Shown: positions 1-43,865 of the stretch, in pieces | Position numbering within the stretch: the stretch's first letter is position 1 | Layout of the letters: each line of letters begins with the position of its first letter | Source of the DNA: Pelagibacteraceae bacterium AG-390-O04 | GTDB lineage: Bacteria; Pseudomonadota; Alphaproteobacteria; Pelagibacterales; Pelagibacteraceae | NCBI GenBank assembly: GCA_003278065.1 | Contig: QCHE01000010.1 | Span: 1-43,865, forward strand | Length of the DNA: 43,865 nt | Reading direction: 5' to 3' | Notes under the pieces: generated by a model | What the model saw: only the letters and a program-made list of their open reading frames with translations | Told to the model about the DNA's origin: nothing | Databases searched by the model: none | Translations under genes and position numbers: made by a program

Positions 1-318
1 TTCAGATCCTTCTTTTTTTCTATCTTTTTTTGGAATTGCTTTTTGAGGATTATTTCCATTAACTGGCATAGACATTAATTCATTTTCACCTAAAATTCTT
101 GCTACCCTTGTTGTTGGTTGTGCACCTTGACCTAACCAATATTTAATTCTCTCAGCCTCTAATCCAATTCTTTCTTTTTTTTCTTTTGGCAATAAAGGGT
201 TAAAAAAACCAACCTTCTCAATAAAACGTCCATCTCTTGCGAAACGACTGTCTGCTACAACTAATTTATACACAGGTCTCTTTTTTGTTCCTCCTCTTGA
301 TAGTCTTAATTTTAACAT
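1..318 (-). CDS. rpsP: 30S ribosomal protein S16 (partial, 3' end outside window)
   Basis: The reverse strand opens with ATG at 318 and stays open for 106 codons to the left edge. The product begins [20 protein letters not shown] and continues with [20 protein letters not shown], the highly conserved S16 N-terminus; the [14 protein letters not shown] segment is also typical of S16. S16 is a small-subunit protein needed for 30S assembly. The C-terminal tail is lysine-rich and is cut by the window, so its length is unknown. It starts 12 bases after the ffh stop, which makes ffh-rpsP a probable transcription unit. The rpsP-ffh neighbourhood is common in bacteria. Confidence 0.97.
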
Positions 319-330
319 TTGTTCTCCTTT

Positions 331-1689
331 TTATTTTAATTGATTAAATAATTCTGGGGCTATTCCTTTATCAGACATACCTTTCAGATTTCCTTTTGAC
401 ATCTTTTTCATCATTTCAGACATCATCTTAAATTGCTTAAGCAATTTATTGATAGTGGCTGGATCAGTACCTGAACCATTAGCAATTCTTTTTTTTCTAG
501 AACCATCAATAATTTTTGGGTTCTCTCTTTCTTTTTTTGTCATAGATAAAATTATAGCTTCATTCTTTGTGATAACACTTTCATCTATTCCTGAAGCATC
601 CATTTGTGATTTAACTTTAGATACACCTGGCATAAAAGACATTATTCCCTCAATTCCTCCCATTTTTTTCATTTGTCTTAACTGGGTCAGATAATCTTGT
701 AGAGAAAATTGTCCTTTCTTTAAATTTTCTTCAGTTTTTTTTATATTTTCTTCACCTAAATCTTGAGCTGCTTTTTCCACTAAAGAAACAATATCTCCCA
801 TTCCAAGGATTCTGTTTGCAATTCTTTCAGGGTGAAATGCTTCAAGGTTTTCAATTTTTTCACCTACTCCTAAAAATTTAATAGGAACTTGTGAAACAAA
901 TTTCATACTGACGGCTGCTCCCCCTCTAGCATCTCCATCTGCCCTTGTTAAAATAATTCCCGAAAGGTCAACAGTGTTTTTAAATTCTTTTGCAACAGAT
1001 GCTGCTACTTGTCCAGTAAGGGAATCTGCTACTAAGAAAGTCTCAGCAGGTTTAATTATTTTTTCGATTTGTTTAATTTCACTCATCATTTGTAAATCTA
1101 TTTGTGTTCTACCTGCAGTATCAAATAATATAATGTCAGCACCATTTAAATTCGCAGCACTAATTGCTCTTTGACAAATATCAGCTGGTTGTTGACCCTC
1201 TATTATTGGAAGAGTCAAAATATTATTTTGTTCACCTAAAGATTTTAGTTGTTCTTGTGCAGCAGGCCTATAAATATCTAAGCTTACCATCATTACTTTC
1301 TTTTTTTTTGTATTTTCTAGATATCTTGCAAGTTTAGCAGTTGTAGTAGTTTTACCAGAACCCTGTAATCCTACCAACATCATGGGTACTGGTGGTACAG
1401 CATTAAGATTTACATCATTATTTTTTTCACCTAGTAAGTTAACTAATTCATCATAAACAATCTTTACAACCATATCACCTGGAGATGTTGATCTGATTAT
1501 TTCTTGACCTAACGCTTTTGGTTTAACTTTTTCTATAAAATCTTTAGCAACATCAAGAGATACATCTGCTTCTAGTAAAGCTTGCCTTATACCTCTTAAC
1601 CCCTCATCAACTTGATTTTCATCAAGTGACGGTGCTTTTTTAAGAGAGGAAAAAATTTCCTCAAATTTATTAGTCAAATTTTCAAACAT
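331..1689 (-). CDS. ffh: Signal recognition particle GTPase Ffh (SRP54)
   Basis: A 452-residue protein with the NG-domain plus M-domain layout of Ffh. The G1 P-loop GLQGSGKT lies near residues 107-114, followed by DTAGRTQ (G3) and TRADGDARGG (the TKxDG-like G4 region). The methionine-rich C-terminal part (MKKMGGIEGIMSFMPG, then MMSEMMKKM) is the signal-peptide and SRP-RNA binding M domain. Ffh binds 4.5S RNA and signal sequences of nascent inner-membrane proteins and hands them to FtsY, which is encoded nearby on the other strand. I place the start at the ATG at 1689 (MFENLTNKF), the usual Ffh N-terminus. An in-frame ATG at 1716 would add nine residues that lie inside the structured leader, so I reject it. 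Confidence 0.97.
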   Translation of the reverse strand: MFENLTNKFEEIFSSLKKAPSLDENQVDEGLRGIRQALLEADVSLDVAKDFIEKVKPKALGQEIIRSTSPGDMVVKIVYDELVNLLGEKNNDVNLNAVPPVPMMLVGLQGSGKTTTTAKLARYLENTKKKKVMMVSLDIYRPAAQEQLKSLGEQNNILTLPIIEGQQPADICQRAISAANLNGADIILFDTAGRTQIDLQMMSEIKQIEKIIKPAETFLVADSLTGQVAASVAKEFKNTVDLSGIILTRADGDARGGAAVSMKFVSQVPIKFLGVGEKIENLEAFHPERIANRILGMGDIVSLVEKAAQDLGEENIKKTEENLKKGQFSLQDYLTQLRQMKKMGGIEGIMSFMPGVSKVKSQMDASGIDESVITKNEAIILSMTKKERENPKIIDGSRKKRIANGSGTDPATINKLLKQFKMMSEMMKKMSKGNLKGMSDKGIAPELFNQLK

Positions 1690-1797
1690 ATTTATTACAC
1701 ACAGCAGTAATCGCACTAGTGGGCGAACCCTCGCTGACTAGTGTCGATCTCTTTGTTTCCAAAGACACCGCAAATTTAACGTTTTTGCGGAAACTTC
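1690..1797 (-). ncRNA. Candidate structured leader RNA of ffh (cis-regulatory)
   Basis: The minus-strand RNA between the putative promoter and the ffh ATG is far more GC-rich than its surroundings and folds into three successive hairpins. Stem 1 pairs CCGCAAA with TTTGCGG (plus-strand positions 1784-1790 and 1768-1774). Stem 2 pairs CTTTG with CAAAG around a GAAA tetraloop (1764-1760 and 1755-1751), enclosed by TGTC/GACA. Stem 3 pairs CACTAGT with ACTAGTG (1743-1737 and 1720-1714) around an inner GGG-TTCG-CCC hairpin. Comparative work on Candidatus Pelagibacter ubique and marine metagenomes reported a likely cis-regulatory RNA before the gene for the SRP protein. Position and character agree with that element, but I could not align it to the published model. 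Confidence 0.75.
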
Positions 1798-1810
1798 CAC
1801 AAACTATAAT
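1782..1810 (+). promoter_or_regulatory. Putative dapF-ftsY promoter, overlapping the ffh promoter
   Basis: A consensus TATAAT lies at 1805-1810 on the plus strand, about 40 bases before the dapF ATG. The T-rich TTTTTG (1782-1787) sits 17 bases upstream as a weak -35. The -10 shares bases with the minus-strand TATAGT, so polymerase could probably not occupy both orientations at once. Confidence 0.45.
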
Positions 1811-1831
1811 AGAGGTTCAAAAAGTCAATAA
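1803..1831 (-). promoter_or_regulatory. Putative ffh promoter
   Basis: On the minus strand TATAGT (1808-1803) is a good -10 box. It is preceded at 17 bases by TTATTG (1831-1826), with TTGACT overlapping it at 1828-1823 as an alternative but closely spaced -35. Transcription would begin close to the first hairpin of the leader RNA. Inferred from sequence only. Confidence 0.45.
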
Positions 1832-1850
1832 ATAAGTTAAAAAACTATAT

Positions 1851-2675
1851 ATGGACATTAAAGCATTTAAAATGGATGGATTAGGTAATGATTTTGTAAT
1901 CATTGATAATAGGCAAAAAATTACCAATTTAACGAAAGATCAAATAGTAAAAATTTGTGATAGAAATTTCATTGGCTGCGATCAATTGATATTAATTGGA
2001 ACTGATGATTCATCTGATGCTTACTTAAAATTTTTTAACTCTGATGGTGGAGAATCTGGAGCGTGTGGGAATGGAACAAGATGTGTTGCAGATTTTATTT
2101 CAAAAGAGACAAAAAATAAAACTATAATTTTGAAAACACTGTCTGGAAATTTAAAATCTGAAATATTAAAAAATAATATTGTTACAACTGAAATTGGTAA
2201 AGCTAGATTAAAATGGAACGAAATACCTTTATCAAAAGAGATGGATACAAAAAATTTAAATATGAAAATTATCGACACAAATAATAATGAACATTTAGGT
2301 GGAACAGCAATTAATGTTGGTAATCCACATATTGTTTTTTTTGTAAAAAAGATTGAGGATTTTAATATAGAAACTGTTGGCCCTGAGATAGAAAATCATG
2401 AGTTATTCCCTGAAAAATGTAACGTAACAATTGCACAAATTATCAATAAAAATTTGATCAAAATAAAAGTGTGGGAAAGAGGAGCTGGTCTCACTAAAGC
2501 ATGTGGAACCGCAGCATGTGCTACTGCATATGCTGGTAAATTAAATAATCTTACAGAAAATAAAACTGATATAGAGTTTTCGACTGGAAAATTATCAATT
2601 TTAATAGATGAAAATAATTCTATTCATATGAAAGGACCTGTTTCGGATATTAAAAAAATTAAGATAAAATTATAA
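1851..2675 (+). CDS. dapF: Diaminopimelate epimerase
   Basis: A 274-residue protein of normal length for DapF, which interconverts LL- and meso-diaminopimelate for lysine and peptidoglycan synthesis. The start MDIKAFKMDGLGNDFVIID is the family's conserved N-terminus. Both catalytic cysteines are present: Cys72 in SGACGNGTRC and Cys218 in TKACGTAAC. The two symmetric halves expected of the fold are visible. The stop overlaps the ftsY start as TAATG, indicating translational coupling. It is transcribed away from ffh across a short shared promoter region. Confidence 0.97.
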   Translation: MDIKAFKMDGLGNDFVIIDNRQKITNLTKDQIVKICDRNFIGCDQLILIGTDDSSDAYLKFFNSDGGESGACGNGTRCVADFISKETKNKTIILKTLSGNLKSEILKNNIVTTEIGKARLKWNEIPLSKEMDTKNLNMKIIDTNNNEHLGGTAINVGNPHIVFFVKKIEDFNIETVGPEIENHELFPEKCNVTIAQIINKNLIKIKVWERGAGLTKACGTAACATAYAGKLNNLTENKTDIEFSTGKLSILIDENNSIHMKGPVSDIKKIKIKL

Positions 2676-3592
2676 TGGGTATCTTTGATAAATTTAAAAT
2701 TGGATTTCAAAAGAGTGCGTCAGCTTTCACGTCTGGACTTAAAGAAATAATTGTCAAAAAAGAAATTAATGATGAAAATTTGAATAAAATCGAGGAATTT
2801 TTAATTCGATCAGATGTAGGAGTTGAGGCCGCCTCTGAAATAAAAGAAATAATTTCAAGAAAGAAAATTGATCCAAATAAAGATTTAACTAAAGAAATAA
2901 ATTCAATTTTAAAAGAATATATAATTTCTTTGATGAAACCCTTAGAGCACAATTCTTTTTTTGAAAAAAAAGAAAAACTTAGTGCAACTCTGATTTCTGG
3001 AGTCAATGGGGTAGGTAAAACAACAACTATTGGTAAAATAGGAAAAATATTGAAGACTAATGGCAATAAAGTTATGTTTGCAGCATCAGATACTTTTCGA
3101 GCTGCTGCAATTGAACAATTGGAAAATTGGGCAAACAGAGTAGATGTTCAAATAATAAAATCATCCCAAGGTGCCGATCCGGCCTCTGTTGCTTTTAAGG
3201 CAGTAGATGAAGCTATTAAAAGTAATTTTAATCAAGTTTTAATAGATACAGCAGGAAGACTCCAAAATAAAAAAAATTTAATGGAGGAATATAAAAAAAT
3301 AGCTAATGTCACAAAAAAAATAGATCCCAAAGCACCTCACAATGTTATCTTAGTTTTAGATGCAACATCAGGTCAAAATGTATTAAATCAAGTTGAAGAA
3401 TTTAATAAGATTATACCAATAACAGGTATTGTGATGACAAAATTAGATGGCACAGCTAAAGGAGGAATTTTGTTAGCATTAGCAAAGAAATATGAAATTC
3501 CGATTATTGCACTAGGCTTAGGTGAGAAAGAAGACGACTTACAGTTATTTGAAGCAGAAAAATTTGCCGAGGCTTTTACTCAAATTAATTAA
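2675..3592 (+). CDS. ftsY: Signal recognition particle receptor FtsY
   Basis: A 305-residue SRP-family GTPase. The N domain occupies about residues 1-90. The G1 loop GVNGVGKTT lies at 109-117, followed by the DTFRAAAIEQL insertion-box region, DTAGRLQNKKN (G3) and TKLDGTAKGG (G4). FtsY docks the Ffh-ribosome complex at the membrane and stimulates reciprocal GTP hydrolysis. The acidic A domain of the E. coli protein is absent, leaving only a short amphipathic N-terminus (MGIFDKFKIGFQKSASAF), as in many minimal FtsY proteins. The start overlaps the dapF stop. The 3' end overlaps the convergent gene by 8 bases, leaving no room for an intrinsic terminator. Confidence 0.96.
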   Translation: MGIFDKFKIGFQKSASAFTSGLKEIIVKKEINDENLNKIEEFLIRSDVGVEAASEIKEIISRKKIDPNKDLTKEINSILKEYIISLMKPLEHNSFFEKKEKLSATLISGVNGVGKTTTIGKIGKILKTNGNKVMFAASDTFRAAAIEQLENWANRVDVQIIKSSQGADPASVAFKAVDEAIKSNFNQVLIDTAGRLQNKKNLMEEYKKIANVTKKIDPKAPHNVILVLDATSGQNVLNQVEEFNKIIPITGIVMTKLDGTAKGGILLALAKKYEIPIIALGLGEKEDDLQLFEAEKFAEAFTQIN

Positions 3593-4148
3593 TTAAATTA
3601 CTAGAGATCAAAGGTTTATAAATATTACATTTATAATTATCATCAAATTTATAATGACCACAATCTTTAGAAAATGAAGAAATTATAAAATCAAATTTAC
3701 CAGTGGTAGGATAAAGTTCTAGTTTTTTACTACTGATGTCATATTTAAAATTAGCATTTAAACTTTTTACAGCACTAATCATTACTAATGTTTTATCATC
3801 TTTTAATAAATAATATGCAAAATCATCTGGAAATACTGGAAAATCATATTCTTGTAAAAAATATTTAGCTTGTGAAGGAAACCACTCATAAGAAATTAAA
3901 GGTGATGAGGACTTTGTTAAATGATTGAAAATATAAAGGTCTTTTGGATAGTCATTTATATAATTATCATTTTCGCCTCTAGCTAAAATAGATTTTTCTC
4001 TCCCTTTAAAATATAAGCTAAACTCCTTATTATGTGAGTCCATATGATCTATATGAAATAAATCATCTGGTTGAAAAAATTCGTCTTGCGAATAAGCGTT
4101 AGTAATAAAAATAAAGACTGCAATAAATAAAAAAGATAATTTTTTCAT
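3585..4148 (-). CDS. Exported protein of unknown function
   Basis: A 187-residue ORF starting MKKLSFLFIAVFIFITNAYS, a clear Sec signal peptide with likely cleavage after NAYS. The mature part is rich in aromatic and charged residues (DEFFQPDDLFHIDHMDSH, then SPLISYEWFPSQAKYFLQEY). It has two Cys near the C-terminus (KDCGHYKFDDNYKCN) that could form a disulfide in the periplasm. I do not recognise a family. It is the last gene of the long minus-strand run and overlaps the end of ftsY by 8 bases in convergent orientation. Confidence 0.75.
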   Translation of the reverse strand: MKKLSFLFIAVFIFITNAYSQDEFFQPDDLFHIDHMDSHNKEFSLYFKGREKSILARGENDNYINDYPKDLYIFNHLTKSSSPLISYEWFPSQAKYFLQEYDFPVFPDDFAYYLLKDDKTLVMISAVKSLNANFKYDISSKKLELYPTTGKFDFIISSFSKDCGHYKFDDNYKCNIYKPLISSNLIN

Positions 4149-4197
4149 TATCTTTTAATAAATTATAATTCTGAGGTATATTTGTTTAGATTGTGGC

Positions 4198-5016
4198 TTA
4201 ATTTAAACTTTTTAAAAAAGATTTAAGAGCTTTAACAAGGTTTTCATCGAACTCCATCATATGATTGTCATGTTTTGTGAAATAAGAATATTTTGGTTCA
4301 TTGGCTATTTCATACATCTTTTTTCCCATGAAGAATGGTACTATCTGGTCAGCCTCACCGTGCATTATTAAAATAGGAACGTTTATATTATTAATCTTAC
4401 TTTTATTATCAAATTTGTCTTTTAATAATAAATTTACGGGGATGTAGGGATAAAATGTTTTAGCTGCATCAACCATAGAAGTAAAAGGAGTTTCTAATAT
4501 AACGCCAGCAAAATTTTTTTTTTGTGATAAATGAGTTGCAACACCAGTCCCCAATGACTCACCATAAATAACGATATTTTCCTCTTTAACACCTTTGCTG
4601 ATTAACCAATTTATTCCACTTCTTCCATCATCATAGAGACCTTTCTCAGATGGTTTTCCCTGATTCCCACTAAAACCTCTCCAGGCAATTATTAAAAAGT
4701 TAACATCCATTTCACTAAAATTGTTTAATTTATGAATTCTATTTTCTAGAGAACCTGCGTTCCCATGAAAATATAGAATGGTTTTGTATTTCTTTAAATC
4801 TTTTTCATGATACCAGCCTAATAAATCAATATTATCTGAAGTATTTATTTTTACTTTTTCAATTGATACAGATATCTTATCATTAGAGTAATTATTTTCA
4901 TTTGGGTGGTACAATAAATTTCTCTGATAAAAATATAAAAAAACCAAAACTAAAAGATAAACCAAAATAATTATTTGTAAAAATGAGAACAAATTATTCC
5001 TAAACTTTTTTAACAT
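4198..5016 (-). CDS. Alpha/beta hydrolase with N-terminal membrane anchor (BEM46-like)
   Basis: The product begins MLKKFRNNLFSFLQIIILVY, one membrane segment facing a periplasmic or cytoplasmic hydrolase domain. The fold is marked by ILYFHGNAGSLENR (oxyanion HGN), YGESLGTGVATHLS (nucleophile elbow GESLG), ILIMHGEADQIVPF (acid Asp) and KHDNHMMEFDENL (catalytic His). This is the BEM46/ABHD13-type serine hydrolase family, whose physiological substrates are mostly unknown. An ORF start at 5043 is possible, but the ATG at 5016 gives the typical family N-terminus. With that start the gene overlaps the upstream EamA gene by 17 bases. Confidence 0.88.
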   Translation of the reverse strand: MLKKFRNNLFSFLQIIILVYLLVLVFLYFYQRNLLYHPNENNYSNDKISVSIEKVKINTSDNIDLLGWYHEKDLKKYKTILYFHGNAGSLENRIHKLNNFSEMDVNFLIIAWRGFSGNQGKPSEKGLYDDGRSGINWLISKGVKEENIVIYGESLGTGVATHLSQKKNFAGVILETPFTSMVDAAKTFYPYIPVNLLLKDKFDNKSKINNINVPILIMHGEADQIVPFFMGKKMYEIANEPKYSYFTKHDNHMMEFDENLVKALKSFLKSLN

Positions 5017-5905
5017 TATTCTTTTTCGCCAAGTATATTCCAAAAAATACTAAAATTGTTCCAATGAAATGATAATTTTCAAATTTTTCATCAAATAAAA
5101 AATATCCATAGATTGCGCCATAAACTGTAAATACGTAAAGTGTAAATCCGGTTAAAGATGCACCTAATTTTTTTTGAGCTATGGTATAAAGAGTAAAAGC
5201 AATTATTCCTGGCGAAACAGCTGCAAAGATTACCCATAAGTAAAATTCAGGTACAAAATCTGTTTGTTTATAAAATATTTCCTCAAAAATATAAAAAGGT
5301 AATAAACTTAATGCTCCAAAAAATGATATTAAAGTAAATCTCTCAAAAATTTTAAGTTTAGAACTCCAATAAAATAGATAAATAGAATATAAGGCCCAAC
5401 CTATTGCAGCGGCTAACATCCATAAATCACCAATTGTGAATTCTAAATTAATTAATAATTTTAGATTACCTTTGATTATAATCGTAAATACCCCTATCAA
5501 ACATGCAATCAATCCAATTATTTTGGTAAAATTAATCTTTTCATTAAAGAAAAAATATGAGATCAAAATTATAAATACAGGTGATGACGTATAAATAATT
5601 CCCATATTTGTAACTGTTGTAGTTTCGCCAGCTAAAAAAGGGAAAGCACCACAAACTCCACAACCCATGGAACCTAAAAAAAATAATTTTTTGTATTCCT
5701 TCTTAATAATTTCAAAATTTTTTTTTAAACTCACATATGTAAATGGTAGTAATATTAAAAAAACCAGTGTCCATCTCCAAAAAGCTAATGAAATAGGTGG
5801 TACAAATTCTACACCTCCCCGCGCTACTACTAAGTTGCTTGCCATAAAAATTGGTTGAATAAATAAAAGAGAAAGAGGAAAAATATTAACGTTGAGATTT
5901 CTCAA
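5000..5905 (-). CDS. EamA/DMT-family transporter
   Basis: A 301-residue, very hydrophobic protein with about ten membrane segments in two EamA repeats. Diagnostic pieces are the first-helix region with MASNLVVARGGVEFVPPISL and AFWRWTLVFLILLPF, then YTSSPVFIILISYFFFNEKI in repeat one, and SLTGFTLYVFTVYGAIYGYF with LFDEKFENYHFIGTILVFFG in repeat two. DMT carriers of this type usually export amino acids or other metabolites; the substrate cannot be read from sequence. The start is a TTG at 5905, 12 bases after the preceding small gene's stop. The first ATG (5842) would cut into the first helix, so TTG is preferred. Confidence 0.9.
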   Translation of the reverse strand: MRNLNVNIFPLSLLFIQPIFMASNLVVARGGVEFVPPISLAFWRWTLVFLILLPFTYVSLKKNFEIIKKEYKKLFFLGSMGCGVCGAFPFLAGETTTVTNMGIIYTSSPVFIILISYFFFNEKINFTKIIGLIACLIGVFTIIIKGNLKLLINLEFTIGDLWMLAAAIGWALYSIYLFYWSSKLKIFERFTLISFFGALSLLPFYIFEEIFYKQTDFVPEFYLWVIFAAVSPGIIAFTLYTIAQKKLGASLTGFTLYVFTVYGAIYGYFLFDEKFENYHFIGTILVFFGIYLAKKNNVKKV

Positions 5906-5917
5906 TTTTTGTAAAAA

Positions 5918-6094
5918 TTAACTTTTATCAAAAAATGCTTCGTATATCATCATTACGATAGCTGCACCCATTAATAGATAAACTGGAATAACATCTATAA
6001 ATCCAATCATCATTGATCTAGTTAAAGTAGTAGCTAATCCAAGTAAAAAGAAAACTGCAAATGATAAACCAATTATAGTTGTAATTTTATTCAT
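5918..6094 (-). CDS. Small membrane protein (58 aa)
   Basis: An ATG at 6094 opens 58 codons ending in TAA at 5918, filling the gap between the amidase and EamA genes. The product begins MNKITTIIGLSFAVFFLLGL and continues through FIDVIPVYLLMGAAIVMMIY to a polar end (EAFFDKS), giving two predicted membrane helices. It starts 4 bases after the amidase stop and its stop lies 12 bases before the EamA start, as expected for an operon member. I do not recognise a family. Confidence 0.7.
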   Translation of the reverse strand: MNKITTIIGLSFAVFFLLGLATTLTRSMMIGFIDVIPVYLLMGAAIVMMIYEAFFDKS

Positions 6095-6098
6095 TTAA

Positions 6099-7427
6099 TT
6101 ATTCCTCACATTCTTTTTCTAACCATTTGGCAACACCTAAAAATCTATGATCATCATATTTATTACCAATTAATTGAATTCCTAATGGTAAATTATTTTC
6201 ACCCTCAAGTAAAGGTAATGAAATACAAGGTGTTCCAAGATAAGACCAAACTTTATTAAATTCAGCAGTACCAGTGCTCTTCAATCCTTTTGGTGCTACA
6301 CCTGGAGAAGATGGAGATAGTACACCATGGTAATCTTCAAATACTTCTTCGTAAGACTCATAACTTCTTTTCATAAAATCAATCGCCTCAGCATATTCCT
6401 TCGCTGAATACTTGTTTCCTTTTATAATTGCATCTTGCATATATTTAGAAAGTTTTTTTTTAAATTTTTTGAAATAAACTGAAAAATTATTTGCTAAATC
6501 TGTTTCATGAATTATTTGGTGATATTTATGTATATCTTTGAAATATGAGGGCGTATCAAAAATCTCAATATTTTTTTTAAATGATTTTATAAAATATTCA
6601 AATGACTCTCTTGATTTTTTATCAATCATTTTCCAATGATCAGTTTTGTAAAAAATAAATTTTGGTTCAAATAAAGGTCCTTTTTTTGTTTCTGTTAAAA
6701 TATTTTCAGTAGAATAATGAATTGTAGCAGGATCAAATTTATCTTTTTTAATTAGTACTTTTGCCAGCATAGCCACATCCTCTACTTTTCTACCAAACAT
6801 ACCGATATGATCTAGACTATATGAAGTTCTCAAAACTCCATTTCTTGAAATTAATCCATAACTTGGTTTGTACCCCACAACTCCACAATAAGATGCCGGC
6901 CTAATTATTGAACCCCCTGTCTGAGAACCAATTGAGGCAGGTGCCATAAAAGATGCAACAGATGCTGCTGATCCACTTGAAGATCCTCCTGGTGTTCTAG
7001 TTTTGTCGTGTGGGTTTGTGGTAGATGGTGGCCCTAAATAAGCGAGCTCTGAAGTGGCTGTTTTACCCATAACAATTGCTCCAGACGAATGAAGTAAATC
7101 AATTATTTCTGCATTCTGAGAATACGATTTGCCTTTTCTTATTACAGTTCCACACTCTGTAGGCATATCAACAGTACCTACTATATCTTTTACTGCTATA
7201 GGAACTCCATGCAAAAGACCAGTAGGTTTACCAGATTTTCTATGTTCATCAGCCTCAGCAGCTTTTTCTAAAAGAACTTTTTTATCAAAATGTGCCCATG
7301 CTTTAATATCTCTTTCAAACTTATTTATTCTCTCAATATACTTTTCACAAACCTCTACTGAAGAAATTTCAGCACTTTTAATTTTTGATGCTAGCTCTTC
7401 AACACTTAAAGAAAAAATATCTGTCAT
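6099..7427 (-). CDS. Amidase-signature family enzyme
   Basis: A 442-residue amidase-signature (AS) protein. The Ser-cisSer-Lys triad is visible: Lys80 in PIAVKD, the serine-rich loop RTPGGSSSGSAA near 145-155, and nucleophile Ser173 in GSQTGGSIIRPAS. AS enzymes hydrolyse amide bonds, or serve as GatA in the Glu-tRNA amidotransferase. No gatB or gatC lies nearby, and the C-terminus (SYLGTPCISLPLL, then PLGIQLIGNKYDD) is that of stand-alone amidases. It lies 13 bases downstream of the TRAP permease gene, so the imported substrate or a derivative may be an amide. That link is inference from position only. Confidence 0.9.
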   Translation of the reverse strand: MTDIFSLSVEELASKIKSAEISSVEVCEKYIERINKFERDIKAWAHFDKKVLLEKAAEADEHRKSGKPTGLLHGVPIAVKDIVGTVDMPTECGTVIRKGKSYSQNAEIIDLLHSSGAIVMGKTATSELAYLGPPSTTNPHDKTRTPGGSSSGSAASVASFMAPASIGSQTGGSIIRPASYCGVVGYKPSYGLISRNGVLRTSYSLDHIGMFGRKVEDVAMLAKVLIKKDKFDPATIHYSTENILTETKKGPLFEPKFIFYKTDHWKMIDKKSRESFEYFIKSFKKNIEIFDTPSYFKDIHKYHQIIHETDLANNFSVYFKKFKKKLSKYMQDAIIKGNKYSAKEYAEAIDFMKRSYESYEEVFEDYHGVLSPSSPGVAPKGLKSTGTAEFNKVWSYLGTPCISLPLLEGENNLPLGIQLIGNKYDDHRFLGVAKWLEKECEE

Positions 7428-7440
7428 TTACGTTTCAAAA

Positions 7441-8802
7441 TTAATTTGCAAACAATGTTTCTGGCAACCATAAAGCAATTCCCGGGAACCAATACATTAA
7501 AACCATCGCTAATATCACAATGGCTAAAAACGGCATTATACCTCTGAATATTTCCATTAATTCAACATTTCTAGACTGTACACCTTTTAGATAATAAGCT
7601 GACATTGCCATTGGTGGGGTTAAAAATGATGTTTGTAAATTTAAAGCAATCAACATTGCAAAAAAATATGGATTAACTCCAAAAAATTCTACCAGTGGTA
7701 AAAAAATTGGAACAAAAATAATTAATATTTCAGTCCATTCTAATGGCCATCCTAATAAGAAAATAATTATTTGAGTAATAACTAAAAACTGCCAAGGTTG
7801 AAGATCTAAAGATTTGAAGAAGTGTTCGAATACTTCATGACCACCTAAATACGAAAATACTGAAGCAAAGGTCCAAGAACCAATAAATAACCACATTATC
7901 ATAGCTGTTGTTTTTGCTGTTAAAAACACTGACTCTTTAAAATTTTTCCATTTTAATGTTTTATAAAAATAAGATAATACTAAGGCACCAAATGCTCCTA
8001 CTGCAGCAGCTTCTGCTGGTGTGGCTATACCTGCAAGTATTGTACCTAAAACTAAAATAATTAGAGAGAATAGAGGCAAGAATGAAACTAAAACTTCTTT
8101 CATAATTACTGCTGTAGGTGGTATCTCCTCAGCTGCTGGTTTAGGTGCAATTGAAGGATTTAGCCATGCTCTAAAAACTGCATAACCTATATAAAGTCCT
8201 GCCAGCATTAAACCAGGAAATATTGCTGCTGCAAATAATCTTAATGGTGACAACTGTGCAATCACTGAATAGACAATTAACATGATACTAGGTGGAATCA
8301 AAATTCCCAAACATCCTCCAGCACAAATAATTCCAGAAGCAAATTTTTTATCATAGCCTGCTTTTACCATTGCTGGCCAAGCTAAAAGCCCCATAAGAGT
8401 GACAACAGCACCAATAATTCCTGTAGCTGTAGAAAATAGTGTACAAGTTATTAATGCTGCAACAGCCATAGAGGCTGGAAGTTTGTGTGATGCTAATCTT
8501 ATAGCAAAAAATAATTTAGCAACTATTCCTGCTCTTTCTACTAAGTAACCCATGAACAAGAAGAGTGGTACGGCGGTTAAGACGTTATTATCCATTACTG
8601 TATATGTATTTTGAACAAAGAGTTGGAATATCCTGTTGTCAAACAAGTGTTCCATTTTTGTGGGATCAAAGTAAGCATAGTAGCCAAAACCTAAACCCAT
8701 TGCCATTAATGTGAATGCAATCGGGAAGCCTAATAAGACTGCAAACAAAAATATTCCCATCATTAAAATTGCAACTTCAGGATTTGTAAGACTAAATAAC
8801 AT
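7441..8802 (-). CDS. dctM: TRAP transporter large permease subunit (DctM family)
   Basis: A 453-residue polytopic protein with about 12 membrane helices and DctM hallmarks: VPLFLFMGYLVERAG, GAVVTLMGLLAWPAM, AGGCLGILIPPSIMLIVYSV, and TPAEAAAVGAFGALVLSY. DctM carries the Na+-coupled translocation pathway of tripartite ATP-independent periplasmic (TRAP) systems. The start overlaps the end of the small-subunit gene by 11 bases, so the two membrane subunits are translationally coupled. The length matches the large-subunit class associated with DctP/TakP-type binding proteins. Confidence 0.95.
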   Translation of the reverse strand: MLFSLTNPEVAILMMGIFLFAVLLGFPIAFTLMAMGLGFGYYAYFDPTKMEHLFDNRIFQLFVQNTYTVMDNNVLTAVPLFLFMGYLVERAGIVAKLFFAIRLASHKLPASMAVAALITCTLFSTATGIIGAVVTLMGLLAWPAMVKAGYDKKFASGIICAGGCLGILIPPSIMLIVYSVIAQLSPLRLFAAAIFPGLMLAGLYIGYAVFRAWLNPSIAPKPAAEEIPPTAVIMKEVLVSFLPLFSLIILVLGTILAGIATPAEAAAVGAFGALVLSYFYKTLKWKNFKESVFLTAKTTAMIMWLFIGSWTFASVFSYLGGHEVFEHFFKSLDLQPWQFLVITQIIIFLLGWPLEWTEILIIFVPIFLPLVEFFGVNPYFFAMLIALNLQTSFLTPPMAMSAYYLKGVQSRNVELMEIFRGIMPFLAIVILAMVLMYWFPGIALWLPETLFAN

Positions 8803-9382
8803 CGTCAGTATTACCTTTCTGAGCAGTTCTCATTAATAATTTTTCTGTTTCTTCGGCATCTGCAGAGTCTCTTTCTGGCCAATTACCTGTTTGTATACAA
8901 ATAATACATCTAAAAACCTCACTGACACCTTGAATAGTTAAAAGTGTACCTGATAAAGGTATTAATGATTTTGCCATATAAATTTGGATTTGTGCCGGGC
9001 TATTCCAACTTGTTTCTTTTATCTTCCAAGCTAATGCGGCATACTCATAACCATAAAAGGCAAGAGCAATAACTCCAGGAAAAAAGAATATAAAGTATAA
9101 AACTAAGTCAATGTATGCCTGAGTTTTTTGTGAAAATAATCGATAAATTACATCACCTCTAACATGCGCTTCTGTAGAAAGTGTATAAGCTCCAGCCATC
9201 ATAAATATAGCTCCGTACATTTGAAGACTGAAGTCAAAATTCCATAAAGTGGGTGCATTCAAAGCATATGCCATAAAAACTTCATAACAAGTTCCTCCCA
9301 TTAAGATAACTATACACCAAGAAAATGCCTTTCCCATTGAGATGCTTAATCTGTCTGCAAATTTAATAAATGATCTCATCAT
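8792..9382 (-). CDS. dctQ: TRAP transporter small permease subunit (DctQ family)
   Basis: A 196-residue protein with four predicted membrane helices. It starts MMRSFIKFADRLSISMGKAF and contains MAGAYTLSTEAHVRGDVIYR, the typical DctQ segment with a charged loop, then LVLYFIFFFPGVIALAFYGY and a C-terminal helix ending SGTLLTIQGVSEVFRCI. DctQ is an essential membrane partner of DctM. It follows the binding-protein gene after an 85-base spacer carrying a GC-rich hairpin and overlaps dctM by 11 bases. ATG codons at 9382 and 9379 are both possible starts. Confidence 0.93.
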   Translation of the reverse strand: MMRSFIKFADRLSISMGKAFSWCIVILMGGTCYEVFMAYALNAPTLWNFDFSLQMYGAIFMMAGAYTLSTEAHVRGDVIYRLFSQKTQAYIDLVLYFIFFFPGVIALAFYGYEYAALAWKIKETSWNSPAQIQIYMAKSLIPLSGTLLTIQGVSEVFRCIICIQTGNWPERDSADAEETEKLLMRTAQKGNTDDVI

Positions 9383-9425
9383 AAGTAAAGACTTTTATTG
9401 AATTGTCTTGAATTAATCAAATAAA

Positions 9426-9445
9426 AAGGGGGCCGAGGCCCCCTT
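9426..9445 (-). terminator. GC-rich intercistronic hairpin after dctP (terminator or mRNA stabiliser)
   Basis: On the minus strand the run AAGGGGGCCTCGGCCCCCTT forms an 8-bp stem with a CTCG loop, followed directly by a T-rich tract (TTTATTT). It is one of the most GC-rich elements of the window and sits between the dctP stop (9468) and the dctQ start (9382). It has the form of an intrinsic terminator. Read-through or partial termination would give more binding-protein mRNA than permease mRNA. Confidence 0.8.
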
Positions 9446-9467
9446 AATAAAATTTGTAAAAAGTTAA

Positions 9468-10622
9468 TTAAATCTTAACTTTTCCTATTGGACCAAACTC
9501 ATTTTCATATGCAAGTTTGTAATTAGGCTGATTCATCAGCAAGTATTTCATTACTCTCTTCGCATACGATTTCTGAGAATCAACGATTTTCTTAAAGAAA
9601 GGATCTTTCTTATTGAAATCACCGATTACCTTGTCCCAACCTTTTAATTGTTGAGCTAAGATTTCATCAGAAGTTTGATAAACATTTACTTTATGCTCAT
9701 TCATTAACTTAGCTAAGTCAGCTGAGTATCTTACTAAAGCTTTAAAGTAGTTATCACTGTTAGCAGCATAAGCAGCATTCTTTAGAATTGCTTGATGCGC
9801 AGGTGATAAGCTATTATATGTTTTTTTATTAATTGGTATTTCAAACATCTCTTGTGATTGGTGGAAGCTTCCTAAGTGATAATGCTTAGAAACATCTTGC
9901 ATACCAAATTGAGAGTCTGAAGTAGGGTTGTTAAACTCAGCAGCTTCAATCAAACCAGTTTTCATAGCTGGCTGAATTTCACCACCTGGTAATTGTCTAA
10001 CTACCATTCCCATTGCAGTTAAAACGTTAGTCGCAAGACCTACTGTTCTGTACTTCATACCTTTAACATCAGATACTTTAGTTACGTTCTTTTTGAACCA
10101 ACCAAAAGGCTGAGCTGGCATAGGCATATGGAAAAAACCAATATAATCAAAACCTACTTTTGCAAGCGTTTCATCATATAATTTTCTTCCTCCACCATAC
10201 TCCATCCATCCCATAACTTCTTGAGATGACATACCATATGAAGGACCAGTACCAAATAATGATGCAGCAGGATTTTTACCATACCAATATGCTGTCACCC
10301 AGTGACCCATATCAACTACACCAGAACTAACTGCTTGTCCGATTTCTGAAGTCTTTACAACTGCTCCAACCGGTTGAAGATCAATCTGAAGAGAGCCTCC
10401 AGACATTTCTTTAACCATGTTGCAATAGTCACCAGCCATTTCAAAAAAGATGTTAGCTCCACTTGGCCATGCAGCTTGCATCTTTAAAGTTGTTGCTGCA
10501 TTAGCTTTCACATAAGGCATTGCAACAGCGGCTGCAGCTATAGCACCAGTCTTAGCAGCAGTCTTAAAGAACTTACGTCTTGAAGATGTTTTCACCTTCA
10601 ATGATTTATTTTCTTTAGTCAT
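9468..10622 (-). CDS. dctP: TRAP transporter substrate-binding protein (DctP/TakP type), Tat-exported
   Basis: A 384-residue periplasmic binding protein. Residues 14-19 are SRRKFF, a twin-arginine motif, followed by an Ala-rich hydrophobic stretch and probable cleavage near ANAA (40-43). The mature protein has the features of the mannitol/chloroaromatic and TakP branch of DctP proteins: VKGMKYRTVGLATNVLTAMG, QLPGGEIQPAMKTGLIEAAE, and GSFHQSQEMFEIPINKKTYN. Characterised relatives such as Rhodobacter TakP bind 2-oxo acids. The adjoining 2-hydroxyacid genes make a 2-oxo or 2-hydroxy acid ligand plausible here, but it is unproven. Codons ending in C or G (AAC, ATC, GAC, AAG) are more frequent than in neighbours, and a rare good RBS precedes the gene; both suggest high expression. 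Confidence 0.94.
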   Translation of the reverse strand: MTKENKSLKVKTSSRRKFFKTAAKTGAIAAAAVAMPYVKANAATTLKMQAAWPSGANIFFEMAGDYCNMVKEMSGGSLQIDLQPVGAVVKTSEIGQAVSSGVVDMGHWVTAYWYGKNPAASLFGTGPSYGMSSQEVMGWMEYGGGRKLYDETLAKVGFDYIGFFHMPMPAQPFGWFKKNVTKVSDVKGMKYRTVGLATNVLTAMGMVVRQLPGGEIQPAMKTGLIEAAEFNNPTSDSQFGMQDVSKHYHLGSFHQSQEMFEIPINKKTYNSLSPAHQAILKNAAYAANSDNYFKALVRYSADLAKLMNEHKVNVYQTSDEILAQQLKGWDKVIGDFNKKDPFFKKIVDSQKSYAKRVMKYLLMNQPNYKLAYENEFGPIGKVKI

Positions 10623-10624
10623 TA

Positions 10625-10633
10625 TTACTCCTA
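10625..10633 (-). promoter_or_regulatory. Strong Shine-Dalgarno site for dctP
   Basis: The minus strand reads TAGGAG, then TAATA and the ATG at 10622, an almost ideal anti-SD match at good spacing. Most genes in this window lack any such match. The rest of the 118-base spacer (10634-10740) holds AT-rich sequence that probably contains the dctP promoter; I could not assign -10 and -35 boxes with confidence. Confidence 0.6.
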
Positions 10634-10740
10634 TTAAAGTTAATTAACTCTATTAATTTAAGCACAGAATCAAATTAGAGTCTTTCTAAAAAAAGGCGTA
10701 GATGTCGCAGAAATTAAGTATTTTACAATCCTGAGTAGAA

Positions 10741-11694
10741 TTAATTAACTTTATTTTTGCAATTTCCAGTCTTAAGAAATTCATTAATATTATCTATAGC
10801 CAAGTTAGCCATAGCAATTCTTGTATCTTTAGTTGCGCTTCCTAAATGTGGTAAAATAAAAGCTGATTTAATTTTAAAATATCCAGGATTTAAATTTGGC
10901 TCGTTTTTATAAACATCTAAACCGACTGCGTAAATCTTTCGTCTATTTAATGCATCTATCAAAGCTTCATCATCAACAATATCGCCCCTTGCAACATTGG
11001 TAATAACTGCTCCCTTAGGAAAAAATTCGACTGTTTCTTTATTAATCATATTTTCTGTTTCTTTTGTAGCTGGACAACAAATAGATAAAACATCAGAAAC
11101 CGAAAAAAGACTTTTTATATCTTTATGATAAACAGCCCCGAGCTCTTTCTCATCACTTAATTTTGACCGATTATGATAGTGAATTATCATTCCAAGTGAC
11201 CTTGCTATTTTTGCAATTTTTTGACCTATTCTTCCCATTCCTAATATTCCCAATCTTGTTCCTGTTAATTGTTTTCCAATTAAATAATCTGCTGACCATT
11301 TCCAACCACCTTCTCTAGCAGACTCAATTCCTTCAGCTGCTCTTCTACAAGCACCTAAAATTAATAATATTCCAATTTCAGCTGTTGCATCTGATAAAAC
11401 TTCGGGAGTATTTGTTACAGCAATACCTCTTTTTTTTGCAGCTTCTAAATCAATATTTCCAAACCCTACTGCAAAATTTGAAATTATTTTGATAGTATCT
11501 GGAAGATTATTGATAGTCTCTTGATCCATTTTATCTGTAAGTGATGTTAAAATTCCATCACAACCTTTGGACATTTGAATTACTTTTGACTGTGAATATA
11601 ATTCATCATTTGTATTAAAAATTGGGTCAAAAGTTTTTGTTGCTTTATCTTCACTTTCTTTAATTAATTTTCTAGTAATTAAAATTTTTTTCAT
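10741..11694 (-). CDS. D-isomer-specific 2-hydroxyacid dehydrogenase (NAD(P)-dependent)
   Basis: A 317-residue protein of the glyoxylate/hydroxypyruvate reductase type. The Rossmann motif GILGMGRIGQKIAKIARSLG is followed by NVARGDIVDDEALIDAL, carrying the catalytic Arg, and the acid/His pair appears in YKNEPNLNPGYF and FILPHLGSATKDTR. The N-terminal half has FAVGFGNIDLEAAKKRGIAV, typical of the family. It reversibly reduces a 2-oxo acid such as glyoxylate, hydroxypyruvate or a longer 2-oxo acid to the D-hydroxy acid. It follows the GlcD-like gene by 16 bases and precedes dctP. Confidence 0.93.
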   Translation of the reverse strand: MKKILITRKLIKESEDKATKTFDPIFNTNDELYSQSKVIQMSKGCDGILTSLTDKMDQETINNLPDTIKIISNFAVGFGNIDLEAAKKRGIAVTNTPEVLSDATAEIGILLILGACRRAAEGIESAREGGWKWSADYLIGKQLTGTRLGILGMGRIGQKIAKIARSLGMIIHYHNRSKLSDEKELGAVYHKDIKSLFSVSDVLSICCPATKETENMINKETVEFFPKGAVITNVARGDIVDDEALIDALNRRKIYAVGLDVYKNEPNLNPGYFKIKSAFILPHLGSATKDTRIAMANLAIDNINEFLKTGNCKNKVN

Positions 11695-11710
11695 AAAATA
11701 TTTTATTTAA

Positions 11711-13084
11711 TTAGTTAAGATCGAATATCTTACCGGGGTTCATTATGTTGTTTGGATCCAAAGTTCTTTTAATTGATTTCATTACTGGAATATTGTCTGG
11801 GTGTTGTTCTAGTAAATATTCTTTTTTGTGAAGTCCTACACCATGTTCACCTGTAATAGTCCCATTAAGTTCTAATGCTTTTCTTATTAATGTATCATTA
11901 AAAGCTCTTATTTGTTTGTACATTTCTTTTTTTGCAGGATCGTAGGGTAAAACTACATGAAAATTACCATCACCCATATGACCTACCATTGGAGCTCTAA
12001 CTCCAAATTTTTCTGCTTGTTCCTCTGCAAATTTTACGCACTCTGTGATCCTTGAGATAGGAACACATACATCAGTTGAATAAACTCTACCATTATTTAT
12101 TAAAGCCTTAACAGAATAATATACATCCCACCTTGCCCTCCAAATTTTATTCCTTTCCTCTAAATCTTTAGCCCATTTAAATGAACTACCATTGTTATCT
12201 TTTGATATTTCCTCTACAATTTTAATATTTTCATTATTAGAAGTTTCAGATCCATGGAATTCAAAAAATAAAGTTGGTACTGCCTGAATATCTTTTAGTT
12301 TAGAATAGTTTATACTAATCCCCATTTGATCTTTATTAAGCATTTCAATTCTTGCTATTGGAACACCATATTGAATAACTTGTTGAGCCGTCATAACAGC
12401 GTCCTCTAAGGAAGGAAAATGGCAAACAGCGCTCATTATGCTTTCTGGTATTGGGGATAACCTTAAATGAACTTCAGTGATAATTCCTAAAGTTCCCTCT
12501 GATCCAATAAATAGATTTGTTAAATTATAGCCTGCAGACGTTTTTTTAGTTCTACCACCAGTTTTTATAATATCACCGTTAGGCAAAACTACCGTAAGAC
12601 CTGAAATAACCGTTTTCATGGTCCCATATTTTACAGCCATTGTACCTGAAGCAGAAGTCGAGGCCATACCACCTAGGGCAGCATTTGCTCCTGGATCAAT
12701 TGGAAAAAAAACTCCGTCTTCTCTTAAGTACTCATTCAATTGTTCTTTCGTGACACAAGCTTGAACTCTGCAATCAAAATCCTCAACATTAACACTTAAG
12801 ATTTTATTCATCTTTTCTAAACAAATAGTTATACCATTCTCATTACCTACAACATTTCCTTCCAAAGAAGTTCCTGTTCCAAATGGAACAACAGGTATTT
12901 TATTTTCATTACATAATTTTAATATTTTTGAAACCTCCTCATTGGTTTCTGGAAAAACTACTGCCTGAGATAATATTGGATCATAAGTATCCTCCCCTCT
13001 AGCATAATTGGCTCTAGCAGACTCAGAGGTTGAAAACCTACCATTAAGCATTTTCTTCAACTCTTCTTGAACTTGTTCATTCAT
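11711..13084 (-). CDS. FAD-linked 2-hydroxyacid dehydrogenase (GlcD / D-lactate dehydrogenase type)
   Basis: A 457-residue flavoprotein of the VAO/GlcD family. The FAD-binding PP loop PFGTGTSLEGNVVG starts at residue 67; NLFIGSEGTLGIITEVHLRL near 190 is also FAD-domain sequence. The metal-binding His motif HMGDGNFH lies at 369-376, with GEHGVG at 412 and the C-terminal LDPNNIMNPGKIFDLN. Members oxidise glycolate, D-lactate or D-2-hydroxyglutarate and pass electrons to cytochrome c, quinone or an ETF. No GlcE or GlcF gene is next to it, and the length fits the stand-alone D-lactate dehydrogenase (cytochrome) class better than three-subunit glycolate oxidase. It lies inside the hydroxyacid operon, 39 bases after the aminotransferase. 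Confidence 0.92.
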   Translation of the reverse strand: MNEQVQEELKKMLNGRFSTSESARANYARGEDTYDPILSQAVVFPETNEEVSKILKLCNENKIPVVPFGTGTSLEGNVVGNENGITICLEKMNKILSVNVEDFDCRVQACVTKEQLNEYLREDGVFFPIDPGANAALGGMASTSASGTMAVKYGTMKTVISGLTVVLPNGDIIKTGGRTKKTSAGYNLTNLFIGSEGTLGIITEVHLRLSPIPESIMSAVCHFPSLEDAVMTAQQVIQYGVPIARIEMLNKDQMGISINYSKLKDIQAVPTLFFEFHGSETSNNENIKIVEEISKDNNGSSFKWAKDLEERNKIWRARWDVYYSVKALINNGRVYSTDVCVPISRITECVKFAEEQAEKFGVRAPMVGHMGDGNFHVVLPYDPAKKEMYKQIRAFNDTLIRKALELNGTITGEHGVGLHKKEYLLEQHPDNIPVMKSIKRTLDPNNIMNPGKIFDLN

Positions 13085-13123
13085 ATTTTAGGATATTATT
13101 AAAGAATTAGAAAAAAATACATC

Positions 13124-14290
13124 TTATTTAGTGAGCATTTTCTTTATATTTTCTAGTGCTTGAGAAATATTATCCCTGGAAGCTGCAAAACTAAATCTAA
13201 CGTAATTTTGGCAAGTTTCACCAAAAGCTGAACCTGGTACAATTGCTACTCCAGCTTCATGCATCGCTTTCCTTGCAAATTCTGCACCATTCATTCCAGT
13301 CCCAATTACTTTTGGAAAAGCATAAAAAGCTCCTCCAGGTAAACTACATTCTATCCCGGGTAAATCATTTAAACCTTTATGAATTAAATCTCTTCTTTGA
13401 GTAAATTTTTCCATCATTTCATTAATTGAATCATCTGGTCCATCTAGTGCTGCTATACCAGCAAATTGAGCTGCAGCATTAACACAAGAAACACTATTAA
13501 TTAATAATTTATTTACATGTTCGATTAAATGTTGTGGCCAAAAACTCCAACCAAGTCTCCATCCTGTCATTGAATAAGCTTTGCTCCACCCCTCTAATAC
13601 TATTAATCTTTCTCTCAATTCTGGATAATGGAAAAATGAAGGCATTTCTTTGCCATCAAAAATTTGTCTACTATAAATTTCGTCACTTAATATTGTAACA
13701 TGAGGATATTTTTTCAGACCATCAGCTAAAAAATCTATATCTTTTTTTTCAACAAAGCTTCCTGTTGGATTGTTCGGGTTAATTAAAATTAGTAATCGAG
13801 TCTTATCTGTAATTAAAGATAAAACTTTATCAGGATTGAATTTTAGATCTTTATCTTCTGTTAAATCATAAGGAACAGATTTTGAACCTGTATAATTAAT
13901 CATCGATTCATAAATTGGGAAAGCTGGTGTAGGATGTATAATTTCCGCCCCAGGTTCACCAAAACATTGTATGGCATAATGCATTGTTGGCTTTCCACCA
14001 GGCATAATAAGAATTCTTTCAGAGTCAACATCAACACTGTAACGTTTTTTAATCCACCTAGTTACGGCTTGACGGCATTCAGGAATACCATTTGACATAA
14101 CATATCCATGATGTCCGTCATCTAGTGCTTTTTTAGCTGCTTCAACGACATGTTTTGGAGTTTTAAAATCTGGTTGTCCCAATCCCAAGTGTATCATGGG
14201 TTTTCCTTGGGCTTCCAATTTTTTTGCTTCCGCAAGAACAGTGAAAGCTGATTCAGTGCCTAATCTTTCTAAACTTTTAGCTAGTTTCAT
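13124..14290 (-). CDS. Class I/II pyridoxal-phosphate aminotransferase
   Basis: A 388-residue fold-type I aminotransferase. The N-terminus has IHLGLGQPDFKTPKHVVEAA; NPNNPTGSFVEKKDID supplies the phosphate- and pyridine-site Asn, SDEIYSRQIF the Asp and Tyr, and GWSKAYSMTGWRLGW holds the PLP lysine (Lys237). The FSFAASRDNI segment carries the C-terminal Arg that binds the substrate carboxylate. This is the aspartate aminotransferase Igamma-like group, with broad amino and oxo acid range. Between the GlcD-like and LldD-like genes it could aminate the 2-oxo acids they produce. Confidence 0.9.
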   Translation of the reverse strand: MKLAKSLERLGTESAFTVLAEAKKLEAQGKPMIHLGLGQPDFKTPKHVVEAAKKALDDGHHGYVMSNGIPECRQAVTRWIKKRYSVDVDSERILIMPGGKPTMHYAIQCFGEPGAEIIHPTPAFPIYESMINYTGSKSVPYDLTEDKDLKFNPDKVLSLITDKTRLLILINPNNPTGSFVEKKDIDFLADGLKKYPHVTILSDEIYSRQIFDGKEMPSFFHYPELRERLIVLEGWSKAYSMTGWRLGWSFWPQHLIEHVNKLLINSVSCVNAAAQFAGIAALDGPDDSINEMMEKFTQRRDLIHKGLNDLPGIECSLPGGAFYAFPKVIGTGMNGAEFARKAMHEAGVAIVPGSAFGETCQNYVRFSFAASRDNISQALENIKKMLTK

Positions 14291-14302
14291 ATTTTTTCCC
14301 CC

Positions 14303-15454
14303 CTATTTTCTATAAATTAACTTCGAATTGTTCAACTCTTTTAAATTTTTGCAGCCCATTAAAACCATATTTCTCTTAATCTCATCGTGCATATTTTGTA
14401 GTAAATGCTCAACACCTTTTTGACCACCTGCGGCTAAAGAGAACAAAAACATTTTTCCAAAACTACAAGCTTTCGCACCTGCAGCTATGGCTTTTAGTAC
14501 ATGCGTTCCTCTTCTTACGCCTCCGTCAAGAATAATTTCAAGCTTGTCTCCCACAGCATCAGAGATTGCTTTAACTTGATCAAATGGTGATCTAGATCCA
14601 TCAAGTTGACGACCCCCATGATTTGATATCATGATAGCAGTACAGCCTATATCAATTGCTTTTTTAGCATCCTCCACTGACATCACACCTTTTAGTGCAA
14701 AAGGTCCATTCCATTTTTTTGCACAATATTCTGCATCTTTCCAGCCCATTGCAGGATCATATTGTTCGTTAATATATTCAATTACTGACTTTGCAATGTT
14801 TGTTCCTTTATCAGTTTTTTTTTTAACATTTGATAGCTCAAACCTTTTACCTGTTAAATAATTAAAAACCCACCCCGGTCGCATTGCAAAACTCATTAAA
14901 CTTTGAAGAGTTAACTTTGGTGGAGTTGTAAATCCTGTTCTATGATCTTTTTCTCTATTTCCTGCAACTAAAGTATCCACAGTTAAACACATAGCATCAA
15001 AACCTGATCTCCTAGATCTCTCAATCAAATCGTCTGATATTGATCTATCTTTATGAACATAAAGTTGAAATAATTTTGGTCCACTAGAAATATTTGAAAC
15101 TTCTTCAATTGTGTTATTACCCATAGATGACATGCTATAAAATGTATTAAATTTTTCAGCAGCTCGTGCTGAGGCTCTATCTCCATCTGGATGGTATAAT
15201 CTTTGCATTGCTGCTGGAGAAAGAAAAATTGGCATGTCAATTTTTCTTCCAAATAAGGTAGTAGATAGATCAGGTTTACCAACACTGGCCAAGATATTTG
15301 GAACTAAATCACATTCATTAAATGAATCGGTATTTCTTCTCAAAGTTGATTCATCATCGGATCCACCATCAATGTAATGAAAAATTGGTGAAGGTAATTT
15401 TTTTTTAGCAAGTTTTCTAAAGTCTTCAAAGTTGTGACAATTTTTTAAACTCAT
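14303..15454 (-). CDS. FMN-dependent 2-hydroxyacid dehydrogenase, paralog 1 (LldD family)
   Basis: A 383-residue (beta/alpha)8 flavoenzyme of the L-lactate dehydrogenase / glycolate oxidase family. The catalytic set is intact: Tyr27 in FHYIDG, Tyr132 in FQLYVHKDR, Asp160 in LTVDT, Lys255 in FALKG, and His279 and Arg282 in SNHGGRQLDGS. Such enzymes oxidise L-2-hydroxy acids to 2-oxo acids. It aligns without gaps to the next gene upstream; by manual count about 57% of residues are identical, which shows an old tandem duplication. The start overlaps the paralog's stop as TAATG. The exact substrate cannot be read from sequence. Confidence 0.93.
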   Translation of the reverse strand: MSLKNCHNFEDFRKLAKKKLPSPIFHYIDGGSDDESTLRRNTDSFNECDLVPNILASVGKPDLSTTLFGRKIDMPIFLSPAAMQRLYHPDGDRASARAAEKFNTFYSMSSMGNNTIEEVSNISSGPKLFQLYVHKDRSISDDLIERSRRSGFDAMCLTVDTLVAGNREKDHRTGFTTPPKLTLQSLMSFAMRPGWVFNYLTGKRFELSNVKKKTDKGTNIAKSVIEYINEQYDPAMGWKDAEYCAKKWNGPFALKGVMSVEDAKKAIDIGCTAIMISNHGGRQLDGSRSPFDQVKAISDAVGDKLEIILDGGVRRGTHVLKAIAAGAKACSFGKMFLFSLAAGGQKGVEHLLQNMHDEIKRNMVLMGCKNLKELNNSKLIYRK

Positions 15455-16605
15455 TATCTTCTAAATCTTAGATTGTCTCTATTAAGATCACTTATTTTTG
15501 TACAACCCATCAGTTTCATATCTCTTACCAATTCAGCTTTATATTTTTCAATTGCTCTCTCTACTCCAGCTTGTCCTCCAGCAGCTAAGGCATAAAGATA
15601 TAATCTTCCTCCTGAGCAAGCTTTCGCACCTATTGATAACGCTTTAAGCATATGTGTGCCTCTATGAATTCCACCTTCACATATCACGTCTAATTTATCA
15701 CCAACTGCATCAACAATTTCTGCAAGTTGATCAAAAGGCGCTCTAGATCCATCTAACTGTCTTCCACCATGATTTGATACCATTATACCTGTGCATCCTA
15801 TGTCTACTGCTCTTTTTGCGTCTTCTACACTCATAATTCCTTTGAGTGCGAAATGACCTCCCCATTTAGAACAAAGATTTTCAGCATCTTTCCAATTCAT
15901 AGATTGATCCAACATGGTTGAAAAATAATTTCCAATTGATGAGTTAACATCGGTACCTTCTTTCACAAAATCTTGTAAATGAGGTAATTCAAACTTACCT
16001 TTTGTTAAATAATTAATTCCCCACATCGGTTTAGTAGCAAAACTATATAAACTTGCTAATGTTAACTTTGGTGGAGAGGTAAATCCTGTTCTTAAGTCTC
16101 TCTCTCTATTTCCTCCAGTGATAGTATCAACTGTTAAAGCCATCACATCAAAATTTGCTGCTTTAGCTCTTTCTAAGCATGAATCGTTTAAACCTCTGTC
16201 TTTATGAAAATAAAACTGAAACATTTTTGGAGTATCAATCATTGATGATATCTCTTCTACGCTAACTGTTGCCAGCGCTGAAACACCAAACATAGTATTA
16301 AATTTTTGTGCTGCTTTTCCTACTGCTCTTTCACCTTCATAATGAAAAAGTCTCTGAAGAGCTGTTGGTGCTAAATAAAAAGGTAAATCAAGTTTTTTTC
16401 CAAAAATAGTAGTTGATAAATCTACATTCTCAACACCTCTTAGAACATTAGGTACTAAATCAACATCATCAAATGCACTTGTATTTCTAGCATAAGTTAT
16501 TTCATCATCAGCAGCTCCATCAATGTAGTGAAAAATTGGTGAAGGTAGTTTTTTTTTTGCTAATTTTCTAAAATCACTAAAATTATGACAGTTTTTTAAA
16601 TTCAT
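15454..16605 (-). CDS. FMN-dependent 2-hydroxyacid dehydrogenase, paralog 2 (LldD family)
   Basis: The second 383-residue copy of the tandem pair, with the same catalytic residues at identical positions: Tyr27, Tyr132, Asp160, Lys255, His279 and Arg282. Differences from paralog 1 cluster around residues 105-125 (VSALATVSVEEI versus MSSMGNNTIEEV) and 205-235, the variable region often linked to substrate choice and membrane contact. The two enzymes therefore probably act on different L-2-hydroxy acids. It is coupled to paralog 1 by TAATG and starts 9 bases after the PagL-like gene. Confidence 0.93.
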   Translation of the reverse strand: MNLKNCHNFSDFRKLAKKKLPSPIFHYIDGAADDEITYARNTSAFDDVDLVPNVLRGVENVDLSTTIFGKKLDLPFYLAPTALQRLFHYEGERAVGKAAQKFNTMFGVSALATVSVEEISSMIDTPKMFQFYFHKDRGLNDSCLERAKAANFDVMALTVDTITGGNRERDLRTGFTSPPKLTLASLYSFATKPMWGINYLTKGKFELPHLQDFVKEGTDVNSSIGNYFSTMLDQSMNWKDAENLCSKWGGHFALKGIMSVEDAKRAVDIGCTGIMVSNHGGRQLDGSRAPFDQLAEIVDAVGDKLDVICEGGIHRGTHMLKALSIGAKACSGGRLYLYALAAGGQAGVERAIEKYKAELVRDMKLMGCTKISDLNRDNLRFRR

Positions 16606-16614
16606 TGGATAAAC

Positions 16615-17127
16615 TTAAAACTTTTTTAGAAAATTAAACATATAACTATTTGCCCCAGGATTTTTATCTCCTATGCTTGCGTTAGACAAATGATTGTACG
16701 AAAAACCAAATTGACTGTCCTTAGGTAAATTTAACGAAATTTGAACTTCACTTTTAAACTCTAAAACATGCCCCAAATCTTTTCCATCACCTTTATGGTA
16801 ATAACCTGGAGTAAAACTTGGCGTTATATTAATCAATCCAACTTTATATTGTGCTTGAATGCCTGTATAAAAATATGATGCGTTATCTGCAGTAATTAAA
16901 GCTCCACTAATCGGTGATAAATTTCCTAAAAAAGTATATTTCTTTAAATCTTCATTTTGATGTTGGATACCAATTAAACTTGATCTCTTACCATCATCAC
17001 TAAAATCAAACATTCCAGTATAAATGCTAAATTCATTATTCTTTTTATCTAATTTCAACTCATCTGCTAATGAGTTCATACAAAGTAAAAAAAATATAAA
17101 AATAGAATATAAGTTTTTTAATTTCAT
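16615..17127 (-). CDS. PagL-like lipid A 3-O-deacylase / acyloxyacyl hydrolase family outer-membrane protein
   Basis: A 170-residue exported protein. The signal peptide covers MKLKNLYSIFIFFLLCMNSL with likely cleavage near LADE. Alternating hydrophobic strands follow, as in an 8-stranded outer-membrane barrel, ending in a C-terminal Phe (NFLKKF). The family active site is visible as YNHLSNASIG, with His146 and Ser148, followed by NPGAN. PagL removes the 3-O acyl chain of lipid A. In Pseudomonas PagL the third catalytic residue is a Glu; aligned by the NxG motif, this protein has Asn160 there. It lies between ccmH and the hydroxyacid genes with gaps of about 10 bases. Confidence 0.8.
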   Translation of the reverse strand: MKLKNLYSIFIFFLLCMNSLADELKLDKKNNEFSIYTGMFDFSDDGKRSSLIGIQHQNEDLKKYTFLGNLSPISGALITADNASYFYTGIQAQYKVGLINITPSFTPGYYHKGDGKDLGHVLEFKSEVQISLNLPKDSQFGFSYNHLSNASIGDKNPGANSYMFNFLKKF

Positions 17128-17140
17128 AAGAGAAATATAC

Positions 17141-17509
17141 TTAGTTTTTTTTTATAATAAATAACTTAAGTACAACTATACCACTAATTATAAAAACTAA
17201 AATTGGCAATAACCAAAGAAAATAGGTATTTTTAGAAAATTCTGTATCATATAAAATCCAATCACCGTACTTGTCTTTCAGATAACCATATATTTGTTTT
17301 TCACTCAAACCTTCAGCTATTTTTTTTTCAACTAAAATTTTTAAACTAATTGCAAATTCAGAATCTGAATCATAAACTGATTGTCCTTGACAAATTAAAC
17401 ATCGTAAATTTTTTGTAATTTTGTTTGTCAAATTTTTTTCTTGAGCATATGAAAAATTCAATGTGAAAACAAAAAAAATAATTATTAAATATCTAATATA
17501 CTTCATCAA
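17141..17509 (-). CDS. ccmH: Cytochrome c maturation protein CcmH (CycL)
   Basis: A 122-residue protein with an N-terminal signal/anchor (MMKYIRYLIIIFFVFTLNFS), the thiol-redox motif LRCLICQGQS with Cys37 and Cys40, and a C-terminal membrane helix (FLWLLPILVFIISGIVVLKL). CcmH keeps the apocytochrome CxxCH thiols reduced for heme ligation by CcmF. It is the short form without a fused TPR (CcmI) domain. It overlaps ccmG by 17 bases, so it belongs to the ccm operon. Confidence 0.95.
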   Translation of the reverse strand: MMKYIRYLIIIFFVFTLNFSYAQEKNLTNKITKNLRCLICQGQSVYDSDSEFAISLKILVEKKIAEGLSEKQIYGYLKDKYGDWILYDTEFSKNTYFLWLLPILVFIISGIVVLKLFIIKKN

Positions 17510-18023
17510 ATAACCTTTTAATCTCTAATAATGATTCCTCATTTAGTGGACCAATAATTTTTTTTATAATTTTTTTTTTATGAATCAAATAAGTCTCTGG
17601 CACTCCATATGCTCCCCATTCAATTGCAATGGTTCCATCGTTATCCGAAAGTATCAAATTATATGGATTATCTAACTCATTTAAAAAGTTTTTTGCATTT
17701 TTATAATTATCTTTATAATTTAAACCAATAATTTTTATATTTTTGTTATTTTTTATTTTCATTAAAAAAGGATGTTCATCTCTACATGGTACACACCAGG
17801 AGGCCCATATATTCATTAAATAAAATTTATCATCTTCAAAAATTTTTTTTAATTTGATAACTTCATTGGTACCAAATATTTTAACATTTAATAAAGGAAT
17901 ATCTTTTTTAATATTTGTATTAGGAGTGTAAATATTAGAATTTTTAAGGCCTTGATAAAAAACTAAGAAAATAATTAAAAAAATAGTAATTAAAACTATT
18001 TTAAGAAAAATTTTATTTTTCAT
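17493..18023 (-). CDS. ccmG: Periplasmic thiol:disulfide interchange protein CcmG (DsbE)
   Basis: A 176-residue thioredoxin-fold protein anchored by an N-terminal helix (FLKIVLITIFLIIFLVFYQG). The active site NIWASWCVPCRDEHPF has Cys77 and Cys80. GAYGVPETYLIHKKK carries the cis-Pro loop and Glu typical of CcmG. It reduces CcmH and apocytochrome thiols in the periplasm. It overlaps ccmF upstream by 11 bases and ccmH downstream by 17 bases. Confidence 0.96.
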   Translation of the reverse strand: MKNKIFLKIVLITIFLIIFLVFYQGLKNSNIYTPNTNIKKDIPLLNVKIFGTNEVIKLKKIFEDDKFYLMNIWASWCVPCRDEHPFLMKIKNNKNIKIIGLNYKDNYKNAKNFLNELDNPYNLILSDNDGTIAIEWGAYGVPETYLIHKKKIIKKIIGPLNEESLLEIKRLFDEVY

Positions 18024-19884
18024 TTTTTTTTTGATATAAACTTACTAAACCTCCCAAACTTATCAATAAAACTGAAAACCAAATCCAGACCATAAAAGGT
18101 TTAATTTGATATCTAATATTAAAATATTCTTGGTTTTGAACTAAATTCATTGTCATAAACTTATCTGTCAATAAGTTTGTTTTTATGTCTGCTTCAGTTG
18201 TTACAATATTTGGTTGATTATATATTCTTAGTTCAGGATTGAAAATATCAATATTACCATCCAAATTTTCTATATTAAACTTACCAATAATTGCTTTAAA
18301 GTTTTTTCCATCCTTTTGATTTATTTTTTCAAAATTAATTTTAAATTTTTCAGTCTCATAAGTTTCACCAATTTTTAAATTTGTAATAATTTCAGTTGAA
18401 AAAATATTATTAAACAAGATGCTTAATATAAACAAACTAAAACCAAAATGAGCTATTACTTGAGCAAAATTTTTAAATTTAATCGAAAAAAAATCTCTTA
18501 TTGATATAAAAAATAAGTAAAATGCCGAAGTCAATAAAATAGAATATATTAAAAAATTTGTATTAAAGCTCTTTACTATTATTGCTGATATTAAAAAGGA
18601 AATAACAAAAAAGAAAATTAAATATAATTTATTTTGTAAATCTGACTTTATCCATTTTAATTTTGGGCCGATTGCCATCGCAAACAAAAATGGGATTAAA
18701 AGAGGAAATATTAATTTATTATAAAATGGTGGGCCTACTGAAATTTTTTCTGAAGATAAAACTTCTAAAAATATTGGATAAATTGTACCAATTAACACAA
18801 CAGTGAGAAAATACATCATAAACCAATTATTAATTAAAATTGATGATTCTTTACTAAGCCAGAAAAAATATTTTTTTTTTTCAACTTTATGAAAAAAGAA
18901 AAAAATAAAAAGTGATAAAAATATTAAACAAAACAAAAAAATTAAAATAAATAATCCTCTTTCTGGATCATTGGCAAAAGTGTGTACAGAATTTAAAATA
19001 CCTGAACGAACTAGAAAAGTACCACACATACTTAGTGTAAAAGTCGATATTGATAAAATAACCACCCAGGAGGTCAAAACTAATCTTTTCTCTAAAACTA
19101 AAATGCAATGAAGAAGGGTAGTTAAAGCTAACCAAGGCATTAAGGAAACATTTTCAACAGGATCCCAGAACCAAAATCCTCCCCATCCTAATTCATAGTA
19201 TGCCCATACTGAACCTAGTAAAATACCTAAAGATAAAAAAATCCAAGACACCAAAATCCATTTCTTAATATGTTTAGCCCAATCTCTTGAAATATAATTT
19301 AATGAAGTTGCAGCAAGACTTGAGGAAAAGATAATTGAAGATCCAACGTAGCCTAAATATAAAATTGGCGGATGGATAGCTAAAGCTGGATCTTGCAGGA
19401 TTGGATTTAGCCCCAATCCCTCATTTGGAATTGGAAAAATATAATTAAATGGGTTGGAGGTTTTTATAGAAAAAATAAAAAATCCTATAATGATTATTTG
19501 CTGGAATAATAAAGTTAAAATTCTATATTTTTTTTTTTGTTCTTTTGATTCTAAAAGAAATAAAAATACAAATAATGTCAAAACTAATAGCCAAAGCAAT
19601 AAACTTCCCTCATGATTTCCCCAAGTTCCTGTAATCTTATAAAAAATGGGTTTTGATGTATGAGAATGATTATATACAGTTTCATTACTAAAATCTGAAT
19701 TTACAAAAGAAAGTATCAATCCTAAGAAACTAAGCACTACAAAAAAAAATTGTAAAAAAGTAAAAGATATCAATTTATTGTCAAAAATATTTATGTTTCT
19801 AAAATTTTTAACTGAAAGAAAAATAATTAAAAAAGAAAAACAAAATCCTAATACCAAAGAATAAAATCCAAATAAACTTGCCAA
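18013..19884 (-). CDS. ccmF: Heme lyase subunit CcmF
   Basis: A 623-residue polytopic protein with many membrane helices. TGTWGNHEGSLLLWLLVLTL and the WWD domain GWGGFWFWDPVENVSLMPWL, followed by RSGILNSVHTFANDPERGLF, identify CcmF. With CcmH it ligates heme from CcmE to apocytochrome c in the periplasm. The periplasmic C-terminal domain ends with one more helix (MVWIWFSVLLISLGGLVSLY). The start is a TTG at 19884, directly after the ccmE stop; no upstream or nearby ATG fits, and MASLFGFYSLVLGFC is a normal CcmF N-terminus. Confidence 0.96.
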   Translation of the reverse strand: MASLFGFYSLVLGFCFSFLIIFLSVKNFRNINIFDNKLISFTFLQFFFVVLSFLGLILSFVNSDFSNETVYNHSHTSKPIFYKITGTWGNHEGSLLLWLLVLTLFVFLFLLESKEQKKKYRILTLLFQQIIIIGFFIFSIKTSNPFNYIFPIPNEGLGLNPILQDPALAIHPPILYLGYVGSSIIFSSSLAATSLNYISRDWAKHIKKWILVSWIFLSLGILLGSVWAYYELGWGGFWFWDPVENVSLMPWLALTTLLHCILVLEKRLVLTSWVVILSISTFTLSMCGTFLVRSGILNSVHTFANDPERGLFILIFLFCLIFLSLFIFFFFHKVEKKKYFFWLSKESSILINNWFMMYFLTVVLIGTIYPIFLEVLSSEKISVGPPFYNKLIFPLLIPFLFAMAIGPKLKWIKSDLQNKLYLIFFFVISFLISAIIVKSFNTNFLIYSILLTSAFYLFFISIRDFFSIKFKNFAQVIAHFGFSLFILSILFNNIFSTEIITNLKIGETYETEKFKINFEKINQKDGKNFKAIIGKFNIENLDGNIDIFNPELRIYNQPNIVTTEADIKTNLLTDKFMTMNLVQNQEYFNIRYQIKPFMVWIWFSVLLISLGGLVSLYQKKNEK

Positions 19885-19887
19885 AAT

Positions 19888-20307
19888 CTACTTCTCCTCT
19901 AATGCAGCTTTAACTTCTGGGGGCATATAATTTTCATCATGTTTTGCCAAAATTTTAGTAGCAATGAAGTAATTTCTATCTTTAAGATGACCTTCCGCTA
20001 CAACCCCTTTTTCCTCAGCAAAAAGATTTGGAACAACTCCCGAATAAACTACATTTATCTCATTCTTATAATCGGTAATAATAAATTTAATCTCTTTTGA
20101 CTCTAGAAAAATTGAATTTTTTTTAACCATTCCACCAACCCTAATTTTTTTTTCTTCTATTTTTGGCAAAATTTTAATTTCTGATGGAGATTGAAAATAA
20201 ACTACATTTTCTTCAAGAGATTTTAAAATTAAATAAACTGTTAATATTAAAGTAATTAAAACTAATAATACAAATAAAAATCTCAGTTTAACTTTACGAC
20301 CATACAT
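19888..20307 (-). CDS. ccmE: Heme chaperone CcmE
   Basis: A 139-residue protein with an N-terminal anchor ([20 protein letters not shown]) and an OB-fold periplasmic domain. The covalent heme-binding motif is [13 protein letters not shown], with His123 and Tyr127 in the HxxxY arrangement. [12 protein letters not shown] and [21 protein letters not shown] are diagnostic. CcmE receives heme from CcmC and delivers it to CcmF. It lies between ccmD and ccmF with only a few bases between genes. Confidence 0.96.
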
Positions 20308-20316
20308 GGTTTAAAG

Positions 20317-20544
20317 TTAAATGTTTGAACTGTTATATAAAATTTCTTTATTAATACTTTGAGATTTTGCAGAAGATGCTTTTTCAGAATTTAAAGTTCC
20401 AAACTTAGCAATAAACCTGTTTTTCTCCTTAATGTATTGAATTTTTATAATAACATAAAGTGATGCAAAGCTCAAAAATGTAAATATAAATGCCGACCAA
20501 ACATATAGTCCATATCCATTCATAAAAAGTATTTCACTAATCAT
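20317..20544 (-). CDS. ccmD: Heme exporter protein CcmD
   Basis: A 75-residue single-helix protein. The GYGLYVWSAFIFTFLSFASL segment matches the short CcmD family, which links CcmC and CcmE. The start ATG at 20544 overlaps the ccmC stop as ATGA. The C-terminal tail is longer and more polar than in many CcmD proteins. The family is weakly conserved, so position between ccmC and ccmE is an important part of the call. Confidence 0.88.
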   Translation of the reverse strand: MISEILFMNGYGLYVWSAFIFTFLSFASLYVIIKIQYIKEKNRFIAKFGTLNSEKASSAKSQSINKEILYNSSNI

Positions 20545-21248
20545 AATCTATCTAAGCCTTTATTTTTAATCTTTATCAGTTCTGTATTATATTTCATTAA
20601 AAAAATTAATAAGGAAAATAGAGCAAATGCCGCAGTCATGATTAATAATGGAAATAACATTGATACATGAATTGATGATTTTGATAAAATATTGATTGAT
20701 GCTGGTTGATGTAATGTGTTCCACCAATCAACTGAATATTTTATTATAGGAACATTTACTATTCCTAAAATTGTAATAATTGAAGTTACTTTAAATATTT
20801 TATTATCATTTTCATAAATTCTCCAGGCAAGTAAATACATAACATAAAATATTAATAAGATTAACATTGAGGTTATTCTGGCATCCCAAGCCCACCATGT
20901 TCCCCATGTTGGTTTTCCCCATATTGAACCAGTAACTAAAGCAATGATATTAAATACTAATCCTGATGGCGCTAAACTTTTTGAGATCAAAAAAAAGTTT
21001 CGAATTTTAAAAATATACCCAATTATAGATAAAAACGTAATTGAAGAAAAAATTCCAAGTGTAATCCATGCTGCAGGAACATGAACATACATTATTCTAA
21101 CTGAATGGCTTTGTTTATAGTCTTCTGGAGAGAATATTAGTGCCTCTGTTAATCCAATTGAAAGAATAATAATAAATAATAATAAGATATATCTAGGGGC
21201 TCTAGATGTTATTGCAAAAATTTTATTTGGTTCAAAATATTTAAACAT
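20541..21248 (-). CDS. ccmC: Heme transporter CcmC
   Basis: A 235-residue protein with six membrane helices. The periplasmic tryptophan-rich WWD motif WGKPTWGTWWAWDARITSML starts near residue 110. Conserved His residues appear in RIMYVHVPAAW and WWNTLHQPASI. CcmC loads heme onto CcmE. It is the first gene of the ccm cluster in transcription order; ccmA and ccmB are not in this window. Its upstream spacer holds a long inverted repeat and a TTGACA box that may form the operon's leader and promoter. Confidence 0.96.
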   Translation of the reverse strand: MFKYFEPNKIFAITSRAPRYILLLFIIILSIGLTEALIFSPEDYKQSHSVRIMYVHVPAAWITLGIFSSITFLSIIGYIFKIRNFFLISKSLAPSGLVFNIIALVTGSIWGKPTWGTWWAWDARITSMLILLIFYVMYLLAWRIYENDNKIFKVTSIITILGIVNVPIIKYSVDWWNTLHQPASINILSKSSIHVSMLFPLLIMTAAFALFSLLIFLMKYNTELIKIKNKGLDRL

Positions 21249-21299
21249 TTTATATTTATATTTTAACTTAATTTAGCAAATTTTATTATGAAAATATTG

Positions 21300-21361
21300 T
21301 CTGATCAAGATTGTAGAGGGAGATAATAACGAAGGGTAAATAATAAACAATCTTGATCAGA
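21300..21361 (-). ncRNA. Long hairpin between hspQ and ccmC, possible 5' leader element of the ccm operon
   Basis: A perfect 15-bp inverted repeat (TCTGATCAAGATTGT at 21300-21314 and its complement at 21347-21361) encloses a 32-base loop. The loop is itself made of two near-identical direct repeats, GGGAGATAATAA and GGGTAAATAATAA on the plus strand, separated by CGAA. There is no T-run immediately after either arm, so it does not look like a simple terminator. Read on the minus strand it would sit close to the 5' end of a ccm transcript starting from the TTGACA box at 21388-21393. No known RNA family is recognised. Confidence 0.55.
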
Positions 21362-21364
21362 TCT

Positions 21365-21393
21365 ATTAGGAAAATAATAAATTGCTGTGTCAA
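21365..21393 (-). promoter_or_regulatory. Putative ccm operon promoter
   Basis: On the minus strand a consensus -35 TTGACA (21393-21388) is followed 17 bases on by CCTAAT (21370-21365), with CTAATA or TAATAG one or two bases further as alternative -10 boxes. The -10 is imperfect. Transcription would start within or just before the long hairpin. Confidence 0.4.
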
Positions 21394-21426
21394 AGATTTG
21401 AGCTAAATGTGTTAAAAAAGTGATCT

Positions 21427-21747
21427 CTAATTTGAAGGCTTAAAATAGCCTGATCCTTTTTTTCCAGAGAAAATTTCTTCAATTAAAGGATGTTTTATTG
21501 GTTCATCAGAGTCATCTATTAATAAATTTTGCTCTGATACATATGCCTCATAAGTGATTTCATCATTTTCAGCCAATAAGTGATAAAAAGGTTGATCTTT
21601 TCTTGGTCTTACATTTTTTGGTATTGATTGGTACCATTCTTCAGAGTTATTAAACTCAAAATCAACATCATAAATTACACCTCTAAAGTCAAAGTGTTTA
21701 TGTTTCACAATATCACCTATTGAAAATTTTGCTTTTTGAATTGGCAT
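21427..21747 (-). CDS. hspQ: HspQ / YccV-like heat-shock protein
   Basis: A 106-residue protein. Residues from AKFSIGDIVKHKHFDFRGVI through EEWYQSIPKNVRPRKDQPFY to HLLAENDEITYEAYVSEQNL match the HspQ/YccV family almost end to end. E. coli HspQ has been described as a hemimethylated-DNA binding protein and as an adaptor or specificity enhancer of Lon proteolysis; which role applies here cannot be told. A small C-terminal extension (FSGKKGSGYFKPSN) follows. It is the first gene of the 18-kb minus-strand run, divergent from yciB. Confidence 0.93.
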   Translation of the reverse strand: MPIQKAKFSIGDIVKHKHFDFRGVIYDVDFEFNNSEEWYQSIPKNVRPRKDQPFYHLLAENDEITYEAYVSEQNLLIDDSDEPIKHPLIEEIFSGKKGSGYFKPSN

Positions 21748-21835
21748 TTAAATTAGTATGGGTATTTAAAAATAAAAATCAATAAGAAAAAATTATAATT
21801 TTTGTAAAAATATAATTTATGTTAATATCTTTTCT

Positions 21836-22387
21836 GTGAACAAATCTTTTCTAAAGTTTATTACTGATTTTGGGCCATTAATAATTTTTTTTTACTACTA
21901 CTACGATAATGACAAAGACTTAAAAGTAGCAATTCCTCCATTTATAATTGCGACAATAATAGCATTAACAGTAATGTGGATTTTGGAGAAAAAAATACCA
22001 AAAGTTCCTTTATTAAGTGGAATTTTAATTACTTTATTTGGTGGATTAACTATTTATTTTGATAATCCAGTTTTTATTTTCATTAAACCTACAATAATAA
22101 ATATTCTGTTTGGTTTAGCTTTAATATTTGGAAAATATTTCACAGATGAACCAATTTTAAAAAAACTTATGGGAAAATCTATCTCATTAACAAATGAGGG
22201 TTGGGAGATATTAAATAAAAGATGGGTATTTTTTTTCTTTGGACTGGCGTTACTAAATGAATTGGTATGGAGAACACAGTCAGAGGAGTTCTGGGTCAAT
22301 TTTAAAGTGTGGGGTCTGCTACCTATAACTTTTATTTTTACAGGTTTTCAAATAGGAATAATTAATAAATATAAAATAAATGAATAA
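21836..22387 (+). CDS. yciB: Inner membrane protein YciB (intracellular septation protein A family)
   Basis: A 183-residue protein with about five membrane helices. KFITDFGPLIIFFYYYY at the N-terminus, GILITLFGGLTIYFDNPVFI and WEILNKRWVFFFFGLALLNE are the conserved YciB/IspZ features. The family affects envelope integrity and division; the mechanism is unclear. The start is a GTG at 21836; an ATG 17 bases earlier is out of frame. Its end overlaps the DUF2794 gene by 8 bases. Confidence 0.93.
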   Translation: MNKSFLKFITDFGPLIIFFYYYYDNDKDLKVAIPPFIIATIIALTVMWILEKKIPKVPLLSGILITLFGGLTIYFDNPVFIFIKPTIINILFGLALIFGKYFTDEPILKKLMGKSISLTNEGWEILNKRWVFFFFGLALLNELVWRTQSEEFWVNFKVWGLLPITFIFTGFQIGIINKYKINE

Positions 22388-22721
22388 TAATTTAAAATTA
22401 ATAATAGATAACGTTAATAAAAAAAATTTAGAAAATAAAAATTTTTTTGAAAAAGAAGAATTAAAAATCATCCTAGATCTATATGCAAAAATGGTCTCAG
22501 AAGGCTCTTGGAAAGATTATGGTCTCAATATATCTAGTAAACAAATAGGATTTAGCGTATTTAAAAATGCTACAGAAAATGCTCTTTATAAAATTTGTAA
22601 AAACTTTAAACCAAAAAATAAAAATCTTAAATATTTAATTACAGATACAAATGGAAAAATTCTTAAAAACTCTTTTGATTTAAATGTTTTATTAAAAAAT
22701 ACTAATTGGAAAAAATTATAA
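22380..22721 (+). CDS. DUF2794 family protein
   Basis: A 113-residue cytoplasmic protein. FEKEELKIILDLYAKMVSEG with SWKDYGLN, then IGFSVFKNATENALYKICKN match the alphaproteobacterial DUF2794 family, whose function is unknown. It overlaps the yciB stop by 8 bases and is probably cotranscribed. It ends 8 bases before the end of the convergent Bax-inhibitor-like gene. Confidence 0.85.
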   Translation: MNNNLKLIIDNVNKKNLENKNFFEKEELKIILDLYAKMVSEGSWKDYGLNISSKQIGFSVFKNATENALYKICKNFKPKNKNLKYLITDTNGKILKNSFDLNVLLKNTNWKKL

Positions 22722-22729
22722 AAATAAGT

Positions 22730-23491
22730 TTATCTTCTTTGACCAAAAAGTCTTAAGAGCATTATAAATAAATTAATAAAATCAAGATAAAGAGTTAAAG
22801 CTCCCATAACAGCTTTTTTACCAATTAGCTCACCAGTATCACTTGCAACATACATGTTTTTAATTTTTTGTGTATCATAAGCTGTTAAGCCCACAAAAAT
22901 TAGTACACCTAATATTGAAATCACAAAATACATCATAGTAGATTTCATAAAAATATTTACTAATGAAGCAATGATAATTCCAATTAATCCCATCATTAAA
23001 AATGATCCTAATTTAGTAAGGTCTCTTTTAGTAGTATAACCATAAATACTCATTGCACCAAAAGTAGCTGAAGTTATAAAGAATACCCTAGCTACACTCA
23101 CACCAGTATAAACAAGTAATATCCAAGATAATGATAATCCCATCAAAGCTGCAAATAACCAAAATACAGTTTGAGCTTTTGAAGCACTCATTTTATTAAT
23201 TCCAAAACTCATATAGAAAACAATTCCAAGTGGAGCTAACATTACAACCCATTTTAATCCTGAAAAGAATAAAGCGTTACCTAAACTTGTAAAACCTGAT
23301 ATTGCTCCAGACGCATCAGTTACGACTGATAATTTGAAAGATAATAATGCAATTATTCCAGTTAATAAAATACCAGTTGCCATGTAGTTGTAAACTTTCA
23401 ACATGTAGGCTCTTAAACCTTCATCCGTTATTACTGTTGACTTTTGAGCTTCTCTAGCTCTATTTAAAATACCTTTTTTATTAAATTCCAT
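22730..23491 (-). CDS. Bax inhibitor-1 / YccA family membrane protein
   Basis: A 253-residue protein with seven predicted membrane helices. The N-terminus is RAREAQKSTVITDEGLRAYM and the C-terminal part reads VGLTAYDTQKIKNMYVA then LTLYLDFINLFIMLLRLFGQ, the signature of bacterial BI-1 (YbhL/YccA) proteins. The family includes pH-sensitive Ca2+ leak channels and modulators of FtsH. It stands alone on the minus strand between two plus-strand groups. Confidence 0.94.
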   Translation of the reverse strand: MEFNKKGILNRAREAQKSTVITDEGLRAYMLKVYNYMATGILLTGIIALLSFKLSVVTDASGAISGFTSLGNALFFSGLKWVVMLAPLGIVFYMSFGINKMSASKAQTVFWLFAALMGLSLSWILLVYTGVSVARVFFITSATFGAMSIYGYTTKRDLTKLGSFLMMGLIGIIIASLVNIFMKSTMMYFVISILGVLIFVGLTAYDTQKIKNMYVASDTGELIGKKAVMGALTLYLDFINLFIMLLRLFGQRR

Positions 23492-23570
23492 AATAAGTGG
23501 AATATATAGTCTTTTACTAATTATTCAAGATGCCTTAAAAGATTATTAAAAAATTAACTCAAACACTCAA

Positions 23571-24608
23571 ATGAATTACAAAAAATTAGGGAACACCTCA
23601 TTAGATGTTAGTACAATTTGTCTCGGAACAATGACTTGGGGAGAACAAAATACTCAGGCAGAGGGTTTTGAGCAAATGAATTATGCTTTAGATAATGGTG
23701 TAAATTTTTGGGATACAGCAGAAATCTATTCTATTCCTCCGAAAGAAGAGACTTTTGGTAGCACTGAAAAAATTATAGGAAATTGGTTTGAAAAAACAAA
23801 AAAAAGAGATCAGGTAATTCTTGCTACAAAGGTTTGTGGACCCATGAGGGAATATGTCAGGGGTGGTGGAAACCAATTTGGGGAAAAAAATATTACGCAA
23901 GCTTTAGAAGGGAGTTTAAAAAGATTAAAGACTGATTATATCGACTTATATCAACTTCACTGGCCAGAGAGAAATACAAATTTTTTTGGTAAATTAGGTT
24001 ATGAACACAATGATGATAGTGAGTGGACTAAATTCGAAGATATATTAGAAAATCTCAAAAAATTTATAGCGCAAGGAAAAATTAGGTATGTTGGTTTGTC
24101 TAATGAAACTCCTTGGGGTTTATCTAAATTTTTAGAAATATCAAAAGATAAAAATCTCCCGAGAATGCTTTCAGTTCAAAACCCATACAACCTACTTAAT
24201 AGAACTTATGAAGTAGGTCTTGCTGAAATGTCAGTTAGAGAACAATCTGGGCTTTTGGCTTACTCTCCCCTTGCCTGTGGTTATCTTTCAGGCAAGTATA
24301 GAAATAATCAATTGCCAAAAAAATCTAGAATTGCACTCCATAAAGATTTCTGGACTAGATATAGTAAACCTAACACAGAAAAAGCAATTGATGCTTATTA
24401 TGAGGTAGCCAAAAAATTTAAATTGGACTTAGCACAAATGTCTTTAAAATTTTTGGAAATTCAACCATTTGTAACTTCCGTTATCATTGGTGCGACTACA
24501 ATGGAGCAGTTGAAAACTAATATAGAAAGTGTAAATATAAATTTAACAGAAGAAATTATAAATGAAATTAACGAAGTACAAAAAATTTATCCTAACCCAT
24601 GTCCATAA
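23571..24608 (+). CDS. tas: NADP(H)-dependent aldo-keto reductase, Tas-like
   Basis: A 345-residue TIM-barrel oxidoreductase. The AKR catalytic tetrad is present as Asp48, Tyr53, Lys87 and His130. It matches E. coli Tas segment by segment: LGTMTWGEQNTQAEGFEQMN, LYQLHWPERNTNFFGKLGY, QNPYNLLNRTYEVGLAEMS and IIGATTMEQLKTNIES near the C-terminus. It probably reduces aldehydes or ketones with NADPH; the natural substrate of Tas is unknown. Its end overlaps the next gene by 10 bases. Confidence 0.93.
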   Translation: MNYKKLGNTSLDVSTICLGTMTWGEQNTQAEGFEQMNYALDNGVNFWDTAEIYSIPPKEETFGSTEKIIGNWFEKTKKRDQVILATKVCGPMREYVRGGGNQFGEKNITQALEGSLKRLKTDYIDLYQLHWPERNTNFFGKLGYEHNDDSEWTKFEDILENLKKFIAQGKIRYVGLSNETPWGLSKFLEISKDKNLPRMLSVQNPYNLLNRTYEVGLAEMSVREQSGLLAYSPLACGYLSGKYRNNQLPKKSRIALHKDFWTRYSKPNTEKAIDAYYEVAKKFKLDLAQMSLKFLEIQPFVTSVIIGATTMEQLKTNIESVNINLTEEIINEINEVQKIYPNPCP

Positions 24609-25111
24609 TTAAAAAAACTATATTCTTAGCAGTATTGATTTCAATTATTTCTGTATCAAATTCTTTTGCAGAGGATTTAAAAAAAGTCGGTAAATTTAAA
24701 GATTGGGAAGTAATAGTAATGTCAGGGACTTCAGGCAAAGTATGTTTTGCCCAATCTACACCTGTCTTACAGGCACCAAAGTCAAATAAAAGAGATGCAA
24801 GATTATTTATAACTTTTAGACCTGGTGAAAAAATTTCAAATGAAATAAGTACAACTGCAGGATATGAATTCAATAAAAATAATACTGTTTTAGCAACCTC
24901 CGGAAATAATAAATTTAAATTTGATATTAAACAACAAGGCTTTGCTTGGATGACTAGTAATAAAAAAGAAAAAATAATGGTTAGAGTTATGAAAAAAGGG
25001 TCAAGAATAATGCTCTCAGGTTATAATGAAAAAGGTTCTCAAACCATAGATCATTATTCACTTCTTGGTTTTACAAAAGCATACAATGCTGCAAAAAAAG
25101 CCTGCAGTTAA
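24599..25111 (+). CDS. Invasion-associated locus B (IalB) family periplasmic protein
   Basis: A 170-residue exported protein with signal peptide IIKKTIFLAVLISIISVSNS and cleavage near SFAED. WEVIVMSGTSGKVCFAQS and the C-terminal SLLGFTKAYNAAKKACS, with one Cys in each, are typical of alphaproteobacterial IalB-like proteins. The name comes from Bartonella; in free-living relatives the family is a periplasmic protein of unknown role. It overlaps tas by 10 bases and precedes argG by 3 bases. Confidence 0.85.
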   Translation: MSIIKKTIFLAVLISIISVSNSFAEDLKKVGKFKDWEVIVMSGTSGKVCFAQSTPVLQAPKSNKRDARLFITFRPGEKISNEISTTAGYEFNKNNTVLATSGNNKFKFDIKQQGFAWMTSNKKEKIMVRVMKKGSRIMLSGYNEKGSQTIDHYSLLGFTKAYNAAKKACS

Positions 25112-25114
25112 TTA

Positions 25115-26302
25115 ATGAAATCAAAAAAAAGAATTGTTTTAGCTTACTCAGGCGGATTAGACACATCTATAATTCTTAAATGGCTCCAAGAAAATTATAG
25201 TGCAGAAGTTATTTGTTACACTGCAGATATTGGTCAAGAAATTAATCAAAAAAAAATTATATCTAATGCCAAAAAATTTGGAGTTAAAAATATAATTATA
25301 AGAGATCTAAAAAATATTTTCGTAAAAGATTATGTTTTTCCCATGATCCGTGGCCATGCAATATATGAAGGTGTTTATTTATTAGGGACATCTATTGCAA
25401 GACCTTTGATAGCAAAAGACCAAATCAGAATTGCAAAAAAATATAAAGCTTATGCTGTGTCTCATGGTGCTACAGGAAAAGGTAATGATCAAGTTAGATT
25501 TGAGTTAGGTTATCATTATTTTGGTCAAAAGATAAAAATTATTGCACCTTGGAGAATATGGAAATTAAAATCTAGAACTGATTTGATTAATTATGCAAAA
25601 AAAAATAAAATACCAATTCCGAAAGACAAAAAAGGCGCTCCACCTTTTTCTATTGATGATAATTTATTTCATACATCAACTGAAGGTAAAGTTTTAGAAA
25701 ACCCTAAAAATTCTGCGCCAGAATTCATTTTTCAAAGAACTATATCTCCAGAAAAAGCACCAAATAAAGCTGAATTTGTCTCAATAAATTTTAAAAATGG
25801 GGATCCTGTTGGAGTTAATGGAAAAAAATTACGTCCTGCAAAATTACTTGAAAAACTAAATAAGCTAGCTGGTAAAAATGGAATAGGTAGAGTTGATCTA
25901 GTTGAAAATAGATTTTTAGGAATAAAATCAAGAGGAGTTTATGAAACTCCCGGGGGTACATTATTAGTTCACGCTCATAGAGCTATTGAGTCTGTCACAT
26001 TGGATAAAGAAACAATGCATAAAAAAGATAATATAATGCCTAGATATGCTGAACTTATCTATAACGGTTATTGGTATTCAAAAGAGAGATTTAAATTACA
26101 AAAAATTGTCGACCTAAAAAAAAATAAAGTTAATGGAACCGTAAAACTTAAACTTTATAAAGGAAATATAACGATCGAATCAAGAATTACTAATAGCAAA
26201 GCTTATTCAATGAAAAAAGTTTCTTTCGAAGAAAATAGATCTTTTAATAAATCAAATGTCGAGAAATTTATCAATTTTCATAAAAAAAAGTTAAGAAACT
26301 AG
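25115..26302 (+). CDS. argG: Argininosuccinate synthase
   Basis: A 395-residue protein of standard length. The ATP-pyrophosphatase loop LAYSGGLDTSI lies at residues 9-19, with AVSHGATGKGNDQVRFELGY, YETPGGTLLVHAHRAIESVT and ARPLIAKDQI also conserved. It joins citrulline and aspartate in arginine synthesis. The aspartate aminotransferase-like gene elsewhere in the window is not adjacent. It begins 3 bases after the ialB-like gene. A weak hairpin and T-run follow its stop. Confidence 0.97.
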   Translation: MKSKKRIVLAYSGGLDTSIILKWLQENYSAEVICYTADIGQEINQKKIISNAKKFGVKNIIIRDLKNIFVKDYVFPMIRGHAIYEGVYLLGTSIARPLIAKDQIRIAKKYKAYAVSHGATGKGNDQVRFELGYHYFGQKIKIIAPWRIWKLKSRTDLINYAKKNKIPIPKDKKGAPPFSIDDNLFHTSTEGKVLENPKNSAPEFIFQRTISPEKAPNKAEFVSINFKNGDPVGVNGKKLRPAKLLEKLNKLAGKNGIGRVDLVENRFLGIKSRGVYETPGGTLLVHAHRAIESVTLDKETMHKKDNIMPRYAELIYNGYWYSKERFKLQKIVDLKKNKVNGTVKLKLYKGNITIESRITNSKAYSMKKVSFEENRSFNKSNVEKFINFHKKKLRN

Positions 26303-26314
26303 CTGTTTATTCAG

Positions 26315-26340
26315 AGACAATTTGGTGATTGTTTATTTTT
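26315..26340 (+). terminator. Weak candidate terminator after argG
   Basis: AGACAAT and ATTGTTT (26315-26321, 26328-26334) pair with one G-U around a 6-base loop, followed by ATTTTT. The stem is short and AT-rich. It is the only terminator-like element in the 61-base gap after argG. Confidence 0.35.
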
Positions 26341-26363
26341 GAAAAAAACATAATTTAATTTCT

Positions 26364-26822
26364 ATGGAATCGTTAAAAAATTGGATGAGAGATGCTGCAA
26401 ATATTTTGTTTGATGACAGTAAAAATGATTTAAGATCTTTGCCAAAAGCAGTTAGGTTGCAAATTTTATTAGTATTAAGTTTTATATGGACAACAGTTTT
26501 TAGTTTATATGTATTTTCATACACAACTTTCGCTTTTGGTTGGGCTGGTCTTTATATGGCACACATTGGATTAATTTTTGCTGTTTATATGACCTTTAAA
26601 CATTTTCACAAAGCAGAGGAACAATCAGCTAGCGTATTTAAGACCAAAAATTTTGATCCATTTAAGATAATGGTAATAGTATTTGTTATTGTTTTTATTT
26701 TTGTATTCTCGAAAGGAATTGAGGTTTTAACAAGTCCGAACCCTTATTCTTATTCAATTCCATATGAAGGTTCCTCAAAATCAATATTTGAAAAATGGCT
26801 ACCATTTAGTAAGAATAAGTAA
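26364..26822 (+). CDS. Membrane protein of unknown function
   Basis: A 152-residue protein. A charged N-terminal 30 residues (MESLKNWMRDAANILFDDSK) precede three predicted membrane helices, around residues 32-52 (LQILLVLSFIWTTVFSLYVF), 58-78 (GWAGLYMAHIGLIFAVYMTF) and 102-122 (IMVIVFVIVFIFVFSKGIEV). HFHKAEEQ forms a short cytoplasmic or periplasmic loop. I do not recognise the family. The stop overlaps the PsiE-like start as TAATG, so the two are coupled. Confidence 0.75.
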   Translation: MESLKNWMRDAANILFDDSKNDLRSLPKAVRLQILLVLSFIWTTVFSLYVFSYTTFAFGWAGLYMAHIGLIFAVYMTFKHFHKAEEQSASVFKTKNFDPFKIMVIVFVIVFIFVFSKGIEVLTSPNPYSYSIPYEGSSKSIFEKWLPFSKNK

Positions 26823-27202
26823 TGGAAAAGATTGCTAAAAATTTACAGCTAATATTAATGTGTATTATTTTAATAAGCACAGTAATTGCAGTTGGTATAG
26901 AAATTAAGAATATGTTTGATAATCAATCAGTAACTTTAGCTGACTTATTATTAATGTTTCTTTACTTAGAAGTTTTAGCAATGGTAAGAGTTTTTTGGGA
27001 TCAACAATCAATAAGTATAACTCTTCCGCTTTTAATAGCAATCACAGCACTTGCACGATTTATTATCTTACAGGGAAAAGAAATGGATCCTACCGCATTA
27101 GTTTATGAAGCTATTGCTATAGTTCTTATTGCGGCAGCAATTGTGATCTTAAGATTAAGACATAGTGATAAATTAGGTCTAAAAAAGAAAAAAAATAGAT
27201 AA
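26822..27202 (+). CDS. PsiE-like membrane protein
   Basis: A 126-residue protein with four predicted helices. The layout of an N-terminal helix, LADLLLMFLYLEVLAMVRVF, the ITLPLLIAITALARFIILQG segment and a final helix ending in basic residues (RLRHSDKLGLKKKKNR) matches the PsiE (phosphate-starvation-inducible E) family, whose function is unknown. Whether it responds to phosphate here is not visible. It is coupled to the preceding gene and lies 5 bases before the photolyase-family gene. Confidence 0.8.
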   Translation: MEKIAKNLQLILMCIILISTVIAVGIEIKNMFDNQSVTLADLLLMFLYLEVLAMVRVFWDQQSISITLPLLIAITALARFIILQGKEMDPTALVYEAIAIVLIAAAIVILRLRHSDKLGLKKKKNR

Positions 27203-27207
27203 ATTCA

Positions 27208-28350
27208 ATGAACTTTGGAACGTCAAGGGCCTCGGCCATTGAAAAACTAAATAATTTTGTTGAGCAAAATTTATTTGAATATACAAGATTGCGAAATTTT
27301 GATTATGGTCCTAACAATAGATCAAATATTTCATGCCTTTCACCCTACATCACTCATGGTTTAATTTCTGAGTTAGAAGTTATTAAAAAATCATTAAATA
27401 AATTTTCATTTTCAAAAAATGAAAAATTCATTCAAGAAGTTCTATGGAAAACATATTGGAAAGGTTGGTTAGAATTAAGACCAAACGTTTGGACAGATTA
27501 CTTAAACGAATTAAAAAAAATTCGTGAAGAATTTAAAGATGATGCTGATTATAAAAAAGCTATTGAAGGAAATACAAATATAGAGTGCTTTAATGAATGG
27601 GTAAATGAATTGAGGGAAAACAACTATTTACATAATCATGCAAGAATGTGGTTTGCAAGTATTTGGATTTTTACTTTAGGGCTGCCATGGCAATTAGGTG
27701 CTGAATTTTTTATGAAGCATTTGTACGATGGAGATGCTGCAGCCAATACATTAGGATGGAGATGGGTCGCTGGAATTCAAACACAAGGAAAAAATTATTT
27801 AGCTAGTGAATGGAACATTAAAAAATTTACAAACAACAGATTTAGAAATATCAAACTTAATGAAAATGCTCCTCCAAAAACAAGCAATAAAACTTATGCT
27901 GCATCAAAATTAGAATTTAACAACCCACAAAATCTTGGAGAAAAAAATCTTTTTATTTTTGAGAATAATTTATCTTTTGAAATAGGTGATTTTAAAGATC
28001 AAAAATTTAAAAAAGTTTTTTTAATTTCTAATAAAAATGAAAACCGAACCATAGAGCTAAGTGAAAAATTAGTAAAATTTAAGTCTCAACTAATTGAAGA
28101 TCAAAAAAAGAGATTAGAGGAAAAATCAATCAGTTCTGAAATAATAGATTTGAGTGAAATACAAAATATTAATGAAACTTCTTATGGTTTATATCCAACA
28201 GTTGGTGAAAACCTAGATTTTATAAATTCAAACAATTTAAAAATAGAATTTCTTTATAGGAAATTAGATCAATTTTCTTGGCGATATTGTAATAAAGGTT
28301 TTTTCAATTTTAAAAACTATATTCCAAAAATAATTACAACTTTTAATTAG
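27208..28350 (+). CDS. Photolyase/cryptochrome-family FAD-binding protein lacking the N-terminal antenna domain
   Basis: A 380-residue protein that starts directly in the FAD-binding helical domain of DNA photolyases. Residues 1-215 carry ISCLSPYITHGLISELEVIK, FIQEVLWKTYWKGWLELRP, HNHARMWFASIWIFTLGLPW, and LYDGDAAANTLGWRWVAGIQ. The usual alpha/beta antenna domain of about 130-200 residues before it is absent. Instead about 150 extra residues follow, with beta-alpha-beta-like pattern (KNLFIFENNLSFEI, KKVFLISN, a long helix ELSEKLVKFKSQLIEDQKKR, SSEIIDLSEI). A rearranged domain order is possible. Light-driven DNA repair or signalling is a family inference. It is downstream of the PsiE-like gene and overlaps the convergent small membrane gene by 4 bases. 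Confidence 0.82.
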   Translation: MNFGTSRASAIEKLNNFVEQNLFEYTRLRNFDYGPNNRSNISCLSPYITHGLISELEVIKKSLNKFSFSKNEKFIQEVLWKTYWKGWLELRPNVWTDYLNELKKIREEFKDDADYKKAIEGNTNIECFNEWVNELRENNYLHNHARMWFASIWIFTLGLPWQLGAEFFMKHLYDGDAAANTLGWRWVAGIQTQGKNYLASEWNIKKFTNNRFRNIKLNENAPPKTSNKTYAASKLEFNNPQNLGEKNLFIFENNLSFEIGDFKDQKFKKVFLISNKNENRTIELSEKLVKFKSQLIEDQKKRLEEKSISSEIIDLSEIQNINETSYGLYPTVGENLDFINSNNLKIEFLYRKLDQFSWRYCNKGFFNFKNYIPKIITTFN

Positions 28351-28568
28351 AACCACCTAACCATTCCAATAATTCCAGCTGTCGCATAAAAAAATTGTAA
28401 TAATAATATTCCTTTGTGGCCTCCCCTATAAGCCCAAATTCCAATTAAAATTGCCGACAATAATAGTAAACAAAAACCAAAAAATTCTATTCCAATATTT
28501 AACGCAACAAATAAAGAATACAGTATAGCTGTAATAACCCCTGCCCATTCAAAAATTTTATTATTCAT
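28347..28568 (-). CDS. Small membrane protein (73 aa)
   Basis: A 73-residue protein of two or three helices (FEWAGVITAILYSLFVALNI, FGFCLLLLSAILIGIWAYRG, GILLLQFFYATAGIIGMVRW). I do not recognise a characterised family. The start overlaps the end of the glutamine amidotransferase gene by 4 bases, so it is the last member of the photolyase-related minus-strand operon. It shares a 4-base TTAG stop/stop overlap with the convergent photolyase-family gene. Confidence 0.75.
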   Translation of the reverse strand: MNNKIFEWAGVITAILYSLFVALNIGIEFFGFCLLLLSAILIGIWAYRGGHKGILLLQFFYATAGIIGMVRWF

Positions 28569-29284
28569 AATATTTTTTTAAAATTCTCATAAAGAATTTT
28601 AGAATAATTATTCATATCATTCATATTATTTTTTGCAGCATTATCAAATTTTTCTAATGCTCCCTCTCCTAATTGATCTTCAAGAGCCTTTTTATACTCC
28701 GGTACACATCCCCATTCATTAACTGTTGTGTCTTTAATTTCAATATGAAACTGAATACCATAAGCATGATTTTGATATTTAAAGATTTGATATTTAGTAA
28801 CTGGTGATGAGGCTAATAAAGTCACATCTTTATTATTCTCAATTCCTTGGACCTCATAAGAATGCCATTGTAAACTTTTTATATTATTTGGAAATTTAGA
28901 AAATAAATTATCAGTATCTTTTTCTTTCGAAAAATTAATATCCATAATCCCTATTTCTGGTGGTTGGGATTTTACTACTTTACCACCAACAGCTTCACCT
29001 AACAACTGGCACCCCAAACAAAAACCCAAATAAGGTTTTTTTAAATTAATAACAAATTCTTTGATTGCTTTTTTTTCCTCAATTAACCAAGGATAATCTT
29101 TTTCCATAAACGTATCCATTGGACCACCCATACAAAACATACCATCAAATTTGCTGAGATCACTTGGAATTTGTTCATCTTCGTCGAGCTCTACAGTGGT
29201 TAAATTTAATCCATCAGCCAACATTAAATCTTTAATATAACCAGGGTCTTCAATTTTAATATGTTGTAATACAATTATGTTCAC
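28565..29284 (-). CDS. Class I glutamine amidotransferase-like protein
   Basis: A 239-residue GATase1 domain protein. The nucleophile elbow GFCLGCQLLGEAVGG holds Cys89, and YGIQFHIEIK holds His180 and Glu182, completing the triad. FCMGGPMDTF is the oxyanion-hole region. It is a stand-alone domain of the COG0518 (GMP-synthase-like) type, so it could be an amide hydrolase or gamma-glutamyl hydrolase rather than a synthase subunit. The start is GTG at 29284, 5 bases after the DUF2256 stop. Its role beside photolyase-family genes is unknown. Confidence 0.88.
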   Translation of the reverse strand: MNIIVLQHIKIEDPGYIKDLMLADGLNLTTVELDEDEQIPSDLSKFDGMFCMGGPMDTFMEKDYPWLIEEKKAIKEFVINLKKPYLGFCLGCQLLGEAVGGKVVKSQPPEIGIMDINFSKEKDTDNLFSKFPNNIKSLQWHSYEVQGIENNKDVTLLASSPVTKYQIFKYQNHAYGIQFHIEIKDTTVNEWGCVPEYKKALEDQLGEGALEKFDNAAKNNMNDMNNYSKILYENFKKIL

Positions 29285-29289
29285 TAAAA

Positions 29290-29418
29290 TCAGCTTAACT
29301 TAGAACACTTCTTGGAACAATATTTTACTCTATCCCAATTAAGCTTCCATTTCTTTCGCCAAACAAATGGTCTTTTACAAATAGGGCAAATTTTTGATGC
29401 TAGGTGTTCTTTTTTCAC
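29290..29418 (-). CDS. DUF2256 zinc-ribbon protein (42 aa)
   Basis: A GTG at 29418 overlaps the stop of the upstream photolyase-family gene (TAGTG) and opens a 42-codon frame ending in TGA at 29290. The product contains KICPICKRPFVWRKKW and DRVKYCSKKCSKLS: four cysteines in two CxxC/CxxxC pairs, with the tryptophan- and basic-rich middle that defines DUF2256. These tiny proteins are often found beside photolyase-related genes. It probably binds Zn2+. It is easily missed by gene finders because of its size and GTG start. Confidence 0.85.
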   Translation of the reverse strand: MKKEHLASKICPICKRPFVWRKKWKLNWDRVKYCSKKCSKLS

Positions 29419-30908
29419 TAAATTGTATTTTGTTTAATAAATTTATTTGCTGAAGATAAAATTATTTTTTTTCTATCAGTTTTCATTTTATCAAAGATAC
29501 GAACCATCATCGATAGTCTAGGATTTTTTAAAAAAAATTTTCTATTTCGATCTATAAATCTCCAATACAATCCATCCATCGTATTACACCAATCACCTTT
29601 TTTAAAATCCATCATTTTCATAAAATAAGCAGATCCACAGATATATGGTTTAGTTGCAAAAATTCCCCCATCACTAAATAAACCCATTCCATAAACATTT
29701 GGAACCATTACCCAATCAGATGAGTCAACAAACATTTCCATGAACCATTTATAAACAATTGTTGGTTTTATTTCGCAAAGATTCATAATGTTGGATAAAA
29801 TCATTAACCTTTCAATATGGTGAGACCATCCATAATTTTCTGCATTTTGAATTGCATGATCTAGAGGGGGCAAGCCTGTTGTTCCCTCATACCAGGATTT
29901 TTTCATTTTTCTATTATGTTTAAAAAAGTTACTTGTTTCCATTTCGTCAGAATAACTTTGATAAATTCCACGCATAAACTCTCTCCAACCAATTATCTGA
30001 CGAATGTATCCTTCTAGTGAGTTCATTCTTATTTTTTTCTTTTTGTCAAATTCTAAAACTTTTTGAATAATAAATTCAGGAGTAATTAATCCTAAATTGA
30101 TATATGGGCTTAAGGCACTGTGAAACAAAATATTATCTTTTTGATTTACAGCATCTTCATAATCACCAAACAAATTTGATTTTTCTTTTATAAAAAAATT
30201 TAAAAGCTTAACTACTTCATCAAATTCCGTTGCAAGCCAGAAATCTTTTGTGCTACCAGAATGATCTTTAAATAATTTTTCAATAATAGGTTTTAACTTT
30301 TTTGTATGGTTGGTTTCATTAATTTTAGGAAATTTTGGTATTGAAATATCTTTAGGTAGTTTATTTCTATTATCTTCATCAAAACTCCATTTTCCTCCAA
30401 CTGGATTCCCATCTGCACCCATTAATATTCCAGATTTTTTTCTAACTTCTTTATAAAATGTTGCCATGAAAGGTTTTTTAGATTTTCTTAAATAATTCTT
30501 AAATTCATTCCTCGAATTTAAAAACATTGGAGTTTGGATAATATTCCATTTAATTTTTTCTTTCTTTAAAAATTGTGAAATTTTTTTTTCGAAAAATTTA
30601 TCTTCAATTTCAAAACTTGAAATTTCTGTTATTTTTTTTTGAGTAATTATTTTTTTTAATTTCTTTAAATAATCATCTTTAAAATCTTTGTCCTCAATTT
30701 TTGAATAATCTAATTTATATTTACTCTTTTTAAGATTATCAGCATAAGAACGCATAGAAGACAAGAATAGCAAGATTTTTTGCTTATGATGTTTTTCATA
30801 GGTACACAATCCGTTATCTTCTGCCATAAAAAATGTATGGTCCTTTTTGAAGCGGTCGAGGTATTTTAATGGAAATAATTGATTACCAAGTATAAAAAAT
30901 AACTTCAT
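29418..30908 (-). CDS. Cryptochrome/photolyase-related protein (FeS-BCP / COG3046 type) with cluster cysteines missing
   Basis: A 496-residue flavoprotein of the bacterial cryptochrome and (6-4) photolyase group. The N-terminal antenna-like domain starts MKLFFILGNQLFPLKYL. The FAD domain has YIRQIIGWREFMRGIY near 301, GWSHHIERLMILSNIMNLCE near 360, PNVYGMGLFSDGGIFATKPY and MDGLYWRF at 444. Characterised members (Agrobacterium PhrB) hold a [4Fe-4S] cluster through four Cys. Here the first position aligns with Pro347 or Pro348, the CxxC pair falls in a deleted loop (MMDFKKGDWC), and only Cys441 remains. Loss of the cluster is inferred. It is the first gene of a four-gene operon and is divergent from the SDR gene. 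Confidence 0.87.
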   Translation of the reverse strand: MKLFFILGNQLFPLKYLDRFKKDHTFFMAEDNGLCTYEKHHKQKILLFLSSMRSYADNLKKSKYKLDYSKIEDKDFKDDYLKKLKKIITQKKITEISSFEIEDKFFEKKISQFLKKEKIKWNIIQTPMFLNSRNEFKNYLRKSKKPFMATFYKEVRKKSGILMGADGNPVGGKWSFDEDNRNKLPKDISIPKFPKINETNHTKKLKPIIEKLFKDHSGSTKDFWLATEFDEVVKLLNFFIKEKSNLFGDYEDAVNQKDNILFHSALSPYINLGLITPEFIIQKVLEFDKKKKIRMNSLEGYIRQIIGWREFMRGIYQSYSDEMETSNFFKHNRKMKKSWYEGTTGLPPLDHAIQNAENYGWSHHIERLMILSNIMNLCEIKPTIVYKWFMEMFVDSSDWVMVPNVYGMGLFSDGGIFATKPYICGSAYFMKMMDFKKGDWCNTMDGLYWRFIDRNRKFFLKNPRLSMMVRIFDKMKTDRKKIILSSANKFIKQNTI

Positions 30909-30936
30909 AACTAAATATAACTAATAAAAAAATTTT

Positions 30937-31647
30937 ATGTCAGAAAAATATCTTATTTTTGGTGCGACAGGTTCAATCGGATCAAGTTTAGCTGAACAAC
31001 TAATAAGTTCAGGAAATGGTGTTCATTTAGTTGGAAGAAATGAAACAGAGCTTAAAAATGTTTCAGAAAAACTTGGATGTACTTCTACTGTAGTAGATGT
31101 TTTGGAAGATGGATTTATCGAAAAAGTTAAAAATGATATTTCAGAAATCAAAGGAATTGCTTACTGTGTAGGATCTATTGATTTGAAACCATTAAGAATG
31201 GTTACAGAGCAAGATTTCAATAAATGTATGAAACTAAATCTTTATTCAGCTGTTGAGGCAATAAAAGGTTACCAAGAAATTTTAAAAAAAAACAAAGGTT
31301 CAATAGTTTTATTTTCTACCGTTGCAGCTCAAAGAGGATTTACAAATCATGCCATAATTGCATCCACAAAAGCTGCAGTTGAAGGATTAACTGTTTCTTT
31401 GGCCGCAGAATTTGCACCTAATATTAGAGTTAATTGCATTGCACCAAGCTTAACAAATTCCAAAATTGCAGAACCTATGTTAAAAAATAAAGCATTAGCT
31501 GAGGGAATTGCTAAAGCTCATCCTTTAAAAAGATTAGGTGAAGGAAAAGATTCTGCCTCTTTGGCAAAATTTCTTATGACAGATGATAGTTCATGGGTTA
31601 CTGGTCAAATTATAGCTGTTGATGGAGGAAGATCAAAACTATCTTAA
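30937..31647 (+). CDS. SDR-family protein lacking the catalytic tyrosine
   Basis: A 236-residue short-chain dehydrogenase/reductase fold. The nucleotide loop GATGSIGSS lies at 9-17, Asn101 and Ser127 are in place, and the C-terminal TGQIIAVDGGRSKLS is typical. The YxxxK active-site motif is replaced: Lys145 is present in IASTKAAVEGLT, but residue 141 is Ile, not Tyr. Either it uses another proton donor or it is not a classical reductase. It starts 28 bases from the divergent photolyase-related gene. Confidence 0.88.
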   Translation: MSEKYLIFGATGSIGSSLAEQLISSGNGVHLVGRNETELKNVSEKLGCTSTVVDVLEDGFIEKVKNDISEIKGIAYCVGSIDLKPLRMVTEQDFNKCMKLNLYSAVEAIKGYQEILKKNKGSIVLFSTVAAQRGFTNHAIIASTKAAVEGLTVSLAAEFAPNIRVNCIAPSLTNSKIAEPMLKNKALAEGIAKAHPLKRLGEGKDSASLAKFLMTDDSSWVTGQIIAVDGGRSKLS

Positions 31648-31653
31648 TAAATT

Positions 31654-31779
31654 ATGTATATTGCGATGAATAGATTTAAAATAGTTCTTGGTAAAGAAAA
31701 ACAATTTGAAGATGTATGGAAAAATAGAGATTTATATTTAGGACCACCAGACTTTGAAGGTTTTGAAGTAGTTTTTTAG
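31654..31779 (+). pseudogene. Truncated antibiotic-biosynthesis-monooxygenase (ABM/HmoA-like) remnant
   Basis: ATG at 31654 opens 41 codons. MYIAMNRFKIVLGKEKQFED and VWKNRDLYL resemble the first 30 residues of ABM-domain heme-degrading-monooxygenase-like proteins, which are normally near 100 residues. The frame then ends at TAG (31779) after FEGFEVVF, and the next gene's signal peptide begins 5 bases later, so the C-terminal two thirds are gone. It could be a decayed gene or a retained short peptide. The similarity is my recognition, not a search. Confidence 0.6.
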
Positions 31780-31784
31780 TAAAT

Positions 31785-32843
31785 ATGAAAATTCTTTTCA
31801 TATTGTTTATCTTTATTTTTTCAATCTCAGCTAATGCAGAAATTATTAATTTTAAAAAAATTATAGATCTCAAAGACCCATGGGGATCAACATTTGTTGA
31901 TGAAAATAATATACTTATCACTGAAAAAAGTGGAAAAATTAAATTAATAGATATTAAAAATAAACATTTAAATTTAATTAGTCATAATTTAAATTTTCTT
32001 GAATATGGTCAGGGTGGCTTATTAGATATTTTATTTAAAGACAATTTTGTTTATGTATCCTACTCAGAAAATAGAGGTAATTGGAAAACAAGTACTTCGA
32101 TTGCTAGAGCAAAATTTAATAATAAAAATTTAAAATTTAAGAACATTTTTCAAGCAAATCCACCAATCGATTCTGGTTACCATTTTGGTTCAAGATTAGC
32201 GATTAAAGAGAATTACCTTTTTGCCTCTGCTGGAGAGAGAGGGAAAGGTATGATCGCCCAAGATCCATCTCAACACCCTGGAAGTATTATTAGAATTTAT
32301 TTAGACGGAAGTATCCCAAAAGATAATCCCAAATTTAAAGATAAAACTGATTGGCTTCCAGAAATTTATCAAATTGGTGTAAGAAATCCTCAAGGATTAG
32401 CACTTTCACCATTTGATGGAAATATTTATATAAGCAATCATGGGGCAAAAGGAGGTGATTGGTTTGGTGAAGTAAAGAAGGGTGAAAATTATGGATGGAA
32501 GATTTTAGGTTGGGGGGGCACAAATTATTCAGGAATTCCTATTGGTCCTAAATGGAAACCAGGTTTTACAAAAGCTATACAATATTGGGTTCCTTCTATA
32601 GCTACAAGTGCAATAACAATTTATAAAGGTAATGAGTTTAATGAGTGGAACGGTCACGCTTTAATTACATCACTTAAAGACCAATCCTTAAGAAAACTAA
32701 TATTTAATGATTTGTCAAACGTAAAAGAGGATATAATTTTTAAAGATAAAATCGGAAGAATAAGAGATATAGAAGTACATCCATACAATGGTAAAATTTA
32801 TTTTTTAGCTGATGAAAAACTTTGGTTGATGGAAAAAAACTAA
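31785..32843 (+). CDS. Periplasmic PQQ-dependent sugar (aldose) dehydrogenase family protein
   Basis: A 352-residue exported protein. The signal peptide is MKILFILFIFIFSISANAE. The six-bladed propeller of the glucose/sorbosone dehydrogenase family is indicated by PWGSTFVDENNILITEKSGK, GQGGLLDILF, YHFGSRLAIKENYLFASAGE, YQIGVRNPQGLALSPFDGNI and YGWKILGWGGTNYSG. Members oxidise aldose sugars with PQQ; a PQQ synthesis locus is not in the window. The last codons overlap the convergent SHOCT gene by 4 bases. A G7 run lies within the coding sequence near 32512. Confidence 0.9.
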   Translation: MKILFILFIFIFSISANAEIINFKKIIDLKDPWGSTFVDENNILITEKSGKIKLIDIKNKHLNLISHNLNFLEYGQGGLLDILFKDNFVYVSYSENRGNWKTSTSIARAKFNNKNLKFKNIFQANPPIDSGYHFGSRLAIKENYLFASAGERGKGMIAQDPSQHPGSIIRIYLDGSIPKDNPKFKDKTDWLPEIYQIGVRNPQGLALSPFDGNIYISNHGAKGGDWFGEVKKGENYGWKILGWGGTNYSGIPIGPKWKPGFTKAIQYWVPSIATSAITIYKGNEFNEWNGHALITSLKDQSLRKLIFNDLSNVKEDIIFKDKIGRIRDIEVHPYNGKIYFLADEKLWLMEKN

Positions 32844-33103
32844 TCTTCTAAAATTTTCTTTTTTGCTTTTTCAAACTCTTCCTGGGTTAAAACACCCTCT
32901 TTTAAAAGTTTATTCAATTTATCAAGTTCATCACTCAATTTATCTCTATCAAATGAAGTGTTTTGATCTTGTTTATTCTCAATATCTAAATTCTCTTTAT
33001 TATTACTTTTAGCGCTAAAACCTTTCATAATTGCAGAACCACCCAGATAAAGAACAAATCCTAATATTGGAATTACTAAACTAAAAAAAATTATTTTTTC
33101 CAT
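32840..33103 (-). CDS. SHOCT-domain membrane protein
   Basis: An 87-residue protein with one N-terminal membrane helix (IIFFSLVIPILGFVLYLGGS), a polar linker rich in Asn, Asp and Gln, and a C-terminal SHOCT helix pair (ELDKLNKLLKEGVLTQEEFE followed by KAKKKILED). SHOCT is a short oligomerisation module. It follows a 67-residue membrane gene by 3 bases and is last in the hemC operon direction. It shares a CTAA stop/stop overlap with the sugar dehydrogenase gene. Confidence 0.85.
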   Translation of the reverse strand: MEKIIFFSLVIPILGFVLYLGGSAIMKGFSAKSNNKENLDIENKQDQNTSFDRDKLSDELDKLNKLLKEGVLTQEEFEKAKKKILED

Positions 33104-33106
33104 TAA

Positions 33107-33310
33107 TTAATCCTCATCATCTTCTCTCCATTTTTTTTCGTACATTAACCAAGCGGCATATATTACTGAAAATGTTCCTACTATCATACCATAATCAAAT
33201 CCAGTTTGTTGATCATATAAATACCAACCTAATTGTGTTGCCCCTATTGGAGGTATTGTAAGTATTGCCATAAGAATTCCTATTCTATAAGGATATTTTG
33301 GTTTTTTCAT
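33107..33310 (-). CDS. Small membrane protein (67 aa)
   Basis: A 67-residue protein with two predicted helices (YRIGILMAILTIPPIGATQL and YGMIVGTFSVIYAAWLMYEK) and an acidic C-terminus (WREDDED). No family is recognised. It lies 3 bases from the SHOCT gene and 37 bases from folD on the same strand. Confidence 0.72.
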   Translation of the reverse strand: MKKPKYPYRIGILMAILTIPPIGATQLGWYLYDQQTGFDYGMIVGTFSVIYAAWLMYEKKWREDDED

Positions 33311-33347
33311 AACCTAATTTAACAAAAAAAATTTGCTGATTTAAATA

Positions 33348-34193
33348 TTAAATTTGCGATCTTTTGAAACAGTCAATTGTATTTTTTAACAAACAAGCAA
33401 TAGTCATGGGACCTACACCTCCAGGTACCGGTGTTAGTGCTTTTGCATTTTTAGATACCTCATCAAAAGCAACATCGCCAACAATACCTTTATCAGTTTT
33501 ATTAATTCCAACATCAATTACAATTGCATTTTTTTTTATCCAGTCACCTTTTACAAGTTCAGGTATTCCAACTGCAGCAACGATAATATCTGCTTCCAAA
33601 CATTCGCCCTTCAAATCTACGGTTCGTGAGTGAGTGATTGTTACTGTGCAATTTTCTTTTAAAAGAAGTTGTGTCATTGGTTTACCGTTTAAATTTGACC
33701 TACCAACAATTACGGCTTTCTTTCCACTTAAATTCGGTTCAATTTTTTTAATTAATAAATAACACCCTAAAGGAGTACATGGCACAGAGCTTTCATATCC
33801 TGATGAAAGATTTCCTACATTCATTGGATGAAATCCATCTACATCTTTTGAAGGATCGATAGCTTCAATAATTTTTTGTTTATTAATATGTTTTGGCAAT
33901 GGCAACTGTACTAAAATTCCTGAAACAGTTTCGTCTTTATTAAGTTGATCTATCTTTTCTAATACAACTTTTTCCTCCACAGTTTCTGGGTATTTAATTA
34001 CATCAGATTTTAATCCCACTTCGTTTGCAGATTTTTCTTTATTTCGAACGTAAATTTGACTTGGAGTTAAATCACCAATTAAAATTACAGTAAGTCCAGG
34101 AACTTTATTATATTTCACTTTTAAATCAGAAACTTCTTTTTTTAATTCTTCTCTTAATAATGCAGCTTCTTTTTTACCATCAATTAAAATCAT
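33348..34193 (-). CDS. folD: Bifunctional methylenetetrahydrofolate dehydrogenase/cyclohydrolase FolD
   Basis: A 281-residue protein of standard length. Catalytic Tyr48 and Lys52 occur in SQIYVRNKEKSANEVG. ILVQLPLPKHINKQKIIEAI, DPSKDVDGFHPMNVGNL, GRSNLNGKPMTQLLL and TPVPGGVGPMTIACLLKNT are the conserved FolD blocks. It interconverts 5,10-methylene-, methenyl- and 10-formyl-tetrahydrofolate with NADP+. It follows the YggT gene by 6 bases. Confidence 0.97.
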   Translation of the reverse strand: MILIDGKKEAALLREELKKEVSDLKVKYNKVPGLTVILIGDLTPSQIYVRNKEKSANEVGLKSDVIKYPETVEEKVVLEKIDQLNKDETVSGILVQLPLPKHINKQKIIEAIDPSKDVDGFHPMNVGNLSSGYESSVPCTPLGCYLLIKKIEPNLSGKKAVIVGRSNLNGKPMTQLLLKENCTVTITHSRTVDLKGECLEADIIVAAVGIPELVKGDWIKKNAIVIDVGINKTDKGIVGDVAFDEVSKNAKALTPVPGGVGPMTIACLLKNTIDCFKRSQI

Positions 34194-34199
34194 AAATTT

Positions 34200-34490
34200 T
34201 TAGAATATCATTGGTGCAATGTAGAGCTTCATACACATTTCTATAAACCAAATCAATAGTAGTAAAATTATAGGGGAGATATCTATTGTACCCAAATTTG
34301 GCAAAAAACGTCTTATTCTATTTAAGAAAGGATCTGTTAATCGATAAGTAAGCTCCAAAAAAGCGTAAACAAATCTATTTTGCGTATTTAAAATATTAAA
34401 GGCTATTAACCAACTAATTAAAACATTTGCAATAACCACATAAGAATAAAGTTTTAATATTTGTAAAACTAAATAAAAAATAGCTATCAT
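34200..34490 (-). CDS. YggT-family membrane protein
   Basis: A 96-residue protein with two membrane helices. NVLISWLIAFNILNTQNRFV followed by LTDPFLNRIRRFLPNLGTID and SPIILLLLIWFIEM match the single-repeat YggT family, of uncertain function and linked to envelope or division processes. The start overlaps the MscS gene stop by 4 bases. Confidence 0.92.
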   Translation of the reverse strand: MIAIFYLVLQILKLYSYVVIANVLISWLIAFNILNTQNRFVYAFLELTYRLTDPFLNRIRRFLPNLGTIDISPIILLLLIWFIEMCMKLYIAPMIF

Positions 34491-35572
34491 TTTTTTTCAA
34501 TATAAATTGATGAACTTGGAAATGCGAACGATGCTTCATTGTTTTCTACAATTTTTTTAATTTCAATAGCAAGTTTTTCTTTAACAGATAGCCACTCATT
34601 CCAACTATCAGATTTGGTAAAACAACGAACATACATATCTATTGAACTATCTGAAAATTTATCAACTCTAACTGCAATTCCTATGTTTGTATCAAAATCT
34701 TCACTTTTTTTAATATGATTTTCTATTTGATCTCTAATAGTTTTTAATTGTTCTACTGAAGTGTCATATTGAAGAGTAATTATCCAACTTATTAACCAAT
34801 TAGAAGTTTCACTTACATTGACTACTGCATTTTCTGCGAACTGAAAGTTAGGAATAATTGCTAACGATTTATCAAATTTTCTTATTGTTGTTGAACGAAA
34901 ACCAATTTTTTCTACAATACCTTCGATAATTCCGTCAACTAAAATCCAATCACCTATCTTAAACCTTTTTTCAACAAGAACTAAAATTCCAGAAATTAGA
35001 TTTTTAAATAAATCTTGTGCACCTAATGCAACTGCCACACCAAATAATCCTAATCCAGCAATAATCGGTCCAATCTTAATTCCCCATAATTCTAAAACAG
35101 CTGCCAGACCTAATATGAATATTAATATCTTTAATGATTTAATAATCCATCCAATTAGTTCTCGTGTTAAGAGTTTATCAAGCCCACTGAGTATATAAGA
35201 AACTGGTTCGATAATTTGATGAATAACCCAAAAAATTAATATTGTAATTAAAGTTCTATTAATCGTATCAACTATTTCTCTACCTTCTAATGAGAAAGTC
35301 ATATAATAGCTTGCAATAAAAAAACCCAAAACAATTGGCAAAAATCTTGCTGGTCCTATTAATGATGAAACGAAAGTATCATCTAATTTATTCGTAGTTC
35401 GTTTAGATATAATTTCTAATTTTTTTATTATAAGTTTGCTTATTAATCCCCTAAAAATCAAAAAAATTAAGAATATACCTATTCCAATTAATATTTGAAA
35501 TATATCTACGCCTAAAATTCCTTTATTCCATACAGATAAAAAAATCTCAGAAAAATTATTAAATAATTCCAT
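34487..35572 (-). CDS. MscS-family mechanosensitive ion channel
   Basis: A 361-residue protein. N-terminal helices are followed by the pore helix GLGLFGVAVALGAQDLFKNL and the beta domain segment FKIGDWILVDGIIEGIVEKI with RSTTIRKFDKSLAIIPNFQF, all classic MscS features. It releases osmolytes on hypo-osmotic shock. It is 2 bases from hemD upstream and overlaps yggT downstream; linkage to heme genes is probably only operon economy. Confidence 0.93.
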   Translation of the reverse strand: MELFNNFSEIFLSVWNKGILGVDIFQILIGIGIFLIFLIFRGLISKLIIKKLEIISKRTTNKLDDTFVSSLIGPARFLPIVLGFFIASYYMTFSLEGREIVDTINRTLITILIFWVIHQIIEPVSYILSGLDKLLTRELIGWIIKSLKILIFILGLAAVLELWGIKIGPIIAGLGLFGVAVALGAQDLFKNLISGILVLVEKRFKIGDWILVDGIIEGIVEKIGFRSTTIRKFDKSLAIIPNFQFAENAVVNVSETSNWLISWIITLQYDTSVEQLKTIRDQIENHIKKSEDFDTNIGIAVRVDKFSDSSIDMYVRCFTKSDSWNEWLSVKEKLAIEIKKIVENNEASFAFPSSSIYIEKK

Positions 35573-35574
35573 AA

Positions 35575-36273
35575 TTAAATTTTATATAGCAAAAACTCTT
35601 CTTCTCCAGGATTAAAAAGAAATATTTTTTTCCATTTAATTTCATTCAATATTGTTGAGGTTTTCTCACCAATACACATTAAATTTGTGTTCATCCATAG
35701 ATTTTCAGTTTGATATATTTTTATAAAATTTAAAAAACTAGATGCACTGTTTTGAGAATAAATATAGACTATATCAGGCACATTTGATTTTAACTCCTCT
35801 ATGAAATTTTCATTAAATTTTTGATTATGATTTGCTCTATAGTTTATAATTCTTTTGATAGTTAAACCCTCATTTGATAACTCTTGATGTAAGTCAGCTG
35901 CTATTATTTCACCACTTATATAAAGTAATTTTTTATCTTTTGTTACATAGTTTTGTAATATTAATTCTTTTAAATTTAAAACATTACCTTCAGCACTAAT
36001 TGTATTTTGAAAACCAACACTTCTTGCTTTTTTTTCAGTAGAATTACCCACACAAAAGCATTTCATATTTTTATCTAATTTATCTAAATTTAAAAATTTT
36101 ACTGCATTTGAGCTAGTAAAAATGATACCGCCATATTCAGAAAAATTTATTTTCTCATAATTAATTTTTTCAATACTAATTAACGGTAAATGTGAAACTT
36201 GATGACCTAAATTTTGAAATTTCAAAATCATTTCCGAGCAATCGTCTAATGGTCTTGTTAATAAAATATGCAT
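35575..36273 (-). CDS. hemD: Uroporphyrinogen-III synthase
   Basis: A 232-residue protein with the loosely conserved HemD pattern: ILLTRPLDDCSEMILKFQNL at the N-terminus, IIFTSSNAVKFL, LYISGEIIAADLHQEL and VYIYSQNSASSFLNF. The family diverges fast, but the position one base after hemC supports the call. It closes and inverts the linear tetrapyrrole made by HemC, on the way to heme. Confidence 0.9.
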   Translation of the reverse strand: MHILLTRPLDDCSEMILKFQNLGHQVSHLPLISIEKINYEKINFSEYGGIIFTSSNAVKFLNLDKLDKNMKCFCVGNSTEKKARSVGFQNTISAEGNVLNLKELILQNYVTKDKKLLYISGEIIAADLHQELSNEGLTIKRIINYRANHNQKFNENFIEELKSNVPDIVYIYSQNSASSFLNFIKIYQTENLWMNTNLMCIGEKTSTILNEIKWKKIFLFNPGEEEFLLYKI

Positions 36274-36274
36274 A

Positions 36275-37192
36275 TTATCTTTTATACGAATTATTTGATT
36301 TTATTTTTAGAGTTTGTCCAACTTCTTTACCAAGTTGTTGAAATTCATTGATATTGCCAATTTTTTTTTCATAAAATCTTTGAGTACCATCTAATGAAAA
36401 AAGTTCTGCTTCTACGGTAATTTTATCTTCATGAATTATAGCATGTGCACCTATTGCTGTTTCACAATCTCCCTCTAAGACTTTTAAAATATTTCTTTCC
36501 ACTTGAGCTCTTTTATACGTTTCTTCATGATTAATCTTTTTTAATATAGAAATTATTTCTTTATCATTTTCTCTGCATTGAAGTGCTATAATACCCTGTC
36601 CTACACTAGGTATTATTTCATTTGTTGAAAAAATTTCCGAAATTTCATTTTCAAATTTTAAATGTTTAATACCCGCATAAGATAATATAATGGCATCATA
36701 TATTCCTTCTTTTAATTTTTTAATTCTAGTATCCACATTTCCTCTTAAAAGTTTACATTTAATATCTGGTCTAATTTTCTTTATTTGAAATTCTCTTCTA
36801 TAAGATGAAGTTCCAATAATAGATTTTAAATTTAATTCTTTAAGTTTTTTTTTATTGACCGTAATTAAAATTTCTCTTGGATCATTTCTTTCTAAAAATA
36901 TATCTGTTTTAAGACCCTCGGTTTCAAAAGCTGGCATATCTTTTAAAGCATGAACAGCTACATCTATATTTCTATTTTTTAACTCTTTCTCAATGTTGCT
37001 TGAGAATAAACCTTTGCCACCTACCTCAGATAGCCTAGTATCTAGTATTTGATCACCCTGAGTACTTATTCTTTTAATAAAGATATCCTCATCATTCAGA
37101 TTTGAATTTTGAATAATTTTATTTTTAGCATTTTGAGCATAAAGCAATGCTAACTTACTACCTCTAGAACCAATTATTATTCTTTTACTCAT
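36275..37192 (-). CDS. hemC: Hydroxymethylbilane synthase (porphobilinogen deaminase)
   Basis: A 305-residue protein. IIIGSRGSKLALLYAQNAK, STQGDQILDTRLSEVGGKGL, VAVHALKDMPAF, and LEGDCETAIGAHA with Cys243 that carries the dipyrromethane cofactor are all present. It polymerises porphobilinogen into hydroxymethylbilane. It is the first gene of the hemC-hemD-mscS-yggT-folD run, divergent from tsaD across 56 bases. Confidence 0.97.
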   Translation of the reverse strand: MSKRIIIGSRGSKLALLYAQNAKNKIIQNSNLNDEDIFIKRISTQGDQILDTRLSEVGGKGLFSSNIEKELKNRNIDVAVHALKDMPAFETEGLKTDIFLERNDPREILITVNKKKLKELNLKSIIGTSSYRREFQIKKIRPDIKCKLLRGNVDTRIKKLKEGIYDAIILSYAGIKHLKFENEISEIFSTNEIIPSVGQGIIALQCRENDKEIISILKKINHEETYKRAQVERNILKVLEGDCETAIGAHAIIHEDKITVEAELFSLDGTQRFYEKKIGNINEFQQLGKEVGQTLKIKSNNSYKR

Positions 37193-37221
37193 AAATAAAT
37201 TTATTTCTTACTTGTATTGGG

Positions 37222-37231
37222 ATTGTACAAT
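37222..37231. repeat. 10-bp palindrome in the hemC/tsaD divergent spacer
   Basis: ATTGTACAAT is a perfect palindrome near the middle of the 56-base spacer between divergent hemC and tsaD. It could be an operator for either promoter, but a palindrome of this composition is also expected by chance in AT-rich DNA. Confidence 0.25.
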
Positions 37232-37248
37232 TATTAAAAACTATTTGA

Positions 37249-38322
37249 ATGAGTAAAAAACCCTTAATTCTCGGAATAGAAACTAGCTGCGATGAAACTG
37301 CTGCATCTTTAATTACAGAAAATGAACAAGGAATTCCTGTAGTTTTATCAAATATTGTTTCAAGTCAGATTGATGTGCACAAAGAGTATGGGGGAGTTGT
37401 ACCAGAATTAGCAGCCAGATCTCATATTGAGAAGATAGATTTAATTGTTAAAAAAGCAATAAATGAAAGTGGAAAAAGAATCGATGAAATTGATGCTGTA
37501 GCTTCAACAGCTGGACCTGGATTAATTGTTTGTTTGTCCGTAGGATTAAGTTTTGGAAAAGCATTTGCTTTAGCAATAAAAAAACCTTTCATTGCTGTCA
37601 ATCATTTAGAAGGCCATGCGTTAAGTCCAAAATTAAACTCTAATCTTAATTATCCCTATCTACTTTTATTAATTTCAGGTGGACACTCACAATATTTAAA
37701 TGTTCAAGGTATTGAAAAATATAAAAGATTAGGAACTACTATTGATGATGCTTTAGGTGAAGCATTCGATAAAACTGCTAAAGTTTTAGGAATCGAATTT
37801 CCTGGTGGACCACAAATTGAAATTTTAGCAAAAAAAGGGGACCCAAAAAAATATATTTTGCCAAAACCTATTTTAAATAAAGGAGGTTGTAATTTATCCT
37901 TTGCTGGACTTAAAACTTCAGTTTTAAAAATAGCTAAAACAATTAAGAGTGAACAAGAAAAATTTGATCTTGCAGCATCTTTTCAAAATACTATTGAAGA
38001 AATTTTATATAAAAAAACAAAATTTGCTTTTAATGAATTTGAAAAACAAAATAATTTAAATAAAAAAGTATTTGTAGTTGCTGGAGGTGTTGCTGCTAAC
38101 AAAAAAATAAGATCTATGTTGATCAAGTTATGTAAAGAAAATAATTATGAAAGTATATTCCCTCCTATAGAACTCTGTGGAGATAATGCGGCAATGATTG
38201 CAATGGTTGGATTAGAAAAGTTTAAATTAAAAAAATTTAATAATTTAGATCATCCAGCAATTCCAAGATGGGCTCTAGATGAAAATGCTATTTTTCTTAA
38301 AGGTGCAGGAGTAAAATTATAA
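37249..38322 (+). CDS. tsaD: tRNA N6-adenosine threonylcarbamoyltransferase TsaD
   Basis: A 357-residue ASKHA-fold protein. LGIETSCDETAASL is the N-terminal motif, NHLEGHALSP holds the metal-binding His119 and His123, and LLISGGHSQY, DDALGEAFDKTAKVLG, CNLSFAGLKTSV and LCGDNAAMIAMVG are the remaining family blocks. It makes the universal t6A37 modification of ANN-decoding tRNAs together with TsaB, TsaE and TsaC. It overlaps the EVE gene start by one base (TAATG). Confidence 0.97.
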   Translation: MSKKPLILGIETSCDETAASLITENEQGIPVVLSNIVSSQIDVHKEYGGVVPELAARSHIEKIDLIVKKAINESGKRIDEIDAVASTAGPGLIVCLSVGLSFGKAFALAIKKPFIAVNHLEGHALSPKLNSNLNYPYLLLLISGGHSQYLNVQGIEKYKRLGTTIDDALGEAFDKTAKVLGIEFPGGPQIEILAKKGDPKKYILPKPILNKGGCNLSFAGLKTSVLKIAKTIKSEQEKFDLAASFQNTIEEILYKKTKFAFNEFEKQNNLNKKVFVVAGGVAANKKIRSMLIKLCKENNYESIFPPIELCGDNAAMIAMVGLEKFKLKKFNNLDHPAIPRWALDENAIFLKGAGVKL

Positions 38323-38735
38323 TGCAATACTGGTTATTAAAATCTGAGCCAGATGTTTGGTCAATCGATCAGCAAAAAAAAAGTGGTTCTAAAGGAGCTG
38401 CATGGGATGGTGTGAGAAATTATCAAGCTGCAAAAAATTTGAAAAATATGAAAAAAGGTGATCAATGTTTTTTTTATCACTCTAACATTGGAAAAGAAAT
38501 AGTAGGAATTGTGGATGTGATCAAAGAAGCCTATTTAGATAAAACAGACCAAACTGGTCGCTTTGTGGCCGTTACTGTAAAATTTATAAAAAAATTAGAT
38601 AAGCCAGTCACATTAGAAAAAATCAAGAAAAACAAGGAATTGAGCCATTTATCACTAATTAAACAAAGTCGTTTATCAGTAATGCCCATTGACTCTAAAA
38701 GCTGGAAAATTTTAAATAAGATGAGTAAACTTTAA
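38322..38735 (+). CDS. EVE-domain protein (PUA-like)
   Basis: A 137-residue protein. YWLLKSEPDVWSIDQQKKSG at the N-terminus, WDGVRNYQAAKNLKNMKKGD and QCFFYHSNIGKEIVGIVDVI define the EVE domain, a PUA-like fold that binds modified nucleobases in DNA or RNA. In this family the stand-alone form is often linked to cytochrome c or RNA metabolism genes. It is coupled to tsaD by a one-base overlap. No modification gene lies nearby. Confidence 0.93.
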   Translation: MQYWLLKSEPDVWSIDQQKKSGSKGAAWDGVRNYQAAKNLKNMKKGDQCFFYHSNIGKEIVGIVDVIKEAYLDKTDQTGRFVAVTVKFIKKLDKPVTLEKIKKNKELSHLSLIKQSRLSVMPIDSKSWKILNKMSKL

Positions 38736-38750
38736 TTTAAAAATAAGTCT

Positions 38751-40817
38751 ATGCCAAAAAAAAAGAAAAAATCTAAAAAAAAACCACTTAAGAAAAAGAA
38801 GAAATTAAAAAAAAGATCGTATAAAAAAAGAAAAATTATTAAGAAAAAAAGTAAAAATAAAAAAAAAGGAAACTCAACTTCTTCTGAACTAATATTTAAG
38901 ACAAGACCAGAATGGATCAAAAGTGGTTTAGCAAATAAAGCTCAATATCAAAAAAAATATAATGAGTCAGTTAAAAACAATAATGCTTTCTGGAAAAAAG
39001 AAGGAAAAAGAATTACTTGGATCAAACCTTTCAAAAAAATTAAAGATGTTAAGTATAGTAAGGATGAGGTAAGAATTAAATGGTTTGAAGATGGAACGCT
39101 TAATGCCTCTGCTAACTGTATAGATAGACATTTAAAAGATAAAAAAGATAAAACTGCAATTATCTGGGTTGGAGATGACCCTAAAGATACTCAAAAAATT
39201 TCTTATAAACAATTACATCAAAAAGTCTCCAAAGCTGCAAATGGATTAAAAAAACTAGGAATCAAAAAAGGTGATCGAGTAACAATTTATTTAACTATGA
39301 TACCAGAGTTAGCAATTCTAATGTTAGCTTGTGCAAGAATAGGTGCAATTCATTCTATCATTTTTGGAGGATTTTCTGCAGAATCAATTTCTGGAAGAGT
39401 AAATGACTGTAAATCAGAATATATTATTACAGCAGATGAGGGTGTTAGAGGTGGAAAAACAATTCCTTTAAAGACAACAACTGACGAAGCTTTAACCAGT
39501 TGTCCAAATGTGAAGAAATGTATAGTTGTAAAAAGAACTGGTAATTATGTATTTTGGAATAGTGAAAGAGATATTTGGTATCACGACTTAATTAAAGATG
39601 TAAGTAATCATTCTGAACCTGAAGAAATGAAAGCTGAAGATCCACTATTTATTCTTTATACATCTGGTTCAACTGGTAAGCCAAAAGGAGTTTTGCATAC
39701 GACTGGTGGGTATATGGTTTACGCATCAATGACTCATCAATATATATTTAATTATAAACCCAAAGATATTTATTGGTGCACAGCTGATATTGGTTGGGTT
39801 ACAGGACATAGCTACATAATATATGGGCCTCTAGCAAATGGAGCTACAACAATAATGTTTGAAGGTGTTCCAAATTATCCTGATAGTTCGCGATGGTGGC
39901 AAATTGTAGATAAATTTAAAGTAAATACATTTTACACTGCTCCAACTGCTATTAGAGCCTTAATGAGAGAAGGAGATAATCCAGTAAATAAAACTTCAAG
40001 AAAATCCTTAAAATTATTAGGAACCGTTGGTGAACCTATAAATCCAGAAGCATGGATGTGGTATTATAAAACAGTTGGAAATTCTAAGTGTCCTATTGTT
40101 GACACTTGGTGGCAAACTGAGACAGGTGGAATATTAATTGCTCCACAAACTGGTGCTATACCTTTGAAACCAGGTTCTGCTACTAAACCTTTTTATGGAA
40201 TAAAACCCTGTATTGTTGACAAAGATGGAAAAGAAATTAAAGGGGCTGGAGAAGGTAGATTGTGTATTTCACAGTCATGGCCCGGTCAAATGAGAACTGT
40301 GTATGGAGACCACCAGAGATTTATAGATACCTATTTTTCACAATTTGATGGTAAGTACTTTACAGGAGATGGATGCAGAAGAGATAATGACGGTTATTAT
40401 TGGATCACTGGTCGAGTAGATGATGTAATTATTGTGTCAGGACACAATCTTGGTACTGCTGAAATTGAGAGTGCTTTTGTGGCACATCCAAAAGTAGCTG
40501 AGGCAGCAGTTGTTGGTTATCCACATGATATAAAAGGAAACGGACTTTACTGTTATGTTACTCTTAATGCTGGAGAAGCAGAAACAGGTGACCTTGATAG
40601 AGAATTAAAACTTTGGGTAAGGAAGCAAATTGGACCATTAGCTACACCTGATTTAATTCATTTTACTCCAGGCCTCCCGAAAACAAGATCAGGAAAAATT
40701 ATGAGAAGGATTCTAAGAAAAATTGCAGCGAATGAACATGAACAGCTTGGAGATACTACCACTTTAGCTGATCCAAGCGTTGTATCAAGTTTAGTTGAAA
40801 ATAGAAAAAATATTTAA
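38751..40817 (+). CDS. acs: Acetyl-CoA synthetase with lysine-rich N-terminal tail
   Basis: A 688-residue AMP-forming enzyme making acetyl-CoA from acetate, ATP and Co[21 protein letters not shown] is the P-loop, [10 protein letters not shown] the acetate/ATP site, and [13 protein letters not shown] holds the regulatory Lys649. It is longer than E. coli Acs (652) because of a tail: 27 of the first 41 residues are Lys or Arg. No other ATG could remove it. The motif SGHR, whose Arg contacts ATP in the E. coli enzyme (Arg526), reads SGHN here (Asn566), and the residue two after the GRVDD motif differs too. A symporter pair that may carry acetate follows on the same strand after one intervening minus-strand gene. 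Confidence 0.95.
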
Positions 40818-41437
40818 AATTTTATTCTCTCATTAAATTCTTTTTGGACAACACCCCATTTTAAAATTACTGAGTTAAGAACTATTTTACGATCTAAACT
40901 TTTTAAATCTTCTGCAATGGGTGCCCACTTATATAGAGACAAAGCACTGGGATTAAATGGTAGATCATTATGATAGTTGTCCCAATTGATATTTTGTAAT
41001 CTTTCATCGAAACTTTTTTTAGCATTTTCTATAATATCGATTGGCATTTTATTTGAAGTTTCATCATCTAAAATTTTTAAAAAAATTTCTTTTGCCTTTT
41101 CAATATCTTGATAATTAAAATTTACTTTCAATTTTGAAAATGTAAAAAGAGTTAGATCTTGAAGAGCAACTGCATAAATATTCCACTTAGCTAAGTTTAC
41201 TGATTCCATAAATGTGTCGTTCTCAAAATGAAGAACATACCTTGTCCCCATTCTCGTTTTGAGATAGCTATAAAGAGTCACTTGACTTACCCAAGCAGAT
41301 TTTGTTTGAATAAAAGTTTCAAGTTCATCTAAATTGCTGATTTTCCCCTTAGGGATGAAAGCTTTAAACATAGCAAATAGATAAGTCTTAAAGTCATGCC
41401 AAGTCAGATCTTTCCAAGTAAGTTTATATTTTCCCAT
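40814..41437 (-). CDS. Protein of unknown function
   Basis: A 207-residue soluble protein without signal peptide or clear membrane segment, starting [20 protein letters not shown]. It is rich in aromatic residues and shows mostly helical segments ([40 protein letters not shown]). I do not recognise a family. It lies on the opposite strand between acs and the symporter genes and overlaps the acs end by 4 bases. Confidence 0.75.
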
Positions 41438-41545
41438 AAAAATAGCTTATTTTTCAACTTATACCCTAAAAAGCCTCCTAATATGAACAATTTTAACACT
41501 TTAAATCTCTTTGATTATGGGTATGGTTTTGCCCAGTTATAACTA

Positions 41546-41562
41546 AAAGAGAGAGGTATATA
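41546..41562 (+). promoter_or_regulatory. Strong Shine-Dalgarno site for the symporter operon
   Basis: AAGAGAGAGGTATATA directly precedes the ATG at 41563, placing GAGG at ideal spacing. Upstream, TTATAAC near 41536-41542 may serve as a -10 box; no good -35 is visible. Confidence 0.5.
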
Positions 41563-41823
41563 ATGTCAAAACAAGCACAACACTGGGAAAAAACCAGGGG
41601 ATTGTTAATTATGACTTTAGCAATTTGGTTTGTATTCTCAATTGGCATCTTCCTATTCGGGGCTGAAATGAATGAGGTAACGGGACCATTTGGTTATCCG
41701 TTAACTTATTGGTTTACTTGTCAAGGTTCTCTTGGAATTTTCGTAATCCTAATTTTCTGGTTTGCGAATAAACAAGAAAAAATTGATGAAGAGTTCGGCT
41801 TTAGTGAAAGAGGAGATGACTAA
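41563..41823 (+). CDS. DUF4212 small subunit of a sodium:solute symporter
   Basis: An 86-residue protein with two helices (GLLIMTLAIWFVFSIGIFLF and YWFTCQGSLGIFVILIFWFA). It is the DUF4212 protein that partners SSS-family transporters, with FGAEMNEVTGPFGYPLTYWF as its signature. Its stop overlaps the symporter ATG (TAATG). It is the first gene of the pair and has the strong RBS. Confidence 0.93.
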   Translation: MSKQAQHWEKTRGLLIMTLAIWFVFSIGIFLFGAEMNEVTGPFGYPLTYWFTCQGSLGIFVILIFWFANKQEKIDEEFGFSERGDD

Positions 41824-43634
41824 TGATCAAAGGTAATTTTATAGACAATTTACCTAAAGTTTATGGAATCTATACAGGTGGATTTTTAGCTTTCATAATC
41901 ATTATGTCGATTGGTGAGCAGATGGGTATGACAGCGAAAACAATTGGAATTTGTTTCGTTGCCTTCACAGTAGCCATCTATGCTATAATTGGTTATCTAT
42001 CACGTACAGCTCAAGCTGATGCGTATTACGTAGCTGGAAGACAAGTACCAACCGTGTTCAATGGAATGGCAACTGCAGCAGACTGGATGTCTGGTGCATC
42101 ATTCGTTGCAATGGCAGGTGGTATTTACTTTAAAGGTTACGGCTATATGGCACTACTTGTAGGTTGGACTGGTGGATACGTATTAGTTGCATCTTTATTA
42201 GCACCATACTTAAGAAAATTTGGATGTTACACAGTTCCAGATTTTATAGGTACAAGATACGGTGGTAATTTAACAAGGTTTCTTGCAGTAGTAGTTTTAA
42301 CTGTTGCTTCATTTACCTATGTGACTGCACAAATTAACGCTACAGGTACAATTGCATCTGTTGCACTTGATATTCCATTTCAATACGCTGTATACGTTGG
42401 ATTAATAAGTATCTTATTATGTTCAATGTTAGGTGGTATGAGAGGAGTAACTTGGACACAGGTAGCTCAATATATCGTACTAATCATAGCTTACTTACTC
42501 CCAGTATTCTGGATCAGTAACAAAATGGGTGCGGGTTTCTTCCCACACTTTATGTTAGCTGATGAAGTAGCTAGAATTGGTGAATTAGAACAACAGTTTG
42601 GTTTTGTAAAAAATGCTGCTGCTGATCTAAAAACAGTACCTAAAGGGTTGGCTGGAATAACTAAAGCTCACTCTGCAGTAAACGCTACACCTTGGGGATT
42701 TATTTCATTAGCACTAGCGATGATGATGGGAACAGCATCATTGCCTCATGTAATGATGAGATATTTCACTACTCCAAGTGTAAAAGCAGCTAGAAAATCA
42801 GTAGGTTGGTCTTTATTCTTTATCTTCCTACTTTATTCTTCTGCTCCAATGTTAGCGACACTATCTAAGTTGTCATTGATTGATCCGTCATTACCTACTG
42901 GTATTATCGGTAAATCAATTGCAGAAGTTCAAGCGATAGATTGGTATCAAAACTGGAACCAAGCAAACTTAATGTTTGTAAGCGACTTTAACGGAAATGG
43001 AACTCTTGAGTTAAACGAGTTTTTCATGGGTGGTAAAGCTGTTGTGTTAGCAACTCCAGAAATAGCTGGATTACCATATGTAATCTCAGGTCTAGTTGCT
43101 GCTGGAGGTATGGCTGCTGCCATGTCAACAGCTGATGGTTTGATTCTAGCAATTGCAAACGCAATCTCACACGATGTTTACTATAAAATCATCGATCCAA
43201 AAGCTGAGACTGCTAAGAGACTAGTTGTTGCAAGGGTATTACTTGTGGTAATTGGTTTTGCTGGAGCAACTATTGCAGCAATGGAGATCCAAGGTATCTT
43301 AGGTTCAGTAATCTGGGCTTTTGACTTTGCGATGTCTGGATTGTTCTTCCCACTTGTACTTGGTGTATGGTGGAAGAGAGCTAATAGAGAAGGTGCTATA
43401 GCTGGTATGGCTTTAGGATTAATTTCTGGTGCTGGTTACCTAATTTGGGTAAGAAGCGGTGGAAGTGGTTTCCTAGGTATTACGCAGTTAACGTTTGGTA
43501 TCTTTGGTTCAGCTGTCAGCTTAGTAGCTATGGTTGTTGTAAGTCTAATGACTTCAGAGCCTAGTGCTGCAACGCAGAAAATGGTTGATGAGGTTCGTGT
43601 ACCATCTGGTAGATCGATCCTTGGCAAACAATAA
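41823..43634 (+). CDS. Sodium:solute symporter (SSS family, acetate permease-like)
   Basis: A 603-residue protein with 13 or so helices. ADAYYVAGRQVPTVFNGMAT, AADWMSGASFVAMAGGIYFK, MMGTASLPHVMMRYFTTPSV and AAAMSTADGLILAIANAISH are SSS/ActP hallmarks. It belongs to the class that pairs with DUF4212. With acs upstream, acetate or a similar monocarboxylate is the likely Na+-coupled substrate (inference). Residues 388-399 form a perfect EF-hand-type loop, DFNGNGTLELNE. Codon use is richer in C/G third bases than in neighbours, and a GC-rich terminator follows; both suggest high expression. Confidence 0.93.
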   Translation: MIKGNFIDNLPKVYGIYTGGFLAFIIIMSIGEQMGMTAKTIGICFVAFTVAIYAIIGYLSRTAQADAYYVAGRQVPTVFNGMATAADWMSGASFVAMAGGIYFKGYGYMALLVGWTGGYVLVASLLAPYLRKFGCYTVPDFIGTRYGGNLTRFLAVVVLTVASFTYVTAQINATGTIASVALDIPFQYAVYVGLISILLCSMLGGMRGVTWTQVAQYIVLIIAYLLPVFWISNKMGAGFFPHFMLADEVARIGELEQQFGFVKNAAADLKTVPKGLAGITKAHSAVNATPWGFISLALAMMMGTASLPHVMMRYFTTPSVKAARKSVGWSLFFIFLLYSSAPMLATLSKLSLIDPSLPTGIIGKSIAEVQAIDWYQNWNQANLMFVSDFNGNGTLELNEFFMGGKAVVLATPEIAGLPYVISGLVAAGGMAAAMSTADGLILAIANAISHDVYYKIIDPKAETAKRLVVARVLLVVIGFAGATIAAMEIQGILGSVIWAFDFAMSGLFFPLVLGVWWKRANREGAIAGMALGLISGAGYLIWVRSGGSGFLGITQLTFGIFGSAVSLVAMVVVSLMTSEPSAATQKMVDEVRVPSGRSILGKQ

Positions 43635-43646
43635 ATAATCTTTTTT

Positions 43647-43670
43647 AAGGGGCGATTAATTTCGCCCCTT
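43647..43670 (+). terminator. Intrinsic terminator after the symporter gene
   Basis: AAGGGGCGA and TCGCCCCTT form a 9-bp stem with a 6-base loop (TTAATT), followed by TTAATTTTTT. An upstream T-run would also let it act on the other strand. It is one of only two strong GC-rich terminator-like hairpins in the window; the other follows dctP. Confidence 0.88.
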
Positions 43671-43703
43671 TTAATTTTTTAGTTTTTCCAATATAAATTT
43701 TTA

Positions 43704-43865
43704 ATGTCAGCAAATTTTCATCCTTTAATTTATATAATAGATTATATTCTTGGTATTGTTATGTGGACTTTAATTGGAAGAGTCGCCATGAATATCTTTC
43801 AAAGAGAAGACTCTGAATTTTTCTTTATGAGGGTATTTGTTAAATTTACAAATCCTTTAATCACT
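43704..43865 (+). CDS. Membrane protein (partial, 3' end outside window)
   Basis: ATG at 43704 opens a frame that runs off the right edge after 54 codons. The product starts MSANFHPLIYIIDYILGIVM and continues WTLIGRVAMNIF and RVFVKFTNPLIT, one membrane helix and a second beginning. The arrangement faintly recalls YggT-type proteins (short helix, then a TxPll-like segment), but I would not assign it. Confidence 0.6.
   Translation, partial: MSANFHPLIYIIDYILGIVMWTLIGRVAMNIFQREDSEFFFMRVFVKFTNPLIT

Follow-up and report, generated by a model that had tools for sequence, protein, structure and literature searches.

The spacer between hspQ and ccmC in the window (the whole stretch of 43,865 nucleotides analysed here) almost certainly encodes a conserved RNA hairpin, read from the minus strand at positions 21300–21361, as judged by sequence comparison. 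The best reading of this element, to which a probability of about 0.4 is assigned, is an independently started small RNA that exposes an anti-Shine-Dalgarno motif in its loop. SAR11 bacteria, which rank among the most numerous cells of the ocean, carry very little non-coding DNA and few regulators, so that an RNA with its own control block and a presence in six genera probably has some importance for them. This makes it a candidate, amenable to testing, through which proteorhodopsin, the light-driven proton pump, and nutrient uptake might be controlled post-transcriptionally.

A sequence-only reading of this DNA had described a perfect 15-bp inverted repeat around a 32-base loop, and this is what is found: TCTGATCAAGATTGT forms the arm at 21300–21314, its exact reverse complement lies at 21347–21361, all 15 of 15 bp pair, and the 32-nt loop occupies 21315–21346. 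Read as minus-strand RNA, 21347–21361 is the 5′ arm and 21300–21314 the 3′ arm. The claim that such a stem is beyond chance also holds, as none of 300 dinucleotide shuffles of the 178-nt spacer equals it; the longest perfect arm among them was 13 bp and occurred once. No other inverted repeat of at least 14 bp with a loop of 3–60 nt is present in the whole 43.9-kb window, and the arm sequence occurs only at these two sites in the 1.06-Mb assembly (completeness about 89%). The spacer has a G+C content of 23.6%. The folding z-score is −5.98 for the minus-strand RNA, with none of 200 shuffles as good, and −3.15 for the plus-strand RNA, with one of 200 as good.

Each of the 90 same-genus loci compared has the hairpin in an identical position, preceded by the upstream block. 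Of these loci, BLAST returned 30 and the other 60 were hand-picked from its list, so that 90 of 90 holds for loci whose spacer gives a BLAST match. That search, run on 300 same-genus genomes, gave strong matches in about half, and all 300 matched at E ≤ 10, so the tally is uninformative by itself. A covariance model built from 73 of the 90 hairpins, with near-duplicates left out by eye, was used in an order-wide search and matched 249 of 271 same-genus genomes at E ≤ 3.6e-7. Absence from close relatives, the outcome set beforehand as telling against the element, is thus not what was seen. In the remaining 22 genomes, ccmC is likewise without a match, and hspQ, searched for in 11 of them, gave none, so the locus itself is missing from these assemblies and the idea that the hairpin was lost in some relatives was rejected. 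Genomes of this group (e.g., G270, G351 and G361) are rated up to 97% complete; the region may really have been lost in them or may fall in a gap common to the assemblies.

Among the divergent loci recovered by the model (L127–L141), 14 of 15 hairpins lie between hspQ and ccmC, and the other one (L138, from genus g9) has hspQ only. Weak model matches with neither hspQ nor ccmC in the fetched stretch (L094–L097, L142 and L144–L156) were set aside as chance. A collection scan with an exact pattern that reaches close relatives only gave 104 stretches, and the 80 listed were all titled Pelagibacteraceae, Pelagibacterales or Pelagibacter; viral contigs gave no exact match to a 22-base pattern.

Covariation in the stem, which had been suggested as a check, is extensive. 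Pairing is kept in 98.4% of the 1095 cells of the 73 distinct hairpins, and nine of the 15 stem pairs have changed on both sides, with none of 500 shuffles reaching these pair counts. The G·U cells number 140 when the sequences are read as minus-strand RNA and six when they are read as the plus strand. Together with the folding score, these features argue for a structured RNA on the minus strand, and a plus-strand RNA was rejected. The G·U asymmetry also largely refutes an element acting at the level of DNA, in which the inverted repeat would be a binding site or a cruciform and the RNA incidental. The TGATCA in each arm is itself a palindrome and an operator-like block adjoins the repeat, as such an element might have it, but the stem sequence is replaced across genera, which speaks for RNA pairing and not for a protein reading DNA, and this explanation is very improbable. 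A peptide coded in the hairpin was rejected, since the lengths of the hairpins are spread over all three frames (38/28/24) and the hairpin is therefore not coding sequence.

No known RNA family had been recognized at first sight, and a search of the window against Rfam 15 agrees: there was no match to the hairpin at or above the gathering cut-off, and its weak matches, below the gathering score, are attributable to chance. The only family found is the ffh sRNA (RF01793), elsewhere in the window at 1705–1758 on the minus strand. On these comparisons, the hairpin is a real conserved RNA that is new to Rfam.

Outside the genus, searches for the hspQ gene (YccV-like; in the window at 21427–21747, minus strand) succeeded in all 13 genomes drawn from five other genera of the family and in all six of a sister family, f2. 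The hairpin lies behind hspQ in all 13 of the other-genus genomes, with stems that are largely replaced and a loop core that is kept. When 12 of the 90 same-genus hairpins, chosen for diversity, were aligned with 12 of the 13 from other genera (L358, a near-copy of L357, being omitted), 96.4% of 334 cells paired across the six genera and 14 of 16 pairs showed double changes; again, none of 500 shuffles reached the pair counts. In the sister family, the next gene follows hspQ at once in six of six genomes, with no hairpin there and no such spacer.

The RNA follows hspQ in every family genus examined, including the 14 divergent model loci and L138, and it could accordingly be part of the hspQ transcript, either as a 3′-end hairpin that stabilizes or ends the hspQ mRNA or as a processed 3′ RNA. 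This is improbable, as a conserved promoter-like block separates hspQ from the hairpin, the hspQ genes of the sister family do without such a spacer, and a 3′ end would not need a conserved loop.

The gene on the other side is less constant. ccmC (20541–21248, minus strand) follows the hairpin in four of the six family genera examined (g1, g2, g4 and g5). In g7 and g9, represented by one genome each, the RNA stays behind hspQ and is followed by a gene for a PagL-like lipid A deacylase, and ccmC sits elsewhere, after ccmE, with neither hairpin nor block. A role specific to heme or cytochrome c assembly, which had been considered for the leader of a ccm operon, is therefore unlikely; the function of the RNA is probably not tied to ccm, and by its distribution the RNA is not obligatorily a ccm leader. 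In the window's own genus, a leader role for ccmC is still conceivable, and where ccmC adjoins, read-through may add to its expression.

The upstream block (21368–21425, minus strand) resembles an operator array of four half-sites spaced 11 bp apart. It was defined from an alignment of 63 of 83 distinct blocks, with near-duplicates left out by eye, in which a C is invariant at columns 4, 15, 26 and 37 in 63 of 63 same-genus blocks; these correspond to positions 21422, 21411, 21400 and 21389. In other genera, the 11-bp C–A array is seen in 12 of 12 loci scored, at six to eight of eight positions. It beats dinucleotide shuffles, which were also allowed their best offset, at 5% or better in ten of the 12, the other two lying above that level (L360 at 6.6% and L362 at 14.6%). 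An array of direct half-sites, 11 bp apart and followed by a −10 element, has the arrangement of what we take to be a tandem operator of the OmpR/PhoB type. The block would bind an activator of this family, and two tandem dimers would fit the spacing.

A −10-like TA is found at 21376–21375 (alignment columns 50–51), and the end of the block is 25–27 nt from the hairpin in 80 of 90 loci. From this element and this distance, the RNA is expected to start 1–5 nt before the stem, at 21362–21367 on the minus strand. A transcript beginning beside the stem, as first proposed, is supported by this prediction. The TTGACA box on which that proposal relied is indeed present on the minus strand, as TTTGACA, but relatives have TTAGACA, TAGGCCA or TTGGTCA instead and the conserved −10-like TA is only about 12 nt behind it. 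Judged by this alignment, TTTGACA is therefore probably not a −35 box, being neither conserved as such nor correctly spaced. It is likely that the RNA has its own regulated promoter.

A predicted start at the hairpin, with ccmC beginning shortly behind it, also suits a 5′ leader, in which the hairpin would belong to the downstream mRNA (that of ccmC in g1, g2, g4 and g5 and of the PagL-like gene in g7 and g9) and would protect it or be bound by a factor deciding what becomes of it. No consistent terminator separates the hairpin from ccmC, which is in keeping with a leader. An intrinsic terminator was rejected, given the 32-nt loop and the presence of at least five T within 14 nt in only 41 of 79 distinct same-genus loci and in none of 13 from other genera. 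A free RNA would therefore need processing or another ending. Yet the downstream gene has been exchanged between genera while hspQ, the operator, the stem and the loop core stay. Between the hairpin and the start codon, the same-genus sequences differ from one another except in a partly conserved TTTCATAATA motif, and the kept CUCCCUY loop would need an explanation of its own. The leader is a serious contender, though on this evidence rather an unlikely one.

Directly behind the hairpin is a T-rich tail (21281–21299, minus strand) with a TTTCATAATAA motif that is conserved in part of the genus only. The pattern TTTC[AG]TANTA follows the hairpin in 51 of 79 distinct same-genus loci and, judged by eye, in none of 13 loci of other genera; it may serve in processing or as a ccmC start. 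In the g9 locus L352, the 3′ arm sequence ATTGGGC can also pair with a downstream GCCTAAT, behind which stand eight T, so that this one genome may have a terminator or switch here.

The small-RNA reading depends on the loop. Its conserved motif, UUAUUAUCUCCCUCU (21315–21329, minus strand), has the core CUCCCUY, which is complementary to ribosome-binding sites of the GAGGGAG type. The core reads CUCCCUC or CUCCCUU in 13 of 13 other-genus hairpins. The run of C is three long in 67 of 79 distinct hairpins and four to six in the other 12, a group that includes L056, L064, L065, L067, L070 and L073. Two near-identical units had been noticed within the loop, and both are there, at 21318–21329 and 21335–21347; relatives keep the CUCCC unit alone, and the direct repeat was consequently rejected as a functional unit. 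A pseudoknot between the loop sequence UUAUUAU and a downstream AUAAUAA was also rejected, as several rows of the alignment, judged by eye, break the pairing without compensation.

In the proposed mechanism, the stem would present CUCCCUY as a single-stranded loop, which would pair in trans with GAGGGAG-type ribosome-binding sites and lower translation. Such a loop could be selective because few of the inspected SAR11 starts carry a Shine-Dalgarno-like motif: any of four such tetramers precedes 52 of 716 ORF starts, a non-random sample made up mostly of neighbors of the hairpin locus. It could thereby pick out a small set of mRNAs, with proteorhodopsin and some genes for periplasmic binding proteins or transporters as candidates. 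Alternatively, a C-rich loop on a rigid stem might be bound by an RNA-binding protein and serve as a sponge or in RNA turnover. The loop core is kept while the stem is replaced, as a protein-binding RNA would have it, and the C-run varies from three to six, which base pairing would tolerate less than a protein might. However, this alternative leaves the complementarity to proteorhodopsin leaders unexplained, and we know of no partner protein for the hairpin; it is quite unlikely.

The candidate targets bear on anti-Shine-Dalgarno action most directly. The complement of the loop core, GAGGGAG, lies 6–7 nt before the proteorhodopsin start in 17 of 17 g1 genomes with a match (19 searched) and also precedes the gene in two of two g5 genomes with a match (three searched), and GAGGGA precedes none of the 716 other ORF starts. 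In g4, both genomes have AAGGGAG at this place and the g4 loop reads CUCCCUU, which matches it. A DctP binding-protein gene and, in g5, a gene for an ABC sugar-binding protein carry AGAGGGAAATAATAATG, one mismatch from the full loop complement. Pairing of the window's own loop with its own proteorhodopsin leader is predicted at −17.8 kcal/mol, which is matched by 0.4% of shuffled loops. In the same letter-shuffle test on ten genomes, three fall at 0.3–0.4%, six at 3.4–8.5% and one at 28.5%; this last, no better than shuffled loops, is one with a C-run of four to six.

Other results on the targets are less favorable. The loops show no preference for the proteorhodopsin leader of their own genome, growth of the C-run is not followed by proteorhodopsin, which keeps GAGGGAG, and the leaders of g2 and g9 fit the loop poorly. 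Long antisense targets were rejected, as matches to the 14-nt loop complement are not enriched in ten genomes (222, against 215 for the reversed control). GAGGGA(3–9)ATG is enriched in eight genomes (253 versus 115), an excess that is partly Shine-Dalgarno usage because GAGGGA is itself Shine-Dalgarno-like; only four of 30 such places that were read are gene starts, and most are inside genes. In the window, GGGAG(3–10)ATG is not enriched (four, with 4.0 expected). With evidence as mixed as this, anti-Shine-Dalgarno action of the loop is proposed tentatively, at somewhat less than even odds, and it is doubtful that proteorhodopsin is a real target.

Several known RNAs invite comparison. The AbcR1 and AbcR2 RNAs of Rhizobiales, as described in the text of PMC5461406, have a single-stranded CUCCCA (M1) in their first hairpin and act on ABC-transporter mRNAs, including those of periplasmic binding proteins. 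The SAR11 RNA is likewise alphaproteobacterial with a C-rich loop motif, although CUCCCUY differs from CUCCCA in its last base. Unlike what that text describes, it has one hairpin only, with no GUUCCC (M2) behind it in the aligned same-genus rows; it also differs in genomic place, in its stem-borne loop of 20–32 nt and in having targets that are candidates. The CcsR/CIN1-type RNAs and SmelA075/SmelA099 present CCUCCUCCC loops (PMC10253847, PMC3927594). As far as these articles describe them, they share with the SAR11 RNA an anti-Shine-Dalgarno motif (here a candidate) that is kept in the loop while stems diverge, and a conserved link to a small stress-related gene. The CcsR RNAs, however, are tandem, share a transcript, made from an RpoH promoter, with a DUF1127 gene and are closed by a terminator, according to the same texts, whereas here one hairpin stands behind hspQ with its own 11-bp-repeat block and no consistent terminator. 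Membership in the CcsR/CIN1 group was rejected: the genome has one copy of the arm and one strong model match, the neighbor is a YccV-like HspQ, and the loop core is CUCCCUY and not CCUCCUCCC.

A 2009 survey of Candidatus P. ubique described the rhtB element and other motifs, intergenic hairpins found by comparing marine sequences (PMC2704228). The present hairpin resembles these as a SAR11 intergenic hairpin found by comparison, but the motifs in the text of that survey are flanked by rhtB, pntA, babIM or SAR11_0636 and not by hspQ or ccmC, and neither “ccm” nor “hspQ” occurs in its main text. The lower limit of 26% G+C stated there would exclude a spacer such as this one, at 23.6%. The text of a start-site study (PMC5069720) does not discuss the hspQ–ccmC hairpin, and literature searches, covering articles without their supplements, returned no paper describing a hairpin RNA beside hspQ.

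Expression data from strain HTCC1062, as given in the text of PMC5069961, bear on the promoter. In sulfur-limited stationary phase, ccmC mRNA was up 10.35-fold and was also 4.74-fold higher than in control cells at stationary phase, and the mRNAs of the binding proteins opuAC and livJ2 stood at 0.22 and 0.23. As a correlation, these values fit a regulated promoter together with a negative effect on binding proteins. The rise in ccmC, linked to this locus by gene name, would also suit a regulated leader. The responding unit in this published induction may be the adjoining RNA promoter and not cytochrome c assembly as such.

The operator may have a second place in the genome. The block pattern was found at 50 places in 20 genomes, compared with 16 for the reversed control, and in at least eight of the 20, a site of the same geometry starts 49 bases before the ATG of an ORF of 37–38 aa. 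This ORF (MIKKLL..DAK.WIQK..) is conserved, apparently leaderless and located between genes for an E2 acyltransferase and a thiolase; its product has no acceptable Pfam match. The second operator-like site is at G000:C8:5140–5165 (minus strand) and is also seen in L337, L343, L344 and L347–L350. Among 16 loci with other weak matches to the operator model, only L316 is at a plausible intergenic site. Sharing of the operator suggests a small regulon under a regulator that is still missing. At its most far-reaching, the single-hairpin RNA might be a SAR11 master switch that lowers proteorhodopsin and abundant substrate-binding proteins together, under a response-regulator operator shared with the 38-aa leaderless microprotein; this is speculative and unlikely as a whole. 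Were it true, co-evolution would have left its trace in g4, where a G-to-A change in the proteorhodopsin site is matched by a C-to-U change in the loop. Several of the proteorhodopsin loci L407–L423 also have a palindrome-like AGTTTATATAAACT before the leader, a possible operator in its own right.
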